Under the pieces are notes generated by a model, which was given only the letters and a program-made list of their open reading frames with translations, was not told where the DNA came from and searched no databases. A program made the translations under genes and the position numbers. 64,000 nt of DNA from Actinomycetospora succinea (GTDB lineage: Bacteria > Actinomycetota > Actinomycetes > Mycobacteriales > Pseudonocardiaceae), in assembly GCF_004363095.1 (NCBI RefSeq), contig NZ_SNYO01000001.1:310001-374000 (forward strand), in the 5' to 3' direction. Positions 1 through 64,000 of the stretch are shown one piece after another (the stretch's first letter is position 1; the number at the start of each line of letters is the position of its first letter).

Positions 1-398
1 TGCGCCGGGTGCGGATGCTCCGGAGCCCGCCGGTAGTCGAGCACGAACGCCGTCACGCCGAGGGCCTTCGCGACGTGGCCGGCGAGCTTGCGGTGGCTCG
101 ACGCCGACCCGACCGCGAACCCGCCGCCGTGGGTGTAGAGCAGGACCCGGGTGCGGTCGGCGCCGAGCGGGAGCGTCCAGATCCCCGGGACCCCGCCGAT
201 CGTCTCCTCGGCGTAGGTCACGTCCTCGGGCTCGCGGGTGGCCTGGTGCCACTCGTCGAAGACGCTGCGGAACAGGCGCGTCGTCAGGTCGGGGGTGGTC
301 GTGATGATCTCGGTCCAGTCCGCGTAGAGGGCGCGCAGGCTGTCCGACCCGGCCGGCTCGGCCGAGCTCGTGGGGATCGGTGTGCTCGTGTCCGTCAT
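1..398 (-). CDS. alpha/beta hydrolase (HSL-type esterase/lipase), C-terminus off the window
   Basis: Only the N-terminal 132 codons lie in the window; the gene runs off the left edge. The protein starts MTDTSTPIPT and has the HGGGF oxyanion-hole motif followed by DYRRAPEHP, which together are typical of the hormone-sensitive-lipase group of acyl esterases. The GxSxG nucleophile would lie beyond the window. The ATG at 398 is the first start in frame, with a GAGG purine run a few bases upstream. It is divergent from the AcoR-like regulator at 594, which may control it. The substrate cannot be predicted. Confidence 0.85.
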   Translation of the reverse strand, partial: MTDTSTPIPTSSAEPAGSDSLRALYADWTEIITTTPDLTTRLFRSVFDEWHQATREPEDVTYAEETIGGVPGIWTLPLGADRTRVLLYTHGGGFAVGSASSHRKLAGHVAKALGVTAFVLDYRRAPEHPHPA

Positions 399-593
399 CG
401 CGTGCCTCCTCGCACTCCGGTGGACCGGGGCAGGACTCTTCCCCGGCGCGCGGGCCCCGGGACTGTTCCGATCCGGCACACCCCCGCCGCGAAGAACTCG
501 GGCCGGCGATCTGGCGTCCGGCGTGTGACATGGGGCACTGTGATCCGAGGTCTGTGCCTCGGGGGGCCGACCGACCGAGCGTGCGAGGCATCG

Positions 594-2336
594 ATGCGTC
601 GAGACGAGAGCCGGCCGACCCTGTCGTCGGCCGAGCTGCTGCGCACCCGCCGCAGCCGCGAGGCGCTGGTCGACCAGGGCGTCCTCGTCGCGCCGCCGGG
701 GCGCGCCGGGGTGCCGTCGGTGATCGAGACGAGCTGGCGGCGGTGCGTGGGGGAGGGCGTGCCCGTCGACCCCGCCCACATCCCGTACCGCGAGCCGGAC
801 GAGGCCGTCGGCGCCCTGTCCCGTGCTGCCGCGCCGGTCCTGGAGCGCCTGCGGCACAGCTTCGCCGACGTGCCGGTGGCGATGGTGCTCTCGGACGAGA
901 CCGGCCGGATCGTGGTGCGGCACGCCGAGGAGCGCCGCCAGCGCACCGCGATGGACCGCGCGAGCGCCGTCGAGGGCTCCGACTTCTCCGAGCACGCCGT
1001 CGGCACCAACGGCCTGGGGACGGTGCTCGTCGAGCGGCGGTCGGTGCTGGTGCGCGGCCCGGAGCACTACAACCCGCGCCTGGACGACCTCACCTGCGCC
1101 GGCACCCCGATCATCGAGCCCTGGACCGGCCGGATGCTGGGCGGCTTCTCCCTGGCCTGCGCGGTGCGCGACGTGCACCCGCTGATGACGGCCATGACCT
1201 CCGACATCGGGCGGCAGATCGAGGAGCGGCTGCTCGACGAGGCCGGCGAGCGGCGCCGGCGCCTCGTGCGCTCCTACCTCGCCGTCGACGGCGCCCCGGA
1301 CGGCGCGTTCGTGGTCGACGAGGAGACCCTGCTCGTCAACCGCCGCGGGACCGTCCACGGCGGACCGGAGCTGCACCCGCTGCTGTGGCGGTTCCTCGCC
1401 GAGCGGGCCCCGGGCCGGCCCTGCCGGATGGCGGTCCCCCTGCCGGGCGGGGTCCGCGAGGCGCTCGTCGAGCCGATCCACGACGGCGGGCGGACCGCGT
1501 TCAGCGTGCGGCTGCTGCCGGTCCGCGAGGCGCCGCGCCGCGAGCTGCCCGCGGGGGACGCGCCCGCGCCGGAGCCGTGGCACCACGTCCCGGACGTCGA
1601 CCGCGCCCTGCACCGGGCGCTGCGCCACGGCGAGCGGGTCGCCGTCGCCGGTCCCGCCGGCGCCGGCAAGGCCCACACCGCCCGGCGGGTCCTGCGCGGC
1701 GCGGGGATCGCCGACCCGGTCGTCGTCGACCCCTCCCTCGACCCGGCCTGGTGGACGACCGCCCGGACGGCCGCCCGGGCGGGGCGCGGCGTGCTCGTCC
1801 GGCGCGCCCACGCCGTGCCCGACCGCGACGCCGGGCTGCTCACGGCGCTCGGCGAGACCGGCGCGGTCCTCGCACTCGCCCTCGACACCGACCGGGCGAG
1901 CGACACCGTGCTGGGCGTCGTCCGCCGGCTCGCCACCGTCGTCCGGCTCCCGGCGCTGGCGCAGACCCCCACGCACCTGCCGGCGCTCGTGCGGTCGGTC
2001 CTCGCGGAGCTGCCGGAGCCCGAGCGCCACAGCCGCCTCGCGCCCGCGACCTGGGACCTCGCGGCGGCCTGGCACTGGCCCGGCGACGTCGCCGAGCTGC
2101 GCGCCACCGTCGTCGCGCTCGCCCGGCGGGCGCGCGGCGGCGTGGTGGAGCCCGACGACCTGCCCGATGAGCTCCGGGCGCGCGGGCGGACCCCGGGCCT
2201 GCTCGAGCGCGCGGAGCGCGACGCCGTCGTCGGCGCCCTGCGCGCCGCCGACGGCAACCGCACCCGCGCGGCCCGCGCGCTCGGCATCGGGCGGACGACG
2301 CTCTACCGCAAGATGCGCGAGTTCGGGCTGGAGTAG
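594..2336 (+). CDS. AcoR/GAF-Fis family transcriptional regulator
   Basis: This 580-residue protein has the layout of actinobacterial AcoR/MimR-like activators: an N-terminal GAF sensor region (about residues 60-210, including VEGSDFSEHAVGTNGLGT), a central remnant of an AAA+ module with a degenerate P-loop GPAGAGKA, and a C-terminal Fis-type helix-turn-helix NRTRAARALGIGRTTLYRKM. I see no GAFTGA loop, so classical sigma-54 activation is unlikely; this is usual in actinobacteria. Homologues control alcohol, ketone or aldehyde metabolism. The frame is open further upstream, but the ATG at 594 gives the family N-terminus. A direct TGTGA repeat lies near 527-551 in the divergent promoter region. 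Confidence 0.82.
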   Translation: MRRDESRPTLSSAELLRTRRSREALVDQGVLVAPPGRAGVPSVIETSWRRCVGEGVPVDPAHIPYREPDEAVGALSRAAAPVLERLRHSFADVPVAMVLSDETGRIVVRHAEERRQRTAMDRASAVEGSDFSEHAVGTNGLGTVLVERRSVLVRGPEHYNPRLDDLTCAGTPIIEPWTGRMLGGFSLACAVRDVHPLMTAMTSDIGRQIEERLLDEAGERRRRLVRSYLAVDGAPDGAFVVDEETLLVNRRGTVHGGPELHPLLWRFLAERAPGRPCRMAVPLPGGVREALVEPIHDGGRTAFSVRLLPVREAPRRELPAGDAPAPEPWHHVPDVDRALHRALRHGERVAVAGPAGAGKAHTARRVLRGAGIADPVVVDPSLDPAWWTTARTAARAGRGVLVRRAHAVPDRDAGLLTALGETGAVLALALDTDRASDTVLGVVRRLATVVRLPALAQTPTHLPALVRSVLAELPEPERHSRLAPATWDLAAAWHWPGDVAELRATVVALARRARGGVVEPDDLPDELRARGRTPGLLERAERDAVVGALRAADGNRTRAARALGIGRTTLYRKMREFGLE

Positions 2337-2352
2337 GGCCGGCTACTCGTCC

Positions 2353-2529
2353 CTACTCGTCATCGCTGTCGTCGCGGGCGAGGAACGTCGCGAACCGGTC
2401 GGCGGCGCCGGCGTGCTCGGGGTGGGCGTCGACGAAGGCGCGGAGGCGGTCGGCCAGCCACGCCAGGCTGACCTTCTCCTCGCCCCGCCGGTCCTCGAGC
2501 TCCTCGATCCCGCGGTCGGTGAAGTACAT
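2353..2529 (-). CDS. small conserved actinobacterial protein (DUF6104-like)
   Basis: A 58-residue acidic protein starting MYFTDRGIEELEDRRGEE. It matches my memory of the DUF6104 family of small actinobacterial proteins of unknown function. Its ATG lies 4 bp after the kgd stop, and the Shine-Dalgarno AAGGGG directly abuts the kgd stop codon, so it is almost certainly co-transcribed with kgd and translated by coupling. An upstream in-frame start exists but would lie inside kgd and give an unlikely Arg/Ser-rich extension. Function is unknown; the fixed position suggests some link to central carbon metabolism. Confidence 0.75.
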   Translation of the reverse strand: MYFTDRGIEELEDRRGEEKVSLAWLADRLRAFVDAHPEHAGAADRFATFLARDDSDDE

Positions 2530-2533
2530 CCCC

Positions 2534-5500
2534 TTACTGGTCCGCGAGGGCCTCGGCGATGAGCGCCTTCTGCTCCACCTCGTGCACCTTGGCGACACCG
2601 GCCGCGGGAGCGGCCATGCGGCGCCGGGAGACGCGCTTGAGGTGGGGCAGGCGGCCGTTCATGCGCTCCGGGAGCCACAGGCCCAGGAACGGCCAGGCGC
2701 CCTGGTTCGCCGGCTCCTCCTGCACCCAGCGCACGTCGGTGACGGCGTTGGGGTACCGGTCGAGGACCGCGGCGAGCTCGTCGGTGGCGAGCGGGTAGAG
2801 CTGCTCCATCCGCACGATCGCGGTGTCGTGGACGCGGCCCGCCTTCTCCCGCGCGGCGACCAGCTCGTAGTAGATCTTGCCGGCGCAGAGCAGCAGGCGC
2901 GTGACGTCCTCCGGGGCGTGCTCGCCCCGGGTCTGGTCGAAGGCCGGGTCGTCGAGGATCGGCCGGTAGCCGCCCGAGGTGAAGTCCTCCACCGGGCTGA
3001 CCGCCGCCTTGTTGCGCAGCATCGACTTCGGCGTGAAGACGACCAGCGGGCGGCGCACGCCGTCGGTGGCGTGGCGGCGCAGCAGGTGGAAGTAGTTCGC
3101 CGGGCTCGACGGCAGCGCCACCGTCATCGACCCCTCGGCGCACAGCTGCAGGAAGCGCTCGATGCGTCCCGACGTGTGGTCGGGGCCCTGGCCCTCGTGG
3201 CCGTGCGGCAGGAGCAGCACGACGTCGGAGGTCTGGCCCCACTTCGCCTCACCGGACGAGATGAACTCGTCGATGATCGACTGGGCGCCGTTGACGAAGT
3301 CGCCGAACTGGGCCTCCCACAGCACCAGCGCGTCGGTGTTGGCCACCGAGTAGCCGTACTCGAAGCCGACGGCCGCGAACTCCGAGAGCGCCGAGTCGTA
3401 GGGCATGAACCGGCCCTGGTCGGCGGTGAGGTTGCGCAGCGGCACGTACTCCGAGCCGTCGTGGCGGTCGATGACCACCGAGTGGCGCTGCACGAACGTC
3501 CCGCGCCGGGAGTCCTGGCCCGACAGGCGCACGAGCTTGCCGTCGATGAGCAGCGAGCCCCAGGCCAGCAGCTCGGCGTAGGCCCAGTCGATGCCCTCGC
3601 TCGAGTCGGTGGCCGCGGCCTTGCTGCGCCGCTCGAGCACCGGCTTGACGCGCGGGTGCACGGCGAAGCCCTCGGGGATGTCCGTGTGCGCCCGGGCGAT
3701 CCGCTGGATGACGTCCAGCGGCACCGCCGTCTGCAGCGAGTTCGGCACGGCCTGCTCGTACTCGACCGACGGGCTCGGCTCCGGGTCGGCCTTCTCGAGC
3801 TCGCGGACCTCGTTGAACACGTGCTCGAGCTGGCTGCCGTAGTCGCGCAGCGCGTGCTCGGCCTCGTCGAGCGAGATGTCGCCGCGGCCGATCAGCGACT
3901 CGGTGTAGGTCTTGCGCACCGAGCGCTTGGCGTCGATGACGTCGTACATCTCCGGCTGGGTCATCGAGGGGTCGTCGCCCTCGTTGTGACCGCGGCGGCG
4001 GTAGCAGATCATGTCGATCACGACGTCGGAGTTCCAGCGCTCGCGGAACTCGACGGCGAGGCGCGCCACCCAGACGCAGGCCTCGGGGTCGTCGCCGTTC
4101 ACGTGGAAGACCGGGGCGTCGATCATCTTCGCCACGTCGGTGCAGTAGTGCGTCGAGCGGGTGTGCTCGGGCGCGGTGGTGAAGCCGACCTGGTTGTTGA
4201 CGATCACGTGCACGGTGCCGCCGGTGCGGTAGCCGCGCAGCAGCGCGAGGTTCAGCGTCTCGGCCACGACGCCCTGGCCGGCGAACGCGGCGTCGCCGTG
4301 CATCGCCACCGGCAGGACGGTGAAGCCCTCGGGGCCCTTGTCGAGCATGTCCTGCTTGGCCCGCACGATGCCCTGCATCACGGGGTCGACGGCCTCGAGG
4401 TGCGAGGGGTTCGACGTCAGCGACACCGTGGTCTCGCCGTCGCCGAACATCCGGAAGAACTTGCCCTCGGCGCCGAGGTGGTACTTCACGTCGCCGGAGC
4501 CGTGCGCCTGGCCCGGGTCGAGGTTGCCCTCGAACTCGCGGAAGATCTGCGAGACCGGCTTGCCGACGATGTTGGCCAGCACGTTGAGGCGCCCGCGGTG
4601 GGGCATGCCGACGACGACCTCGTCCATCTCGTGCGCGGCGGCCGTGTCGAGCACGGCGTCGAGCAGCGGGATGACGGTCTCGGCGCCCTCCAGCGAGAAG
4701 CGCTTCTGCCCGACGTACTTGGTCTGCAGGAACGCCTCGAACGCCTCGGCGGCGTTGAGCTTCGAGAGGATGTACTTCTGCTCGGCGACCGGCACCTTCT
4801 CGTGCGGGCGCTCGATGCGCTCCTGCAGCCAGGCGCGCTTCTCGGGGTCGAGGATGTGCATGTACTCGACGCCGACCGTGCGGCAGTACGAGTCGCGCAG
4901 GACGCCGAGGACGTCGCGCAGCTTCATCGAGTCGCGCCCGGCGAACCCGTCGACGGGGAACTCGCGGTCGAGGTCCCAGAGCGTCAGGCCGTGCGACGCG
5001 ATGTCGAGGTCGGGGTGCTTGCGCTGCGGGTGCGACAGCGGGTCGGTGTCGGCCATGAGGTGGCCGCGCGTGCGGTACGCGTCGATCAGCTCGATGATCC
5101 GCGCGGTGCGGTCGATCTGCGACGACGGCAGGTCCTGGCGCCAGCGGATCGGCTCGTAGGGGATCCGCAGCGACGCGAAGATGTCGTCGTAGAACCCGTC
5201 CTCGCCGAGCACGAGGTGGTGGATGCGGCGCAGGAAGTCGCCGGACTCGGCGCCCTGGATGATCCGGTGGTCGTACGTGGACGTCAGCGTGATGATCTTG
5301 CTGATGCCCATGTCGGCGAGCTTCTCTTCACTCGCCCCCTGGAACTCGGCGGGGTACTCCATCGCGCCGACGCCGACGATCGTGCCCTGGCCGACGGTCA
5401 GGCGCGGCACCGAGTGGTTGGTGCCGATCGTGCCCGGGTTGGTGAGCGAGATGGTGACGCCCGCGAAGTCCTCCGCGGTCAGCGAGCCCGTGCGGGCCTT

Positions 5501-6448
5501 GCGCACCATGTCCTCGTAGGCCGCCCAGAACTGGGCGAAGCTCATGTTCTCGGTGCCCTTGAGGGCCACCACGACCAGCGAGCGCGAGCCGTCCTTGCCC
5601 GGCAGGTCCATCGCCAGGCCGAGGTTGACGTGACCGGGGTCGACGACGGCGGGCTTGCCCTTCTCGTCCTCGCCGAAGTGCCGGTTCATGTTCGGGAAGT
5701 CCGCGAGGGCGCGCACCATCGCGTAGCCGAGCAGGTGGGTGAACGACACCTTCCCGCCGCGCGTGCGCCGCAGGTGGTTGTTGATCACGATGCGGTTGTC
5801 GGCCAGCAGCTTCGCCGGCACCGCGCGCACGCTCGTCGCCGTCGGCAGCTGCAGCGACGCCGTCATGTTCTTGGCGATCGCGTTCTGCGCGCCGCGCAGC
5901 GGCTTCGTGGTCTCGACGGCGCCGTTGGACGCGCCGGGCTGGGCCGACTTGGCCGGGCTCGTGGTGCCCGCCGCCGGCTTGTCGGTGCCGCCGCCGGACG
6001 GGGACTGCTGGGTCGGCGCGCTCGTCACAGGGGCCTTCTCGCTCGGGGCCTGCGGGGAGGCCTGCTGCTGGGGGGCCTGCTGCTGGGTCTGCTCCGGGGC
6101 CGCCGGCTGCTGCGGGGCCTGCTGCTGCGGCGCCTGCTGCTGCGGCGCCTGCTGCTGCGGAGCCTGCTGCGTCTCGGCGGCGGGACGCGCCGGGGCCGAC
6201 GCGGCCTCCCCGTTCGCGGACGTGCGCGGCTCGGCGGTCTCCGCCGACAGCGGCGCGGTGCCGTTGGCGGCGTTGCCCGCGCTCGCGTGCGCACCGGCCT
6301 CGTCGGGGGCGGTGTCGGGGCTGTAGTCGGCGAAGAAGTCGTGCCACGCGGCGTCGACGGAGTCGGGGTCGGCCAGGTAGCGCTGGTACATCTCGTCGAC
6401 CAGCCACTCGTTGGGTCCGAACTGGGCGGTCGGGCTACTACTCGACAC
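2534..6448 (-). CDS. kgd: multifunctional 2-oxoglutarate metabolism enzyme (fused E2o/E1o of 2-oxoglutarate dehydrogenase)
   Basis: The 1304-residue protein has the actinobacterial architecture: a short E1-type N-terminus ([19 protein letters not shown]), an Ala/Pro/Gln-rich linker, an E2o succinyltransferase-like domain ([21 protein letters not shown]), then the thiamine-diphosphate E1o part with [24 protein letters not shown] and [18 protein letters not shown]. It catalyses decarboxylation of 2-oxoglutarate and, with E2p and lipoamide dehydrogenase, succinyl-CoA formation in the TCA cycle. The linker is longer than in mycobacteria because of QQAPQ repeats. I chose the GTG at 6448, which gives the family N-terminus [15 protein letters not shown]; a TTG at 6466 is the alternative. 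Regulation by GarA-type proteins is known for the family but cannot be seen here. Confidence 0.95.
6103..6168 (-). repeat. tandem 15-bp repeat encoding QQAPQ units in the kgd linker
   Basis: About four near-identical 15-bp units (GCCTGCTGCTGCGGC on the plus strand) stand in tandem and encode repeated QQAPQ on the kgd strand. Further diverged copies extend towards 6060. The repeat lies in the flexible inter-domain linker, where length change should be tolerated. Confidence 0.85.
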
Positions 6449-6639
6449 GACTCGAAATCGCCTCAATCAGTCGTCGCGGTGGCGTCGGAAGCGTGTCCAG
6501 ATTAGCGCTTGACACCTCACGGGGTCGGTGCCCTGTCGCGTACTGCACCGGTCCATGCGGCTGCTCTCGCTGCGCTCGGTGCCGCTGAGCCACCGGATGG
6601 ACACACACCGTGGGCCATCTCACCCATCTGCACCCGTGA

Positions 6640-7338
6640 TCAGGCGAATCGCGAGCGGAGCACCTCGCTGCCGTCGGCATCGGTGACGACGAACCCGCCG
6701 GCCTGGTCGAGGAGGACCGACGAGTTCAGCCGGCAGACCATCTCGGCCGCCCCGGTGCCGCGGAACTCGCCGGCGGGGACGGGGCGCCCGCCCCGGTCGA
6801 GCACCGTGACCTCGTAGCGCTGGCCCTCGGCGAACCCCGACGCCGTCAGCACCACCTCGACCCCCCAGGTGTGGTCGATCGTGCCGGCGCTGGCCCGCAC
6901 GGTCGGGTCGAGCGCCTGGACCGCGACCGGCGCCACCGGCGGCTCGCCCGCCCCCGCGACGGCCAGCCCGACGCCCACCCCGGCGAGCCCGATCACGGCG
7001 GCGGCGGCCGCCGCGACCAGGGGCCGGACGGCGCGGGGACGGCGGGGTGCGAGCTCGTCGTGCTCCCGCTCCCGCTCGAGGCGCCCGAGGACGGCGGCGA
7101 ACCCGTCCGGCGACGCGGCGGCCGGGGTGTGGTCGGCGTCGTGGTCGGCGTCGGGGTCGACGCGGCCGAGGGGTCCGGCCAGCGGCGCGAGGGCGGCGAG
7201 CTCGGCGCGGCACGGCGGACAGCCGGCGAGGTGGGCCTCGACCTCGGCCCGCTCGGCACCGTCGAGCCGGCCGATCGCGTGCGCGCCGAGCAGCTCACGG
7301 AGGCGCTCGTGTGCGGGGCCGTCCGGAGTGGTGGTCAC
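6640..7338 (-). CDS. membrane anti-sigma factor (RskA-like, zinc-finger ZAS type)
   Basis: A 232-residue protein. The N-terminal region contains EAHLAGCPPCRAEL, which is the H-x3-C-x2-C signature of zinc-associated anti-sigma domains. One hydrophobic segment around residues 125-150 (PLVAAAAAAVIGLAGVGVGLAVAG) crosses the membrane, and a beta-rich extracytoplasmic domain of about 85 residues follows, similar to the RskA C-terminal domain. The GTG start at 7338 overlaps the sigma factor stop by 4 bp (GTGA), so the pair is translationally coupled. Expected role: sequester the ECF sigma factor encoded just upstream and release it on an envelope signal, probably by regulated proteolysis. Confidence 0.85.
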   Translation of the reverse strand: MTTTPDGPAHERLRELLGAHAIGRLDGAERAEVEAHLAGCPPCRAELAALAPLAGPLGRVDPDADHDADHTPAAASPDGFAAVLGRLEREREHDELAPRRPRAVRPLVAAAAAAVIGLAGVGVGLAVAGAGEPPVAPVAVQALDPTVRASAGTIDHTWGVEVVLTASGFAEGQRYEVTVLDRGGRPVPAGEFRGTGAAEMVCRLNSSVLLDQAGGFVVTDADGSEVLRSRFA

Positions 7339-7886
7339 AGCGGGACTCCCATGTCGTCCATGATATGCCGCAGCGTGCGCAGGCCGTAGAAGACCCGGCT
7401 GCGCAGGGTCCCGACCGGCACGCCCTGCTCGGCCGCGACCTCGGCGTACGGGCGTCCGCGGACGGACGTCTCGACGATGGCACGGCGCTGGTCGTCGCCG
7501 AGACGGGCCAGGGCCTCCTCGAGGAACCACCCGGTGACGAGGTCGTCGGTGAAGTCGGCGCTGGATGGCGTCGCGAGCGACAGGTCGGCGGGCGCGGTCG
7601 GCGTCGCCGGGCGGCTGCGGGCGCGGCGCACGTGGTCGACCACGACGTTCCTCGCGATGGTGAACAGCCAGACGCGCAGGCTCGCCACGGCCGCGTCGTA
7701 GCGCTCGGCGTGGCGCCAGGCCCGGACGAACACCTCCTGGACCACGTCCGCCGCGGCGCCCGCGTCGCGCAGCTGCCGGAGGGCGAAGCGCTCGAGTTCG
7801 CCGGCGTGGGCGCGGTAGGCGGCCTCGAGGTCCTCGATGCGCCGCAGGTCCACCGGCGCGCGCGCCGTGCCGGCCGCCTCGCTCAC
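7335..7886 (-). CDS. ECF RNA polymerase sigma factor (SigK/SigL-like)
   Basis: The 183-residue protein has region 2 (LERFALRQLRDAGAAADVVQEVFVRAWRHAERYDAAVASLRVWLFTIARN...) and region 4 (LGDDQRRAIVETSVRGRPYAEVAAEQGVPVGTLRSRVFYGLRTLR). The frame is open to a GTG at 8024, but the GTG at 7886 has the Shine-Dalgarno GGGGGGAAC just before it and gives the normal ECF length. It is cotranscribed with its anti-sigma factor and is divergent from the CHRD/sortase genes at 8114, which are natural candidates for its regulon. A 7-bp inverted repeat (GTTCACG at 8019, CGTGAAC at 8045) lies in the intergenic region. Confidence 0.87.
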   Translation of the reverse strand: MSEAAGTARAPVDLRRIEDLEAAYRAHAGELERFALRQLRDAGAAADVVQEVFVRAWRHAERYDAAVASLRVWLFTIARNVVVDHVRRARSRPATPTAPADLSLATPSSADFTDDLVTGWFLEEALARLGDDQRRAIVETSVRGRPYAEVAAEQGVPVGTLRSRVFYGLRTLRHIMDDMGVPL

Positions 7887-8113
7887 CCGTTCCCCCCAGC
7901 GCGACCCGGCATCCGGAACATCCTGATCGCCCGTGTGTGACCGCGTCGTGACGTCCGTGGCTCTCGGGGCGGGCACGGCGCGGGTCACGGAGGTCGATAC
8001 GGGCCACGGGGCGGGCCCGTTCACGCGAGATCGGACGAATCCGTCGTGAACGCCGGCGACCGGGCCGCCGTAGAGACGGGCACTTCGGACATCTCGCCCT
8101 CCAGGAGGCCCCC

Positions 8114-8818
8114 GTGCGCCGTACTCTCCCGAAGCTCGCCGCCCTGTCCGTCCTGACCGCCGGTGCGGTCGTGCTCTCGTCGGGGACCGCGTCCGCGGCC
8201 GACACCGAGGTGCCCGAGCCGGACACCTTCACCTCGATGTTCACCGTCATGGCGACGCCGGACATGGTCGTCGGGATGAACAACCAGCCGGCGCCGGGCC
8301 AGCCGGGCGCGACCGGGACGTTCGACTACCGCATCAACAGCGACGAAGAGATCATCTGCTACGACCTCACCCTGCGCGGCGTGACCGGCGAGTACCAGAG
8401 CCCGGCCCGGACGGCGACGCACATCCACGAGGCGCAGCCGGGCATGTCCGGCCCGCCGCGCATCGCCTTCCCGAACCCGGACGGCGACGGCGAGACCCGC
8501 ACCAGCTCCGGCTGCCTCCAGGGGCCGTTCACCACCGGCGTCATGGCCGACGGGCAGGACAGCGGCACCGGGTTCTCGCTGCGCGAGATCGAGGAGAACC
8601 CGGCCGCGTTCTTCGGCGACACCCACACCGCCGAGTACTCGGCCGGCGCGGTGCGCGGGCAGCTCACGCGCGTGCCGATGGGCGGCGTCGAGACCGGCGC
8701 GGGGGCGACGGCGTCCGCCGGTGACCAGGCCGGTCCGGCGCTCGCGGTCGGCGGGGGCCTGCTCGCCGCCGTCGCGGCGGGCCTCGCCGTGCTGCGCCGG
8801 CGTGGGGCGCGTTCCTGA
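8114..8818 (+). CDS. secreted CHRD-domain surface protein with GGVETG anchor signal
   Basis: A 234-residue exported protein. It has a signal peptide (MRRTLPKLAALSVLTAGAVVLSSGTASA), then a CHRD-type beta domain (FDYRINSDEEIICYDLTLRG, TATHIHEAQPG) known from secreted and surface proteins. The tail has cell-wall-sorting topology: motif PMGGVETG at residues 188-195, a short Gly/Ala/Ser linker, a hydrophobic stretch LAVGGGLLAAVAAGLAVL and a terminal RRRGARS. A strong AGGAGG sits 6 bp before the GTG start. The next gene, a class F sortase, begins 2 bp after its stop, so the sortase may anchor it. Confidence 0.85.
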   Translation: MRRTLPKLAALSVLTAGAVVLSSGTASAADTEVPEPDTFTSMFTVMATPDMVVGMNNQPAPGQPGATGTFDYRINSDEEIICYDLTLRGVTGEYQSPARTATHIHEAQPGMSGPPRIAFPNPDGDGETRTSSGCLQGPFTTGVMADGQDSGTGFSLREIEENPAAFFGDTHTAEYSAGAVRGQLTRVPMGGVETGAGATASAGDQAGPALAVGGGLLAAVAAGLAVLRRRGARS

Positions 8819-8820
8819 CG

Positions 8821-9429
8821 GTGGAGCACGAAACCGTGGTCTCGCGACGTCCCGGGCGGCGCGCCCGGGTCGTCGCGGTCCTCGCCCTGCTCGTGACCGT
8901 CCTCGTCGGGTGTGCCGGCGACCCGCGCCCGCCCGCGGCACCCGGGTCCGTCTCCGGGTCCGTCTCCGGGTCCGGTCCCGCCGCGCCGGTCGCCGACGGT
9001 CGCGTCGTGCCGGGCTCCGTGCGGGTGCCGGCGATCGACGTCGACGAGGACGCCCTCGTGCCGCTCGGGGTCGCGCCGGACGGCACCGCCGAGGTCCCGC
9101 AGGACTTCGGCCGGGTGGGGTGGTTCGCGGCGCCCGGGGCGGCCACGGTGCTGCTCGGTCACGTCGACTCGCGGAGCGGGCCTGCCGTGTTCTTCCGGCT
9201 GCGCGACCTGCGGCCCGGCGACGTGATCGAGGTCGGCCGGTCGGACGGATCGGTCGCCCGCTACGGCGTCGAGCGCACCGAGCAGGTCGCCAAGGACGCG
9301 TTCCCGACCTTCGCCGTCTTCGGCGCCACCCCGGACGACGTCCTGCGGCTGGTGACCTGTGCGGGCGAGTTCGACCGCGGGGCGCGCAGCTACACCGACA
9401 ACCTCGTGGTGCACGCGGTCCGGATCTAG
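8821..9429 (+). CDS. class F sortase, lipoprotein-type N-terminus
   Basis: A 202-residue sortase-fold protein. The catalytic triad is visible: His in LLGHVDSRSG, Cys in LRLVTCAGEFD and Arg in ARSYTDNLVV. The signal region ends VLVGC, a plausible lipobox, so it may be lipid-anchored rather than membrane-spanning, followed by a Ser/Gly linker made of a 12-bp repeat. It is 2 bp downstream of the CHRD protein and shares the bases CTAG as stop with the convergent second sortase. Sortases cleave a C-terminal motif and transfer the protein to the cell wall or another nucleophile; its target may be the GGVETG proteins on either side. Confidence 0.87.
   Translation: MEHETVVSRRPGRRARVVAVLALLVTVLVGCAGDPRPPAAPGSVSGSVSGSGPAAPVADGRVVPGSVRVPAIDVDEDALVPLGVAPDGTAEVPQDFGRVGWFAAPGAATVLLGHVDSRSGPAVFFRLRDLRPGDVIEVGRSDGSVARYGVERTEQVAKDAFPTFAVFGATPDDVLRLVTCAGEFDRGARSYTDNLVVHAVRI
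8944..8974 (+). repeat. 12-bp tandem repeat in sortase linker
   Basis: Two perfect copies of GGGTCCGTCTCC plus a partial third encode the SGSVSGSVSGSG linker between the lipobox and the sortase domain. Confidence 0.8.
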
Positions 9430-10085
9430 CCGACGAGGCGCGCGAAGACGACCGTGTTGTCGCGGTACGAGCGGGCGGCGTCGTCGAAGTCGCCGCCGCA
9501 GGTGATCAGCCGGAGCTCGGGGCCCGCGGTGTCGCCGTAGACCTCGAGCCGCGGGAACGCGTCCTTCGGGACCGAGCGCACCGCGGTCACCGAGAAGGTC
9601 CGCGTCGTGCGGTCGGCGAGCGTGACCGTGACCCGGTCACCCGGGCGCAGCGCGCCGAGCCGGTAGAACACCGACGGGCCGTTCGCGGCGGAGTCGACGT
9701 GCCCGAGGATCACGGCGGGCCCGACGCGGCCGGGGGTCGGCGAGCCCCGGTACCAGGCGGCCTCGTCGTAGTCCGGGCCCGGCGCGGGCACCTCGAGCGT
9801 GCCGTCGGGCTGCAGGCCCACGCTGTTCACGGGGCCGGTGACGCCGATGGTGGGGATGTCGAGGGCCACCGGCGGCGAGCCGGTCGCCGGGTCCTGGCGC
9901 GGACCCGTGGCGGGTCCCGCGGGGGGCGCTGTGGCGGGCGGCGCTGTGGCGGCCGGCGCCGCGGCCGGTTCCGGCGGCGCCGCCGTCCCCAGCGCGCCGA
10001 CACCGACCAGCACCAGCCCGAGCACGACGAGCACCCCGACGACGACCGTCAGCACCCGTCGGCGGGGCGGCGTGGGCGGGGTCAT
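9426..10085 (-). CDS. class F sortase, membrane-anchored
   Basis: A 219-residue protein with one N-terminal transmembrane segment (VLTVVVGVLVVLGLVLVGVGAL), a Pro/Ala-rich stalk of about 50 residues and a class F sortase domain. Catalytic residues: His in ILGHVDSAANG, Cys in LRLITCGGDFD and Arg in ARSYRDNTVV. It is a paralogue of the sortase at 8821 and convergent with it. The ATG at 10085 has AGGAG upstream. The HtaA-like GGVETG protein lies upstream on the same strand, separated by a hairpin. Two sortases with different anchors may serve different substrates or steps. Confidence 0.88.
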   Translation of the reverse strand: MTPPTPPRRRVLTVVVGVLVVLGLVLVGVGALGTAAPPEPAAAPAATAPPATAPPAGPATGPRQDPATGSPPVALDIPTIGVTGPVNSVGLQPDGTLEVPAPGPDYDEAAWYRGSPTPGRVGPAVILGHVDSAANGPSVFYRLGALRPGDRVTVTLADRTTRTFSVTAVRSVPKDAFPRLEVYGDTAGPELRLITCGGDFDDAARSYRDNTVVFARLVG

Positions 10086-10117
10086 CGGGGCTCCTGAGTT
10101 CGCGGAGTGCCGTGGTT

Positions 10118-10158
10118 ACTGGCTGGTATCACTCGCTGAGCGAGCGATACCAGCCAGT
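10118..10158. terminator. long inverted repeat between HtaA-like gene and sortase gene
   Basis: An interrupted palindrome of about 20 bp per arm (ACTGGCTGGTATCACTCGCT and its complement, one mismatch) with almost no loop. It lies 20 bp past the stop of the minus-strand gene at 10178 and before the sortase start at 10085. No T-tract follows, as in many actinobacterial terminators. It could instead be an operator for the sortase gene. Confidence 0.6.
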
Positions 10159-10177
10159 GGTCCGGGGGACGGGTGCG

Positions 10178-10972
10178 TCAGCCGCGGTGTGCCCCGGCGC
10201 GGCGCCGGGCCACGAGGCCGACACCGCCGGCCGCGACGAGCGCGGCGACGCCGGCGAGGACCAGCGCGGTGTCCGGACCGCTGGTGGACCCGCCGCCGGT
10301 CTCGACGCCGCCCTGCGGCATCGCCGGCATCTGTCCGGGCAGGTTGACGACGATCGTGGCGACGCCGATGGTCAGCCCGCCCCGGATCGCGTCGGTGCCG
10401 AAGGCCTGGTTCAGGGCGTCGGCGGCGCCCGACGACAGGCGCACGGTCGTGCCGGTCAGCGTGGCGGTGCCCGCGGCGGCGTCGGTCTGGATCGGTTGCA
10501 GCGTCGAGCCGTCGAGGTCGAACAGCACGGCGGACTCGGCGAGCGTCTGGCCGCCGGCACTGACCTTGCCGCTGAGCGTGGCCGGGTTGCCCGGGTCGAT
10601 CACGAAGTCGGTCAGCTCGACCTTGGTGTCGCCCTTGGTCAGGCTCAGCCCGCTGCCGTCGTGCTCGATGCGGCCCTGGACGTACGGGTCGGCGTCGCCC
10701 GGGCGGTAGACGGTGACGTTGCCGCCGGTGATCGGGAACCGCACGCTGCCGTCCTGCAGCGTGGCGTCGCCGATCGTGCCGGGGGTGACCTGCAGCTGAC
10801 CGAGCGCGTCGGTGAAGCCGGAGTCGAGCCGCACGGACGACGACTGGCCGGTGAGGTCGGGGATGGTGGCGATCGGGTCGGCGGCGGCAGCGGTGCCGGC
10901 GCCGAGGCCGGCGAGGGTCAGTGCCGCCGCACCGGTGACGACGGCGGCGGCGAGCCTGCGGCGAATGCTCAC
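10178..10972 (-). CDS. secreted beta-rich surface protein (HtaA-like) with GGVETG anchor signal
   Basis: A 264-residue exported protein. It has a signal peptide (RRRLAAAVVTGAAALTLAGLGAGTAAAA), then about 180 residues of repetitive beta-type sequence (LDSGFTDALGQLQVTPGTIG, GSVRFPITGGNVTVY, TLTGTTVRLSSGAADALN) resembling actinobacterial HtaA-like surface proteins, though family assignment is uncertain. It ends with PQGGVETGGG, a linker, a hydrophobic segment (TALVLAGVAALVAAGGVGLVA) and RRRAGAHRG. The GTG at 10972 is preceded by GAGAGG. The anchor motif matches that of the CHRD protein at 8114, including 19 identical bases, and both flank class F sortases. Confidence 0.75.
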   Translation of the reverse strand: MSIRRRLAAAVVTGAAALTLAGLGAGTAAAADPIATIPDLTGQSSSVRLDSGFTDALGQLQVTPGTIGDATLQDGSVRFPITGGNVTVYRPGDADPYVQGRIEHDGSGLSLTKGDTKVELTDFVIDPGNPATLSGKVSAGGQTLAESAVLFDLDGSTLQPIQTDAAAGTATLTGTTVRLSSGAADALNQAFGTDAIRGGLTIGVATIVVNLPGQMPAMPQGGVETGGGSTSGPDTALVLAGVAALVAAGGVGLVARRRAGAHRG

Positions 10973-11108
10973 GGAAGGGCCTCTCTCCGGGGCCGGCGTC
11001 CTCGCCGACCTGTGCCCGGTCCTCCGTTCGGCTGTGCACAACGGTTCGCGGATCCGCCGATTTCGCGCGATATCGAACCGCCCGCCCCGGCACGTCCGAA
11101 AGCAGTGC

Positions 11109-14100
11109 TCAGCCGGCGCGGGCCAGGTCGTCGTCGGGGTCGACGAGACCGCCCTCGCCCACCGCGTCGTCGACCGTCCCGGCCCCGGCGCGCCACAGGC
11201 GCGCGTAGGCGCCGTCGCGGTCGAGGAGCTCGGCGTGCGTGCCCTCCTCGAGGATCCGCCCGGCGTCGATGACGACGATGTGGTCGGCGCGGGCGGCGGT
11301 GGCGAGCCGGTGGGCGACGACGAACGTGGTGCGCGGCGCCGCGAGGCGCTCGCCGGCCGCCAGCACCGCCCCCTCGGTGGAGGGGTCGAGCGCCGCGGTG
11401 GCCTCGTCGAGCAGCAGCAGCCGCGGGTCGACGAGCTCGGCGCGGGCCAGCGCGACGAGCTGGCGCTGCCCGGCCGACAGGCCCCCGCCCCGCTCGCCGA
11501 CGGGCTGGCGGAAGCCCCCGGGCAGCGAGGCGATCATCTCGAGCGCCCCGACGTCGCGGGCCGCCTGCTCGATGCGCGCCGGCGTGGCGTCCGGGTCGCC
11601 GTAGGCGATGTTGGTGGCGACGTCGCCGACGAACAGGTGCGCCTCCTGCGGCACGACGCCCAGGCGCCGGTGCAGCGTCGCCAGGTCGTGCTCGCGGACG
11701 TCCACGCCGTCGATCAGCACGCTGCCCGAGGAGGCGTCGTAGAACCGGGCGACGAGCTTGACCACCGTCGACTTGCCCGCGCCGGTGGCCCCGACCAGCG
11801 CGACCGTCTGCCCGGCCGGCACGTGCAGCGAGAAGTCGGCGAGCGCCGGGGTCTCCGCGCCCGAGTACGAGAAGCCGACGTCGCGCAGCTCGACCTCGCC
11901 GCGCAGGTCGTCGACCACCACCGGGTGCTCCGGGGCGGGCACCGAGGTCGGCGTGCGCAGCAGCTCGCCGATGCGGGTGAGCCCGACGCGGGCCTGCTGG
12001 TAGCCGTCGAAGACCTGCGAGAGCTGCTGTACCGGGCCGAAGAACATCGCCAGGTACAGCAGGAACGCGGCGAGGATGCCGGGGGACAGGCCGCCGGTGG
12101 CGACGCGCGCGGCCCCGACGCCGAGCACCACTGCCTGCGCGAGGTCGGAGAGCATCGCCGCGAACGGGAAGTACGTGGCGATGAGGCGCTGGGCGCGCAG
12201 CCGCGCCCGGCGGTAGGCGTCGCTGTTGTCGGCGAAGGTGGCCGCCGAGATCTCCTCGTGGGTGTGCGCCTGGGCGACGCGCAGCCCGGCCACGTTCTCC
12301 TGCAGGTCGGCGTTGACGACGCTGACCCGCTCGCGCGCCTCGGCGTAGGCCGCCGACGACAGCCGCCGGAAGATCACCGTGGCCACGATCAGCACGGGCA
12401 TGACCGCCAGCGCGACCAGCGCGAGCTCGACGTCGGTGACCAGCAGGGCCACCGCGACGCCGATGATCGTCAGGAGGGCGACGAACGCCTGCGCGAGCCC
12501 GGTCTGCAGGAACGTGGAGAGCGCGTCGACGTCCGTGGTCATCCGGGTCATGATCCGGCCGCCGAGCTCGCGCTCGTAGAAGTCGAGACCGAGGCGCTGC
12601 AGGTGGGCGAAGCTGCGGGTGCGCAGCAGGAACAGCCGTCCCTCGCCGATCCGCGCGGTCAGCACGGTCTGTGCGGCCACCACGAACCAGTCGAGGGCGA
12701 CCACGACCACGCCGACCCCGACGGCCAGCCACAGCACGTCGAGCGAGCGCCCCTGGATGCCGCCGTCGACGGCGAGGCGCGCGAGCGAGGGGAACGCGAC
12801 GGTGGCGGCCGCGTCGAGCGCGACGAGCACGACCGCCAGGAGCAGGGCCCAGCGCACCGGGCGCAGCAGGCGTCCGAGGCGGAACGCGGGGTCGGGTGCC
12901 GTCGGGTCCTCGCCGTGGAGGTCCGGTTCCTCGGTGGCGGGCGGCAGGCGGTCGAGCTGGGCGCGGATCTCCGGGGAGGCGCCGCCGTCGATGCCGCCCG
13001 CGAGCGCCTCCGACCCGGCCGCGACGGTGGCCGGGGCGGGCGCGGGGACGGGCTCGTCGGGCGCGGGGTCGTCGGGCCAGAGCGAGCGGGTGAGGTCGGG
13101 GGCGGGCTCGGAGTCCGACTCGGAGTCCGACTCGGAGTCCGACTCGTCCGGCACCCGCCCGGTCTCGTCGATGCGTTCCGCCGGTCCCGCGAGCAGCTCG
13201 CGGAAGAGCCGGCAACGCCCCTCGAGCTCGGTGCGCGTGCCGACGTCGACGACCCGGCCGCCGTCGAGGACCGCGATGCGGTCGGCCAGGGCGAGCGTGG
13301 AGCGCCGGTGCGCGATGACGACGGTGGTGCGCCGGGCGGTGACCGCGCGCAGCGTCTCGCCGATCGCGGCCTCGGTGGTGGCGTCGACCGCCGAGGTGGC
13401 GTCGTCGAGGACGAGCACCCGGGGGTCGTAGAGCAGGGCGCGGGCGAGCGCCACGCGCTGGCGCTGGCCGCCCGACAGCGTGAGCCCGCGCTCGCCGACG
13501 CGGGTGTCGTAGCCCTCGGGCAGCGCGGTGATGAACGCGTCGGCCTGCGCGGCGACGGCGGCCGCGCGGATCTGCTCCTCGGTCGCGTCCGGGCACCCGT
13601 AGGCGATGTTGGCGCGCACCGTGTCGGAGAAGAGGAACGCCTCCTCGAACACGACGCCGACCGCGTGGCGCAGCGAGTCGAGGCGCAGGTCGCGCACGTC
13701 GACGAGGTCGTCGGGCGGGCCGATGCGCAGCGCGCCGCCCTGGACGTCGTAGAACCGGGGCGTCAGCAGCGCCACCGTCGACTTGCCGGAGCCCGCGGTG
13801 CCGACCAGGGCCACCGTCTCGCCCGGCGTGATGTCGAGCGTGAGCCCGTCGAGCACCGGCTCGCTGCGCGCGTAGCCGAAGCGCACGTCGTCGAGCCGCA
13901 CGCCGAGCGGGCCGTCGGGCACCGCGCGGGCCGCGTCCGCGTCGACGATGTCGGGCTGGGAGTCGATGAGCTCGTAGACGCGCTCGACGCCGGCGCGGGC
14001 GAGCTGGCCCATGACGACCAGCCCCGCGACGAGGCGCGCCGGCCCGACCAGCGCGGCGATGTAGGAGGTGAACGCCACGAACACGCCCAGCGAGATGGAC

Positions 14101-14822
14101 CCGTTGACCGCCATCGCGCCGCCGAGCGCGAACACCACGAGCTGCCCGACGGTGGGCAGCGCCGAGAGCGTGGGCGTCAGGCGGGCGTTGAGGTGCGCCG
14201 CGCGGAGCCGTTCCGCGTAGAGCCGCCGCGCCGCCGCGCGCAGCCGGCCGACCTCGCGGGTCTCCTGGCCGAAGCCCTTGACGACGCGGACGCCGGTGAC
14301 CGTCTCCTCGACGTGCTGGGCGACCTCGGCGGCGCGCTGCTGCGCCGACCACGTCGCGGGGAACAGCCGCCGGCGCAGCCGCGCGGTGAACACGACGCCG
14401 AGCGGCAGCACGATCAGCGAGACCGCCGTGAGCAGCGGCGACAGGAACAGCATGATCACGATCGACACGACGAGCTGGCCGAGCGTGCCCGCCACCAGCG
14501 GGACCATGCCCAGCAGGCCCTGGACCTGCTGGAGATCGGAGTTCGCGCGCGAGACCACCTGGCCCGTGCGCAGCGCGTCCTGCTTCGGGCCGTCGAGGCG
14601 CGACACGGACCCGAACACCCGGCGCCGCAGGTCGTGCTGCACGCCCAGCGAGAGCCGCCCGCCGAGGTAGCGGCGCAGGAACGCCGCGCCGAAGCGCACG
14701 AGCGCGATCGCGGTCAGCCCGCCGACCAGCCACCCCAGCCCCTCGGTGGAGCCGGCGACGGCGCGGTCGACGGCGGTGCCGATGATCAGCGGGCCGACGG
14801 CCTCGAGGCTCACGCCGAACAC
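11109..14822 (-). CDS. fused two-in-one ABC exporter (TMD-NBD-TMD-NBD)
   Basis: A very large protein (1237 residues from the GTG at 14822) in which two ABC half-exporters are fused. NBD1 has the P-loop GTAGSGKST, signature LSGGQRQ and Walker B VLVLDDAT, with Asp in place of the catalytic Glu. NBD2 has [16 protein letters not shown] and the canonical LLLLDEAT. This asymmetry is typical of heterodimeric exporters with one degenerate site. A Glu/Ser/Asp repeat linker joins the halves near 13111. Sensible exporter sequence continues upstream of the GTG (RGWVRRLARDCWRHRALSV) to about 14935, with no canonical start codon before the in-frame stop at 14973, so the true N-terminus is unresolved. Likely exports lipids, peptides or drugs. 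Confidence 0.88.
13111..13146 (-). repeat. three perfect 12-bp direct repeats in the ABC exporter linker
   Basis: GAGTCCGACTCG occurs three times head to tail and encodes an acidic [11 protein letters not shown] tract on the gene strand, in the linker between the two half-transporters. Confidence 0.9.
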
Positions 14823-15051
14823 GGAGGCGGTGAGGGCGGCGACCGACAGCGCCCGGTGGCGCCAGCAGTCGCGGGCGAGACGCCGGACCCAGCCGCGTGC
14901 GGGACGGGTCGGCGCAGACGTGCGCTCCGTGGTGCCCTCCGGGGTGTGGTGGTGAGGTGAGCGCCCTCCAGGTTAGGGCCGCCCCCCGACAGCCCGCCGC
15001 GCGCGAGGACCCGGACGTGACGAACCCCCGCCGCCGTGGTCAAATGTCGGC

Positions 15052-15129
15052 GTGCAGCACTTCCTCCTCGGCCCCCTGTGGGAGAGCCGTCGTGCGCACC
15101 TGTTCGACCAGCGGTGTTGCCGGGCCTGA
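15052..15129 (+). CDS. Cys-Cys leader peptide upstream of cysteine dioxygenase
   Basis: A 25-codon reading frame, GTG to TGA, whose product contains ESRRAHLFDQ and ends RCCRA, with adjacent cysteine codons TGT TGC two codons before the last. The Arg-rich SRRxHxxxxRxC pattern resembles small putative leader peptides found before sulfur-metabolism genes in actinobacteria. Leaderless Cys-rich upstream frames acting as cysteine-responsive attenuators are established in mycobacteria. It ends 132 bp before the cysteine dioxygenase start. A possible stem GTCGCG/CGCGAC follows near 15140-15160. No Shine-Dalgarno is obvious, so translation may be leaderless. Confidence 0.6.
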   Translation: MQHFLLGPLWESRRAHLFDQRCCRA

Positions 15130-15261
15130 CGAGACGGGTCGCGTGCCAACCGGGCGCGACATCCCCCTCGCCCGCGCACCGCCCCGCCCTCCTGGAGATC
15201 CGGCCGACGACGGCCGGTGGCGCGTGTGCGCGGACGCCCGCACTCCCGGAGGAACGAGTCC

Positions 15262-15870
15262 GTGACCGCCCTGGTCGACCACCCCGCGCACGCCAGTCAC
15301 ACCTTCACCCGCCCCCGCTCCCGCCGTCCCGACGTGCGGCGCTGGCAGGACGGCCCCACCCCGGCGAGCCTCGCCGACCTGCTCGCGCTCACCCGTGAGG
15401 TGGCCGCCGAGGTCGACGCCGGCCGCCACACCGTCGAGGTCGACCCCGTGCACCGCTGGTCGCGGCGCCTGCACGCCGACGAGCACCTCGACGTCTGGCT
15501 GATCTCCTGGGCCACCGACCAGGCCGCCGAGCTGCACGACCACGGCGGCTCGCTCGGCGCGCTCACCGTCGTGCGCGGCTCGCTGACCGAGTGGCGCTGG
15601 ACGGCCGGCAGCGACGAGGACGGCACCTGCCCCGCCGAGGAGCTGCCCGCGCGCGGCCCCGGGCTGCGGCGCCGCGCGATCGACGCCGGCCGCGGCGTCG
15701 CGTTCGGCCTCGGCCACGTGCACGACGTGTCCAACCGCGCCGCCCCGACCGCGGTCAGCGTGCACGCCTACTCGCCGCCGCTGTCGGCGATGTCGTACTA
15801 CGGCGTCGAGGCGGGCGTGCTGCGCCGCACGCGCTCGGAGCTCGTGGCGCCGGGACAATCGCCGGAGTGA
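15262..15870 (+). CDS. cysteine dioxygenase family protein
   Basis: A 202-residue cupin protein. The iron ligands are visible as two His in ELHDHGGS and a third in GLGHVHDV. The Gly after the first pair replaces the crosslinking Cys of mammalian enzymes, which is usual in bacterial CDOs. It oxidises L-cysteine to cysteine sulfinate. The GTG at 15262 has GGAGGAA 8 bp upstream, and the stop overlaps a possible rhodanese start (GTGA). The position behind a Cys-Cys leader peptide and before a sulfurtransferase supports a cysteine catabolism or homeostasis role. A related thiol dioxygenase substrate cannot be excluded. Confidence 0.88.
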   Translation: MTALVDHPAHASHTFTRPRSRRPDVRRWQDGPTPASLADLLALTREVAAEVDAGRHTVEVDPVHRWSRRLHADEHLDVWLISWATDQAAELHDHGGSLGALTVVRGSLTEWRWTAGSDEDGTCPAEELPARGPGLRRRAIDAGRGVAFGLGHVHDVSNRAAPTAVSVHAYSPPLSAMSYYGVEAGVLRRTRSELVAPGQSPE

Positions 15871-15881
15871 AGGCAGCCCGA

Positions 15882-16313
15882 GTGAGCACGATCCACGACC
15901 TCCTCGCCGACGCCCGGTCCCGCCTGCACCGTCTCGACCCGTCCGCGGCGGCCGCGGCGGTCGAGGACGGCGCGCGGCTGGTCGACATCCGCCCCGGGTG
16001 GCAGCGCCTCGACGAGGGCACGGTGCCCGGCGCGCTGGTGATCGAGCGCAACCACCTCGAGTGGCGCCTCGACCCCGCCTCCGACGCCCGCGTCGCCGAG
16101 GCGACCGATCACGACCAGCAGTGGATCGTGCTGTGCTCCGAGGGCTACACGTCGTCGCTGGCCGCGGCGGCCCTGCAGGACCTCGGCCTGCACCGCGCCA
16201 CCGACGTCGCCGGCGGGTTCCGCGCCTGGGCGGCCGACGGCCTCCCGACCGGGCCGGGGTCCGACGAGCGGCCCGACTACGCGAAGGACCCTGGCCCGTC
16301 ACACGGCCACTGA
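15882..16313 (+). CDS. rhodanese-like sulfurtransferase
   Basis: A single-domain rhodanese of 143 residues. The active-site loop is VLCSEGYTSS, with Cys at the persulfide position, followed by GFRAWAADGLP, typical of the C-terminus of the fold. Sulfur from cysteine-derived compounds would be carried as a protein persulfide. The GTG at 15882 has a GAAGG ribosome site; a GTG at 15867 overlaps the cysteine dioxygenase stop and is the alternative. Its place directly after cysteine dioxygenase is a recurrent actinobacterial arrangement and suggests joint action on sulfite, thiosulfate or sulfane sulfur. Confidence 0.88.
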   Translation: MSTIHDLLADARSRLHRLDPSAAAAAVEDGARLVDIRPGWQRLDEGTVPGALVIERNHLEWRLDPASDARVAEATDHDQQWIVLCSEGYTSSLAAAALQDLGLHRATDVAGGFRAWAADGLPTGPGSDERPDYAKDPGPSHGH

Positions 16314-16327
16314 GCGATGATCCGGGC

Positions 16328-17980
16328 GTGACCGCGCCCCAGACCTGGATCACCGAGCTGACACCGCTGTCGTTCCTGCGCCGCTCCGCCGACGTCTACC
16401 CGGACAAGACGGCGATCGTGCACGGCACGCAGCGCATCTCCTACGCGCAGTTCGCCGAGCAGGCCCAGCGCCTGGCCCGCGGCCTGCGGGCGAGCGGGAT
16501 CGCGCCGGGCGACCGGGTGGCGTGCCTGCTGCCGAACGTGCCGCCGATGCTCGTCGCGCACTTCGGCGTGCCGCTGGCCGGGGCGGTGCTCGTGGCGGTC
16601 AACACGCGCCTGTCGAGCGAGGAGGTCCGCTACATCCTCGACCACGCGCAGGCGAGCGTGCTGGTCGTCGACTCGGCGCTGTGGGGCACCGTCGAGCCGA
16701 TCGCGGGCTCGCTGGAGACCGTGCGCGAGATCGTCACCCTCGTCGACCCGCAGGGCCCCGACGCCGGCGCGTCGGTCGAGGGGACGACGTGGGACGCCCT
16801 GCTGGCCCGCGGCGACGAGGGCGACGACCTGGCGTGGGAGGTCGCCGACGAGCGCTCCACGATCAGCATCAACTACACCAGCGGCACCACGGGGCGTCCC
16901 AAGGGCGTCCAGTACCACCACCGCGGCGCCTACCTGAACTCCTTCGGCGAGATCGTCCACAGCTACCACGACCCGTCGTCGGTCTACCTGTGGACGCTGC
17001 CGATGTTCCACTGCAACGGGTGGTGCACGCCCTGGGCGATCACGGCGATCGGCGGCACGCACGTGTGCCTGCGCGAGGTGCGCGGGGACGCGATCTGGGC
17101 CCTCATCGGCGAGCACCGGGTCACCCACCTCAACGGCGCCCCCACGGTCGTCACCACGATCATGAACGCGGCCGAGGCGCGGACGCTGGACTACGCGCTG
17201 GTCGTGACCACCGCGGGCGCCCCGCCGAGCCCGACGACCATCCTCGAGATGGAGAAGATGGGCTTCCGGATCGTGCACGTCTACGGGCTCACCGAGACCT
17301 ACGGGCCGTACTCCGTGTGCCAGTGGCAGGAGGAGTGGCGCGGGCTCGAGGAGCACGCGCGGGCGAAGCTGCAGGCCCGTCAGGGCGTCGGGATGCTGCA
17401 GACCGAGCCGCTGCGCGTCGTCGAGACCCTCGGCGACGACGTCACCGACTGGGCGTCCGTGCAGCTCGTCGACGTGCCCCACGACGGCGAGACCATGGGC
17501 GAGATCGTCATGCAGGGCAACAACGTCATGTCCGGCTACTTCCGCGACCCCGACGCGACGGCCAAGGCGTTCGCCGGCGGCTGGTACCACTCCGGCGACC
17601 TCGGGGTGATGCACCCGGACGGCTACGTCGAGCTGCGCGACCGCGCCAAGGACGTCGTCATCTCCGGCGGCGAGAACATCTCCACCGTCGAGGTCGAGCA
17701 GGCCGTCCTCTCGCACCCCGCGGTGCTCGAGGCGGCCGTCGTCGGGGTGCCGGACGAGAAGTGGGGCGAGCGGCCCAAGGCGTTCGTCATCCTGCGCTCC
17801 GGGCAGTCGGCGGAGCCCGAGGCGATCATCGACCACGTCAAGGGCGCCATCGCCCGCTACAAGGCCCCGCGCGACGTCGAGATCGTCGACGAGCTGCCGA
17901 AGACGTCGACCGGGAAGATCCAGAAGTTCGAGCTCCGCGCCAAGGAGTGGGGCGACAGCGCCACCCGCATCCGCGGCTGA
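16328..17980 (+). CDS. acyl-CoA synthetase (AMP-binding, AlkK/DmdB-like)
   Basis: A 550-residue ANL-superfamily ligase with all core motifs: YTSGTTGRPKGV (P-loop), VYGLTETYGP, YHSGDLGVMHPDGY, DRAKDVVISGGENIS and the C-terminal lysine in PKTSTGKIQKF. These enzymes activate a carboxylate with ATP and form its CoA thioester. Length and motif spacing resemble medium-chain and methylthiopropionate-type ligases rather than NRPS domains. It begins 14 bp after the rhodanese and on the same strand, so it is probably in the cysteine dioxygenase operon, which hints at a sulfur-containing acid. That substrate is inference only. Confidence 0.88.
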   Translation: MTAPQTWITELTPLSFLRRSADVYPDKTAIVHGTQRISYAQFAEQAQRLARGLRASGIAPGDRVACLLPNVPPMLVAHFGVPLAGAVLVAVNTRLSSEEVRYILDHAQASVLVVDSALWGTVEPIAGSLETVREIVTLVDPQGPDAGASVEGTTWDALLARGDEGDDLAWEVADERSTISINYTSGTTGRPKGVQYHHRGAYLNSFGEIVHSYHDPSSVYLWTLPMFHCNGWCTPWAITAIGGTHVCLREVRGDAIWALIGEHRVTHLNGAPTVVTTIMNAAEARTLDYALVVTTAGAPPSPTTILEMEKMGFRIVHVYGLTETYGPYSVCQWQEEWRGLEEHARAKLQARQGVGMLQTEPLRVVETLGDDVTDWASVQLVDVPHDGETMGEIVMQGNNVMSGYFRDPDATAKAFAGGWYHSGDLGVMHPDGYVELRDRAKDVVISGGENISTVEVEQAVLSHPAVLEAAVVGVPDEKWGERPKAFVILRSGQSAEPEAIIDHVKGAIARYKAPRDVEIVDELPKTSTGKIQKFELRAKEWGDSATRIRG

Positions 17981-18078
17981 GCCTCCCGGCGCACGCCACG
18001 CATGCCGGGGGGCGGTGGCGGGAAACGCTGCGGGACGGCGGAGACTGTCCGCCGAGTAGCGATGAGGAGCGAGGACGC

Positions 18079-18630
18079 GTGAGCGAGGAGTCTGTGGAAC
18101 GGGGCGAAGCCGTCCTGGACAACGACATGACGAGCTTGGACGCCGAGCCGTCCGTCATCCTGGACGAGGACCGCCTGGACGCCGACCCGCTCGAGGACGG
18201 CATGGACGCCCCCGAGGGCTACAGCCGGGACGTCCGGCTCGGCGGCACCCAGGAGTGGGAGACCGAGTCGCCCAGCATCGACTACCGCCTGCCGCAGGAG
18301 GAGCCGGAGACCGAGGCCGAGCAGCCCCCGGACCGGCCGCTCGCGGACACGCCGATCGACGAGCTCGACGAGTCGGTCGACGACCCGGAGAACGCCGTCG
18401 ACGGCGTGGGCGGCGCGGTCGTGCTCGACCCCGACGGTGCCGACGGCGTCACCGAGGGCGAGCGCCTGGCCGACGAGGAGCGCGAGGTCGAGCTGGGGGT
18501 GTCGTCGGCGGCCGGTAGCGCCGAGGCGACCGGTCTGCCCGCCGACGACGCGATCGGCGAGGTCGCGGCCATCGACAACGAGCCGGGCACCGTCGAGGAG
18601 CAGGCCATGCGCGTGGAGCAGGAGAACTGA
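18079..18630 (+). CDS. DUF5709 family acidic protein
   Basis: A 183-residue, strongly acidic protein (many Asp/Glu runs, for example PLEDGMDAPEGYSRD and DYRLPQEEPETEAEQ) with no membrane segment. The pattern matches the actinobacterial DUF5709 family of unknown function. GAGGAGC lies a few bases before the GTG start. Composition suggests a disordered or stress-related soluble protein. It stands alone between the acyl-CoA ligase and a small membrane protein. Confidence 0.75.
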   Translation: MSEESVERGEAVLDNDMTSLDAEPSVILDEDRLDADPLEDGMDAPEGYSRDVRLGGTQEWETESPSIDYRLPQEEPETEAEQPPDRPLADTPIDELDESVDDPENAVDGVGGAVVLDPDGADGVTEGERLADEEREVELGVSSAAGSAEATGLPADDAIGEVAAIDNEPGTVEEQAMRVEQEN

Positions 18631-18649
18631 GCAGCATGGGGACAGCGCC

Positions 18650-19210
18650 GTGAGGACCCGGGTCCCGGCCGTGCCGCCGCGCGTGGCGCTCGCCGCCGGG
18701 GCCGTCGGCGCCGTCCTCGTGGTGCTGCTCGCCGGCGCCCTGATGGGCGGCTGGCGCCCGTTCACCGCCGAGCCCGACGTGCTGACGTTCGGGCCCGGCG
18801 GGGACCTCGCGGAGTACACGCTCTTCGAGGGCCAGTGCGCCCGCGGCGAGCTGGCGAGCGGCGGTCGTTTCGGTGCCGACGCCGACGCCCAGTGCGGCAC
18901 GCCCCACGACGTCGAGGTCGTCGCCTCGACGGCCCCGATCGGCGAGGGCCGCGCGGTCTCGTACCCCGGCGAGGCCGCCCTGGCCGACTTCGGGCGCGCC
19001 TACTGCGCGATGTACGTCGACTCCGACCTGCTCGTCCCGGCGTCGGGCGGCGTCGACCGCGACGACCTGCGGATGACGGCCGTGGTGCCGAGCCAGGCGG
19101 CGTTCGCCGACCCGGGGTCGGCCGGGGCGACACGCGGTGGTCGCGAGGTCAGCTGCGTCATCTCCCGGGGTGACGGCGAGCCGCTGACCGACCGCTTCTC
19201 GGTGATCTGA
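18650..19210 (+). CDS. membrane-anchored protein, septum-formation-like domain
   Basis: A 186-residue protein with one N-terminal transmembrane helix (VALAAGAVGAVLVVLLAGALMGG) and an extracytoplasmic domain of about 150 residues. The domain holds four Cys (EGQCARG, AQCGTPHD, YCAMYVD, VSCVISR) that could form two disulfides, in the order seen in the septum-formation (PF13845-like) family of actinobacteria. Function is unknown in detail. The GTG at 18650 lies 19 bp after the preceding acidic protein, so the two may be cotranscribed. Confidence 0.68.
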   Translation: MRTRVPAVPPRVALAAGAVGAVLVVLLAGALMGGWRPFTAEPDVLTFGPGGDLAEYTLFEGQCARGELASGGRFGADADAQCGTPHDVEVVASTAPIGEGRAVSYPGEAALADFGRAYCAMYVDSDLLVPASGGVDRDDLRMTAVVPSQAAFADPGSAGATRGGREVSCVISRGDGEPLTDRFSVI

Positions 19211-19291
19211 TCGGGTTAGTCCGAATGGCATAGTCACTCGCAGCGCCGGAGCTATTGCCCTGTGTGAGTGTGATGGCGAACATAGTCCGGC

Positions 19292-20647
19292 ATGAGCACA
19301 CTTCCCGCCGGAGCCGACCGTCGGGCGCTCAAGCGCCGGGCCGTCGTCGCCAGCACCGTCGGTACGACCATCGAGTGGTACGACTTCTTCCTCTACAACA
19401 CGGCGGCCGCCCTCGTCTTCGGCCCGCTGTTCTTCGCCGACTCGGCGGCCGGCGGCGTGCTGCTGGCGTTCTCGACCCAGTTCGTCGGGTTCGCGGCCCG
19501 CCCCGTCGGGGCGGCGATCTTCGGCCACTACGGCGACCGCATCGGGCGCAAGTACAGCCTGGTCGCGACGCTGCTGCTCATGGGCGGGGCGACGGTCCTC
19601 ATCGGCTGCCTGCCCACCTACGACTCGATCGGCGTGCTCGCCCCGGTCCTGCTGACGCTGCTGCGCATCCTGCAGGGCATCGGCGTCGGCGGGGAGTGGG
19701 GCGGCTCGGTGCTCATGTCGATGGAGTGGGGCCACCGGCGCCAGCGCGGGCTCATGGCGGCGTGGCCGCAGGCCGGCGTCCCGATCGGCCTCGCGCTCGG
19801 CACGTTCGTGGTCTGGCAGTTCTCCGGCCCCGAGTTCCTCGCGTGGGGCTGGCGCGTCCCGTTCATCGCCAGCATCGTGCTCATCGCGATCGGCCTGTGG
19901 GTGCGGCTCTCGGTGCTCGAGTCGCCCGCGTTCGCGCAGATCAAGACGTCCGGCAAGGTCGCGAAGCTGCCGCTGGCCGAGACCCTGCGCACCCAGTGGC
20001 GCGACGTGCTCAAGGCGATGTTCGTCCGCACCGCCGAGCAGGCCCCGTTCTACATCTTCACGTCGTTCGTGCTGGCCTACGGCACCCAGCAGCTCGACCT
20101 CGAACGCAGCGACCTGCTGCTCTACCTCATCATCGCGGCCTGCATCGGCATCGTCAGCGTCCCGTTCTTCGGGTGGCTCTCCGACGTGCTGGGCCGGCGG
20201 CTCGTCTACGGCGTCGGCGTGGTGCTCACGGGCCTCTACGCGTTCCCGTACTTCGCCCTGCTGAACACGGCGGTCGGCGGGCTGATCCTGCTGGGGATCA
20301 TCCTCGGCCTGATTTTCCACGACATGATGTACGGGCCGCAGGCGGCGCTGATCTCCGAGAGCTTCGGCACCGGCATCCGCTACACCGGCGCGGGCCTGGG
20401 CTACCAGCTCGCCTCGATCACCGCGGGCGGGCCGGCCCCGCTGATCGCGACCGCGATCCTCGCCGGGACGGGCTCGACCACCTGGATCTCGATCTACATC
20501 ATCCTCTGCGCGGTGGTCTCCATGATCGCGCTGCTGATGATGCACCCGCGGCCGCCGGAGGCCGACGAGGCCGACTTCGCGTCCGAGGACGACGCGGGCC
20601 AGGACGCGATCCAGGACGCGGCGCGCTCGGAGCGTCAGAAGACCTGA
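19292..20647 (+). CDS. MHS-family MFS metabolite/H+ symporter
   Basis: A 451-residue transporter with 12 predicted helices. STVGTTIEWYDFFLYNTAAALVF at the first helix and GHYGDRIGRKYSL in the loop between helices 2 and 3 are signatures of the metabolite:H+ symporter group (shikimate, proline/betaine, citrate and related carboxylates). A long loop with LRILQGIGVGGEWGG follows. The substrate cannot be read from the sequence. It starts at the only good ATG, in an upstream region that is slightly AT-richer than the average here and may hold its promoter. Confidence 0.88.
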   Translation: MSTLPAGADRRALKRRAVVASTVGTTIEWYDFFLYNTAAALVFGPLFFADSAAGGVLLAFSTQFVGFAARPVGAAIFGHYGDRIGRKYSLVATLLLMGGATVLIGCLPTYDSIGVLAPVLLTLLRILQGIGVGGEWGGSVLMSMEWGHRRQRGLMAAWPQAGVPIGLALGTFVVWQFSGPEFLAWGWRVPFIASIVLIAIGLWVRLSVLESPAFAQIKTSGKVAKLPLAETLRTQWRDVLKAMFVRTAEQAPFYIFTSFVLAYGTQQLDLERSDLLLYLIIAACIGIVSVPFFGWLSDVLGRRLVYGVGVVLTGLYAFPYFALLNTAVGGLILLGIILGLIFHDMMYGPQAALISESFGTGIRYTGAGLGYQLASITAGGPAPLIATAILAGTGSTTWISIYIILCAVVSMIALLMMHPRPPEADEADFASEDDAGQDAIQDAARSERQKT

Positions 20648-20660
20648 GATTCTGGGCCGG

Positions 20661-21284
20661 ATGCCCATCCGTCCCCTGACCCCCGAGGCCCTCGCCGCCG
20701 AGATCGTCGCGGCGGTCGAGCGCGCCGGGCCGGGACACGTCCGGGTGCTGGTCGACGGTGCGCCGCCGGCCCGCCCGGAGGTGCTCGCCGACGCGCTCGT
20801 CGACCCGCTGCGGGTGCGCTCGCGGCCCGTCGTGCGGGTGTCGGCGTGGGACTTCCTGCGCCCGGCGTCGGTGCGCCTCGAGCGCGGGCGCACCGACCCG
20901 GACTCGTTCTACGACGACTGGCTCGACGGCGGCGCGCTGGTGCGCGAGGTCCTCGCCCCGCTGGGTCACGGCGGCACCGGGCAGGTGCTGCCGCGGCTCT
21001 GGGACGTCGAGGTGGACCGGGCGGCCCGGGCGCAGCGGGTGACCGTGGCGCCGTCCGGGGTCGTGGTCGTCGACGGGCCGCTGCTGCTCGGGCGCGGCCT
21101 GCCGGCGGAGCTCGCGGTGCACCTCGCCCTGTCCGAGACCGTGCTGCAGCGCCGCACGCCCGCCGACGAGGCCTGGACCCTGCCGGCCTACGCGCGCTAC
21201 GCCGACGAGGTCGACCCGGAGAGCGTCGCCGACCTCGTCGTCCGCGCCGACCACCCCGACCGCCCGGCCCTGCAGACGGCCTGA
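20661..21284 (+). CDS. uridine kinase-like protein with degenerate P-loop
   Basis: A 207-residue protein with the general layout of nucleoside/uridine kinases (VSAWDFLRPASVRLERGRTDPDSFYDDWLD, VVVDGPLLLGRGLP). The P-loop that normally reads DGxxGxGKST is here DGAPPARPEV, without the Lys and Ser/Thr that bind ATP phosphates, so kinase activity is doubtful. Such P-loop-less members are common in actinobacteria and usually annotated as uridine kinase. It begins 13 bp after the transporter and is probably cotranscribed. Confidence 0.7.
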   Translation: MPIRPLTPEALAAEIVAAVERAGPGHVRVLVDGAPPARPEVLADALVDPLRVRSRPVVRVSAWDFLRPASVRLERGRTDPDSFYDDWLDGGALVREVLAPLGHGGTGQVLPRLWDVEVDRAARAQRVTVAPSGVVVVDGPLLLGRGLPAELAVHLALSETVLQRRTPADEAWTLPAYARYADEVDPESVADLVVRADHPDRPALQTA

Positions 21285-21292
21285 GGCACCCG

Positions 21293-22132
21293 TCAGCGGG
21301 TCGGCATCGGGATGCCCCCGGCCACCAGGGCCGCGGTGAGGGGTTCGAGCGCGGCGACCAGCTCGTCCCGCTCGGCGGGGGAGAGCGCCTCGTACGGCGC
21401 GGCGGCGAGCTCGTCGGTCCGGTCCTCGATGCGTTCCCGGGTCGCGCGGCCCGCCTCGGTGAACCGGCCCTCGGCGTCGATGATGCCGCGCTCGCGCAGG
21501 CCCGCCATGACCGCGGCCAGACGCGCCCTCGGCAGGTGGTGGATCCGCCCGAACGACTCCGGCGGCGCGATCCCCATCGCCACCGCCGACAGCACGTGCG
21601 CCTCGGTGCCCCCGATGCGCTCGCCGAGCAGGGCGGCGATGTGCCCGTCGCCGCGGTGCTCGCGCAGCATCGTGGCGGCGTGCCACAGCCGCGCCACCGG
21701 GTCGCTCGGCACCGGCAGGGCGCGCATCCCGGCGAAGTTCACGCGGCCCTCGACGGGCGCGCCCTGCGCCGCCCGGACGGCGAGGTCGGCGGCGCGCACG
21801 AGGCCCGGCGATCCGGCGAGCTCGTCACCGAGCAGCCGCCGCAGCGACGCCGCGCTGCCCCGCTCCCGCGCGGCCAGCGACGCCTCGGGCGGGATCGTCT
21901 CCCACGCGCTCGGGATGTGCCGCGCGGCCTCCCCGTCGGCGAAGCTGTAGAACGCCGCGTGCACCACCGCCGCCGGCACCCGTCCCAGGGGTGCGGCACG
22001 GCTGGCGAAGTAGCCGTCCCAGTAGGTGCGGTGGCCGAGCGCGGCCAGCTCCTCGTGGCACTCGTCGGCGAAGAAGGTGACCAGGCAGATCGGCTCGAGG
22101 AGCTCGAACAGGCGGCGGGGCGTGGGCGTCAT
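21293..22132 (-). CDS. SCO6745 family helical regulator-like protein
   Basis: A 279-residue protein, mostly alpha-helical. It begins MTPTPRRLFELLEPICLVTFF and has RLAAVMAGLRERGIIDAEGRFTEAGRATRERIE, a winged-helix-like C-terminal half. This matches actinobacterial SCO6745-type proteins, sometimes called salt-dependent regulators; true function is unproven. The ATG at 22132 was chosen over an upstream ATG at 22168 because it has a GAGGGAGAG ribosome site. It lies downstream of, and codirectional with, the two flavoenzymes to its right. Confidence 0.68.
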   Translation of the reverse strand: MTPTPRRLFELLEPICLVTFFADECHEELAALGHRTYWDGYFASRAAPLGRVPAAVVHAAFYSFADGEAARHIPSAWETIPPEASLAARERGSAASLRRLLGDELAGSPGLVRAADLAVRAAQGAPVEGRVNFAGMRALPVPSDPVARLWHAATMLREHRGDGHIAALLGERIGGTEAHVLSAVAMGIAPPESFGRIHHLPRARLAAVMAGLRERGIIDAEGRFTEAGRATRERIEDRTDELAAAPYEALSPAERDELVAALEPLTAALVAGGIPMPTR

Positions 22133-22205
22133 GGCGGCAGCTCTCCCTCGGTGATGGGCCTTCGACACGACGACGAACGCGGGTCCGCCGATTCGACGTC
22201 GGCCC

Positions 22206-23819
22206 CTACGCCACCTCGCGCCGCGCCCGCAGCGCGAACCCCGGGTAGCCCGCCGCCGCCTCGGCGTCGCACATCTCCCGGTAGCGCGCGAACCCGCCGG
22301 CGTAGGGCAGGAACACGCGCGGCTTGCCCGGCACGTTCGCGCCGAGGTACCAGGAGCTCGCCGCCTGCGGCAGCAGCGTCGCGTCGGCCGCCTCGCGGAC
22401 GTGGTCGGCCCACCGGGCCTGCGCCTCGGGCGTCGGCTCGGCGTCGAGGTCGTGGGCCCGCAGGTGCGCGACGAGGTCGGCGATCCAGTCGACGTGCTGC
22501 TCGATCGAGGTCGGCATGTTGGTCAGCACCGAGGGGCTGCCCGGGCCCGTGATCGTGAAGAGGTTCGGGAAGCCGGCGACGCCGAGCCCCAGGTAGGTCG
22601 CCGCGCCCTCGGCCCAGGCGTCGGCGAGCGCGACGCCGCCGGTGCCGCGCAGGCCCAGGCGCAGCAGCGGGCCCGACAGCGCGTCGAAGCCGGTCGCGAA
22701 CACGAGCACGTCGAGCGGGTGCTCGGCGCCCGAGGCCAGCCGCACCCCGTCCGGCGTGATCTCGGCGATCGGGTCCGCGCGCACGTCGACGAGGGTCACG
22801 TTCTCGCGGTTGTAGGTCTCGAAGTAGTCGGTGTCGATGGGCGGGCGCTTGGTGGCGAACGGGTGGTCGCGCGGGGTCAGCGTCTCGGCGACGTCGGGGT
22901 CCTCGACGGTCGACCGGATCTTCGAGCGCAGGAAGTCCGAGGCCTTCTCGTTGACGGCGGGGTCGGCGAGCACGTCGCGCACCGCCGCCCGGAACCGCAG
23001 GCCGCCGCGCTCCCAGGCGCGCTCGAAGAGCTCGCGGCGCTCGTCGTCGGACAGCGCGAGGGTGTCGACGTCGCTGACGACGAACGGGTGCCCGTTGGTG
23101 GACGCCTGCTGGACCGCGCGGATCGCCGCGTAGTCGGCCTTGTAGCCCGCCGCCTCGTCGTCGGAGAGCGGGGCGTTGCGGGCCGGGATGCTGAAGTTGG
23201 CGGTGCGCTGGAAGACGGTGAGCTCGCCGGCCGACGCGGCGAGCACGGGGATCGCCTGGATGCCGGTGGACCCGGTGCCGACGACCCCGACCCGCCGGCC
23301 GGTGACGTCGACGCCCTCGTGCGGCCACTGCCCGGTGTGGTGCCACTCGCCGGCGAACGACTCCAGCCCCGGGATGTCGGGCACGTTCGCCGACGACAGG
23401 CAGCCGACCGCGGTGACGAGCCAGCGGCAGGTCCACCGCGCGCCGCCCTCGGTGTCGATCACCCAGCGGTCGCCGTCGTGGGCCGCGGAGACGACCGTGG
23501 TGGAGAACGAGACGGATCGCCGCAGGTCGAAGCGGTCGGCGACGTGCTCGAGGTAGGAGAGGATCTCCGCCTGCCCGGGGTAGCGCTCCGACCAGTCCCA
23601 CTCCTGCTCGAGCTCGCGGGAGAACGCGTAGCAGTAGTAGTAGCTCTCCGAGTCGCACCGCGCGCCCGGGTACCGGTTCCAGTACCAGGTGCCGCCGACG
23701 CCGTCGGCCGCCTCGAGCCCGTGCACGGAGATCCCGAGCTCGCGCAGGCGGTGGATCATGTAGAGCCCGGCGAACCCGGCCCCGATGACGACGACGTCGG
23801 GATCGTTGCGCACGCTCAC
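22206..23819 (-). CDS. flavin-containing Baeyer-Villiger-type monooxygenase
   Basis: A 537-residue class B flavoprotein monooxygenase. It shows two Rossmann motifs (VVIGAGFAGLYMIH for FAD, VGVVGTGSTGIQ for NADPH) and the Baeyer-Villiger fingerprint FAGEWHHTGQWP. The N-terminal GGTWYWNRYPGARCD is typical of cyclohexanone-type enzymes. These convert ketones to esters or lactones with O2 and NADPH. The GTG start is 23 bp after the stop of the flavin oxidase at 23842, indicating one transcript. The product ester could feed a hydrolase, but none lies in this operon. Confidence 0.9.
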   Translation of the reverse strand: MSVRNDPDVVVIGAGFAGLYMIHRLRELGISVHGLEAADGVGGTWYWNRYPGARCDSESYYYCYAFSRELEQEWDWSERYPGQAEILSYLEHVADRFDLRRSVSFSTTVVSAAHDGDRWVIDTEGGARWTCRWLVTAVGCLSSANVPDIPGLESFAGEWHHTGQWPHEGVDVTGRRVGVVGTGSTGIQAIPVLAASAGELTVFQRTANFSIPARNAPLSDDEAAGYKADYAAIRAVQQASTNGHPFVVSDVDTLALSDDERRELFERAWERGGLRFRAAVRDVLADPAVNEKASDFLRSKIRSTVEDPDVAETLTPRDHPFATKRPPIDTDYFETYNRENVTLVDVRADPIAEITPDGVRLASGAEHPLDVLVFATGFDALSGPLLRLGLRGTGGVALADAWAEGAATYLGLGVAGFPNLFTITGPGSPSVLTNMPTSIEQHVDWIADLVAHLRAHDLDAEPTPEAQARWADHVREAADATLLPQAASSWYLGANVPGKPRVFLPYAGGFARYREMCDAEAAAGYPGFALRARREVA

Positions 23820-23841
23820 GAGTGTCGGTCGAGCGACGACC

Positions 23842-25203
23842 TCAGCGCAACGCGCACCCCGGGTTCAGCACGCCGTCCGGGTCGAGCGCCGCGCGCAGGC
23901 GCCGCACGACGTCGAGGCCGACGGGGTCGCCGAACTCCGCGAGCGCGTGCGCCTTCGCGCGCCCCACCCCGTGCTCGCCCGACACCGCCCCGCCGAGCGC
24001 GGTCCCGGCGGCGAAGACGTCGTGCAGGGTCTTCTCGAGGAGCCCGGGGTCGGGCTGGAACACCGCGAGGTGCACGTTGCCGTCGCCCGCGTGCCCGCAG
24101 CCGAGCACCCGCGAGCCGTGCGCGTCTCCCGCCGCGCGCGCCCGGGACAGGAACGCCGCCATCGACGAGCGGGGCACCACCAGGTCGACGATCTCGTCGG
24201 CGCCCGCGGCCTTGACCGCCCAGAACGCCTTCTCCCGCGCCTCGACCAGCCGCCGCGCCGAGCCCGTCGGCAGGTCGAACACGTCGCGGGCGCCGGCGGC
24301 GCCCAGGACGTCGGCGAGCTCCTCGGCGTCCTCGTCCACCCGCTCCTGACGCCGTCCGGCGAGCTCGACGAGCAGGTGGTCGGCGTCGACGAGGTCCTCG
24401 GGCAGGCCCAGCGACAGGTCGGCGGCCGCGCACACCGCGCGCATCGTCGGCCCGTCGAGGTACTCGCACACCGCCGGCTCGAGACCCGAGGAGACCACCC
24501 GCCCGACGGCGGCGATCAGGGCGTCCGCGTCGGGGAAGGGGGCGAGCACCGTCCGGCGCACGGGCAGGCGCGGGTGCAGCCGGACGGTCACCTCGGTGAC
24601 CAGCGCGAGCGTGCCCTCCGAGCCCACGAGGAGCTGGGTGAGGTCGTAGCCGGACGAGACCTTCACGAGCTTCCCGCCGGTGCGCACCACCGCCCCGTCC
24701 GCGAGCACCGCCTCGAGCCCGAGCACGTGCGAGCGCGTGACGCCGTAGCGGACCGCGCGCATGCCCCCGGCGTTGGTGGCGACCGTGCCGCCCAGCGACG
24801 CCGTCGTCTCGCCGGGGTGCACGGGGTAGGTCAGCCCGTGCTCGCCGGCGGCGGCGTCGAGGTCCGCGAGGCTCACCCCGGGCTGGACCACTGCGACGGC
24901 GTCCACCGGGTCGATCTCGAGGATTCGGTCCATGCGTGCGAACGCGACGAGCACGGCGCCGTCGTCGGGGGTCGCGGCGCCGGACAGGCCCGTGCCGGCG
25001 CCGCGTGCCGTCAGCGAGACCCCGGCGGCGCGGGCGGCGCGCACGACGGCGGCCACCTCGTCCCGGTCGCCCGGCCACACCACGTACGACGGCGTGCCCG
25101 CCGGGACGCCGAGGGCCTCGTCGGCGCACAGGTCCGCGACCGAGGGGTCGTCACCCGCGACGACGTGGTCGGCGCCGACCGCGGCGATGAGGTCGTCGAG
25201 CAT
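23842..25203 (-). CDS. FAD-linked 2-hydroxyacid oxidase/dehydrogenase (GlcD/D-lactate type)
   Basis: A 453-residue member of the VAO flavoprotein family. The N-terminal FAD-binding domain contains LTARGAGTGLSGAATP and YPVHPGETTASLGGTVATNAGG, and the C-terminal domain ends with GCGHAGDGNVHLAVF and GGAVSGEHGVGRAK, which hold metal- and substrate-binding residues in D-lactate and glycolate dehydrogenases. It likely oxidises a D-2-hydroxyacid to the 2-ketoacid. First gene of an operon with the Baeyer-Villiger monooxygenase; divergent from 25267. Confidence 0.88.
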   Translation of the reverse strand: MLDDLIAAVGADHVVAGDDPSVADLCADEALGVPAGTPSYVVWPGDRDEVAAVVRAARAAGVSLTARGAGTGLSGAATPDDGAVLVAFARMDRILEIDPVDAVAVVQPGVSLADLDAAAGEHGLTYPVHPGETTASLGGTVATNAGGMRAVRYGVTRSHVLGLEAVLADGAVVRTGGKLVKVSSGYDLTQLLVGSEGTLALVTEVTVRLHPRLPVRRTVLAPFPDADALIAAVGRVVSSGLEPAVCEYLDGPTMRAVCAAADLSLGLPEDLVDADHLLVELAGRRQERVDEDAEELADVLGAAGARDVFDLPTGSARRLVEAREKAFWAVKAAGADEIVDLVVPRSSMAAFLSRARAAGDAHGSRVLGCGHAGDGNVHLAVFQPDPGLLEKTLHDVFAAGTALGGAVSGEHGVGRAKAHALAEFGDPVGLDVVRRLRAALDPDGVLNPGCALR

Positions 25204-25266
25204 TCCCGAGTCCTAGCACGATCCGCTATCGTCCGAACCACTTGCAGAACGCAACCGGAGGACGCC

Positions 25267-25824
25267 ATGGGCCGCCTGATCTACTCGATGCTGACCTCGC
25301 TCGACGGGTACACGGCCGACGCCGACGGCGCCTTCGGCTGGGGGATCGAGGAGGACCCCGAACTGCACCGCGCCATGGAGGAGTTCGGCCGCGACGTCGG
25401 CACCTACCTCTACGGGCGGCGGATGTACGAGACGATGGTCTTCTGGGAGACCGCGGACGCCCTGCCCGGTGAGCCGGCGGAGGTCGCGGAGTTCGCCAAG
25501 ACCTGGCAGGCCGCCGACAAGATCGTCTACTCGCGGACGCTGGACGAGGTGTCGAGCGCGCGCACCCGCATCGAGCGGGCGTTCGACGCCGACGCCGTGC
25601 GGGCGCTCAAGGAGTCCGGCGACCTCACCGTCGACGGCCCCGGTCTGGCGTCCGCAGCGCTCGCGGCGGGGCTGGTCGACGAGGTCGCGCCGGTGGTCAT
25701 GCCGGTCGTGGTCGGCGGCGGCACCCGGTTCCTGCCCGACGGGGTGCGCCTCGACCTGGAGCTGGTCGGCGAGCGCCGCTTCGCGCGGGGCGCGGTGCAC
25801 CTGCGCTACCGGGTGCGTCGCTAG
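25267..25824 (+). CDS. dihydrofolate reductase family / RibD C-terminal domain protein
   Basis: A 185-residue single-domain protein beginning MGRLIYSMLTSLDGYTADADG, followed by YGRRMYETM and a C-terminal VDGPGLASAALAAGLVDE and PVVVGGGTRFLPDG, the pattern of stand-alone RibD-C/DHFR-like reductases common in actinobacteria. NADPH binding is expected; the substrate is unknown. GGAGG lies 6 bp before the ATG. The siderophore-interacting gene follows 9 bp downstream. Confidence 0.85.
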   Translation: MGRLIYSMLTSLDGYTADADGAFGWGIEEDPELHRAMEEFGRDVGTYLYGRRMYETMVFWETADALPGEPAEVAEFAKTWQAADKIVYSRTLDEVSSARTRIERAFDADAVRALKESGDLTVDGPGLASAALAAGLVDEVAPVVMPVVVGGGTRFLPDGVRLDLELVGERRFARGAVHLRYRVRR

Positions 25825-25833
25825 CGTGGGCGC

Positions 25834-26634
25834 ATGGTGGTCCGCGACGCCCCGATCGTCTCGCACGTCGAGCACACCCCCGAGGCGTCGCGCCCGCGCC
25901 GGGTGGAGGTCGTCGAGGCCCGGGACCTGACGCCGCGGATGCGCCGGGTCCGCCTCGCCGGCGACCTGCAGGACCTGCCCGTCGCCGGCCCCACCGACCA
26001 CGCCAGGGTCTTCTTCCCGCCCGCGCCCGGCGAGGAGCCGCCGGAGCCCGAGCTGAACGCCCGCGGGCTCGTCGTGCCGCCGGCGGGGCTCCCGCGGCCC
26101 TACCGCGAGTACACGCTGCGCCGCCACGACCCGGCCGCCGGCGTCGTCGAGATCGACCTCGTGCGCCACGGCGGCGGGCTCGCCGGGACGTGGGCCGAGG
26201 ACCCGCGCGGCGCGCTGTGGCTGCACGGCCCGCGCTCGAGCCTCGCCGTCGAGACCCGCGACTGGTACCTGCTCGGCGGCGACGAGACCGCGCTCCCGGC
26301 GCTCGCCCGGTGGATCGACCAGCTGCCGACGGTGCCCGTGCACGTCGTCGCCGAGGTCGCCGACGCCGCCGAGGAGGCCTACCTCGGCGACGTCCCGCCG
26401 CACGTCACGGTGCAGTGGTGCCACCGGGACGGCGCCGCGCCGGGCACGACGACCCTGCTCGACGATGCCGTCGCCGCGTTCACCCCGCCGGCAGGGGAGG
26501 GGTTCGCGTGGATGGGCGCCGAGGCCGGGGCGCTCCGCCCGGTGCGGCGGCGCCTGCGCGCGCTCCTGCCGACCGCCGCCGTCGACCTCGACGGCTACTG
26601 GCGCCGCGGCGTCGAGGGGACCGGACTGGGCTGA
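25834..26634 (+). CDS. siderophore-interacting protein (FAD-dependent ferric reductase, ViuB/SIP-like)
   Basis: A 266-residue protein. It has a ferredoxin-reductase-like FAD domain with RPYREYTLRRHD (the RxYTxR flavin-binding motif of SIPs) and an NAD(P)H domain with DWYLLGGDETALPALARWI and WMGAEAGALRPVRRRLR. SIPs reduce ferric siderophores in the cytosol to release iron. No siderophore transporter or synthetase is adjacent in this window, so it probably serves imported siderophores. A perfect hairpin follows 7 bp after its stop. Confidence 0.88.
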   Translation: MVVRDAPIVSHVEHTPEASRPRRVEVVEARDLTPRMRRVRLAGDLQDLPVAGPTDHARVFFPPAPGEEPPEPELNARGLVVPPAGLPRPYREYTLRRHDPAAGVVEIDLVRHGGGLAGTWAEDPRGALWLHGPRSSLAVETRDWYLLGGDETALPALARWIDQLPTVPVHVVAEVADAAEEAYLGDVPPHVTVQWCHRDGAAPGTTTLLDDAVAAFTPPAGEGFAWMGAEAGALRPVRRRLRALLPTAAVDLDGYWRRGVEGTGLG

Positions 26635-26641
26635 TCGGCGT

Positions 26642-26685
26642 ACGTGAGTGAAATTCCCGGCGATAGCCGGGAATTTCACTCACGT
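26642..26685. terminator. perfect 20-bp hairpin between convergent genes
   Basis: Arms ACGTGAGTGAAATTCCCGGC (26642-26661) and its exact complement (26666-26685) with loop GATA. It sits between the ends of the siderophore-interacting gene and the MarR gene, and the MarR stop codon TGA (26680-26682) lies inside one arm. No T-tract is present, so it would act in both directions as a stem-only terminator. Its outer bases GTGAGTGA recur in the hairpin at 38273. Confidence 0.75.
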
Positions 26686-27120
26686 GGGGTGGTCGGTGAG
26701 GCGGGTCGACAGGGCGCGCAGGACGCGCAGGCAGGCGTCGAGGTCGTCGGGGTGCAGGTCGAGCGACTGCTCCAGCGCGGCGAGCTCCCGGCGCTCGCCG
26801 TCCCGGACGTCGGCCAGCACCTGCGCGCCGTCGGCCGTGAGCTCGACGAGCACCGACCGGCGGTGCGCCGGGTTCTCGCGCGTGCGCACCCACCCGCGCC
26901 CGGCGGCGTCGTCGACCGAGCGCTGCACGAACTGCCGGGAGAGCGCCAGGGTGCGCCCGAGTGCCGGCACGGTCGTCGCCCCACACCCGGCCAGCGCGTC
27001 GAGCACCGCGCGGACGCCGACCGGCATGCCGCCCTCCTGCTCCACCGTCCGCACGCCCCGGCGGTAGAGCGGTCCGAGGACGTCGAACACCGCGGCGAGG
27101 CGCAGACCGGGATCGCTCAT
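26680..27120 (-). CDS. MarR family transcriptional repressor
   Basis: A 146-residue winged-helix protein: TVPALGRTLALSRQFVQRSVDDAAGRGWVRTRENPAHRRSVLVELTADG is the MarR HTH and wing. It is divergent from the hydrolase at 27167. Two 17-bp palindromes lie between the genes, each ending exactly at one of the two start codons; both genes read GGGTGTCATG at their start. This symmetry is why I chose the ATG at 27120 over that at 27129. It probably represses itself and the hydrolase, released by a small lipophilic ligand. Confidence 0.87.
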   Translation of the reverse strand: MSDPGLRLAAVFDVLGPLYRRGVRTVEQEGGMPVGVRAVLDALAGCGATTVPALGRTLALSRQFVQRSVDDAAGRGWVRTRENPAHRRSVLVELTADGAQVLADVRDGERRELAALEQSLDLHPDDLDACLRVLRALSTRLTDHPT

Positions 27121-27136
27121 GACACCCATGTTGTCA
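27120..27136. promoter_or_regulatory. MarR operator 1 (overlaps marR start)
   Basis: TGACACCCATGTTGTCA, an interrupted palindrome (arms TGACA/TGTCA, nearly TGACACC/GGTGTCA) that ends on the ATG of the MarR gene. It matches operator 2 in length and arm sequence. Confidence 0.7.
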
Positions 27137-27150
27137 TATCGGCGACGACA

Positions 27151-27167
27151 TGACACCTTGGGTGTCA
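27151..27167. promoter_or_regulatory. MarR operator 2 (overlaps hydrolase start)
   Basis: TGACACCTTGGGTGTCA, a perfect palindrome with 7-bp arms (8 bp counting the flanking A and T) around TTG. Its last base is the A of the hydrolase ATG, so a bound repressor would block initiation directly. Confidence 0.75.
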
Positions 27168-27922
27168 TGCTCGCCCACGTCGACCAGGGCTCCGGCCCGC
27201 CCGTCCTCCTCCTGCACGGCGGCGCGCTGGACCACCGCCTCTGGGAGCCCCAGATCCCCGAGCTGTCGCGGACCCACCGGGTCGTCGCGCCCGACCTGCG
27301 CGGCCACGGCGCCTCCGAGACCCCGACCGCGCCGTTCCGCCACGTCGACGACGTCGCCGCGCTCGTCCGCGACCTCGACCTCGCGCCGGTCACCGTCGCC
27401 GGCATCTCCCTCGGTGCCACCGTCGCCGTGGACCTGGCGCTCGAGGCGCCCGAGCTGGTGGCGCAGCTCGTGGTCAGCGGCGCCGGCGCGGGCGGGGCGG
27501 AGTTCCGCGACCCGGCGACGCTCGACCTCCTCGCCCGCTGGGCGGCGGCGGAGCAGGCCCGCGACCGCGCGCGCTGGACCGAGACCTTCCTCGAGCTGGG
27601 CTTCGGGGTGGGCCGGTCGTTCGACGACGTCGCGCCGGACGTCCTCGCGCACGTCCGGCGCATGACCGACGACACGCTCGACCACCACGTCCCCGACGGC
27701 ATGCCCGTCCTGCCCACGCCGGTCGCCGACGCCGCAGCCCGCGCGCGGGAGCTGACCCTCCCGGTGCTCGCGATCGTCGGCCTGCTCGACAGCCCCGACC
27801 ACCAGCGCATGGCCCGCGAGGTCGCCGACCGCGTCGTCGAGGTCCCGGGCGCCGGGCACTACCCCAACCTCGAGCGCCCCGACGTCGTCACGGGCGCCCT
27901 GCTCGCCTCCCTCCGTGCGTGA
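27167..27922 (+). CDS. alpha/beta hydrolase
   Basis: A 251-residue alpha/beta hydrolase: LLLHGGALDHRLW (oxyanion region), nucleophile elbow VAGISLGATVAV with Ser, and the catalytic His in GAGHYPNLERPD. The ATG at 27167 fits the fold start and leaves an almost non-existent 5' leader, so translation may be leaderless. Divergent from and probably repressed by the MarR protein. The stop codon lies inside a hairpin arm. Substrate unknown; esters or lactones are typical. Confidence 0.87.
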   Translation: MLAHVDQGSGPPVLLLHGGALDHRLWEPQIPELSRTHRVVAPDLRGHGASETPTAPFRHVDDVAALVRDLDLAPVTVAGISLGATVAVDLALEAPELVAQLVVSGAGAGGAEFRDPATLDLLARWAAAEQARDRARWTETFLELGFGVGRSFDDVAPDVLAHVRRMTDDTLDHHVPDGMPVLPTPVADAAARARELTLPVLAIVGLLDSPDHQRMAREVADRVVEVPGAGHYPNLERPDVVTGALLASLRA

Positions 27923-27955
27923 TCTTCTGAGCTATAGCTCAGAAGATCACGCACG
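27914..27955. terminator. perfect 19-bp hairpin between convergent genes
   Basis: Arms CGTGCGTGATCTTCTGAGC and its exact complement with loop TATA. It contains the stop codons of both convergent genes (27920-27922 on plus, 27947-27949 on minus). The outer arm GTGCGTGA is close to the GTGAGTGA of two other hairpins here. Confidence 0.75.
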
Positions 27956-28333
27956 TGAGACGCGGCGGATCCACAGCAGGCCCAGGACCGGGAGGACCAC
28001 GGGGACGAAGCCGTAGCCGATGCCGAAGTCCGACCACACCGTCGGGTCCGGGAAGTCCTGCGGGCGCAGCAGCGACAGCGTCCCGATCGCCAGCACGCCG
28101 ACCAGCTCGATCACCACCGCCACGAGCGCCACCCGCCGCGCCCCGCGGCCCAGCGCGACCGCGGCGACCAGGTACACCGCCGCCGCGAACGCCGAGAGCA
28201 GGTAGGCCTCCGGCGCGCGCTCGAACTGCACCGCGATCTGGTAGATCGCCCGGGCGCCCGCCGAGATCGCGAAGACCACGTACACGACCAGCAGGACGCG
28301 GCCGGGACCCGACGAGAGACGCTCAGCGGGCAC
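27947..28333 (-). CDS. four-helix integral membrane protein of unknown function
   Basis: A 128-residue protein with about four hydrophobic helices (VLLVVYVVFAISAGARAIYQIAV, YLLSAFAAAVYLVAAVALG, VALVAVVIELVGVLAIGTLSLL, FVPVVLPVLGLLWI). The only charged cluster is the C-terminal RRVSRA. It overlaps the preceding membrane gene by 11 bp, so the two are translated together and may form a complex. I do not recognise the family; paired small membrane proteins of this kind are frequent in actinobacteria. Confidence 0.72.
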   Translation of the reverse strand: MPAERLSSGPGRVLLVVYVVFAISAGARAIYQIAVQFERAPEAYLLSAFAAAVYLVAAVALGRGARRVALVAVVIELVGVLAIGTLSLLRPQDFPDPTVWSDFGIGYGFVPVVLPVLGLLWIRRVSRA

Positions 28334-28697
28334 CGGTCACCGCCCACACCTGGCCCGTGCGCAGCAACAGCACCGCGAGCGTGACGCCCGCGACCGCCAG
28401 CACGACCGAGCCGTACCGGGTCCGCTCGCCGTGGGCCAGCGCGGCCCCGATCGGCAGGACCGCCAGCATCGCGATCAGGTACCCGACGATCTCGACGACG
28501 GCGCCGGTGGTGCGCCCGCCCTCGACGACCAGCCCGACGACGATCACGAGCGCGACGACCAGCGCGATGCCCTCGAGCACCAGCAGCCCGATGCGGTGGC
28601 CGAAGGTCGGGGCCTGCCCGATCACCGCGGAGACCACGCACCACAGCGCCCACGCGAGGGCGAGCGCGAGGACCACGAAGGTCAGGCCGACGATCAC
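28323..28697 (-). CDS. integral membrane protein of unknown function
   Basis: A 124-residue, very hydrophobic protein with four predicted helices and a short cytoplasmic loop (AHGERTRYG). Starts with GTG at 28697, 10 bp after the Lrp-type regulator stop, and overlaps the next gene by 11 bp. The arrangement Lrp regulator, membrane protein, membrane protein suggests one transcript. Transport is possible but nothing in the sequence proves it. Confidence 0.7.
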   Translation of the reverse strand: MIVGLTFVVLALALAWALWCVVSAVIGQAPTFGHRIGLLVLEGIALVVALVIVVGLVVEGGRTTGAVVEIVGYLIAMLAVLPIGAALAHGERTRYGSVVLAVAGVTLAVLLLRTGQVWAVTGAR

Positions 28698-28707
28698 GGT
28701 CGGCAGC

Positions 28708-29220
28708 CTACGAGCCGGGCACGGGGACGGGCCGGAGGTGGTCGAAGATCAGGCTGGTGACGGTGCCCGCCACGTCGCGGTGGGCGTTGAGCCGGGCGAC
28801 GAGGTCGCGCAGCGCGCCGGTGCCCGCCGTCGCCACGTGCAGCAGGTAGTCGTCCTCGCCGGCGACGAAGTACACGTCGCGGACCTCCGGCAGGCGCCGC
28901 ACCAGCCCCGTGAACTCGCCGAGCCGGTCGCGCGCGTCGCTCTGCAGCCGCACCGAGATCATCGCCTGCAGGGGCAGCCCGACCGCCGCGGGATCGACGT
29001 CGGCGTGGTACCCGCGGATGACCCCGCGCTCGCGCAGCGACCGCACGCGCGCGAGGCACGTCGACGGGGCGACGCCGACGGCCTCGGCGAGCGCGGCGTT
29101 GGTGATGCGGGCGTCGGCGACGAGGTGGGCCAGCAGGGCGCGGTCGACCTCGTCGAGCGCCCGCACATCGTTCGGCGACAGAACCGCCGGACGCGGCACG
29201 TCGTCCGATCCTTCACGCAC
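28708..29220 (-). CDS. Lrp/AsnC family regulator of alanine dehydrogenase (AldR-like)
   Basis: A 170-residue protein with an N-terminal HTH (LDEVDRALLAHLVADARITNAALAEAVGVAPSTCLARVRSLRERGVIRGYHADVD) and a C-terminal RAM effector domain (VRDVYFVAGEDDYLLHVAT). It is divergent from alanine dehydrogenase at 29314, the arrangement known for AldR/ald in mycobacteria, where the regulator responds to amino acids such as alanine. A candidate site lies between them at 29230-29247. Confidence 0.87.
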   Translation of the reverse strand: MREGSDDVPRPAVLSPNDVRALDEVDRALLAHLVADARITNAALAEAVGVAPSTCLARVRSLRERGVIRGYHADVDPAAVGLPLQAMISVRLQSDARDRLGEFTGLVRRLPEVRDVYFVAGEDDYLLHVATAGTGALRDLVARLNAHRDVAGTVTSLIFDHLRPVPVPGS

Positions 29221-29229
29221 AACGCGAAT

Positions 29230-29247
29230 CTACAGAATCATCTGCAG
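29230..29247. promoter_or_regulatory. candidate Lrp/AldR binding site
   Basis: CTACAGAATCATCTGCAG is an imperfect palindrome (6 of 7 arm positions, spacer ATCA) in the AT-richer intergenic region between the Lrp-type gene and ald. It is the only obvious dyad there. Confidence 0.45.
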
Positions 29248-29313
29248 CGATGTACCAATCATGGCGCAGGAACTTCACGCTGGAGGGGAGACGCCGACGG
29301 ACGGAGATGGACG

Positions 29314-30411
29314 ATGAAGGTCGCGGTGCCCGCCGAGGTCAAGGACAACGAGTTCCGGGTGGCCCTGACGCCCGGCGGCGTGCGCGAGCTCGTCGCCCAC
29401 GGCCACGACGTGACCGTCGAGCAGGGCGCGGGCCTGGGCTCCGCGTTCGGCGACGACGAGTACAAGGAGGCCGGCGCCCGCATCCTCGCCGACGCCGACG
29501 CCGTGTGGGGCGACGCCGACATGGTCGTCAAGGTCAAGGAGCCGGTCGCCTCGGAGTACCACCGCCTCCGGGAGGACCTGACGCTCTTCACCTACCTCCA
29601 CCTCGCCGCCTCCCGCGCGTGCACCGAGGCCCTCCTCGACGCCGGCACCACGGCGATCGCCTACGAGACCGTCACCCGGAACGGCGCGCTGCCCCTGCTC
29701 GCCCCGATGAGCGAGGTCGCGGGCCGCCTCGCCCCGCAGGTCGGCGCGTACCACCTCATGCGCTCGAACGCCGGCCGCGGCCTGCTGCTCGGCGGCGTCC
29801 CCGGTGCGCCCGCGGGCCACGTCGTCGTCATCGGCGGCGGCGTCTCCGGCGCGAGCGCGGTCCAGATGGCGGTCGGCATGCACGCCCGCGTCACCGTGCT
29901 GGACACCAACCTCGACACGTTGCGCGCCCTCGACGCCCGCTACGCCGGCCGCGTGCAGACGATGTACTCGAGCGTCGACAACCTCGAGCGCGCCGTGCTC
30001 GACGCCGACCTCGTCGTCGGCGCCGTCCTCATGCCGGGTGCCAAGGCCCCGACGCTGGTGCCCGACGCCCTCGTCGCCCGCATGAAGCCGGGCGCCGTGC
30101 TCGTCGACATCGCCATCGACCAGGGCGGCTGCTTCGCGTCCTCGCACCCGACGACGCACTCCGACCCGACGTTCCCGGTCCACGACACGCTCTTCTACTG
30201 CGTGGCGAACATGCCCGGCGCGGTGCCGAACACCTCCACCCACGCGCTGACCCACGCGACGCTGCCGTTCACGCTCGCGCTCGCCGACCGCGGCTGGCGC
30301 GACGCCGTGGCCGCCGACGCCGGGCTCGCCGATGGTCTCGCGACCCACGCGGGCGCGCTCTACAGCGCCGCCGTCGGCGAGGCGCACGGCCTCCCCGTCA
30401 GCGCTCTCTAG
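29314..30411 (+). CDS. ald: alanine dehydrogenase
   Basis: A 365-residue NAD-dependent enzyme close to the family length of about 370. It has MKVAVPAEVKDNEFRVALTP, the substrate-binding MVVKVKEP, the catalytic His in FTYLHLAA, NAD Rossmann motif VVVIGGGVSGASAV, and DIAIDQGGCFASSHPTTHSDPTF. It interconverts L-alanine with pyruvate and ammonia. GGAGATGG lies just before the ATG. The stop codon shares CTAG with the stop of the convergent small gene at 30408, so the gene ends overlap with no terminator between. Confidence 0.95.
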   Translation: MKVAVPAEVKDNEFRVALTPGGVRELVAHGHDVTVEQGAGLGSAFGDDEYKEAGARILADADAVWGDADMVVKVKEPVASEYHRLREDLTLFTYLHLAASRACTEALLDAGTTAIAYETVTRNGALPLLAPMSEVAGRLAPQVGAYHLMRSNAGRGLLLGGVPGAPAGHVVVIGGGVSGASAVQMAVGMHARVTVLDTNLDTLRALDARYAGRVQTMYSSVDNLERAVLDADLVVGAVLMPGAKAPTLVPDALVARMKPGAVLVDIAIDQGGCFASSHPTTHSDPTFPVHDTLFYCVANMPGAVPNTSTHALTHATLPFTLALADRGWRDAVAADAGLADGLATHAGALYSAAVGEAHGLPVSAL

Positions 30412-30650
30412 CCCGCCTCGCGCCGCGCGTAGGACACCGCGGCCATCGAGGCCCGGGCCGACGCGAGCACCGAGGCCCAGTCCGCGTCCCCCGCGCCCGC
30501 GCGCATTGCCAGCAGCGCGCGGGCGCAGAGCGCCGCCTCGTGCGCGGCCCACAGCAGCGGGTCGCGGTCGGACGGCGGTGCCGCGAGGTGCTCGACCACC
30601 GCGGCGAGGTGGCCGTCGACGTCGTCGAGACCGGTGGCGGGTGCGCTCAC
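30408..30650 (-). CDS. 80-residue helical protein, last gene of carbamoyltransferase/ACP operon
   Basis: A small protein predicted as helical (DVDGHLAAVVEHLAAPP, LLWAAHEAALCARALLAMRAG, WASVLASARASMAAVSYARRE). It starts with GTG overlapping the carrier-protein stop by 4 bp, which ties it to the operon. I do not recognise a family. Size and place suggest an accessory protein that binds the carrier protein or another enzyme of the pathway. Its stop overlaps that of ald on the other strand. Confidence 0.65.
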   Translation of the reverse strand: MSAPATGLDDVDGHLAAVVEHLAAPPSDRDPLLWAAHEAALCARALLAMRAGAGDADWASVLASARASMAAVSYARREAG

Positions 30651-30904
30651 GCGGTGACCCCGACCTCGGTGAGGAACGCGGCCATCGCGTCGATGCTGCG
30701 GAAGCGGTCGATGTCGAAGTCGTCGAGCGGCAGCTGGCACCCGAAGGTGTCCTCCAGGCCGACGATCAGCGTCACCAGGGCGAGCGAGTCGAGCAGGCCC
30801 TCGGCGACCAGGTCGGTGTCGGCGCTGGGCACCTCGACCCCGAGCCGGTCGCGGACCAGGTCGGTCAGCCGCTCGGTCAGGGGCCCGGTGGTGGCGTCGG
30901 GCAT
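30647..30904 (-). CDS. acyl/peptidyl carrier protein
   Basis: An 85-residue carrier protein with the phosphopantetheine attachment Ser in GLLDSLALVTL, preceded by the usual helix 1 (LTERLTDLVRDRLGVE) and followed by FRSIDAMAAFL. It has no catalytic domain of its own. It begins 2 bp after the adenylation enzyme stop, so the pair probably forms an aminoacyl- or acyl-S-carrier, comparable with DltA/DltC or free-standing NRPS loading. A phosphopantetheinyl transferase must come from elsewhere in the genome. Confidence 0.9.
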   Translation of the reverse strand: MPDATTGPLTERLTDLVRDRLGVEVPSADTDLVAEGLLDSLALVTLIVGLEDTFGCQLPLDDFDIDRFRSIDAMAAFLTEVGVTA

Positions 30905-30906
30905 GC

Positions 30907-32477
<1,571 letters not shown>

Positions 32478-32481
<4 letters not shown>

Positions 32482-33494
32482 GCCCCCACCGCCGCGCCGG
32501 CCCGGGCGAACACCTCGCCGGCGTGGCCGAGGTCCTCGGCCGCGGGCGGGATGTCCAGCACGAACACGTCGGTCCCGCGCTCGACGTAGCGGGCGACCTC
32601 GGCCGCGACCCGGTCGTGCGAGCCGACCAGGTAGGGGCAGAACGACTGGTAGTTCTCGAACGGGCCGAGCCAGTACGGGTCCGGTTCGGCGTCGAGCTCG
32701 GCCGGCGGCGTCGGCGCCTTCGCGGCGGCGGCGAGCTGGTGGTGCCAGTGCGAGTCGGAGACCCGCATCGCCATCGCGTGGGCGACCTGGCCCGCGCGGT
32801 CGGCCGGGAAGCGCTCGTGGGCCACGCGCCACGCCTCGTCGGCGTCGTCGCGGGCGATGATCCCCATCCGCACCCCGCCGCCGGTGGGGGCGTCGGTGTC
32901 GGTGCCCGCCCCGAGCGGCTCGGGGTAGCGGATCGGCGTCGCCCCGATCTCCTCGGCCGCCGCGCGGCCGGCGGGGGAGGAGCCGGAGATCAGGACCTCG
33001 GGCATGAGCTCGGTCGGCAGGGGCGGGGCGAGGCGCAGGTTCTCCACCTGGTGCCAGCGCCCGTCGCGGGTGACGGTCTCGCCGCGCAGCAGGGCGGTGA
33101 GGATCTGGGTGTACTCGACGGTGCGCGCGTAGCGGTCGTCGTGCTCGGTGCGGTCGCCCAGCGCGACGAGGTCGTTCTTGAAGCCCCCGGCGAGCATGTT
33201 GAGGTGCACGGAGCGCCCGTGCAGGTACGCGAGCGAGGAGACCATCGACGCCGCGGTGTACGGGTGCATGTACACCGGCTGCACGGCCACCAGCGGGGCG
33301 AGGCGCGTCGTCGCGGCGATCGCCGTCTGCGACACGAGCCACGGGTCGGCGATGCCGTTGTCGGTGTAGACGAGCATCCCGGCGCAGCCGGCCTCCTCGC
33401 TCCAGCGCGCCGTCGCGGCGACCGCGTCGAGGTAGTCGGCGGCCGCCACGTCCTTGGACTGCGGGCAGGTCGAGTAGACCGTCAGACCGGTCAT
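32478..33494 (-). CDS. LLM class flavin-dependent monooxygenase
   Basis: A 338-residue luciferase-like monooxygenase of SsuD type: LTVYSTCPQSKDVAAADYLDAVAATARWSEEAGCAGMLVYTDNG, then SVHLNMLAGGFKND and HDDRYARTVEYTQIL, with PEVLISGSSPAGRAAAEEIG as the FMN-phosphate region. Such enzymes use reduced FMN from a separate reductase and O2. Within this operon it probably hydroxylates or cleaves a carrier-bound or free intermediate. Coupled by ATGA overlaps to both neighbours. Confidence 0.87.
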
Positions 33495-34600
33495 CCGGGC
33501 ACCCCCTGGGGCCAGAGCACGTGGTGGCCCATCCACCACTCGCCGTCGAGTCGGGTGAGGAGCGTGTCGTCGGCGTCGAGGGCCGCGAGCACGCCGGGGT
33601 CCTGCGAGTCGACGAGCGCCCAAGCGGCCGGGCGCACGAGGCAGCGCCGTTCCCGGACGGCCTCGGCGAGCGAGGGCTCGAGCCGCCCGGACACGGCGGC
33701 CGCGCCGCGGGCGTCGGCGTCGGCGACGAGGTGGTCGAGCACGGGGCCCGGGTCGGGCGTGGTGCTCGCCAGCTGCTGGACCTGCACGATCCCGCCCTCG
33801 GGGGCGAACGCGACGTACCAGCCGACCACCTTGCCCCCGCGCCGGCGCACGAGCGTGCGGACGACCTCGCCGCGCACCGGCGCCACCGTGTCGAGCTCGG
33901 TGAACAGGGCGGTGAGGTAGCGCGCGTCGTAGTCCGGGTGCAGGCGCCAGTGCCGCGGGGCCTCGGCCATCTGCTCGACCAGGGCCTCGACGGTCAGCGG
34001 CTCCCCGATGAGCTCCGGGTCGGGCGCCGGCGCGGGCCGCGCGCCGATCCGCGGGACCCGGCGCACGAGCGCGTCGACGCCGCCCCCGGCCGTGCGCAGC
34101 GGGCCCGGGATCGCCCGGCCGCGGTTGCCGAGGTACGTGGCGACGGTCGACGTCGGGCGCAGCACGCGGTACCACGCGAACGACGGCGCCGTGCGCACGC
34201 GACCGCGCAGCTGGCGCCACATCCGCCGCATGAGGTCGGTGGCGCCGTCGGTGATCGTCAGGTCCTGCGGGCCGCGCAGGTAGGCCCGCGTGAGCAGGGC
34301 GCCGATCCCCGGGGTCGACGGGTCCGCCACGAGGTGCCCCGAGCAGGCGACCCGCAGCGCCCGCCCGTCGAGGCGCAGCCGGCGCGGGTAGGAGCCCAGG
34401 AAGCCGACGACCGTGCCGTCGGACCCCTCGGCGACCAGCGGCGGGATCTCCGGATCCGCCCAGACGGCGTCCAGCGTCGTCCGGGCCAGGTAGCCGGCCA
34501 GGGGCGCCGGCGGTGTGTCCCCGCCGGAGCGGGCGAGGCGCTCGTAGAGCGCGGCGACGGCGGGCAGGTCCTCCCGCAGCAGGGGGCGGATTCCGGTCAT
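33491..34600 (-). CDS. GNAT-like acyltransferase (two-domain)
   Basis: A 369-residue protein. The N-terminal part (TGIRPLLREDLPAVAALYERLAR, VVGFLGSYPRRLRLDGRALRVACSGHLVADP) looks like a GNAT fold; the C-terminal half (WRLHPDYDARYLTALFTELD, VVRTLVRRRGGKVVGWYVAFAP) has a second GNAT-like pattern. The consensus acetyl-CoA loop is weak, so the acyl donor could be the carrier protein rather than CoA. It overlaps the carbamoyltransferase stop by ATGA and is clearly in the same operon. Role inferred: acyl or aminoacyl transfer in product assembly. Confidence 0.72.
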   Translation of the reverse strand: MTGIRPLLREDLPAVAALYERLARSGGDTPPAPLAGYLARTTLDAVWADPEIPPLVAEGSDGTVVGFLGSYPRRLRLDGRALRVACSGHLVADPSTPGIGALLTRAYLRGPQDLTITDGATDLMRRMWRQLRGRVRTAPSFAWYRVLRPTSTVATYLGNRGRAIPGPLRTAGGGVDALVRRVPRIGARPAPAPDPELIGEPLTVEALVEQMAEAPRHWRLHPDYDARYLTALFTELDTVAPVRGEVVRTLVRRRGGKVVGWYVAFAPEGGIVQVQQLASTTPDPGPVLDHLVADADARGAAAVSGRLEPSLAEAVRERRCLVRPAAWALVDSQDPGVLAALDADDTLLTRLDGEWWMGHHVLWPQGVPG

Positions 34601-36363
34601 GCGTCCTTCGTCGTCGCCCGGGGCTCCACGACGTACCCCTCGATGTAGAGGCGGTCGAGAGCGATCCCGGCGAACGTGTCGAGCGCCGTGCCCGGCGCCA
34701 TGATCAGTGGCTGGCCCTTGACGTTGAACGACGTGTTGACCACGACGCCCGAGCCCGTGCGTGCCTTGACCTCGCGCAGCAGGCGGGCGAAGCCGGGGGC
34801 GAGGTCGTCGCGCACCGTCTGGATGCGCGCGGAGTCGTCGGCGTGGACGATCCCGTCGACCACGGCGCGGGCCTCGGGGCGGACCTGCGCGGTGCACAGC
34901 ATGTACCGGTCGGGCTCGAATCCGCGTGTGACGAACAGCCGGTCGACGTCCTCGTCCAGCACGGCGGGCGCGAACGGCCGGAACGCCTCGCGGAACTTCA
35001 CCGCGCCGTTGATCCGCTCCTTGATCCGGTCGCCGTCGGGGCGGGCCAGGATCGAGCGGTGCCCCAGGGCGCGCGGCCCGAACTCCATGCGCCCGGAGAA
35101 CCAGGCGACGATCCGGTCGGCGGCGATGTCCTCGGCGGCGCGGGCGTAGTACTCGTCGGTCTCGCCGAGCCAGGTCCACGTCAGCTCGGGGCGCGCCTCG
35201 AGGGCCTCGCGCACGTCGTCCGGGGTGTAGGACGGGCCGAGGTACGGGTCGAACGGCCCGGTGACGGGCGCGAGCCCGCCGCCCTCGGTGCGCGCCACGT
35301 GCCACGCGGCGCCCGGCGCGGTGCCGTCGTCGCCGGAGGCCGGCTGGACGAACATCGCGTCGACGCCGGGCAGGTCGGCGATCGACTGGTTGGCCTTGCA
35401 GTTGAGGAACGTGCCGCCCGCCAGCGCGAGGTGGCGCTCGCCGGTGCGCTCCAGCCAGTGGCCGACGAGCTCGACGAGCACGGTGGTCAGGCGCTCCTGC
35501 AGCGCGGCGGCGAAGTCCGCCTCGTCGCGGTGGATGTCGCCGTCGGGGGTCTGCGGGGTGAACGCCGCCTCGGCGAGGAAGGCGCGGGCGTGCGGGTAGC
35601 CCGCGGCGGGCTCGGTGAGGCTGCCCGCGGGCCAGTCGACGACCACGGTGCCGCGCTCGAGGTCGGCGCGGGCGAGCTTCTCGAACACCGGCCGGAACCG
35701 CTCGGGGTCGCCGTAGGGCGCGAGGCCCATGACCTTGTACTCGTCGTTGTTGAACTGGAACCCGAGGAACCGGGTCGCGATCGAGTACAGGATGCCGAGC
35801 GACGCGGCGATGGGGACGGTGTGCAGCAGCTCGAGCTCGTCACCCTCGGCGCGGAAGATCGAGAGCGACTCCGCCTCGCCCATGCCGTCGCTGACGACGA
35901 CGAGCGCGCGGTCGAACCCGCTCGGGGCGAGCGCGGACTCGGCGTGCGCGACGTGGTGGCGCACCGGGCGGAAGCGTTCGGTGACCCGCGACCAGCCGAG
36001 CTCGGTGAGCCCGTCGGTGACGGTGGTGCTCGCGTAGACCTCGTCGAACGGGGCGCCCGCGATCTGGAAGGCGCGGCGGTGGCGCTCGTAGTCGAAGCCG
36101 TGGGCGATGAGGTCGACGTCGTCGGGCGTGACCCCGGCGTCGGCCAGGCAGGACGCGATGGCCTGCACCGGCAGCGACCCGGTGCCCTTCTCGCCGGTGA
36201 ACCTCTCCTCCGAGGCGGCCGCGACGAGGCGGCCGTCGACGATCAGGGCGGCCGCGCTGTCGAGGCCCTGACAGATGCGCTCGTCGAGCGGTGCGATGTC
36301 GGGGTTCGTGGCTCGCAGGTGCTCCTGCGAGTGCGGCAGACCGGACAGGCCGAGAACGATCAC
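34597..36363 (-). CDS. NodU/TobZ-type carbamoyltransferase
   Basis: A 588-residue carbamoyltransferase. The N-terminal Kae1-like ASKHA domain has MIVLGLSG, DSAAALIVDGRLVAAASEERFTGEKG, the metal-binding RHHVAHAESA and VVVSDGMGE. The C-terminal domain has EFGPRALGHRSILARP, KFREAFRPFAPAVL and VVNTSFNVKGQPL. These enzymes make carbamoyl-AMP from carbamoyl phosphate and ATP and transfer the carbamoyl group, usually to a hydroxyl of a natural product. It is the first gene of the six-gene operon; the GTG at 36363 has AGAGGAG 5 bp upstream. Confidence 0.93.
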   Translation of the reverse strand: MIVLGLSGLPHSQEHLRATNPDIAPLDERICQGLDSAAALIVDGRLVAAASEERFTGEKGTGSLPVQAIASCLADAGVTPDDVDLIAHGFDYERHRRAFQIAGAPFDEVYASTTVTDGLTELGWSRVTERFRPVRHHVAHAESALAPSGFDRALVVVSDGMGEAESLSIFRAEGDELELLHTVPIAASLGILYSIATRFLGFQFNNDEYKVMGLAPYGDPERFRPVFEKLARADLERGTVVVDWPAGSLTEPAAGYPHARAFLAEAAFTPQTPDGDIHRDEADFAAALQERLTTVLVELVGHWLERTGERHLALAGGTFLNCKANQSIADLPGVDAMFVQPASGDDGTAPGAAWHVARTEGGGLAPVTGPFDPYLGPSYTPDDVREALEARPELTWTWLGETDEYYARAAEDIAADRIVAWFSGRMEFGPRALGHRSILARPDGDRIKERINGAVKFREAFRPFAPAVLDEDVDRLFVTRGFEPDRYMLCTAQVRPEARAVVDGIVHADDSARIQTVRDDLAPGFARLLREVKARTGSGVVVNTSFNVKGQPLIMAPGTALDTFAGIALDRLYIEGYVVEPRATTKDA

Positions 36364-36581
36364 GGCGCTCCTCTGGGGATAGGACACGACGTTGTGAGCG
36401 GTTCCACTATTGCGTGAGCGCTGCTTCCTCTGTCGTGGGGGGTCACCCCGTGAAAGGGTCGACCGTTGCGGTCCGGGACAAGTCGGACAACTCTCCGCGT
36501 CCTGTGTGACGGAAGACGCGTGGGGGCGCCGCGAAGTTCCCCCGGGCGTGAGCGCCGCCTCCGCCGGGCACCATCCCGACC
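36364..36581. promoter_or_regulatory. divergent intergenic region of the carbamoyltransferase operon and the ABC-class ATPase
   Basis: This 218-bp region must hold the promoters of both divergent units. I see a small dyad GTCCG-N8-CGGAC near 36472-36489 and a G-rich segment GGGGGGTCACCCC near 36437, but no convincing -35/-10 pair. No reading frame in it looks coding. Confidence 0.4.
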
Positions 36582-38276
36582 ATGGCTGCGCGCTCGGATC
36601 TGGCCGGCTCCCTCCGCTCGCTCGACGGTGCGAGCTACGGGCGCTACAAGTCGTTGTCGGGGTCGTGGTCCGTGGGGGGGAGACGTAGCGGAGCGGAGCT
36701 CGACCCATCGACTGCGGTCCAGCTCGAGGTGCTGCGCGTGCAGGCCGACCCGTTCGCGCCGCCGAGCCGGGTGCGGCTGACGCTGTCCGACGCCGGCATC
36801 CCCGCCGACCTCGTCGCGGACCCCGATCGGCGCCGCGCGCTGGCCGGGTTCCTGCTGCGCGGGCTGCGCCGGGCGCTGCGGGGCACGCCGGTGCACGTCG
36901 ACGCGGGCGGTCCCGAGGTGCTCGACCGCACCGCGGGCACCGTCGACTCCGACGGCGTCGTCTCCGTGGAGGTCGGCGTCCCCTTCCCGGGACCCAAGCG
37001 CCGCATCCTCGGGCGCGAGGCGGCGACGCTGCTGGCGGAGACGTTGCCGGCGGCGGCGCGGGAGGCCCTGTGCTGGTCGTCGGTGGACCAGGCGGCCGCG
37101 CGGGCCTTCGTCGAGACCGTCGAGGACGCCGTCGCGCTGCGCGCCGCCCTGGCCGAGCGCGGGCTGGTCGCGTTCGTCGCCGACGGAGCCGTGCTGCCGC
37201 GCCGCAGCGGGGTGGACGACCGGCCCCTCGACGGCGCCACGCCGTTCTCCGGTCCGTCGTCGCTCCAGGTGACGCTGCCGACGCCGCACGCCGGCGAGGT
37301 GACCGGCCTCGGGGTGCCCGAGGGGGTCACGCTGATCGTCGGCGGCGGGTACCACGGCAAGTCGACGCTGCTGCGCGCGATCGAGGCCGGCGTCTACGAC
37401 CACGTGCCCGGCGACGGGCGCGAGCAGGTGGTCACCCGGCCCGACGCGGTGAAGCTGCGCGCCGAGGACGGGCGCGCGGTGATCCACGACGACGTGTCGG
37501 CGTTCGTCGCGCACCTGCCGTCCGGCGAGCCGACCGACGACTTCTCGACCACGAACGCCTCGGGGTCGACGAGCCAGGCGGCCTCGACCGTCGAGGCGGT
37601 GGAGGCGGGCGCGGACGTGCTGCTCATCGACGAGGACACCTCGGCGACCAACATGATGATCCGCGACGCGCGGATGCAGCAGCTGATCGCGACCGAGCCG
37701 CTGGTGCCCTTCGTGGAGCGCGTGCGTCCGCTGCACGCCGAGCACGGGGTGTCGACGGTGCTGGTCATGGGCGGGTCGGGCGACTACCTCGGCGTCGCCG
37801 ACACCGTGATCATGATGGATGCGTACCGGGCGTCGGACGTCACGGCGCGCGCCCACGAGATCGCGGCGGCCGGGCCGTCGCGCACCGTGGAGCACACGGG
37901 CTTCCCGGCCGTGACGCCGCGCGTCGTCGATCCGGCCTCGCTCGACCCGACGGCCAAGGGCAAGCGCCGCGTGACCGCCCGGGGTGCGGACAAGCTCTCG
38001 TTCGGCGAGGACGACATCGACCTCTCCGCCGTGGAGCAGATCACCGACCGCTCGCAGGTCGCGGGCATCGGGCGGGCGCTGGCGCTGCTCGGGGACCACG
38101 TCCTCGACGGCACGATCACCCTCGCGGAGGGCCTGGACCTGCTCGACGCCGAGCTCGACCGGCGGGGTCTCGAGGCGCTGCTCGACGGCCGCTCCGAGGA
38201 TCTCGCCCGCCCGCGCCGTCACGAGATCGCCGCCGCCCTCAACCGCCTGCGGTCGATGCGGCTCCGCCGCACGTGA
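36582..38276 (+). CDS. predicted ABC-class ATPase (PF09818 family)
   Basis: A 564-residue cytosolic ATPase with no membrane helices. The P-loop reads IVGGGYHGKSTLL and Walker B VLLIDEDTSATNMM, both characteristic of the ABC_ATPase family found across bacteria. The N-terminal 200 residues (YKSLSGSW, ALAGFLLRGLRRAL) form a family-specific domain. Biological role is unknown; some members are linked to RNA or nucleotide metabolism in the literature only weakly. It is divergent from the carbamoyltransferase operon. The stop lies in the left arm of a hairpin. Confidence 0.87.
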   Translation: MAARSDLAGSLRSLDGASYGRYKSLSGSWSVGGRRSGAELDPSTAVQLEVLRVQADPFAPPSRVRLTLSDAGIPADLVADPDRRRALAGFLLRGLRRALRGTPVHVDAGGPEVLDRTAGTVDSDGVVSVEVGVPFPGPKRRILGREAATLLAETLPAAAREALCWSSVDQAAARAFVETVEDAVALRAALAERGLVAFVADGAVLPRRSGVDDRPLDGATPFSGPSSLQVTLPTPHAGEVTGLGVPEGVTLIVGGGYHGKSTLLRAIEAGVYDHVPGDGREQVVTRPDAVKLRAEDGRAVIHDDVSAFVAHLPSGEPTDDFSTTNASGSTSQAASTVEAVEAGADVLLIDEDTSATNMMIRDARMQQLIATEPLVPFVERVRPLHAEHGVSTVLVMGGSGDYLGVADTVIMMDAYRASDVTARAHEIAAAGPSRTVEHTGFPAVTPRVVDPASLDPTAKGKRRVTARGADKLSFGEDDIDLSAVEQITDRSQVAGIGRALALLGDHVLDGTITLAEGLDLLDAELDRRGLEALLDGRSEDLARPRRHEIAAALNRLRSMRLRRT

Positions 38277-38312
38277 GTGATATGGGTCGTCAGGACGACC
38301 CATATCACTCAC
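38273..38312. terminator. perfect 19-bp hairpin between convergent genes
   Basis: Arms GTGAGTGATATGGGTCGTC (38273-38291) and exact complement (38294-38312), loop AG. It contains the stop of the ABC-class ATPase gene and precedes the L,D-transpeptidase stop. The outer GTGAGTGA is identical to that of the hairpin at 26642, while the inner arm is unrelated. Confidence 0.75.
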
Positions 38313-38326
38313 ATGGCCGAAGGCCA

Positions 38327-38845
38327 TTACTGGACGATCTGCACCCGGTCGTAGACGTTCAGGCCGTTGAAGAACGCCTGGGCGTCGGGGTCGGCCATGC
38401 GCACGCAGCCGGCCGACTGGCGGGCGGGGTCGCCGCCGTGGAACGCGCGGCCGTTGTCGTCGAAGAACACCGACCACGGCATGCGCGCGTTGTTGTACTC
38501 CTTGGAGAGGTGGACCTCCTCCTTGCGCTGCACGGAGAAGAAGCCCAGCGGCGTCTCGTGACCCGGCGAGCCGTGGTTCATCCGGACCGGGCCGCGGATG
38601 ATGTTGCCCTGGCCGTCGGACAGCCACGCCTCGTTCGTCGAGAGGCGGGCGCAGGCCTTGACGTTGTCCTCACAGGGCATCGCGGCCTTCGGCACGGCCA
38701 TCGCGACCGCGCCGATGCTGCCGAGTCCGGCCAGCGCGACGAGCCCGAGGACGAGCGCGGCCAGACGGCCGCCCATCCGGCGACGTGCGCCTCGGGCGCT
38801 CTCCCGCGCCCCGGCCCCGATCTCCATCCACGTGTGCCGACCCAC
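38327..38845 (-). CDS. L,D-transpeptidase (YkuD) family protein
   Basis: A 172-residue protein with a cytoplasmic Arg-rich N-terminus, a signal-anchor helix (LAALVLGLVALAGLGSIGAVAMAV) and a YkuD catalytic domain. The active-site motif is AFHGGDPARQSAGCVRM, with the catalytic Cys and His. It would form 3-3 crosslinks in peptidoglycan or attach proteins to it. The domain is short for the family and there is no extra binding domain. GTG at 38845 has GAGAGGAG upstream; an ATG seven codons on is possible. Confidence 0.87.
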   Translation of the reverse strand: MGRHTWMEIGAGARESARGARRRMGGRLAALVLGLVALAGLGSIGAVAMAVPKAAMPCEDNVKACARLSTNEAWLSDGQGNIIRGPVRMNHGSPGHETPLGFFSVQRKEEVHLSKEYNNARMPWSVFFDDNGRAFHGGDPARQSAGCVRMADPDAQAFFNGLNVYDRVQIVQ

Positions 38846-39070
38846 CGTGCTCCTCTCGACGGTTCGCCGCCGTACCCACGGCGCCTCCCTCTCAACGGCA
38901 GTTCCCGCGCCACGGACGAGTGGTCTCTCCGGGTGGTCCCTGGGGGTGACGCTCCGGATGCGCTCCGTGGCGACGCGGCCTGCCGGGCGGGGACTCTCTC
39001 ATCCCGATCAGCAGGCGCCGGGACCCCCTGCCTCCTTGCCCGACGTGCCCGTGAGCAGGAAAGTGACGCC

Positions 39071-40060
39071 GTGGCGGGAAAGGGATCTGGCGGGCGGGAC
39101 ACGGGTGGGGACAAGGGTGAGGAACGGGCCGGCGTCGCGCTGACCAACCTCGACCAGGAGCTGTTCTCCGGCGCGGGGGTGACCAAGCGCGAGCTCGTCG
39201 ACTACCTCGAGCGGATGGCCCCGCGGATGCTCCCGGCGCTCGCCGGGCGACCGTTGTCGGTCGTCCGGGCGCTGCGCGGGCAGAAGCCGTTCATGCAGAA
39301 GAACGTCCCCAAGTACGCGCCGGACTTCGTGCGCACGGTGTCGTTCTGGGCCGAGACGTCGCACCGCGAGGTCGCCTACGCGCTGTGCGACGACCTGCCC
39401 ACGCTGCTGTGGTTCGGCAACCAGCGGGCCATCGAGTACCACCCGACCCTCGTGCGGGCGGACGCGATGGACGTCCCCGAGCACCTCGTGCTCGACCTCG
39501 ACCCGCCGGAGGACGCCGGGTTCGACGCGGTCGTGGCCGCCGCGCACCTCGTGCGCCGCGCGCTCGACGACGCGGGCCTGCAGGGCGTGGTGAAGACCAC
39601 CGGCGCCAAGGGCGTGCACATCCTCGTCCCGCTCGCGCCGGGCCCGACCCACGAGGACGTCGCGGGCGCCACCCGCGCGCTCGCCGTCCGCACCGAGCGC
39701 CTCGACCCGGACGTCGCGACCACCGCGTTCATCCGCGCCGACCGCGGCGGCAAGGTGTTCGTCGACCCCACCCGCGCCGGCGGCTCCACGATCGCCTCGG
39801 TCTACAGCCCGCGCGTGCGCCCCGGGCTGCCCGTGTCGTTCCCGGTCTCGTGGGACGAGCTCGACACCGTGGTGCCCGCCGAGATCACCGTCGCGACGGC
39901 CCCCGACCGCCCGGACCCGTGGAGCGCCGCCGACGCCCGCCCGGCGCCCCAGACGCTGCCCGCCGAGCTCCTCGAGGAGGGCCGCACGATCCCCGTCGCC
40001 CGCGTCCAGGCCATGCACGAGGGCAAGCGCCGCAAGCGGGCCGCCGAGCGCGGGGAGTGA
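39071..40060 (+). CDS. LigD-type DNA polymerase/primase domain protein (NHEJ)
   Basis: A 329-residue stand-alone polymerase domain of the LigD family. It shows YLERMAPRMLPALAGRPLSVVR, FMQKNVPKYAPDFV, the catalytic DLDPPEDAGFD, TTGAKGVHILVPL and DRGGKVFVDPTRAGG with ASVYSPRVRPGLPVS. The ligase and phosphoesterase domains are absent, so they must be separate proteins. Ku is not in this window. Role: gap filling and ribonucleotide or nucleotide addition at double-strand breaks. The 225 bp upstream hold no recognisable gene. Confidence 0.9.
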   Translation: MAGKGSGGRDTGGDKGEERAGVALTNLDQELFSGAGVTKRELVDYLERMAPRMLPALAGRPLSVVRALRGQKPFMQKNVPKYAPDFVRTVSFWAETSHREVAYALCDDLPTLLWFGNQRAIEYHPTLVRADAMDVPEHLVLDLDPPEDAGFDAVVAAAHLVRRALDDAGLQGVVKTTGAKGVHILVPLAPGPTHEDVAGATRALAVRTERLDPDVATTAFIRADRGGKVFVDPTRAGGSTIASVYSPRVRPGLPVSFPVSWDELDTVVPAEITVATAPDRPDPWSAADARPAPQTLPAELLEEGRTIPVARVQAMHEGKRRKRAAERGE

Positions 40061-40798
40061 TCACAGCGCGCCGGTGACGACGGTCGCGTCGTGCTCGTCG
40101 TCGTGGGCCACCGACGCCGTGAACCCCGCCGCCGCGAGCGCCGCGCGCGCCGCCTCGCCCTGGTGCTCGGCGCACTCGACGAGCAGGTGACCGCCCGGCC
40201 GCAGCCACGCCGGGGCCTGGGCCGCCAGCCGCCGCACGACGTCCACCCCGTCCCCGCCGCCGTCGAGCGCCGCGCGCGGCTCGTGCTCGCGGGCCTCGGG
40301 CGGCATGGCGGCGACGGCCTCGCTCGGCACGTACGGCGTGCTCGCGACGACGACGTCGACGCGCCCGGCGAGCGATGGGGGCAGGGCGGCGAGCAGGTCG
40401 CCGGCGTGCACGCCCGCGGCCCCGGGGAGGTTGCCGCGCGCGCACGCCACGGCTGCGGGGTCGACGTCGGCGGCGTGCAGCACGAGCCCCGGGGACGACG
40501 CCAGCAGCGCCGCCCCGATCGCCCCGGTCCCGCAGCACACGTCGACGACGGTCTCGCCGCCGTCCAGGACGCGGAGCGCCGCCGCCACCAGGAGCTCGCT
40601 GCGCCGCCGCGGCACGAACACCCCGGGCGCGACCGCCACCCGCAGCCCCGCGAACTCTGCCCACCCGAGCACCTGCTCCAGCGGCTCGCCGGCCACCCGC
40701 CGGGCGACCGCGGACTCCGGCGCGCCGGCCAGCAGCGCCGCCTCCTCCTCCGCGAACACGCACCCCGCCGCGCGCAGGCGGGCCACCAGGGAGCTCAC
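40061..40798 (-). CDS. PrmC-related protein methyltransferase with altered catalytic motif
   Basis: A 245-residue class I methyltransferase with the SAM motif VVDVCCGTGAIGAALL and a PrmC-like N-terminal helical part (GEPLEQVLGWAEFAGLRVAVAPGVFVPRRRSELL). Where PrmC/HemK has the catalytic NPPY, this protein reads VVVASTPYVPSEA, with Ser-Thr for Asn-Pro. It belongs to the actinobacterial PrmC-paralogue group of unknown substrate. Its GTG overlaps the stop of the BKACE gene (GTGA). It abuts the convergent LigD-type gene with no gap. Confidence 0.83.
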   Translation of the reverse strand: MSSLVARLRAAGCVFAEEEAALLAGAPESAVARRVAGEPLEQVLGWAEFAGLRVAVAPGVFVPRRRSELLVAAALRVLDGGETVVDVCCGTGAIGAALLASSPGLVLHAADVDPAAVACARGNLPGAAGVHAGDLLAALPPSLAGRVDVVVASTPYVPSEAVAAMPPEAREHEPRAALDGGGDGVDVVRRLAAQAPAWLRPGGHLLVECAEHQGEAARAALAAAGFTASVAHDDEHDATVVTGAL

Positions 40799-41655
40799 AG
40801 CCCGAGGATCCCCCGCGTCTCGGCGATCGTCGCCGGTCGGCGCCCCAGGTCCGCGAGCAGCGCCACGATCTCGTCGACCAGCTCCGTGTTGGTGGGAGTG
40901 CGGTCGCCGGCGTAGTCCTCCAGCCCGACCCGCACGTGCCCGCCCCGGCGCACGGCGGTCTCCGCGAGCCCGGTCGCGACGACGTCGCCACCCAGCACCG
41001 CCACCGACCACGGCAGCCCCGACGGCTCCAGCATCTCGAGGTAGGCCTCGAGGGCGGTCGTCGTCGGCGGCAGCCCGAACTCCAGCGCGCCGCCGAAGTA
41101 GAGCTTGACGATCGCGCCGCGCGGCACGCGCCCGTGGCGGTGCAGGGTCAGCGCCACCCGCAGGAAGCTCGGATCGAAGATCGAGATCGACGGGCCGGTG
41201 CCGTGCGCCGCGCAGCGGGCGAACATGTGCTCGGTGTCGGCCAGGCTGTTCTGGTACGGGCCCGGGGCGGCGGCCTCGGCGATCGCGCCGTCGCTGGTCA
41301 GACCCAGGTTCACCGACCCCGGGTCGACGAGGCTCAGGCCCCCGAGGCCGCGGCGGGCCAGTTCCTCGTGGTGCGCCCAGCGCGTCTCGATCGGGATGCC
41401 GCGGGCCCCGGCGGCCATGGTCGCGTAGAGCAGCAGGTCCGGGTACCGCGCGAGCACCGGCGACCAGGCCTCGACGTAGGGCTCCACCGGGTGCACGCCG
41501 TCGGGGACGAACATCGCCTCGTGGTGGTCGTGCGCGATGCTCGCCCCGCGGGCCACACAGGCGAGCATCTCGTCGGCCACCTCGGCCGGGGTGAGCGGCA
41601 CGTGCGGGTTCACCGACCGCGGGGTGGCCCCGTTGACGGCGACCTCGAGGATCAC
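40795..41655 (-). CDS. BKACE family beta-keto acid cleavage enzyme
   Basis: A 286-residue TIM-barrel protein of the beta-keto acid cleavage enzyme family (Kce-like). Visible features are EVAVNGATPRSVNPHVPLTPAE, the zinc-binding HDHHE, KLYFGG and the C-terminal VRVGLEDYAGDRTPTNTELV with Glu. Such enzymes split a beta-keto acid with acetyl-CoA into a CoA ester and acetoacetate. I chose the GTG at 41655, with CAGGGA upstream and the usual family N-terminus; GTGs at 41679 and 41700 are alternatives. Divergent from the RraA-like and SDR genes, with which it may share a catabolic pathway. Confidence 0.87.
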   Translation of the reverse strand: MILEVAVNGATPRSVNPHVPLTPAEVADEMLACVARGASIAHDHHEAMFVPDGVHPVEPYVEAWSPVLARYPDLLLYATMAAGARGIPIETRWAHHEELARRGLGGLSLVDPGSVNLGLTSDGAIAEAAAPGPYQNSLADTEHMFARCAAHGTGPSISIFDPSFLRVALTLHRHGRVPRGAIVKLYFGGALEFGLPPTTTALEAYLEMLEPSGLPWSVAVLGGDVVATGLAETAVRRGGHVRVGLEDYAGDRTPTNTELVDEIVALLADLGRRPATIAETRGILGL

Positions 41656-41729
41656 GGGAGACGTCCCTGGAGATGTCACGGGACGGAGGATCGTCGCCAC
41701 ACGGCGCCGCGTCGAGGATCATCCGTGCC

Positions 41730-42407
41730 GTGGATCCCCTGACCCCCGAGGAGCTCGGCCGCGTGCGCGCCCTCGCGACCTCCTCGCTGTGCGACGCCGA
41801 CAAGACCTTCCTCCTGCCCGACCCCGCGATCCGGGCGATGGTGCCCGACGTGCGCATGGCCGGCCCCGCGGTCACCGTCGTCGCCCCCGACGACCACCTC
41901 CCGGTGCTGCTCGCCGCGGGGCAGGCCGCGCCGGGCTCGGTGCTGGTCGTCACGACGCTGCGGGGCGCTCGAGCGGTCGCCGGCGAGCTGGTCACCGCCG
42001 AGGCCCGCCGCCGGGGGCTGGCCGGGGTCGTCATCGACGGGTACTGCCGCGACGTCGCCGGCCTGCGCCGGCTCGGGCTGCCGGTGTTCGCGCGGGGCTC
42101 GACGCCCGCCTCGGGCAGCGCGCGCGACCCGCGCGGGCTCGACGAGGGGCCCGTCGCGCTGGGCGGGGTGCCGGTGCGGCCGGGCGACCTGGTGCTGGGC
42201 GACGACGACGGGCTCGCCGTCGCCACGTCCGACCAGGTGCGCGCGGCGCTGCCCGGCGCCGAGGAGGTCGAGCGCGCCGAGGCAGCCGTCCTCGCCGGCA
42301 TGGGCGAGGGCCCCGACGGACGGGGCCTCGCGGACCACACCAACCTCGCCGAGCACCGCGCCGCGCGCGCCGCGGGCCGGGACTCGTCGCTGCGGTTCCT
42401 CGTCTGA
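41730..42407 (+). CDS. RraA-like family protein (HMG/CHA aldolase type)
   Basis: A 225-residue RraA-fold protein: SSLCDADKTFLL, PDVRMAGPAVTV, VIDGYCRDVAGLRRLGLPVFARG and PGDLVLGDDDGLAV, the last a hallmark of the fold. Members are oxaloacetate decarboxylases or 4-hydroxy-4-methyl-2-oxoglutarate aldolases, and only some regulate RNase E. With a BKACE and an SDR as neighbours an aldolase or decarboxylase role is more likely. GTG start; the SDR begins within its stop codon (TGATG). Confidence 0.83.
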   Translation: MDPLTPEELGRVRALATSSLCDADKTFLLPDPAIRAMVPDVRMAGPAVTVVAPDDHLPVLLAAGQAAPGSVLVVTTLRGARAVAGELVTAEARRRGLAGVVIDGYCRDVAGLRRLGLPVFARGSTPASGSARDPRGLDEGPVALGGVPVRPGDLVLGDDDGLAVATSDQVRAALPGAEEVERAEAAVLAGMGEGPDGRGLADHTNLAEHRAARAAGRDSSLRFLV

Positions 42408-43147
42408 TGGCCGTCCTCCTCGTCACCGGCGGGAGCCGGGGCATCGGCGCGGCGCTGGTCGCCCGGGCCGCGGCCGCCGGCTGGGACGTCTGCCTGACCT
42501 ACCGCAGCGACGCCGACGCCGCGGAGAAGGTGGTCGCGGCGGCCCGCGAGCAGGGCGTCGAGGCCCGCGCCGTGCGCGCCGACGTGGCGGTCGAGGCCGA
42601 CGTCGAGGCCGCGTTCGCGGCGGCGGACGCGATGGGCCCGCTCGGCGGGGTCGTCGTCAACGCCGGGGTCGTGGCGCCGAAGTCCCGCGTCGACGCCATG
42701 TCGGCCGCGCGCGTCGGCGAGATGCTCGCGATCAACGTCGTCGGCGCCGTCGTCACCTGCCGCGAGGCCGTCCGGCGGCTCTCGACCGCGCACGGCGGGC
42801 CGGGCGGGTCGATCGTCATCGTGTCGTCGGCGGCGTCGCGGCTCGGGTCGCCGGGGGAGTACGTCGACTACGCGGCGTCCAAGGCGGCGACCGACACCCT
42901 CGGGCTCGGGCTGGCCAAGGAGGTCGCCGACGAGGGCGTGCGCGTCAACGTCGTGCGGCCCGGGATCATCGACACGGAGATCCACGCGACCGGCGGACAG
43001 CCCGACCGGGTGGCGCGCATCGGTCCGATGGTGCCGGTGGGCCGCGCCGGCACGGCCGACGAGGTCGCCGCCGCGATCGCCTGGCTGCTCTCCGACGAGG
43101 CGTCCTACTGCACGGGCAGCGTGCTGGACGTCGCGGGCGGCCGGTAA
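42407..43147 (+). CDS. SDR family NAD(P)-dependent oxidoreductase
   Basis: A 246-residue classical short-chain dehydrogenase/reductase: TGGSRGIGAAL for the cofactor, NAGV, the catalytic Ser in VIVSSAAS and Tyr/Lys in YVDYAASKAA, then RPGIIDTEIHA. Start and stop overlap with the RraA-like gene by one base. Likely oxidises or reduces a hydroxy/keto group in the pathway of its neighbours; YRSDADAA after beta-2 suggests NADP preference. Confidence 0.9.
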   Translation: MAVLLVTGGSRGIGAALVARAAAAGWDVCLTYRSDADAAEKVVAAAREQGVEARAVRADVAVEADVEAAFAAADAMGPLGGVVVNAGVVAPKSRVDAMSAARVGEMLAINVVGAVVTCREAVRRLSTAHGGPGGSIVIVSSAASRLGSPGEYVDYAASKAATDTLGLGLAKEVADEGVRVNVVRPGIIDTEIHATGGQPDRVARIGPMVPVGRAGTADEVAAAIAWLLSDEASYCTGSVLDVAGGR

Positions 43148-43196
43148 CCGGGAGCCCCCTCCCGGCTCGCCCGGCGCGCGGGGCAGAATCGCCGCC

Positions 43197-43964
43197 GTGA
43201 GCGGCACGTGGCGCAGCTACGTCGCCCTCGGCGACAGCTTCACCGAGGGCGTCGGCGACCCGGATCCGGTGACGGGGATCGAGCGCGGCTGGGCCGACCG
43301 GTTCGCCGCGTCGATGGCCCGCCGCGACCCCGGGTTCCGGTACGCGAACCTCGCGGTCCGCGGGCTGCTGCTCGACGCGATCATCCGCACCCAGGTGCCC
43401 GAGGCCGTCCGCATGGGCCCGGACCTCGTGAGCCTGTGCGCGGCGGGCAACGACCTGCTGCGCCCCGGCGCCGACCCCGCCGTGCTCGCCGACCGTCTCG
43501 AGGGCGCGGTGGCGACGCTGCGGGCGACCGGCGCGGACGTCCTGGTGTTCACGGGGTTCGACACCCGCGAGAGCCCGCTGCTCAACCTCATCGGCAAGCG
43601 CCTGGCCGCGATGAACGACCACATCCGCGAGATCGCCCACCGCCGGGGCGCCCACCTCGTCGACCTGTGGGTGATGCCGCCGCTGTCGGACATGCGCGCC
43701 CGCACCGACGACCGCCTGCACCTCAACGCCGGCGGGCACGCCCGGGTCGCCGCGCGGGTCAGCGAGGTCCTCGGCCTGCCGCCCGAGGTCGACTGGCACG
43801 CGCCATGGCCCGCGGAGGCGCCGACGACGTGGAGCCACCGCCGCGTCGAGGACGTGCGCTGGGCCCGCGAGCACCTCTGGCCGTGGGTGCAGCGCCGCGC
43901 GCAGGGCCGCAGCACCGGCGACGACCGCGGCGCGAAGCGGCCCGCGCTCGCCCCCGTCCCGTGA
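43197..43964 (+). CDS. SGNH/GDSL family hydrolase
   Basis: A 255-residue esterase-type hydrolase with block I VALGDSFTEGVGD (nucleophile Ser), AAGNDLLRPG (block III Asn) and the catalytic Asp/His in DRLHLNAGGHARVA. No signal peptide, so it acts in the cytosol. Such proteins deacylate lipids, sugars or other esters. It ends in a GTGA overlap with the acetyltransferase gene, implying a shared function. Confidence 0.9.
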   Translation: MSGTWRSYVALGDSFTEGVGDPDPVTGIERGWADRFAASMARRDPGFRYANLAVRGLLLDAIIRTQVPEAVRMGPDLVSLCAAGNDLLRPGADPAVLADRLEGAVATLRATGADVLVFTGFDTRESPLLNLIGKRLAAMNDHIREIAHRRGAHLVDLWVMPPLSDMRARTDDRLHLNAGGHARVAARVSEVLGLPPEVDWHAPWPAEAPTTWSHRRVEDVRWAREHLWPWVQRRAQGRSTGDDRGAKRPALAPVP

Positions 43965-44425
43965 GCGGTGTCGCGATCGTCGTCGACGACCTCGCCGGTC
44001 CCGAGGTCGCGACACTGCTCGCCGAGCACCTCGACGACATGCGCGCGGCCTCGCCGCCGGAGAGCAAGCACGCGCTGGACCTCGACGCCCTGCGCGCCCC
44101 GGACGTCACGTTCTGGACGGTGTGGGACGACCACGTCCTGCTGGGGTTCGGTGCCCTGCGCGAGCTCGACGCGGCGCACGGCGAGATCAAGTCGATGCGC
44201 ACCGCGTCGGCGTACCAGGGCCTCGGGGTGGGCTCGGCGCTCGTCCGGCACCTCGTCGCCGAGGCCCGGCGGCGCGGCTACCGGCGCCTGAGCCTGGAGA
44301 CGGGGTCGTCGGCGCATTTCGCGCCGGCCCAGCGGCTCTACGCGCGCCATGGGTTCGTGCCCTGCGCCCCGTTCGGCGACTACCCGGAGGACCCGAACAG
44401 CGTGCACCTGACCCTCGCGCTGTGA
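43961..44425 (+). CDS. GNAT family N-acetyltransferase
   Basis: A 154-residue GNAT protein with the acetyl-CoA loop region IKSMRTASAYQGLGVGSALVRHLVAEARRRGYRRLSLETG and FAPAQRLYARHGFVPCAPFGDY, the latter like ElaA/YjdJ-type small GNATs. Translationally coupled to the SGNH hydrolase. Substrate unknown. Confidence 0.88.
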   Translation: MSGVAIVVDDLAGPEVATLLAEHLDDMRAASPPESKHALDLDALRAPDVTFWTVWDDHVLLGFGALRELDAAHGEIKSMRTASAYQGLGVGSALVRHLVAEARRRGYRRLSLETGSSAHFAPAQRLYARHGFVPCAPFGDYPEDPNSVHLTLAL

Positions 44426-44426
44426 G

Positions 44427-46031
44427 TCAGGGCCGCAGCACGATCGGCTCGTCGACCAGACGCACGTCCACCGGCGTGTGCGGCCTCCAGCGGGGCGTGG
44501 CGCCGGGCGCCCACCGCCAGCGCCGCGGCACCTTCTCCACGCCGAGCGCGTAGACGGTCAGCGTCCCGTCGTCGGCGACCCGCAGCCGCAGGAAGCCCTT
44601 GTGGTCCTCGATGCTCTGGGCGGCGAAGAGCTCGTTGCGGTTGGCGCCGCGGGCCGCGAGCAGCAGGAACGTCGAGAGCACGAGACTCGACAGCAGCCCG
44701 GCGGCCAGCACGACGAGCACGGTGGCGAGCGGGTCGTCGAGCCGGGTGGCGACGACCGTCGCGCCGATCGCCACGGCCAGCTCCGGGACGGTGAGCGCGA
44801 GCCCGAGGCCGAGCCGGCGCAGGCGTCCCGCGCGCTGCGGGACGACGAACGCGTACGAGCCGCCGGCGACGGCCACGCCCGCGATCACCGACACCGCGGG
44901 CACCCCGAGCACCCACGGCACGATCACCAGGGCGGGCAGCAGCACGAGCAGGGGCAGGAGCAGGCCGTTGCGCAGCGGCAGGCGCCACAGCACCTTGAAC
45001 GCCTCGGCGCGCGAGCGGCGCACCGTCGGGAAGGTGTGCGGGCCGCGGACGTAGCGGTGGGTCCCGGTGGCGCGCTGCGGGCCCGGGTCGACGAGGTCGG
45101 TGGTGACGTCCAGCGTGGGCGCCAGGAAGTGCGTCGGCGAGGTGTAGGCGCCGCCCAGCCCGGCGGTGACGAGGACCTGCTCGTGATCGGGGTGGTCGAG
45201 CTCGTAGACGGCGTAGTGGTGGGTGTCGCCGGTGAGCACGAGCCGGATCGGCAGGTCGCGGCCGCCGAGGACCTCGCGCAGGAAGAAGGCGAGCCGGTCC
45301 ATCGAGCGGTCGTCGCCGTCCTGCGCGCCGTACCAGGCGGGCGTGGCCGTGAGCAGCACGAGCCGGTCGCCGTCGGGGATCCGCGCCACGACGTCCCGGA
45401 ACCACTCGAGCTGCGTGGCGTCGACGTAGGTGTCGAGCTGGATGTCGATCGCGAGGACCCACCAGCCCCGGGGCAGCGCCAGCGCGAAGTACGAGCGCCG
45501 CTGGTCGGTGTTCCAGCCGGCGAAGTGCCGGCCCTGGCAGAACACCCGGAGAAACGCGGTCAGGCCGTCGTACCAGTCGTGGTTGCCGGGGATCGCGTAG
45601 ACGGTCGGGGTCTCGCCGTCCGGGTCGTCGACGAACTGCTCCTGCAGCGGGCTCTCGAGGCGCAGCTCGTAGGCGAGCGTCCCGGCCACCGGGTACACCT
45701 CGTCGCCGCCCATGAGCAGCACCCGCCCGCGCGGGAGCACCTCCCCGTCGACGGCCACCTCGGGGGCGCCGAGCAGCGTCGCGACCGTGGCCATCGCGCG
45801 GAAGCCGTCGCCGGTGTCGCAGAGGAAGTCGAACCAGAAGTCCTCCCCGTCGCCGACGTCGTACACGGCGAGGTGCTGCGCGAACGTCGTCCCGGCCATG
45901 ACGTCGCGCTTGTCGGCGTAGGCCGCGACCGTGCTGCCGAGCAGCACCGTCACGCCCGTGCGGATCAGCTCGGTGGGCGAGAGCCAGCGCACGGCGGGGA
46001 GCTTCCGCGGTGCCTCGTCGGTGCTCGCCAT
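44427..46031 (-). CDS. metallophosphoesterase fused to a C-terminal membrane domain
   Basis: A 534-residue protein. The first 300 residues form a calcineurin-like phosphoesterase (DTGDGFRAM, LLMGGDEVYPV, YAIPGNHDWYDG, LVLTGDTHHYAVYE as metal-binding blocks). Then come five or six hydrophobic helices (LLLPLLVLLPALVIVPWVLG, VSVIAGVAVAGGSYAFV, VPELAVAIGATVVATRL, VLVVLAAGLLSSLVLSTFLLLA) and a short C-terminal domain. Actinobacterial homologues exist without known substrate. AGGA lies 7 bp before the ATG. Third gene of an operon with a PPOX protein and a beta-lactamase, 23 bp after the latter. Confidence 0.83.
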   Translation of the reverse strand: MASTDEAPRKLPAVRWLSPTELIRTGVTVLLGSTVAAYADKRDVMAGTTFAQHLAVYDVGDGEDFWFDFLCDTGDGFRAMATVATLLGAPEVAVDGEVLPRGRVLLMGGDEVYPVAGTLAYELRLESPLQEQFVDDPDGETPTVYAIPGNHDWYDGLTAFLRVFCQGRHFAGWNTDQRRSYFALALPRGWWVLAIDIQLDTYVDATQLEWFRDVVARIPDGDRLVLLTATPAWYGAQDGDDRSMDRLAFFLREVLGGRDLPIRLVLTGDTHHYAVYELDHPDHEQVLVTAGLGGAYTSPTHFLAPTLDVTTDLVDPGPQRATGTHRYVRGPHTFPTVRRSRAEAFKVLWRLPLRNGLLLPLLVLLPALVIVPWVLGVPAVSVIAGVAVAGGSYAFVVPQRAGRLRRLGLGLALTVPELAVAIGATVVATRLDDPLATVLVVLAAGLLSSLVLSTFLLLAARGANRNELFAAQSIEDHKGFLRLRVADDGTLTVYALGVEKVPRRWRWAPGATPRWRPHTPVDVRLVDEPIVLRP

Positions 46032-46054
46032 GGTCACTTCCTACCGTGCCGGAC

Positions 46055-46936
46055 CTACAGGGCCGCGGTCGCGATCCGCGTCGCGTCCGCGATCGTCGCG
46101 CGGCCGTTGGTGCTGGCCGGATCCGTCGGCGTCGTGAACACGGCGATCACCCAGGGCGCCCGGCCCGGGGGCCAGGCGACGGCGACGTCGTTGTTCTCGC
46201 CCTGCGCGCCCGAGCCGGTCTTGTCGCCGACGCGCCAGTCGCGGGGGAGCCCCGCGCGGATCTGCTCGGTGCCGGTGACCGCGCCGACCATCCAGCCCGT
46301 GAGCCGGTCGCGCCCGGCGGGGTCGAGGGCGTCCCCGAGCACCAGCGCCCGCAGGTCGGCGACCATCGCAGCGGGCGTGGTCGTGTCGCGCTCGTCGCCG
46401 GGAGCGGTCTCGTTCAGCTCGGGCTCGAGGCGGTCGAGGCGCGTGGTGGTGTCGCCGAGGGTGCGGACGAAGGCGGTGGTCGCCGCGGGCCCGCCGAGCA
46501 GCGCGCTCAGCAGGTTGGCGGCGGTGTTGTCGCTGACGACGAGCGCGGCCTCGCAGAGGGCGGCGACGGTCATGCCGGTGTCGACGAAGCGTTCGGTGGT
46601 CGGCGCGTAGTCGAGGAGGTCGGCGCGCGAGTAGCGGATCGTGCGGTCGAGCAGGCCGGGCTCGGTGGCGGCGCGCCGGAGCACCGCGGCGGCGATGAGG
46701 ACCTTGGCCGTCGAGCACATCAGCGCCCGCTCGTCGGCGCGGTGGCCGACGGCGCGCCCGGTGCCGGTGTCCAGGGCGAGCAGCCGGATCCGTCGCCCGG
46801 AGCGCTGCTCGAGGCCGGCGAGCGCCATCGGGGGCTCGGACATCGTCACCGGCGCGGGTGCCGGGGCGTCCTGCTGCGTGCACCCGGCGAGCACGGCGAG
46901 GCCTGCCCCGACCAGCGCGGTACGGCGGCTGATCAC
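46055..46936 (-). CDS. class A beta-lactamase, putative lipoprotein
   Basis: A 293-residue class A serine beta-lactamase. It has a twin-arginine-like start (ISRRTALVGAGLAVLAGC) with a lipobox Cys, the active Ser-x-x-Lys in MCSTAKVL, VVSDNTAAN (SDN), the general base Glu in EPELNE and DKTGSG (KTG). All catalytic elements are present, so it should hydrolyse beta-lactams in the envelope. The GTG start overlaps the stop of the upstream PPOX gene. No beta-lactam sensor is adjacent; it looks like an intrinsic chromosomal enzyme. Confidence 0.92.
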   Translation of the reverse strand: MISRRTALVGAGLAVLAGCTQQDAPAPAPVTMSEPPMALAGLEQRSGRRIRLLALDTGTGRAVGHRADERALMCSTAKVLIAAAVLRRAATEPGLLDRTIRYSRADLLDYAPTTERFVDTGMTVAALCEAALVVSDNTAANLLSALLGGPAATTAFVRTLGDTTTRLDRLEPELNETAPGDERDTTTPAAMVADLRALVLGDALDPAGRDRLTGWMVGAVTGTEQIRAGLPRDWRVGDKTGSGAQGENNDVAVAWPPGRAPWVIAVFTTPTDPASTNGRATIADATRIATAAL

Positions 46937-47403
46937 CCGCGGGAGGGTAGCGACCGGTACTCGAGGCCGTCGGGCAGGTTCCGCCACGCGACGAACCGGT
47001 CGAGCGTGACGACGATCGGCAGCGAGAAGGTCATCAGCCAGGCGTCGAGCGGCTGCCCGCCGAGCATCGGCGCGTACTTGCGCCCGAACGCGTCGAGCGC
47101 CTTCTCGACCTTCCCGAACTCGGAGAGCGTCGCGCGCCCGCTGCCGGTGACGACGTCGGTGCCCTGGCCGGCGGTGTCGAGGGCGACGGTGACGAGGTCG
47201 TGCCGGCGCAGATGTGCCACCTTCGCGGTGTCGGGGCGGCTGAAGATGGTGACCTTCGGGTCGTCCCAGGCGAACCACACCGGCACCGTGTGCGGCCGCC
47301 CGTCGGGGGCCACCGTGCCCAGCCAGATCACCGCATCGGACGCCAGACGCTGCGCCGCATGGGCGTCGCCGGGGACGGCGGGATCGAGCAGTGCAGTGGC
47401 CAC
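46933..47403 (-). CDS. PPOX-class F420/FMN-dependent oxidoreductase (Rv3369-type)
   Basis: A 156-residue split-barrel flavin/deazaflavin protein: DAVIWLGTVAPDGRPHTVPVWFAWDDPKVTIFSRPDTAKVAHLRRHDLVTVALDT is typical of the TIGR03667/pyridoxamine oxidase-like group, probably using F420 in actinobacteria. I chose the GTG at 47403, with GAGG 9 bp upstream; a GTG at 47418 is possible. First gene of the beta-lactamase operon. Confidence 0.83.
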   Translation of the reverse strand: MATALLDPAVPGDAHAAQRLASDAVIWLGTVAPDGRPHTVPVWFAWDDPKVTIFSRPDTAKVAHLRRHDLVTVALDTAGQGTDVVTGSGRATLSEFGKVEKALDAFGRKYAPMLGGQPLDAWLMTFSLPIVVTLDRFVAWRNLPDGLEYRSLPSRG

Positions 47404-47550
47404 GACCGCGGACCTCACCACGCCCACACACGGGCGGCAAGGCTCGGGCCAACTCATCCGCCACGGGTGATCTCCGGATGTTCTCTCGACACGGAGCGCC
47501 GTCGGCGATTCGATGTGCCTGATCACCGGTGTGGCGGGAGGGGACGTGCG

Positions 47551-48096
47551 ATGACCAGCGCGGCGAGTGGGGTTGTGAATCGGTCGTCCAGCGGGTGGGG
47601 CTGGATCCTGGCCTCCGGGATCCTCGGGATCCTGGTGGGGGTGCTCGCGCTGTTCTTCCCCGGGCTGGCGCTGCTCGGCGTGGCGTTCGCCCTGGGGATC
47701 GGCCTGATCATCCAGGGGGCCCTGGAGATCGGTGTCGCCTGGCGCGCGGAGACCGGGTCGGCGGGCCGCGGGTGGCTCGCGGCCTTCGGCGTCCTGGCGC
47801 TCGTGGCCGGCATCCTCGTGCTCTTCCAGCCCGGCGGCGGCATCCTCGTGCTGACCTGGGGGCTGATCCTCTGGTTCATCATCGCGGGCGTGAACGACCT
47901 GCTCCACGCCGGCTCGGGCAGCGAGCACCGGATCTGGAACATCGTCCTCGGCGTGCTCAGCCTGATCATCGCGCTGATCCTGCTGTTCTCGCCGGCCACC
48001 GCCGTCGGGACGATCGCGATCCTGGTCGCGCTCGGCTTCCTGCTGCGCGGCGCCGCGGACATCGGTCTCGCCCTGAGCATGCGCCGCGCCGCATGA
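47551..48096 (+). CDS. HdeD/DUF308 family membrane protein
   Basis: A 181-residue protein with six transmembrane helices in three similar pairs (WILASGILGILVGVLALFFPG, ALLGVAFALGIGLIIQGALEIG, WLAAFGVLALVAGILVLFQPG and so on), the DUF308 repeat seen in HdeD acid-resistance proteins. ATG at 47551 follows GGGAGGGGAC. Exact role unknown; stress-related membrane protein is the usual guess. Confidence 0.85.
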   Translation: MTSAASGVVNRSSSGWGWILASGILGILVGVLALFFPGLALLGVAFALGIGLIIQGALEIGVAWRAETGSAGRGWLAAFGVLALVAGILVLFQPGGGILVLTWGLILWFIIAGVNDLLHAGSGSEHRIWNIVLGVLSLIIALILLFSPATAVGTIAILVALGFLLRGAADIGLALSMRRAA

Positions 48097-48103
48097 TGAC
48101 GGG

Positions 48104-48901
48104 ATGGACGCGCGCGAGGCCGTCGGGCGCCGCTACGGCGAGCACCTGACCGACCGCGACCTCCTGGCCCTCGCCGACGGCGAGCCGGACCGGGTGGCGC
48201 CCCTGCGTCGCCGCCCGGAGCTCGTGCTCGACCTGCTCGACCGGCCGGCGGTCGCCGACGCCGTCCTCACCGCGCGGCGCGACGAGAACGGGCGCTTCCG
48301 CCACGTCTCGCCGTTCCTCGTCTTCGCCGCGGCGGTGCACCGGACGAGCCGGGCGCTGGTCGGGCGCCTGCACACGCCCGACCGCACCGCGCCGCGCACC
48401 CGGGTGCCGATCTTCGACGCCCCGGTGCTCGCGGCCTTCGCCGACGACCCCGAGCACCGCCTGCACCTCGCGGAGCTGCTCGCCTCCTACTCCCGGCTGA
48501 CCTCCGGCGTCGTGTGGCGCCGCGACGAGTGGGGGCGCCGCCGCGAGCGGTGGGACGAGCTGGACCTGCCCGCGCTGGCCCGCCTGCTCGGCGCCGTCCC
48601 GGCCGACCAGCAGCCCGGGGTGTGGCGGCGCATCGGCGACGGCGCGCTCTTCCTGGCCGGCGTCTTCCCCGAGCACGCCGAGCGGACCCTCGGCGGCCCG
48701 CGGCTCGCCCGGCTGACCGGCGCGGGCGAGGGGCCGGTCACCGAGCTCCTCGAGCAGCTCGCCGGCCGGGCGTACGCGCACGTCGGCGGGGCGGTGCCCG
48801 CGGGCGTCGCGGAGTCCCCGCAGATGGCGCGCCGGTTCCTCGCGCTCGTCGCCGAACGCCACCTCTTCCCGTCGGGCGGGCTCCTCGCGGCGGGTCGCTG
48901 A
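48104..48901 (+). CDS. conserved actinobacterial protein of unknown function
   Basis: A 265-residue soluble protein, 8 bp after the HdeD-like gene. It is Arg- and Leu-rich and predicted mainly helical (YGEHLTDRDLLALADGEPD, HLAELLASYSRLTSGVVWRRDEWGRRRERWDELD, RFLALVAERHLFPSGGLL). I do not recognise a domain or catalytic motif. The regular spacing and strong codon bias leave no doubt that it is coding. Confidence 0.7.
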   Translation: MDAREAVGRRYGEHLTDRDLLALADGEPDRVAPLRRRPELVLDLLDRPAVADAVLTARRDENGRFRHVSPFLVFAAAVHRTSRALVGRLHTPDRTAPRTRVPIFDAPVLAAFADDPEHRLHLAELLASYSRLTSGVVWRRDEWGRRRERWDELDLPALARLLGAVPADQQPGVWRRIGDGALFLAGVFPEHAERTLGGPRLARLTGAGEGPVTELLEQLAGRAYAHVGGAVPAGVAESPQMARRFLALVAERHLFPSGGLLAAGR

Positions 48902-48927
48902 CCTCGGCGGGTGGCTACGCTCGGGGC

Positions 48928-49467
48928 ATGTCCGCCGCGCCGTCACGGGTCGATCCCCGCCCCCTGACCGGCGAGCCCCTGCCCCTCGACCTGCTCAACA
49001 CGCGCTGGCTCGACGGCGAGGTCGAGCGCGACCTGCTCGACGACGTCGACGGCCTCGGAGCCTGGCTCGCCGGGCACGGCTTCGACGGGCCCGCCGACGA
49101 GGAGACCCTCGCGGCGCTGCGCCGGACCCGCGCCGCCCTCGCCGGCGTGGTCGACCGCGACGACGCCGGCGCCCACCGCGAGCTCAACGAGGTCCTGCGC
49201 CACGGCCGGCTGCGCCGCGCGGTCGGGCCGGACGGCCCGGTCACCGAGGTCGAGGCCGACAGCCCGGCCTGGCTGCCCGCCTGGTCCGCCGCCGAGGGCT
49301 ACCTGCGCCTCGTCGAGCGGGCGCCGGACCGGATCCGGCACTGCGCGCATCCCCGCTGCGTCCTGCACTTCTTCGACACCTCCCGCAACGGCACGCGGCG
49401 CTGGTGCTCGATGGCGACGTGCGGCAACCGCGTCAAGGCCTCGCGCCACCACGAGCGCACGGCCTAA
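48928..49467 (+). CDS. CGNR zinc-finger transcriptional regulator
   Basis: A 179-residue member of the ABATE/CGNR family. The N-terminal ligand-sensing domain has PLPLDLLNTRWLDGE, and the C-terminal zinc finger reads CAHPRCVLHFFD..RRWCSMATCGNRVKASRHH, with CxxxxC and CxxxxCGNR. Such proteins are stress-linked regulators. The dehalogenase-like gene begins 77 bp downstream; a 9-bp inverted repeat in between is a candidate operator. Confidence 0.88.
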   Translation: MSAAPSRVDPRPLTGEPLPLDLLNTRWLDGEVERDLLDDVDGLGAWLAGHGFDGPADEETLAALRRTRAALAGVVDRDDAGAHRELNEVLRHGRLRRAVGPDGPVTEVEADSPAWLPAWSAAEGYLRLVERAPDRIRHCAHPRCVLHFFDTSRNGTRRWCSMATCGNRVKASRHHERTA

Positions 49468-49482
49468 CCACTCATCCTTGTG

Positions 49483-49523
49483 TGAACGGTTGGCACGGTG
49501 CACTGTGGACGAGTAACCGTTCA
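49483..49523. promoter_or_regulatory. inverted repeat, candidate CGNR operator
   Basis: TGAACGGTT (49483-49491) and AACCGTTCA (49515-49523) form a perfect 9-bp dyad with a 23-bp spacer, two helical turns apart. It lies upstream of the hydrolase at 49545. Confidence 0.55.
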
Positions 49524-49544
49524 TCGTCGCTTGAGAGGTTAGAC

Positions 49545-50423
49545 GTGATCCGCCACCGCTACGCCTCCGTCCGCGGGCACCAGCTCTTCTACCGCGAGGC
49601 CGGGTCGCCGGACGACCCGGTGATCGTGCTGCTGCACGGTTTCCCGACGAGCTCGTTCATGTTCCGCGACCTGATCCCGCGCCTGGCCCGCGACCACCGG
49701 GTGATCGCCCCCGACCACCTCGGCTTCGGGCTCTCCGACGCCCCGGATGTCGACGAGTTCGCCTACTCCTTCGACGCGCTCGCCGACCTGACCGCAGAGC
49801 TCCTCGCGGGCCTCGGCGTCACCCGCTACGCGATCTACGTGCAGGACTACGGCGCGCCCGTCGGGTGGCGGCTCGCGATCCGGGACCCCGAGGCGATCAC
49901 CGCGATCGTCAGCCAGAACGGCAACGGCTACGACGCCGGCTTCGTCGAGGACTTCTGGGCGCCGGTGTGGGCGTGGGGCCGCGAGCAGACCCCGGAGAAC
50001 GAGGCGGGCGTCCGGCCGGCGCTGTCCCTCGAGGCGATCCGCTGGCAGTACACGCACGGCGTGCCCGACGCCGAGGTCGTCAGCCCCGACACGTGGCACC
50101 ACGACCACGCGCTGGTCTCCCGGCCGGGCAACGACCGCGTCCAGCTGCGCCTGTTCGCCGACTACGTGAGCAACCCGCCGCTCTACCCGGCGCTGCACGC
50201 GATGCTGCGCGAGACCCGCGTGCCGGTGCTCGCGGTCTGGGGCCGCCACGACGAGATCTTCGGCCCCGCCGGTGCCCGGGCGTTCCTGGACGACGCCCCG
50301 GACGCCGAGGTGCACCTGCTCGACGGCGGCCACTTCCTGCTCGAGAGCCACCTCGACGACGTCGCCCCGATCATCAGCGACTTCCTGCGCCGTCGCGCCG
50401 GAACGGGCGCCGTCGCGGCGTGA
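49545..50423 (+). CDS. alpha/beta hydrolase, haloalkane dehalogenase/epoxide hydrolase type
   Basis: A 292-residue hydrolase. HGFPTSSFMFRDL is the oxyanion region and the nucleophile elbow is YVQDYGAPVG, with Asp instead of Ser; this is the hallmark of dehalogenases and epoxide hydrolases. Catalytic His is in GGHFLLESHLDD. It would open an epoxide or displace halide through an aspartyl ester. GTG at 49545 follows a GAGAGG site. Probably controlled by the preceding CGNR regulator. Confidence 0.87.
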   Translation: MIRHRYASVRGHQLFYREAGSPDDPVIVLLHGFPTSSFMFRDLIPRLARDHRVIAPDHLGFGLSDAPDVDEFAYSFDALADLTAELLAGLGVTRYAIYVQDYGAPVGWRLAIRDPEAITAIVSQNGNGYDAGFVEDFWAPVWAWGREQTPENEAGVRPALSLEAIRWQYTHGVPDAEVVSPDTWHHDHALVSRPGNDRVQLRLFADYVSNPPLYPALHAMLRETRVPVLAVWGRHDEIFGPAGARAFLDDAPDAEVHLLDGGHFLLESHLDDVAPIISDFLRRRAGTGAVAA

Positions 50424-50429
50424 GTGTGC

Positions 50430-50759
50430 CTACGCGCCGGCCTTGGCCCGGGTGACCTGGATCGGTTCGTCCTCCGGGCTCGGCTCGCCGGTGATCAGCT
50501 CGGCGGCCTTGCGCAGGTTGCGCCGGTACTGCTCCGGGCGCGACTGCATCGCCGCCAGTCCGCGCCACTGCTCGAGCATCGTGAACAGCGACGTGAGGTC
50601 GAGCGTCGACCGCGCGCGGGCCAACTCGCGGTCGTAGGACTCCAGAAACCGACGTCGGTCCTCGGACCACAGGGCGTCAGCGATCGCCGCCGGTTGGGCG
50701 CCCGGCGCGAGCGGATGTGGCGGCTCGGGTCCGGGATCGACCGGGCGCGTCGCGGTCAC
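50430..50759 (-). CDS. DUF6247-like small protein
   Basis: A 109-residue helical protein: ADALWSEDRRRFLESYDRELARARSTLDLTSLFTMLEQWRGLAAMQSRPEQYRRNLRKAAELITGE resembles the actinobacterial DUF6247 family, whose members sometimes sit beside RelE-like toxins. No toxin gene is adjacent here, so antitoxin function is not supported. GTG at 50759. Its stop is 7 bp from the stop of the convergent hydrolase. Confidence 0.65.
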   Translation of the reverse strand: MTATRPVDPGPEPPHPLAPGAQPAAIADALWSEDRRRFLESYDRELARARSTLDLTSLFTMLEQWRGLAAMQSRPEQYRRNLRKAAELITGEPSPEDEPIQVTRAKAGA

Positions 50760-50823
50760 GTCATCGACGCTAGCGCAGCCGCCGGACAGGCGGGCGGAGT
50801 TCCGGGAAGGCCCGGCACCCCAT

Positions 50824-50884
50824 GATCGCTCCCGGTGCTCCGTCGACCCCCTGACACGTGGTCGGAGGAGCACCCGGAGCGATC
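50824..50884. terminator. 18-bp inverted repeat with 25-nt loop
   Basis: GATCGCTCCCGGTGCTCC (50824-50841) pairs with 50867-50884 with a single mismatch; parts of the loop (GACC/GGTC) can pair too. It lies between two minus-strand genes, just past the stop of the 59-residue gene at 50894. Probably its terminator; an operator for the next gene is possible. Confidence 0.5.
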
Positions 50885-50893
50885 AAGGCCTCG

Positions 50894-51073
50894 TCAGTCC
50901 TCCGGCGAGCGCCGCGGCGCGGGCACGTCGGCGGGGCGGGCGAGGTCCGGGTGTGCCGGGCCCGCCCAGCGGCACGCGAGGACGTCCCAGAAGCACGTGC
51001 GGTCGTGGACGTGTCCCCGGGCGCGCGCGGGAGCGGTGGTGATGACCGTGCGGGTCGCGGTGTCGATGCTCAT
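50894..51073 (-). CDS. 59-residue small protein with RTCFWDVLAC motif
   Basis: A small gene with an excellent ribosome site (GAAGGAGG, 6 bp before the ATG) and normal actinobacterial codon usage. The product starts MSIDTATRTVITTAPARARG and holds RTCFWDVLACRWAGPAHP, with two Cys six residues apart and two Trp, followed by a Pro/Arg-rich tail. I recall similar short RTCFWD proteins in other actinobacteria but know of no function. A zinc- or redox-active site is possible. It is divergent from the phosphodiesterase at 51210. Confidence 0.62.
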   Translation of the reverse strand: MSIDTATRTVITTAPARARGHVHDRTCFWDVLACRWAGPAHPDLARPADVPAPRRSPED

Positions 51074-51209
51074 GGTGGGCCTCCTTCGGTCACCGAGAGT
51101 CCCGACGGTGACAGTGGGTGGCGGACAACGCCAGTAGTCATCACTCGAACGGCCCTACGTATTCGGCGCGCTGTGTGCTTGCCAGCACCCAGCGTCGACG
51201 CGCGACAGA

Positions 51210-52358
51210 ATGCCCGGCGTGGAGGCCGCCGAGCTCGTCCTGCCCGACCCCGCCCGCCCCGGTCTGCACGACGTCATGCCGGCGCTGCTGGACGCGGTGA
51301 CCGGGGGCCCGCAGCGCCTGGGTCTCCCGCCGGTCCGCGCGGCCGCGCTGCTGCTCGTCGACGGGCTGGGACACCGCCTGCTGCACGAGCACGCGAGCGA
51401 TGCCCCGTTCCTGGCGTCGATGGCCGACCACGGACCCCTGCTCGTCGGCTTCCCGAGCAGCACCTCGATCAGCGTGACCTCGCTGGGCACCGGCCTGCCG
51501 CCGGGCACCCACGGCACGCTCGGGATCCGGTTCCGCGTGGACGGCACCCTGCTCGACTCGCTGACCTGGACCAGCGACGCCGGCAACGCCGACCGGACGC
51601 TCGAGGCGCTCCCGCCCGAGACCGTCCAGCCCCACCCCACGGTCTTCGAGCGCGCCGCCGCCCGCGACGTCGGCGCCACCGTCGTCTCGGCCCGCGCGTT
51701 CCGGGAGTCGGGGCTGACCCGCTCGGCGCTGCGGGGCGCGGACTACCGCGGGGTCGGCGCGTTCGGCGACCTCGCCGCCGAGCTCCTCGACGCCCTCGGG
51801 CGCCCGGGTCCGCAGCTCGTGTACGCCTACCACGCCGACCTCGACCAGCTCGGCCACCTGCACGGACCCGGCTCGACGGCCTGGCGCTGGCAGCTGCGCC
51901 AGATCGACCGGCTCGTCGAGCAGCTCGTCGCCGAGCTCCCCGCCGGCACCCTGCTCGCGGTCACCGGCGACCACGGCATGGTCACCGTCGACCGCCGCTA
52001 CGACGCCGACACCGACCCGGACCTGCGGGCCGGCGTCGCGCTGGTCGGCGGCGACCCGCGCGCCCGCCTCGTCTACGCCGAGGACGGCGCCGCCGACGAC
52101 GTGCTCGCCACGTGGCGGGGCGTGCTCGGCGAGGACGCGTGGGTGCTGCCCGGCGCGGAGGTCCTCGAGCGCGGGTGGTTCGGCGCGCTGGACGACCCGG
52201 TGCGCCCGCGCGTGCCCGACGTCGTCGCCGCCCTGCGGGGCACCGCCGCCGTGGTGCGCACCGAGGGCGAGCGCCTGCTCTCGCGTCTGCCGGGCCAGCA
52301 CGGTTCGCTGACGGGGGACGAGCACGTGGTGCCGCTGCTCGCGGCGGCGAGGGTCTGA
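51210..52358 (+). CDS. nucleotide pyrophosphatase/phosphodiesterase (alkaline phosphatase superfamily)
   Basis: A 382-residue enzyme with LLLVDGLGHRLL (metal Asp), FPSSTSISVTSLGTGL (Thr or Ser nucleophile), AYHADLDQLGHLHGP and TGDHGMVTV, the ordered metal-binding motifs of the NPP branch. It hydrolyses phosphodiester or pyrophosphate bonds. There is no signal peptide, so it acts in the cytosol. The ATG at 51210 follows a moderately AT-rich promoter region. Confidence 0.88.
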   Translation: MPGVEAAELVLPDPARPGLHDVMPALLDAVTGGPQRLGLPPVRAAALLLVDGLGHRLLHEHASDAPFLASMADHGPLLVGFPSSTSISVTSLGTGLPPGTHGTLGIRFRVDGTLLDSLTWTSDAGNADRTLEALPPETVQPHPTVFERAAARDVGATVVSARAFRESGLTRSALRGADYRGVGAFGDLAAELLDALGRPGPQLVYAYHADLDQLGHLHGPGSTAWRWQLRQIDRLVEQLVAELPAGTLLAVTGDHGMVTVDRRYDADTDPDLRAGVALVGGDPRARLVYAEDGAADDVLATWRGVLGEDAWVLPGAEVLERGWFGALDDPVRPRVPDVVAALRGTAAVVRTEGERLLSRLPGQHGSLTGDEHVVPLLAAARV

Positions 52359-52387
52359 AGCGGCCCGGATCTGAAGGGGAGGACGTC

Positions 52388-52912
52388 ATGCCGGGACTCG
52401 ACGGACGCATCAGCCAGGGCTGGGGCGGCGCGCCGCCCGACGGGGTGCACGTCAACGTCGTGCTCGCCGAGCGCGGGTCGGCGACGGCCGCCGCGCTGAC
52501 GACGACGTTCGCGGCCCCGTCGGCGGGGTTCGCGCCGATCCTCATCAGCCTCGGGCCGGACCAGCCGTCCTACGAGACGCTGCTCCCGCCGACGCTCATG
52601 CTGAACAAGATCCCCGCCGACACCCCGCAGCTCGAGAGCCTCGTCTTCGGCGCCTGCCAGGTCGGGATCGCGCGGGGGGTCCTCGACGCCGTGGCCGCCG
52701 ACCTCGTCGCGGCCGACCAGGAGACGCTCGTCTTCGTGTCCCTGTGGATCGACGCGGACGCCTCCGACGAGGACGCCGTGTGCCGCGCCGCCCGCGAGGC
52801 CACCGGCCGTGCGGTCGCCGAGGCCGCGCGGGGCCGGGCACCGGAGGACGCGCGCCGGCTCGTCGAGCAGCGCGACACCGTGACCCACCCCGCCTACGGC
52901 GGCTCCGCCTGA
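52388..52912 (+). CDS. formaldehyde-activating enzyme (Fae) homologue
   Basis: A 174-residue protein aligning with Fae over most of its length: HVNVVLAERGSATAAALTTTF, GFAPILISLGPDQPSYETLLPPTLMLNK, LVFGACQVGIARGVLDAVAADL and VFVSLWIDADASDEDAV. A His stands near the position of the Fae catalytic His. Fae condenses formaldehyde with tetrahydromethanopterin, a cofactor not expected in this organism, so the acceptor may differ. It lies 1 kb from an operon of formaldehyde-producing demethylases and next to a mycothiol-family enzyme. Confidence 0.8.
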   Translation: MPGLDGRISQGWGGAPPDGVHVNVVLAERGSATAAALTTTFAAPSAGFAPILISLGPDQPSYETLLPPTLMLNKIPADTPQLESLVFGACQVGIARGVLDAVAADLVAADQETLVFVSLWIDADASDEDAVCRAAREATGRAVAEAARGRAPEDARRLVEQRDTVTHPAYGGSA

Positions 52913-52974
52913 GCGATGAGTCCCGCGGTCCCGGGCCGTCACACCTCCGACGGGCACGACGACGAGGAGGAACC

Positions 52975-53592
52975 GTGGACGACGTCTGGTCGCTGGTGCA
53001 CGCGGAGCGCGCGGCGCTGATCGACGACCTGGAGCGCAGCGACCATCGCCGGTGGGACGAGCCGTCGCCGTGCCCGGGCTGGACGGTGCACGACGTCGTC
53101 GCGCACCTCGTCGACACCGCGCGGACGACCCGGGTCGGCTTCGTCGTCGGGCTCGCCCGCGCCGGGTTCGACTTCGACCGCCAGAACGCGCGCGGCGTGG
53201 CCCGCGAGCGCGGCGTCACCCCGGCGGTGACCCTGGAACGGCTCCGCGCGGCGGCACCCCGCCGCACGACGCCTCCGGCGCCGCTGGACTCCCGGCTGGT
53301 CGAGGAGATCGTGCACGGCGAGGACGTCCGCCGCCCCCTGGGCCTGCCGCGCGCCTACCCGCCCGACGCCGTCGCCCGCGCCGTGCGGCTCCAGGCGCGG
53401 ACCCCGGCGTCGTTCGGCGGCGCGAAGGAGCTCGTGGCGCGCGTCCGGCTCGTCGCGAGCGACGCCGACCTGGCCCTGGGCGAGGGCCCGGAGGTGCGCG
53501 GTCCCGCGCTCGCGCTGCTCCTCACCGCCTGCGGGCGCCCGACCGCGCCCGGCGAGCTGGCGGGGGTCGAGGCCCTCAGAGATCGAGCGTGA
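52975..53592 (+). CDS. mycothiol-dependent maleylpyruvate isomerase family protein (DinB fold)
   Basis: A 205-residue DinB/MDMPI-type protein: VWSLVHAERAALIDDLERSDHRRWDEPSPCPGWTVHDVVAHLVDTARTT holds the metal-binding His pattern of the family and SPCPGWTVHDVVAHL is its signature. The C-terminal half includes DSRLVEEIVHGEDVRRPLGL. Members act as mycothiol S-transferases or isomerases. GAGGAGG lies 4 bp before the GTG. Its 3' end overlaps by 17 bp the region that would encode the read-through tail of the convergent reductase gene. Confidence 0.85.
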   Translation: MDDVWSLVHAERAALIDDLERSDHRRWDEPSPCPGWTVHDVVAHLVDTARTTRVGFVVGLARAGFDFDRQNARGVARERGVTPAVTLERLRAAAPRRTTPPAPLDSRLVEEIVHGEDVRRPLGLPRAYPPDAVARAVRLQARTPASFGGAKELVARVRLVASDADLALGEGPEVRGPALALLLTACGRPTAPGELAGVEALRDRA

Positions 53593-53644
53593 GCCGCGCG
53601 CACCCCTGCTCGGCGCGCGAGACGCAGATGAACACCGTGTTCTG
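53576..53644 (-). other. in-frame continuation of the ferredoxin reductase gene beyond a TAG codon
   Basis: Directly after the TAG at 53645-53647 the same frame continues for 22 codons (QNTVFICVSRA...) to a TGA. This stretch contains the missing fourth Fe-S cysteine and the family C-terminus. Counting the TAG as one residue, the spacing from the third to the fourth Cys is exactly x29, as in plant-type ferredoxin domains. It is therefore a severed piece of the real gene, not random sequence. Confidence 0.85.
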
Positions 53645-54511
53645 CTAGGCCTTCTCCTCGTCGGTCAGCACCGAGTCGCGGTGCTCGGCGCGGCCGGCGA
53701 GCAGCGGCGTCTCGCACGTCCCGCAGGTGCCCTCGCGGCACGACCAGAGCGCCGGGATCCCGGCCTCCTCGGCGACGGTGAGGACGGAGCGGTCCGGCGG
53801 CACGGTCGCGACCACGCCGCTGGCGGCGAACTCGACCTCGAAGGTCTCGGTGCCGGTGTCCTCGAGCGTCTTCGGCGCGAAGCGCTCCACGCGCAGGCTG
53901 CCCGCGGGCCAGCCGGCCATGAAGGAGTCGACGGCGCAGAGCATCGGCTCCGGCCCGCAGGCGTAGACGAGCGTGTCGCGCCGCGGGGTGGCGAGCAGGC
54001 CCGTGAGGTCGAGCAGCCCGACCTCGTCCTGCGGCGCGATCGTCACGCGGTCGTCGTAGGCCGCGAGCTCGTCGGTGAACGCCATCGACGAGCGCGAGCG
54101 CCCGCCGTAGAGCAGCGTCCACTCGGCGCCCGCCGCCTCGGCCGCGGCGATCATCGGCAGGATCGGCGTGATCCCGATGCCCCCGGCGACGAAGACGTAG
54201 CGCGCGGCGGGCTCGAGCGCGAAGTGGTTGCGCGGCTCGCCGAGGGTGACGATGTCGCCGCCGTGCAGCTTGTCGAAGACGTACTCGGAGCCGCCGCGGC
54301 TCACCGGCTCGCGCAGCACGCCGAGGCGCCAGCGCTGCCGGTCGGCGGGGTCGGAGCACAGCGAGTACTGGCGGACCAGCTCCGGGCCGAGGTGCACGTC
54401 GACGTGCGCCCCGGGCGCCCACGCCGGCAGCTCGCCGCCCCGGGCACACCCCAGCGTCAGGGACACGACGCCGTCGGCCTCGTCGCGACGCTCGTGGATG
54501 ATCATGTCCAT
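53645..54511 (-). CDS. PDR/GbcB-type ferredoxin reductase, truncated by in-frame TAG
   Basis: A 288-residue reductase: flavin domain (VRQYSLCSDPAD), NAD domain (YVFVAGGIGITPILPMIAAAE, LVYACGPEPML) and a C-terminal plant-type 2Fe-2S ferredoxin domain with SCREGTCGTCETPL. Only three of the four cluster Cys are before the TAG stop; the fourth lies in the in-frame continuation. It should pass electrons from NADH to the Rieske oxygenase encoded three genes upstream. As it stands the cluster may not form, unless the codon is read through or is a sequencing or recent mutation artefact. The ATG at 54511 is 14 bp after the amine oxidase stop. Confidence 0.88.
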   Translation of the reverse strand: MDMIIHERRDEADGVVSLTLGCARGGELPAWAPGAHVDVHLGPELVRQYSLCSDPADRQRWRLGVLREPVSRGGSEYVFDKLHGGDIVTLGEPRNHFALEPAARYVFVAGGIGITPILPMIAAAEAAGAEWTLLYGGRSRSSMAFTDELAAYDDRVTIAPQDEVGLLDLTGLLATPRRDTLVYACGPEPMLCAVDSFMAGWPAGSLRVERFAPKTLEDTGTETFEVEFAASGVVATVPPDRSVLTVAEEAGIPALWSCREGTCGTCETPLLAGRAEHRDSVLTDEEKA

Positions 54512-54525
54512 GGTGGGCGCCTCCG

Positions 54526-55716
54526 TCAGCGCATCTGGCCGGCGCCGACGTACGGGTGCGGGCTGGTGAGCAGCGCCCCCTCGGCGAAGCGGGTGAGGCG
54601 GAAGTCCTCCGCGGGGATGTCGGGGTCCGAGCTCGTCCCGTCGACGACGAGGTCGGCGACCAGCCGTCCGACCGCGGGCGAGATCTTGTGGCCGTGCCCG
54701 GAGAACCCGGCGGCGACGACCAGGCCCTCGAGCCCGGTCCGGGAGATCACGGGATTGAAGTCCGGCGTGACGTCGTAGCACCCGGCGTACGTGGACGCGA
54801 TCGCCGGATCCGTGAGCCCGGGCAGGCGCGTGCCGACCTTCTCGACGGCGACGTCGACGGCCTCCGGTGTGGCCTGGTTCGAGTAGCGGTCCGGGTCGGC
54901 CGGCTCGAGCACCGAGAGGTCCGAGTTGCCGAACAGCAGCTGTCCCGAGCCCTCGGGCCGGATGTACTGCAGCGAGACCAGGTCCGAGAACACCGGCACC
55001 GGCCCGAGCGGCTGGCCGGGGTCGACGAGCACGATCTGCTCGCGGTGCGGGGTCAGCGGCAGCTCGATCCCGTGCGCCCCCAGCAGCGGCACCGACCACG
55101 GGCCGGCGGCGAGCACGACGGTGCCGGCCGCGATCACCGAGCCGTCGGCGAGCTCGACGCCGGTGACGCGCTCGCCCGCCGTGCGGATCGCGGTGACCGT
55201 CGTGCCCTGGCGCAGCCGGGCCCCGGCGCGGCGCGCGGCGCCCGCGAAGGCCTGCGCGGTCTGGTAGGCGTCGCCGTACCCGCCGCGCGGCTCGTAGGCG
55301 AAGGCCCCGAACGGCTCGAGGTCGGCGACCGGCCAGAGCTCCTGCACCTCGCGGCGGTCGATGTCCTCGGTCTTCACCCCGACGGCGCGCTGGGCGTCGA
55401 GCGAGGCGGCGAAGGCCTCGACGTTCTCCGGGCCGACGCCGACGACGTAGCCGGTCTGGTGGAAGCCGACGTCGGCGCCGAGCACGAGCGGGGCGTCCTC
55501 GAAGGTCTGCAGGCTGCTCGCGGCCATCGCCGCCAGCGACGAGACGCCGTAGTGGCTGCGCACGACGCCCGACGACTTGCCGGTGCCGCCCGAGCCGACG
55601 GTCGCCCGCTCGACGATCACGACGTCGGTGACGCCGCGGCCGGTCAGCGCCCACGCGGCGGCGCAGCCCTCGAGGCCGCCGCCGATGACGACGACGTCCG
55701 CGGTGTTCGTGCTCAC
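54526..55716 (-). CDS. FAD-dependent amine oxidoreductase (DAO/sarcosine oxidase beta type)
   Basis: A 396-residue DAO-family flavoenzyme. It begins with VVVIGGGLEGCAAAWALTGRGV and has GSGGTGKSSGVVRSHYG, a motif near the flavin in sarcosine oxidase beta and dimethylglycine oxidase relatives, and GFSGHGHKISPAVGRLVADL at the C-terminus. Expected reaction: oxidation of a secondary or tertiary N-methyl amine to give formaldehyde and the demethylated amine. Its GTG overlaps the aldehyde dehydrogenase stop (GTGA). Confidence 0.87.
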   Translation of the reverse strand: MSTNTADVVVIGGGLEGCAAAWALTGRGVTDVVIVERATVGSGGTGKSSGVVRSHYGVSSLAAMAASSLQTFEDAPLVLGADVGFHQTGYVVGVGPENVEAFAASLDAQRAVGVKTEDIDRREVQELWPVADLEPFGAFAYEPRGGYGDAYQTAQAFAGAARRAGARLRQGTTVTAIRTAGERVTGVELADGSVIAAGTVVLAAGPWSVPLLGAHGIELPLTPHREQIVLVDPGQPLGPVPVFSDLVSLQYIRPEGSGQLLFGNSDLSVLEPADPDRYSNQATPEAVDVAVEKVGTRLPGLTDPAIASTYAGCYDVTPDFNPVISRTGLEGLVVAAGFSGHGHKISPAVGRLVADLVVDGTSSDPDIPAEDFRLTRFAEGALLTSPHPYVGAGQMR

Positions 55717-57179
55717 GGGGTACCTTCCTGGTTCGACGGGGGGTGGGGGGCGACGCGCGCGACGACGGTCTTGAGCTTCACGTAGCTCTCGAGGGCGACC
55801 AGCCCGCGCTCGCGGCCGGTGCCGCTGTGCTTGGTGCCGCCGAACGGGACGCCCGGCCCGCCGCCCCAGTACTCGTTGATCATGATGTAGCCGGCGTCGA
55901 CCCGGTCGGCCACGCGCAGCGCGCGGTCGATGTCGCGGGTGTGGATGCCGGTGCCGAGGCCGTAGTCGGTGTCGTCGGCCAGGGCGATCGCCTGGTCCTC
56001 GCCGTCGAACGGCAGCACGGCGAGCACCGGCCCGAAGATCTCCTCCCGGGCGATGCGCATGTCCGGGGTGACGTCGACGAAGGTCGTCGGGGCGAGGAAG
56101 TACCCCGCGTCGGGGAGCTCGCGCGGGCGGTCCGCGACGCGCGCCCCCTCCTGCCGCCCGACCTCGACGTAGCCGGTGACGCGCCGGTGGTGCTCGGCGG
56201 AGACGAGCGGACCGAGGTCGGGGTCGTCGATGCCGCGCCCGATCGTCAGCGCCGCGGTCCGCGCGACGATGCGCTCGACCAGCTCCTCCTGCACCGCGCG
56301 CTCGACGAGCAGCCGCGTGCCGGCGTCGCAGTACTGGCCGGTGTTCGTCGTGAAGCCCATGACGACCTGGGCGGCGACGTGGTCGAGGTCGGCGTCGGCG
56401 AAGACGATCTGCGGCGACTTGCCGCCGAGCTCGGTGACCACCGGGGTGATGTGCTCGGCGGCCGCCCGCAGCACCGCCCGCCCGGTGGCGACCGAGCCGG
56501 TGAACGTCAGCGAGCCGATGCCGGGGTGCGCCGCCAGGGCGTGCCCGGCCTCGGCGCCGAGCCCGGTCACGACGTTGACGGTGCCCGGCGGGAACCCGGC
56601 CGCCTCGGCGAGCCCGGCGAACCGCAGCGCGGTCAGCGGGGTCTGCTCGGCGGGCTTGACCACCGCGGTGTTCCCGGCGGCGAGCGCCGGGGCGAGGCTG
56701 CGGCACAGCATCGAGCACGGCGCGTTCCACGGGACGATGTGCGCGGTGACCCCGACCGGTTCCCGCACGGTCCAGGCCAGCGAGCCGGGGCCGAGCGGGA
56801 TCGTCTCGCCGTGCAGCTTGTCGGCCGCGCCCGCGTAGTAGTCGAGGTAGCCGACGCACCCGGCGATCTCGCCGCGGGCGAGCGAGAGCGGCTTGCCGGT
56901 GTCGAGGGTCTCGAGGCGGGCGAACTCCTCGCGGTCGGCGTCCAGCGCGGCGGCCAGGGCCCGCAGCATGCGGGCCCGGTCGGCCGGTGTGGTCCGGCGC
57001 GTGCGCCGTGCGGCGGTGTGTGCAGCGGCCACCGCGCGGTCCACGTCGCCGGCGTCGCCGCGCGCGATCGCGGCGATCGTCTCGCCCGTCGACGGGTCCT
57101 CGACGGCGATGGTGCGGCCGGCGCGGGCCGCCACGTGCTCGCCGCCGAGGAAGTGGGCCGACTCGACGAGTGCGGTCAC
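55713..57179 (-). CDS. aldehyde dehydrogenase (betaine-aldehyde type)
   Basis: A 488-residue NAD(P)-dependent aldehyde dehydrogenase: VPWNAPCSMLCRSLAPALAAGNTAVVKPAEQTPL, the general base Glu in ELGGKSPQIVF, the catalytic Cys in NTGQYCDAGTR, and EEIFGPVLAVLPFD. Its NEYWGGGPGVPFGGTKHSGTGRERG tail is typical of betaine and aminoaldehyde dehydrogenases. In this operon it could make betaine from its aldehyde or oxidise formaldehyde or a released aldehyde. Coupled by overlaps on both sides. Confidence 0.9.
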   Translation of the reverse strand: MTALVESAHFLGGEHVAARAGRTIAVEDPSTGETIAAIARGDAGDVDRAVAAAHTAARRTRRTTPADRARMLRALAAALDADREEFARLETLDTGKPLSLARGEIAGCVGYLDYYAGAADKLHGETIPLGPGSLAWTVREPVGVTAHIVPWNAPCSMLCRSLAPALAAGNTAVVKPAEQTPLTALRFAGLAEAAGFPPGTVNVVTGLGAEAGHALAAHPGIGSLTFTGSVATGRAVLRAAAEHITPVVTELGGKSPQIVFADADLDHVAAQVVMGFTTNTGQYCDAGTRLLVERAVQEELVERIVARTAALTIGRGIDDPDLGPLVSAEHHRRVTGYVEVGRQEGARVADRPRELPDAGYFLAPTTFVDVTPDMRIAREEIFGPVLAVLPFDGEDQAIALADDTDYGLGTGIHTRDIDRALRVADRVDAGYIMINEYWGGGPGVPFGGTKHSGTGRERGLVALESYVKLKTVVARVAPHPPSNQEGTP

Positions 57180-58489
57180 GGGTCCGGGAACATGCGGGTC
57201 ATCGTGTCCTCGTCACCGCCCGGCACGCGGTCGACGCCGACGACCTTGTCGATCACCATGTTCTGGAAGCGGTGCAGCGGCTCCTCGAACCGGAAGCACA
57301 TGCGCCCGCCCCGGTAGGCCGGGTTCTCGATGCCCTCCTGGACCCGCTCGACGATCTCGATGTCCTGGCGGTTCACGAGGTCCCAGAACTTGGCGAGCTG
57401 CTCGATGCCGTCCTCGGCATCGGGGGCCTCGAGCGACTCGGGGTGCGCGAGCAGCACCGCGGTCTCCACGGTGCGGTTCGCGGCGACCGGGCGGTTGAAC
57501 AGCACGAACGCGTGGTTCGGGAGCACGACGAGCGCGGTCGAGGGGAACAGCCAGACGAACCGGCCGGCGTCGGCGTCCTGCGCGCCGAGCGTGCTCAGGG
57601 GGCGCAGGCCGTCCCACCCGCCGGCGTCGGAGTTGCGCGACACCGGCGTCGTGCACATGCCCGTGTACATCCCGGGCCCCTGCCACCGGTAGTGGTCGGA
57701 GAACTTGGAGACCTGGTTGAGCTCCGGGTGCACCCAGGGCAGGTGGTAGTACTCCATGAAGTTCTCGCCGACGAGCTTGTAGTTCGCGTTGATGTCGTAG
57801 GTGAGCCGGCGCTGCGGCACCCACTCGTCGAGGCGGTAGTCGGCGAACCGGGTCGGCAGGTCGCCCAGGTGCGTCGCCAGCGGGGAGGCGTCCGCGTCGA
57901 GGTTGACGAACAGGAACAGGCCCCACGTGTCGACGGCCACGTCGATCAGCCCGTAGTCGGCCTTGTCGAAGCCCTTGGCGACGGAGGTGTCGAAGATCGA
58001 CTCCTCGCCGGCCGGGACGTCGGAGCCCTCGAACAGCGGCGTGCCGAGGCACGTGCCGTCGGTGTCGTAGGTCCACGAGTGGTACGGGCAGCGGATGCGC
58101 CCGCGGTGCCCGACCTCGCGGGCGTCGTTCGCGAGCAGCTTCGTCGCGCGGTGGCGGCAGACGTTGTGGAACGCCCGCAGGGCGCCGTGGCGGTTGCGCG
58201 TGACGATCACCGAGCGGCCGGCGACGTCGACGACGATGCACGCGCCGTGCCGGTCGACGTCGGCGGCGAGCCCGACCGCGACCCAGCCCGAGGCGAACAC
58301 CTTCTGCTGCTCGAGCGCGAAGAACTCGGGCGCGGAGTAGGCGTCGGGCAGCAGGGTCGCCGCGAGCTCGACGGGCAGCCGGGTCGCGGCGTAGGTGGCC
58401 TCGTCGGTGTAGGTGGCCGGGTCGACGGGACGCGCCGGGAGGGTGGCCGGGGTCGCCGGCGTGCCCTTCGGCAGGGTCGTCTCAGACAT
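57176..58489 (-). CDS. Rieske oxygenase alpha subunit (GbcA-like N-demethylase)
   Basis: A 437-residue Rieske non-heme iron oxygenase. The cluster is bound by CRHRATKLL and CPYHSWTYDTDG, and the mononuclear iron by the two His in ENFMEYYHLPWVHPEL plus a later acidic residue. Length and motifs resemble glycine betaine monooxygenase GbcA, choline monooxygenase and stachydrine demethylase. It would remove a methyl group from a quaternary ammonium compound using electrons from the reductase at 53645. Its start overlaps the preceding amine oxidase gene by 8 bp. Confidence 0.9.
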   Translation of the reverse strand: MSETTLPKGTPATPATLPARPVDPATYTDEATYAATRLPVELAATLLPDAYSAPEFFALEQQKVFASGWVAVGLAADVDRHGACIVVDVAGRSVIVTRNRHGALRAFHNVCRHRATKLLANDAREVGHRGRIRCPYHSWTYDTDGTCLGTPLFEGSDVPAGEESIFDTSVAKGFDKADYGLIDVAVDTWGLFLFVNLDADASPLATHLGDLPTRFADYRLDEWVPQRRLTYDINANYKLVGENFMEYYHLPWVHPELNQVSKFSDHYRWQGPGMYTGMCTTPVSRNSDAGGWDGLRPLSTLGAQDADAGRFVWLFPSTALVVLPNHAFVLFNRPVAANRTVETAVLLAHPESLEAPDAEDGIEQLAKFWDLVNRQDIEIVERVQEGIENPAYRGGRMCFRFEEPLHRFQNMVIDKVVGVDRVPGGDEDTMTRMFPDP

Positions 58490-59663
58490 GGAAGCTCCGC
58501 GGGTAGCTCGGGTCGGTCAGGGCGGGGCGGGTGATCGAGAAGCTCCCGATCGGCTGGGACGGGGTGTGGCCGACGGCGAGCTCCGCGAGCAGCTGCCCGA
58601 TCAGGGCGGCGAACTTGAACGCGTGGCCCGCGCCGTTGGCGACGACGATCTGCGGGTGCTCGGGGAGGGTGTCGAGCACGAAGTTCTGGTCCGGCGGGAC
58701 GGTGTAGAGGCAGGTCTTCGTGTAGAGCTCCGGCCCGCCGAAGCGCGGGACGTGCCGGTCGAGGAACGCCGCGTAGCGCTCCCGGCGCACCGGGTCGGGC
58801 TCGAACGTGCGGTCGTCGGCGGTGGTCTCGTGGCCGCCCATGTGCTGGCCGAGCTTGGTGGCGACCTCGCCGTAGACCGGGAAGCCGTAGAAGTTGTGGC
58901 GCCCGTGCCACATGAAGATCGGGAAGCGGGACGGCGAGAACTCCGCCAGGTGCGGGGTGGCGTAGTAGGTGACCTGCTCCTGCAGCACCGTCAGGGGCAG
59001 CGCCGTGCCGGTCTCGGCGAGCACCTGATTGGTCCAGGCGTCGCTGGTGACGACGACGCGGTCGGCGCGCAGCACGCCGCCGTCGGTGACGACCGCGACG
59101 CCCTCGCCGTCGGGGCGGATCGCGCGCACGGGGGTGTTCGCCCGGATCTCGGCGCCGTGGGCGCGGGCGAGCGCGCGGTGCACGGCGTTGGCCCGCGCGG
59201 CGTCGACGATGCCCGAGTCGGGCTGGTAGAGGGCCTGCTCGCCGCCCGCCAGCGCGAACTGCGGCCAGCGCGCGACCAGCTCGTCGGCGTCGAGGCGCTC
59301 GTAGGCGACGCCGAACCGGTCGAACATCGCGGTGTAGCCCTCGATGTTGCGGTTGCCGGACGCGATGCCGGCCCGCTCGACGCGGTCCTCGATCACCAGC
59401 CCGCCGGTGCGGGTGATGATCTGCTGGCACGCCTGCGCCTCGACCTCGTGCCACGCCTTGTACGCGGGCTCCGCGAGGGCCGCGTACTCCTCCTGGTGCT
59501 GGGCGAGGCGGATGATGCGCGAGTGGTCCTGGGACGCGCCGCGGGCGTGCCCGAGCTCGAACTGCTCGAGGCCCAGGACGCCGGGGCCGAGGTCCGCGGC
59601 GAGGCGGTAGAGCGTCGCCGAACCCAGCCCGCCGAGGCCGACGACGATCGCGCGGTAGGACAT
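58482..59663 (-). CDS. monomeric sarcosine oxidase / N-methyl amino acid oxidase (SolA/MTOX-like)
   Basis: A 393-residue flavin oxidase: AIVVGLGGLGSATLYRLAADLG (FAD), GASQDHSRIIRLAQ, and KTCLYTVPPDQNFVLD, in which the Cys corresponds to the covalent flavin attachment of monomeric sarcosine oxidase. It oxidises N-methyl amino acids such as sarcosine to the amino acid, formaldehyde and peroxide. First gene of the five-gene operon and divergent from the LysR gene. Confidence 0.9.
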   Translation of the reverse strand: MSYRAIVVGLGGLGSATLYRLAADLGPGVLGLEQFELGHARGASQDHSRIIRLAQHQEEYAALAEPAYKAWHEVEAQACQQIITRTGGLVIEDRVERAGIASGNRNIEGYTAMFDRFGVAYERLDADELVARWPQFALAGGEQALYQPDSGIVDAARANAVHRALARAHGAEIRANTPVRAIRPDGEGVAVVTDGGVLRADRVVVTSDAWTNQVLAETGTALPLTVLQEQVTYYATPHLAEFSPSRFPIFMWHGRHNFYGFPVYGEVATKLGQHMGGHETTADDRTFEPDPVRRERYAAFLDRHVPRFGGPELYTKTCLYTVPPDQNFVLDTLPEHPQIVVANGAGHAFKFAALIGQLLAELAVGHTPSQPIGSFSITRPALTDPSYPRSFHV

Positions 59664-59795
59664 CTTCTGACTCCCGGTGCCGAGGCGGAAACCCTCGGTT
59701 CTCTTGGTGGTTCGTGGGCACGCGGCGGCGGTGACGCGGTGCGTGACCGCAGTGTGGGAGCCGGATTCCGTCCACGTCCATCGAAACGTCGAACC

Positions 59796-59801
59796 TATGA
59801 T
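59796..59801 (+). promoter_or_regulatory. possible -10 box of the LysR gene
   Basis: TATGAT 17 bp before the LysR ATG would give a very short leader. No clear -35 is visible. The 154-bp intergenic region is AT-richer here than elsewhere and should also hold the operon promoter and LysR sites. Confidence 0.35.
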
Positions 59802-59817
59802 CTTGTACGTTGGTTGC

Positions 59818-60741
59818 ATGATTGATCGGCGTCTGCGGGTGCTCGCGGCGATCGCCCGGCACGGCACCGTCACGGCCGCCGCGGAGGTCTGCCGGCTGAC
59901 GCCGTCGGCGGTCTCGCACCAGATGCAGGCGCTCGCCCGGGAGCTCGCCGTGCCGCTCCTCGAGCCCGTCGGGAGGGGCGTGCGGCTCACGCCGGCGGCG
60001 CACACGCTGCTCGAGCACGGCGAGACGCTCACCGCGCAGTGGGAGCAGGCGCGGGCCGACCTCGCGGCCCACCGCGCGGGGGCGGTCGGGGGGACGCTGC
60101 GCTTCGCGGCGTTCTCGAGCGCGGCGGCCGTCGTGGTGCCCCGGGTCCTCGAGCACCTGCGCCGCGAGCACCCCCAGCTACGCGCGCGCCTGCGCGAGAC
60201 CGAGCCGGCGCGCTCGTTCGATCTCCTCGCCGCCGAGGACGTCGACCTCGCCGTCGTCGTCGCGACGCCGAGCATCCCGCCCGCGTCCGACCCGGCGTTC
60301 GACCAGCACGCCCTGTTCGACGAGCCGCTCGACGTCCTCGTCGGCCCCGGCCACCCCCTGCTCGACGCCGACGTCGTGGCGCTCAGCGACCTCGCCGCCG
60401 ACCCGTGGGTCTGCGGCAACACCGGCCGCGCCTACCACCAGCTCGTCACGCTGGCCTGCTCCCAGGCGGGCTTCGCCCCGGACATCGCGCACCACGCCGA
60501 CGAGTGGGACACCGGCGCCGCCCTCGTCGCGCGCGGCTTCGGCGTCGCGCTCGTCCCGCGCCTCGCCGACCTGCCCGCGCACCACGACACCCGGCGCCTC
60601 CCGATCACCACCCCGCCGGTGCCGACCCGCCGGGTCATCGCGGCCGTCCGCGCGGGCTCGCAGGAACTGCCGACCATCGCGGCGGGTCTCGACGCGCTGC
60701 GCCACGTGACGGAGACGGGCCTCGACGCGCTGGACCCGTGA
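59818..60741 (+). CDS. LysR family transcriptional regulator of the demethylation operon
   Basis: A 307-residue LTTR: N-terminal HTH (RVLAAIARHGTVTAAAEVCRLTPSAVSHQMQALARELAVPLLEPVGRGVRLTPAA) and a periplasmic-binding-like effector domain (LDVLVGPGHPLLDADVVALSDLAADPWV). Divergent from the amine oxidase operon, the standard LTTR arrangement, so it likely activates that operon in response to the methylated amine. ATG at 59818. Confidence 0.9.
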   Translation: MIDRRLRVLAAIARHGTVTAAAEVCRLTPSAVSHQMQALARELAVPLLEPVGRGVRLTPAAHTLLEHGETLTAQWEQARADLAAHRAGAVGGTLRFAAFSSAAAVVVPRVLEHLRREHPQLRARLRETEPARSFDLLAAEDVDLAVVVATPSIPPASDPAFDQHALFDEPLDVLVGPGHPLLDADVVALSDLAADPWVCGNTGRAYHQLVTLACSQAGFAPDIAHHADEWDTGAALVARGFGVALVPRLADLPAHHDTRRLPITTPPVPTRRVIAAVRAGSQELPTIAAGLDALRHVTETGLDALDP

Positions 60742-60765
60742 GGCGGGATCGCATCAGCCGGGGTC

Positions 60766-61491
60766 TCAGCGAGCGTTGTGGAAGATCACGCCGAGGACGT
60801 GGCGCTGACCCGTGTGCACCGCCGAGACGCCGTGGCGCATCTGGACGCGGTGGTACCCGCGCGCACCCTGCTTCGGGCGGTACCGGACGGGGAAGACGAC
60901 GCCCTCGCCGAGGCCCGGGCGCACGACCATCGGCCGCGACTGCTGGCGCGGGCGCTGCTCGACGAACACGCTCTCGCCGCCGGTGAAGTCGACGTCCGGC
61001 GTGTTCAGCATGATCAGGAGCTGCAGCGGGAAGGTCAGGTCGCCGTAGACGTCCTGGTGCAGGCAGTTGTAGCCGGTCGGGCCGTAGCGCAGCACGAGCG
61101 GCGTCGGCTTGTGCTGGCCGGCGGCGGCGCAGCGCTCGACGAGGTCGGGGTGCTCGGCGGGCCAGCCGTCCTCGCCGAGCACGTCGGCCCAGCGGTTCGC
61201 GACGCCCGCCAGCCCGGGGTACAGGCGCTCCCGGAGCGTCTGCACGAGCGGCGGCAGCGGGTCGGCGAAGTAGCGGTATCGGCCCTCGCCGAACGAGAGC
61301 CGGGCCATCTCGACGGTCGACCGGAAGACCTCGTCACGGTCGAACAGGTCGATCATCTCCGCGCACTGCTCCGGGTCGAGCAGCCGTCCGGTCGTCGCGT
61401 AGCCGTCGCGGTCGAGGGCGGTGCCGATGCTCGTCCAGTCGAGGCCGTCCAGCGCGGGCAGGGCAGGGACGTCGGTCGTCGTGGGCGCCAT
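60766..61491 (-). CDS. 2-oxoglutarate/Fe(II)-dependent oxygenase (prolyl hydroxylase-like)
   Basis: A 241-residue double-stranded beta-helix enzyme. The iron triad is His-x-Asp in CLHQDVYGD and a later His in HGVSAVHTGQRHVLGVIFHN, with the Arg of TGQR placed to bind 2-oxoglutarate. It looks like the COG3826-type small prolyl-hydroxylase relatives of actinobacteria. Substrate unknown. ATG at 61491; an upstream in-frame GTG exists. Convergent with the LysR gene. Confidence 0.85.
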   Translation of the reverse strand: MAPTTTDVPALPALDGLDWTSIGTALDRDGYATTGRLLDPEQCAEMIDLFDRDEVFRSTVEMARLSFGEGRYRYFADPLPPLVQTLRERLYPGLAGVANRWADVLGEDGWPAEHPDLVERCAAAGQHKPTPLVLRYGPTGYNCLHQDVYGDLTFPLQLLIMLNTPDVDFTGGESVFVEQRPRQQSRPMVVRPGLGEGVVFPVRYRPKQGARGYHRVQMRHGVSAVHTGQRHVLGVIFHNAR

Positions 61492-61517
61492 GTCCTGCAG
61501 AACACCGGTCGCTCCGT

Positions 61518-63449
61518 CTACGTGGCAGCTCCGACGGGCTGGTCGGTGTGCGCGGCGGGAGCGGACCGCGGCGACCACGCGCCCGACCACAGGAGGCGCA
61601 GCCCGTTGAGGCCGACGAGCACCGTCGAGCCCTCGTGCCCGGCGACCCCGAGGGGCAGGGGGAGCGTGCCGGCGAGGTCCCAGACGACGAGGCCGGTGAT
61701 GATCGTCCCGGCGATCACCAGGTTCGCGACGACCACGCGGCGGGCCCGGCGGGCGAGGTCGATCAGCGCGGGCAGGGTGGCGAGGTCGTCGCGGACCACC
61801 ACCACGTCGGCGGCCTGCAGGGTCAGGTCGGCCCCGGCGCGGCCCATCGCGACGCCGACGTGGGCCGCGGCGAGGGCCGGGGCGTCGTTGATCCCGTCTC
61901 CGACGGTCATCACGCGGCGCCCGGCGGCCTGGCGGTCCTCGATCGCGGCGACCTTGTCGGCGGGCAGCAGTTCGGCCCGGCGATCGGCGATGCCGACGGC
62001 CTCGCCGGTCCGGGACGCGGTCCGCGGGTTGTCGCCGGTCAGGAGCACCGGGGCGTCGGTGGTGCGCGCGGCCAGGTCCGCGACGGCCGCGCGGGCGCCG
62101 GGGCGCAGGGCGTCGGTGAGCGCGAGGACGGCGCGGGGGCGGTCGTCGACGAGGACGACGACGGCGGTGTGCCCCTCGGCCTCGACATCGTCGACGAGAC
62201 CCCGCACGCCGTCGTCGCCCAGCAGCGCCGGGCTCCCCACCCGCACGACCCGGCCCTCGACCACGGCGCGCACCCCGCGCCCGGGCTCGGCGGCGAAGTC
62301 GGTGACGTCGTCGGGAACGCGCAGGCCCCGCGCCCGCGCCGCGGCCACCACCGCCCGCGCGAGCGGGTGCTCGCTGGGCCGTTCCGCGGCCGCGGCCACG
62401 CCGAGCACGGCCTCGTCACCGCGCACCGACGCGAGCTCCGGGCGGCCCTCGGTGAGCGTCCCGGTCTTGTCCAGCGCGACGGCGTCGACTCCTGCGAGGT
62501 CCTCCATGACCCGCGCGGACTTGACCAGCACGCCGTGCCGGCCCGCCGTCGCGATCGCCGCGAGCAGGGGCGGCATCGTCGCGAGCACCACCGCGCAGGG
62601 CGAGGCGACGATCATGAACGTCATCGCCCGCAGCAGCGCGCCCTGCAGGTCCTCACCGAACCACAGCGGGATCGCGAAGATCGCCACGGTGGCCACGACG
62701 ACGCCGACCGAGTAGCGCTGCTCGATCGTCTCGACGAAGCGCTGCGTGCGGGCCTTCGTCGCCGACGCCTGCTCGACCAGCACCGCGATGCGCGCGACGA
62801 CCGACTCGCCCGCCTCGCGCCCGACCCGCACGCGCAGGGCGCCGGTGCCGTTGATGGTGCCGGCGTAGACCTCGTCACCCGCCGCCTTGGCCACCGGCAG
62901 CGGCTCGCCGGTGATGCTCGCCTGGTCGACCTCGCCGGCCCCGTCGACCACGGCCCCGTCGGCGCTGATCGTCTCGCCGGGGCGCACGAGGACCTCGTCG
63001 CCGACCCGCAGGTCGGCGACGTCGACGACCTCCTCGCCGGACGGGAGCACCCGGCACGCTCGCTCCGGCGCCAGCTCGAGCAGGCCCCGGACCGACGACT
63101 CGGTGCGCTCGGTGGCCCAGGCCTCGAGCGCCCCGGAGGTGGCGAAGATGACGATCAGCAGGCCGCCGTCGAGGACCTGGCCGATGGCGGCGGCGCCCAC
63201 CGCGGCGACGATCATCAGCAGGTCGACGTCGAGCGTCCGCTCCCGCAGCGCCCGCAGGCCGGACAGCGCGGGCTCCCAGCCGCCGCTGAGGTAGCAGGCG
63301 GCGTAGAGCGGCCCCCAGAGCCAGGCCGGCGCGTCGATCACCTGCGCGAGCGCCGCCACGGCGAAGAACGCCAGCGACGCGAGGGCCCACCGCGCCTCCG
63401 ACAGGCGGACGACGCTCCGCCACCACGAACCGATCACCATGTCCTGCAC
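61518..63449 (-). CDS. ctpJ: P1B-4 type heavy-metal P-type ATPase (Ni/Co/Fe efflux, CtpJ-like)
   Basis: A 643-residue P-type ATPase without N-terminal metal-binding domain. It shows TGEPLPV (actuator), the transmembrane SPCAVVL, phosphorylation site DKTGTLTEG, GDGINDAPAL and the C-terminal GHEGSTVLVGLNGLRLL. SPC plus HEG(G/S)T without a His-rich tail defines the P1B-4 group that exports Co(II), Ni(II) or Fe(II), such as mycobacterial CtpJ and CtpD. Its partner NmtR-like sensor is divergent, just as nmtR/ctpJ in Mycobacterium tuberculosis. Starts at GTG 63449, or ATG 63440. Confidence 0.88.
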   Translation of the reverse strand: MQDMVIGSWWRSVVRLSEARWALASLAFFAVAALAQVIDAPAWLWGPLYAACYLSGGWEPALSGLRALRERTLDVDLLMIVAAVGAAAIGQVLDGGLLIVIFATSGALEAWATERTESSVRGLLELAPERACRVLPSGEEVVDVADLRVGDEVLVRPGETISADGAVVDGAGEVDQASITGEPLPVAKAAGDEVYAGTINGTGALRVRVGREAGESVVARIAVLVEQASATKARTQRFVETIEQRYSVGVVVATVAIFAIPLWFGEDLQGALLRAMTFMIVASPCAVVLATMPPLLAAIATAGRHGVLVKSARVMEDLAGVDAVALDKTGTLTEGRPELASVRGDEAVLGVAAAAERPSEHPLARAVVAAARARGLRVPDDVTDFAAEPGRGVRAVVEGRVVRVGSPALLGDDGVRGLVDDVEAEGHTAVVVLVDDRPRAVLALTDALRPGARAAVADLAARTTDAPVLLTGDNPRTASRTGEAVGIADRRAELLPADKVAAIEDRQAAGRRVMTVGDGINDAPALAAAHVGVAMGRAGADLTLQAADVVVVRDDLATLPALIDLARRARRVVVANLVIAGTIITGLVVWDLAGTLPLPLGVAGHEGSTVLVGLNGLRLLWSGAWSPRSAPAAHTDQPVGAAT

Positions 63450-63452
63450 GCT

Positions 63453-63480
63453 AGCTCACGTGAGCACGCGTTCATATGTG
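63453..63480. promoter_or_regulatory. candidate NmtR operator region
   Basis: The divergent region holds the perfect palindrome GCTCACGTGAGC (63454-63465) and an overlapping imperfect dyad TGAGCACGCGTTCA (63461-63474), followed by CATATG. ArsR-family operators usually are such dyads overlapping the promoter. Confidence 0.5.
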
Positions 63481-63526
63481 GTCGGTTCAGCAGGTCCTGA
63501 GGTGTCCGCTCGGTAGAGTCCTGCGT

Positions 63527-63898
63527 GTGGGCCACGGGACGCCGGGGGAGACGTCGTTGCTCGCCACGCTGCGCGCCGGCACCGAGGTCCCCGTCGAGGG
63601 CATCGCCGAGACCCTGAGCGCGCTGAGCACGCCGAGCCGGTTGCGCATCCTGCTGCACCTCGCCGACGGACCCAGCTCGGTCGGCGACCTGGCCGCCGCC
63701 GTCGGGATGGAGCAGTCCGCGGTGTCCCACCAGCTGCGCGTGCTGCGCCAGCTCGGGTTCGTCGTCGGCACCCGGCAGGGCAAGCAGATCTCCTACCGCC
63801 TCTTCGACCGGCACGTGGCGCGCCTGCTGACCGAGGCGATCAACCACGTCCAGCACCTGCGGCTGGGCGTCAGCGACGAGCCGGAAGCTGTCCGATAG
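63527..63898 (+). CDS. nmtR: ArsR family nickel/cobalt sensor (NmtR-like)
   Basis: A 123-residue ArsR/SmtB repressor: ALSTPSRLRILLHLADGPSSVGDLAAAVGMEQSAVSHQLRVLRQLGFV. The alpha-5 metal site DRHVARLLTEAINHVQH matches D-x-H-x10-H-x2-H of CzrA/NmtR. Choosing the GTG at 63527 gives an N-terminus (M)GHG, the same Gly-His that supplies extra ligands in NmtR; this supports both the start and the metal specificity for Ni(II)/Co(II). TAGAGT ends 7 bp before the start, so the mRNA may be leaderless. Divergent from the ctpJ-like gene. Confidence 0.87.
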   Translation: MGHGTPGETSLLATLRAGTEVPVEGIAETLSALSTPSRLRILLHLADGPSSVGDLAAAVGMEQSAVSHQLRVLRQLGFVVGTRQGKQISYRLFDRHVARLLTEAINHVQHLRLGVSDEPEAVR

Positions 63899-63974
63899 GC
63901 GACAGCACTAGCTGCACAGCGTGATACCTACCCAGTAGCGTGGCGCGACTTGTCCCTCGAACGGGTGGTCGTGC

Positions 63975-64000
63975 ATGACGCTGAGTGTGTTCCGTGCGGT
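63975..64000 (+). CDS. possible start of a further gene, cut by the window edge
   Basis: An ATG followed by open codons (MTLSVFRA) begins 77 bp after the NmtR stop and runs off the window. Too short to judge. Confidence 0.3.

Follow-up and report, generated by a model that had tools for sequence, protein, structure and literature searches.

The window, a stretch of 64,000 nucleotides from Actinomycetospora succinea, contains a run of six minus-strand genes at 30408-36363, and both the coordinates and the letters at the junctions bear out this layout as the first-pass annotation had described it. The open reading frames, in the order CT, GN, LLM, A, ACP and small gene, are as follows.

34597..36363, minus strand: CT, NodU/TobZ-type carbamoyltransferase, 588 aa, GTG start (PF02543 and PF16861)
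33491..34600, minus strand: GN, tandem-GNAT N-acyltransferase by predicted fold, 369 aa; proposed transfer/off-loading enzyme
32478..33494, minus strand: LLM flavin monooxygenase, 338 aa, distant from SsuD (PF00296)
30907..32481, minus strand: A, stand-alone amino-acid adenylation enzyme, 524 aa (TIGR01733)
30647..30904, minus strand: ACP/PCP, stand-alone carrier protein, 85 aa, with the Ser of GLLDSLALV (PF00550)
30408..30650, minus strand: small protein, 80 aa, fold unassigned, GTG start (no family match)

From CT to the small gene the junctions read ATGA, ATGA, ATGA, a 2-bp gap (TGA-GC-ATG) and GTGA, the gap falling between the separate genes for A and ACP. Pfam matches to Carbam_trans_N/C, Bac_luciferase, AMP-binding (N and C) and PP-binding uphold the gene identities given at first sight, and Pfam likewise finds no condensation domain, thioesterase or transporter in the six proteins, as had been claimed. 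No glycan genes adjoin the operon in the window. Compared with the A. chibensis locus (L022), the dN/dS values are 0.036/0.37 for LLM, 0.098/0.38 for CT, 0.137/0.50 for GN, 0.083/0.34 for A and 0.109/0.33 for ACP; these five genes are under purifying selection.

CT scores 133.3 bits against Carbam_trans_N (cut-off 24) and 199.3 bits against Carbam_trans_C (cut-off 27), and in having both domains it resembles the NodU/TobZ O-carbamoyltransferases TobZ, GdmN and NovN. Unlike those enzymes, it is partnered by genes for an A-domain, an ACP and an LLM enzyme. Its nearest solved structures are 9s2t (decarbamoylnovobiocin carbamoyltransferase), 7xb6, GdmN and TobZ, with PDB matches to 3.5e-91, and its conserved HHxxH stretch, which we take to be the metal site, reads RHHVAHAES, aligned with PHHLAHAMS in 9s2t and PHHRAHLAC in 7xb6. 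It stays under the NodU equivalog cut-off (140.7 versus 1000 bits). LLM matches PF00296 with 102.9 bits (cut-off 27.9) and the SsuD structure 1m41 at E 1.9e-23, and is not an SsuD equivalog (TIGR03565, 108.5 versus 518.2 bits).

The A protein passes TIGR01733 (392 bits, cut-off 317.4) and falls below the DltA equivalog cut-off (TIGR01734, 304.1 versus 559.85 bits). ACP matches PF00550 at E 2.5e-12, with a DSL motif invariant in 12 rows, and is below the DltC cut-off (TIGR01688, 28.4 versus 52.35 bits). At the positions that we assume to form the A-domain pocket, the window reads D L F F L C L I A K; the pocket table holds 29 rows plus the window, with L173 unreadable and L102 without the last position. 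The pocket stretches are invariant across 12 aligned rows from both cassette-bearing genera (see below), and a near-identical pocket, DLFFLCLISK, occurs in a 35%-identical stand-alone A adjoining a related LLM (G142). The pocket of DltA is D L M T L C T V A K. Since that of the window seems smaller, the substrate may be glycine, a weak guess that leaves room for alanine or serine. A further argument for glycine, from likeness to gramicidin synthase, was dropped because the top PDB match (LgrA, 9e-144) summed two A-domains of 234-246 bits each.

GN itself has no Pfam or NCBIfam match, and is predicted to contain two GNAT lobes across its full length in an NMT/Eis-like tandem-GNAT N-acyltransferase fold. 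One homologue (L141) passes the GNAT PF00583 cut-off with 25.7 versus 20.7 bits, and another (L102) lies narrowly under it at 19.8 bits. NMT and Eis acylate amines of peptides and aminoglycosides. The earlier suggestion that the GNAT-like protein releases the product fits this predicted fold, but the group would probably be passed to an amine of a glycan, as argued below. GN could alternatively use acetyl-CoA as donor, or target the amino acid directly.

To follow the genes beyond the window, we took 80 of 152 CT relatives, 14 of which were gene-called. All ten Actinomycetospora loci among the 80 keep CT-LLM-A-ACP in order, with GN between CT and LLM in two of them and the small gene in two others; the exact six-gene order put forward initially is thus not general. 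Outside the genus we considered 16 CT loci (L031-L041 and L043-L047), and none of the remaining CT loci beyond L047 had more than two kinds of operon-gene match. An A-domain lies near CT in four of these 16 (L043, L044, L046 and L047); in the gene calls, L043 and L045 look poor and L047 gave no genes. The Streptomyces hygroscopicus locus (L041) encodes a carrier protein together with a phosphopantetheinyl transferase. An 85-aa CT neighbor in Xenorhabdus (L037), at first taken for a carrier protein, was rejected, having no Pfam match.

GN, LLM, A and ACP form a conserved cassette. In 297 genomes of the family, the carriers of GN (E<=1e-10) and of a close LLM (E<=5.6e-130, the next LLM being at 2e-94) are the same 17, with six or seven candidates scored per genome; 16 of the 17 belong to one genus and are not independent. 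Within Actinomycetospora, GN and LLM are absent together from two of 18 genomes (G210 and G250), and in two others (G219 and G243) GN sits on another contig, yet in the same genome as LLM. Wider searches returned two GN matches in 397 genomes of the order (E<=1e-10), both from Actinomycetospora, and in 394 genomes of the class only the window's own LLM (E<=1e-40), which we read as rarity, although no more than about five candidates per genome were scored there. The idea that these genes serve a joint pathway holds up: the core is conserved, its genes are inherited together, and purifying selection acts on them. Our search of the literature on the gene set, its enzymes and the genus found no match to a described system.

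In a tree of LLM proteins, all 23 cassette rows fall on one side of a single branch (93/93). The tree has 36 rows, made up of the window and 35 places drawn from 34 loci, and 34 of the rows are different; it is a selection of matches with long branches, and its loci come partly from the same strains (L024 and L181, for example, are identical, as are L042 and L183). Four of seven plasmid matches were examined. A-domains adjoin LLM at 10 of the 13 non-cassette places, and these neighbors, like those at four of 16 CT loci, are often of NRPS type and look like parts of metabolite clusters.

A second genus (g5) carries LLM-A-ACP-GN with a formyltransferase, FMT, in place of CT. FMT is closest to sugar and tRNA formyltransferases (ArnA and Fmt) and lies directly in the cassette in all five g5 loci, including two with no sugar genes nearby. 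In g5, FMT and LLM occur in the same four of 62 genomes, and FMT of the cassette type (E<=1e-45) is found in 10 of the 297 family genomes, all among the 17 carriers of GN and LLM. Every LLM carrier checked has CT or FMT (20 of 20: 16 Actinomycetospora and four g5). We dropped the idea that the two are strict alternatives because five genomes, the window's included, carry both. FMT and LLM lie on different contigs in all nine Actinomycetospora genomes with FMT, again including the window's, where FMT stands alone on contig 10, and the restriction of FMT to LLM carriers within that genus (nine of nine, among 16 of 18) is not significant, at about 0.24 by hand calculation. CT was found in 12 of 18 Actinomycetospora genomes, and carbamoylation looks like an optional step because four genomes hold GN-LLM-A-ACP without it.

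The surroundings of the relatives point to glycans. Three of the five g5 loci lie in polysaccharide gene clusters: the G288 cassette is flanked by a PF02397 sugar transferase on one side and a glycosyltransferase on the other, in a locus that also has rml-type genes and encodes a 4,6-dehydratase, a Wzy_C protein and a DegT aminotransferase, while the G710 cassette, whose locus also has a DegT aminotransferase gene, and one of two G705 cassettes are within polysaccharide loci as well. The A-domain frames are interrupted in both G705 loci, the polysaccharide case among them. DegT aminotransferases and 4,6-dehydratases are kinds of enzyme that make amino sugars. At the other two g5 loci, gene calls judged by eye reveal no polysaccharide genes within ~20 kb. 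Six Actinomycetospora genomes have a two-domain glycosyltransferase between GN and CT, with GN-GT-CT-LLM contiguous by coordinates, and A. chiangmaiensis DSM 45062 has the glycosyltransferase within its run of cassette genes; in G243, GN lies among glycosyltransferases with Wzy_C, and in G219 it lies in a similar polysaccharide locus. The glycosyltransferase linked to the cassette in other species has no match in the window genome at E<=1e-20. That genome does have PF02397 sugar transferases, five of them on contig 11 and a sixth on contig 4, as well as three DegT-like genes on contig 11; we considered these as candidates for a glycan acceptor locus and set them aside, as none is linked to the operon.

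Taken together, these observations lead us to a carrier-based route resembling Dlt and Alm, in which an amino acid would be loaded, oxidized, capped and then used to N-acylate a glycan amine. We infer its substrate, step order, chemistry and acceptor, and give it about an even chance of being right. The stand-alone A would activate a small amino acid and charge ACP, and LLM would oxidize the bound residue at its alpha carbon or nitrogen. A cap would be added by CT (carbamoyl), by FMT (formyl) or by both, and GN would pass the finished group from ACP to an amine, most likely on a 4-amino sugar of a surface polysaccharide or exopolysaccharide. Such a transfer would make the route work like Dlt and Alm, plus an oxidation and a cap. 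The loading, oxidation and carbamoylation proposed in the first-pass annotation stay putative steps, judged from the sequence, and its small free product is probably wrong: because the relatives' cassettes often sit in sugar-polymer clusters, with six genomes having the glycosyltransferase between GN and CT and two more having GN among polysaccharide genes, we favor a decoration of the sugar coat over a free antibiotic.

That earlier alternative, in which oxidation and carbamoylation turn an ACP-bound amino acid into a diffusible compound that GN N-acylates or releases, seems somewhat unlikely. It draws on the lack of an adjoining glycan gene in the window, the two g5 loci away from polysaccharide genes, the A-domains at four of the 16 CT loci from other genera, the carrier protein and phosphopantetheinyl transferase of L041, and the LLM relatives in NRPS-type clusters. 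Yet cassette genes recur in polysaccharide loci of two genera and the glycosyltransferase separates GN from CT in six genomes, while the six genes supply no thioesterase, condensation domain or transporter. Alternatively, the operon may house two functions, A, ACP and LLM making one product while sugars are modified directly by GN (N-acetylation), FMT (N-formylation) and CT (O-carbamoylation). TobZ-type enzymes carbamoylate sugars, FMT is most like ArnA and Fmt, and GN can relocate and CT be absent independently. We nevertheless find this division clearly unlikely, as GN and LLM have identical sets of carriers, 17 of the 297 genomes, including those with GN on a separate contig, and FMT is inside the LLM-A-ACP-GN cassette at all five g5 loci, including the two without sugar genes nearby. 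The likeness of GN to NMT and Eis would also suit the same route with a glycolipid, protein or the cell wall as acceptor; set against the polysaccharide context of the relatives, their DegT aminotransferases (G288 and G710) and the 4,6-dehydratase (G288), this appears very improbable.

The preferred route, ending on a polysaccharide sugar, has partial parallels. In the anthrose and viosamine pathways, 4-amino-4,6-dideoxy sugars undergo acyl-ACP-dependent N-acylation, and here too an acyl group would go to the amine of an amino sugar made by a dehydratase and a DegT enzyme, although that group would be an A-loaded amino acid, oxidized and then capped. Among NRPS-linked oxygenases, the monooxygenase domain of the myxothiazol line is of the LLM type. 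PMC9396620 describes that domain as glycine-hydroxylating. Both oxygenases presumably act on a carrier-bound amino acid, but LLM is a separate protein of an SsuD-like branch, in an operon with neither condensation domain nor thioesterase. PMC3783018 presents AlmEFG, which puts glycine on Vibrio lipid A, and DltABCD, which puts D-alanine on teichoic acids, as an adenylating enzyme, a carrier and an acyltransferase to a surface glycan. Our cassette shares with them the stand-alone adenylating enzyme and carrier protein, followed by a proposed aminoacyl transfer to a surface glycan. It differs in its putative transferase, a tandem GNAT, the six genes having no Pfam match to MBOAT (as in DltB) or LPLAT (as in AlmG), and in the added LLM oxygenase and carbamoyl- or formyltransferase. 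The names AlmE and AlmF in PMC3783018 appear exchanged relative to their usual assignment.

If the preferred reading is true, aminoacylation of the Dlt/Alm type extends to actinobacterial polysaccharides, with on-carrier oxidation and capping of the kind used in natural-product assembly. An LLM clade found beside A-domains would gain a role open to testing, a tandem-GNAT protein would be linked with acyl-carrier chemistry, and LLM-A-ACP-GN would serve as marker genes in the search for polysaccharides with unusual substituents. A narrower version, in which LLM hydroxylates glycine or another tiny amino acid at the nitrogen or alpha carbon and GN, a GNAT resembling myristoyltransferase, places the formyl- or carbamoyl-capped group (hadacidin-like N-hydroxy-N-formylglycyl or ureidoglycolate-like) on the amino sugar, is quite improbable; if correct, it would be a new class of glycan decoration, and the sugar coat of an actinobacterium would carry groups of hydroxamate or urea type that might bind metals.

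The 80-aa protein at the end of the operon has no Pfam or NCBIfam match, and among the compared loci its gene occurs only in the window, L023 and L024. It nevertheless looks like a real gene, because its dN/dS against L023 is 0.121/0.60, or about 0.2.

Re-reading the gene coordinates bore out the first-pass annotation's six-gene operon (minus strand, 30408-36363), in both gene positions and overlaps. Pfam and NCBIfam searches returned no family match for the GNAT-like protein (GN) or the 80-aa protein; the other operon genes and the neighbors are as follows.

Window operon, minus strand: NodU/TobZ-type carbamoyltransferase (CT), PF02543/PF16861
Window operon, minus strand: flavin monooxygenase (LLM), PF00296
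Window operon, minus strand: stand-alone adenylation enzyme (A), PF00501/PF13193 and TIGR01733
Window operon, minus strand: stand-alone carrier protein (ACP), PF00550
3' of the operon, convergent with it: alanine dehydrogenase, with an Lrp/AsnC-type regulator further out
Upstream of the operon, divergent: ABC_ATPase protein (PF09818)

Compared by codons with the A. chibensis locus, the five genes common to both loci all show purifying selection; by the same approach, the small 80-aa gene is constrained across its three known carriers. Sigma-70-like promoter and terminator patterns were searched for and none was found, a weak test at such G+C. The alanine dehydrogenase and regulator genes (28708-30411) are mutually divergent; in the gene calls, this pair occupies the same site in locus L024 and is absent there in the A. 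chibensis locus (L022).

Across 297 genomes of the family, GN (E<=1e-10) and close LLM (E<=5.6e-130; next-best match 2.2e-94) are carried by an identical set of 17. Because 16 of these belong to a single genus, they do not count as independent cases. More telling are four members of that genus: G210 and G250 (83% complete) have neither gene, and two others retain both despite GN lying on a separate contig. Within the family search, LLM occurs in 16 of 18 Actinomycetospora genomes, including the window's own 6.47 Mb assembly (G000), in these arrangements.

CT-GN-LLM: three genomes (G000, G135, G189)
GN-LLM-A-ACP without CT: four genomes (G166, G178, G200, G235)
CT-LLM, GN on a separate contig: two genomes (G219, G243)
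GN-glycosyltransferase-CT-LLM, contiguous by coordinates: six genomes (G042, G075, G098, G118, G151, G227)
Fragmented assembly: one genome (G258)

Among the 80 CT loci retained for comparison, 10 are from Actinomycetospora and all 10 contain CT-LLM-A-ACP, a sample that overlaps the 18-genome set. Besides its linked GN, G118 has a second, stop-interrupted GN-like gene (L104:8241-8789, contig C27; 34% identical).

In a second genus, LLM is found in 4 of 62 genomes, at five loci that each also hold A, ACP, GN and a formyltransferase (FMT). This FMT type is present in the same four genomes and in 10 of the 297 family genomes, every one inside the 17 GN/LLM carriers. Each of the 20 LLM carriers checked (16 Actinomycetospora, 4 of the second genus) encodes CT, FMT or, in five cases, the two together. 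FMT and LLM lie on different contigs in 9/9 FMT-bearing Actinomycetospora genomes; G250 has an FMT fragment and no LLM match. The window genome's orphan FMT (G000:C10:188769-189671; L184/L185) is 47% identical to that of the second-genus genome G288 and has relatives in eight other Actinomycetospora genomes; by eye, its called neighbors are not recognizable as cassette genes. The A-domain frame is interrupted at both G705 loci; on contig 86 the LLM is also broken and the GN short. These loci may be decayed or badly assembled. At the G710 locus (L175:8937-15805), two LLM copies lie ~5 kb apart on opposite strands, and only one adjoins the A-domain.

In relatives, several of these loci lie among polysaccharide genes. 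The G288 cassette is flanked by a PF02397 sugar transferase and a glycosyltransferase, and its locus also encodes a 4,6-dehydratase (PF02719), a DegT aminotransferase, a UDP-sugar dehydrogenase, rml-type genes, a Wzy_C protein and a weak flippase-type Polysacc_synt protein scoring below cut-off. Two PF02397 proteins, a DegT aminotransferase and a nucleotidyltransferase surround the G710 cassette, and the G705 contig 86 locus has a Wzz protein and a glycosyltransferase; by eye, gene calls in the stretches examined at the G693 and G705 contig 63 loci include no polysaccharide genes. The unlinked GN of G243 neighbors four glycosyltransferases, an NAD-dependent epimerase, a polysaccharide deacetylase and Wzy_C, and the G219 GN locus resembles it in gene calls. 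The glycosyltransferase that separates GN from CT is, in A. chiangmaiensis, a 656-aa fusion of GT2 and GT4 domains. The window genome has no match to it at E<=1e-20; it encodes six other PF02397 proteins, and contig 11 carries three DegT-like genes. The first-pass annotation's interpretation is partly supported. We favor glycan decoration over a free metabolite as the most likely function, with roughly even confidence.

In the proposed mechanism, A would load an amino acid onto ACP, LLM would oxidize the carrier-bound group, CT and/or FMT would cap it, and GN would pass the finished group by N-acyl transfer to a putative amino-sugar acceptor. Loading and transfer are the best supported of these steps; we infer the oxidation site, the step order and the amino acid's identity. 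In working principle, the nearest known systems are Alm and Dlt, as described in PMC3783018. The operon belongs to neither: Pfam detects no MBOAT/LPLAT transferase among its six genes, and A scores below the DltA equivalog level. Oxygenation of carrier-bound glycine, comparable to the LLM step, has a precedent in the myxothiazol line (PMC9396620). Full-text literature searches on the gene set, enzymes or genus, with MIBiG and most subscription papers outside their scope, yielded no published match.

Related genes occur elsewhere. The 85-aa protein beside the Xenorhabdus CT (L037) lacks any Pfam hit and is not counted as a carrier protein. In Streptomyces hygroscopicus (L041:5107-9752), genes for a carrier protein and phosphopantetheinyl transferase accompany a 64%-identical CT, with no LLM match in the stretch examined. 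A 55%-identical CT in Photorhabdus bodei (L031:8001-14077) lies immediately 5' of luxC, luxD-type and luciferase-type genes. Plasmid clusters of Tritonibacter (L169), Rhizobium (L170) and Gemmobacter (L171) combine a related LLM with stand-alone AMP-binding proteins and a PPTase, plus PCP and P450 (L169, L170), tryptophan halogenase (L171) and acyl-CoA dehydrogenase (L169, L171). Finally, the cluster at L139:4148-15636 (genome G142) holds a pair of LLM-like genes, one of them recognized by eye, and a stand-alone A whose pocket is almost identical to that of the window's A. It also includes genes resembling hydroxyphenylglycine synthesis (HPPD/glyoxalase-type by Pfam, others by eye).
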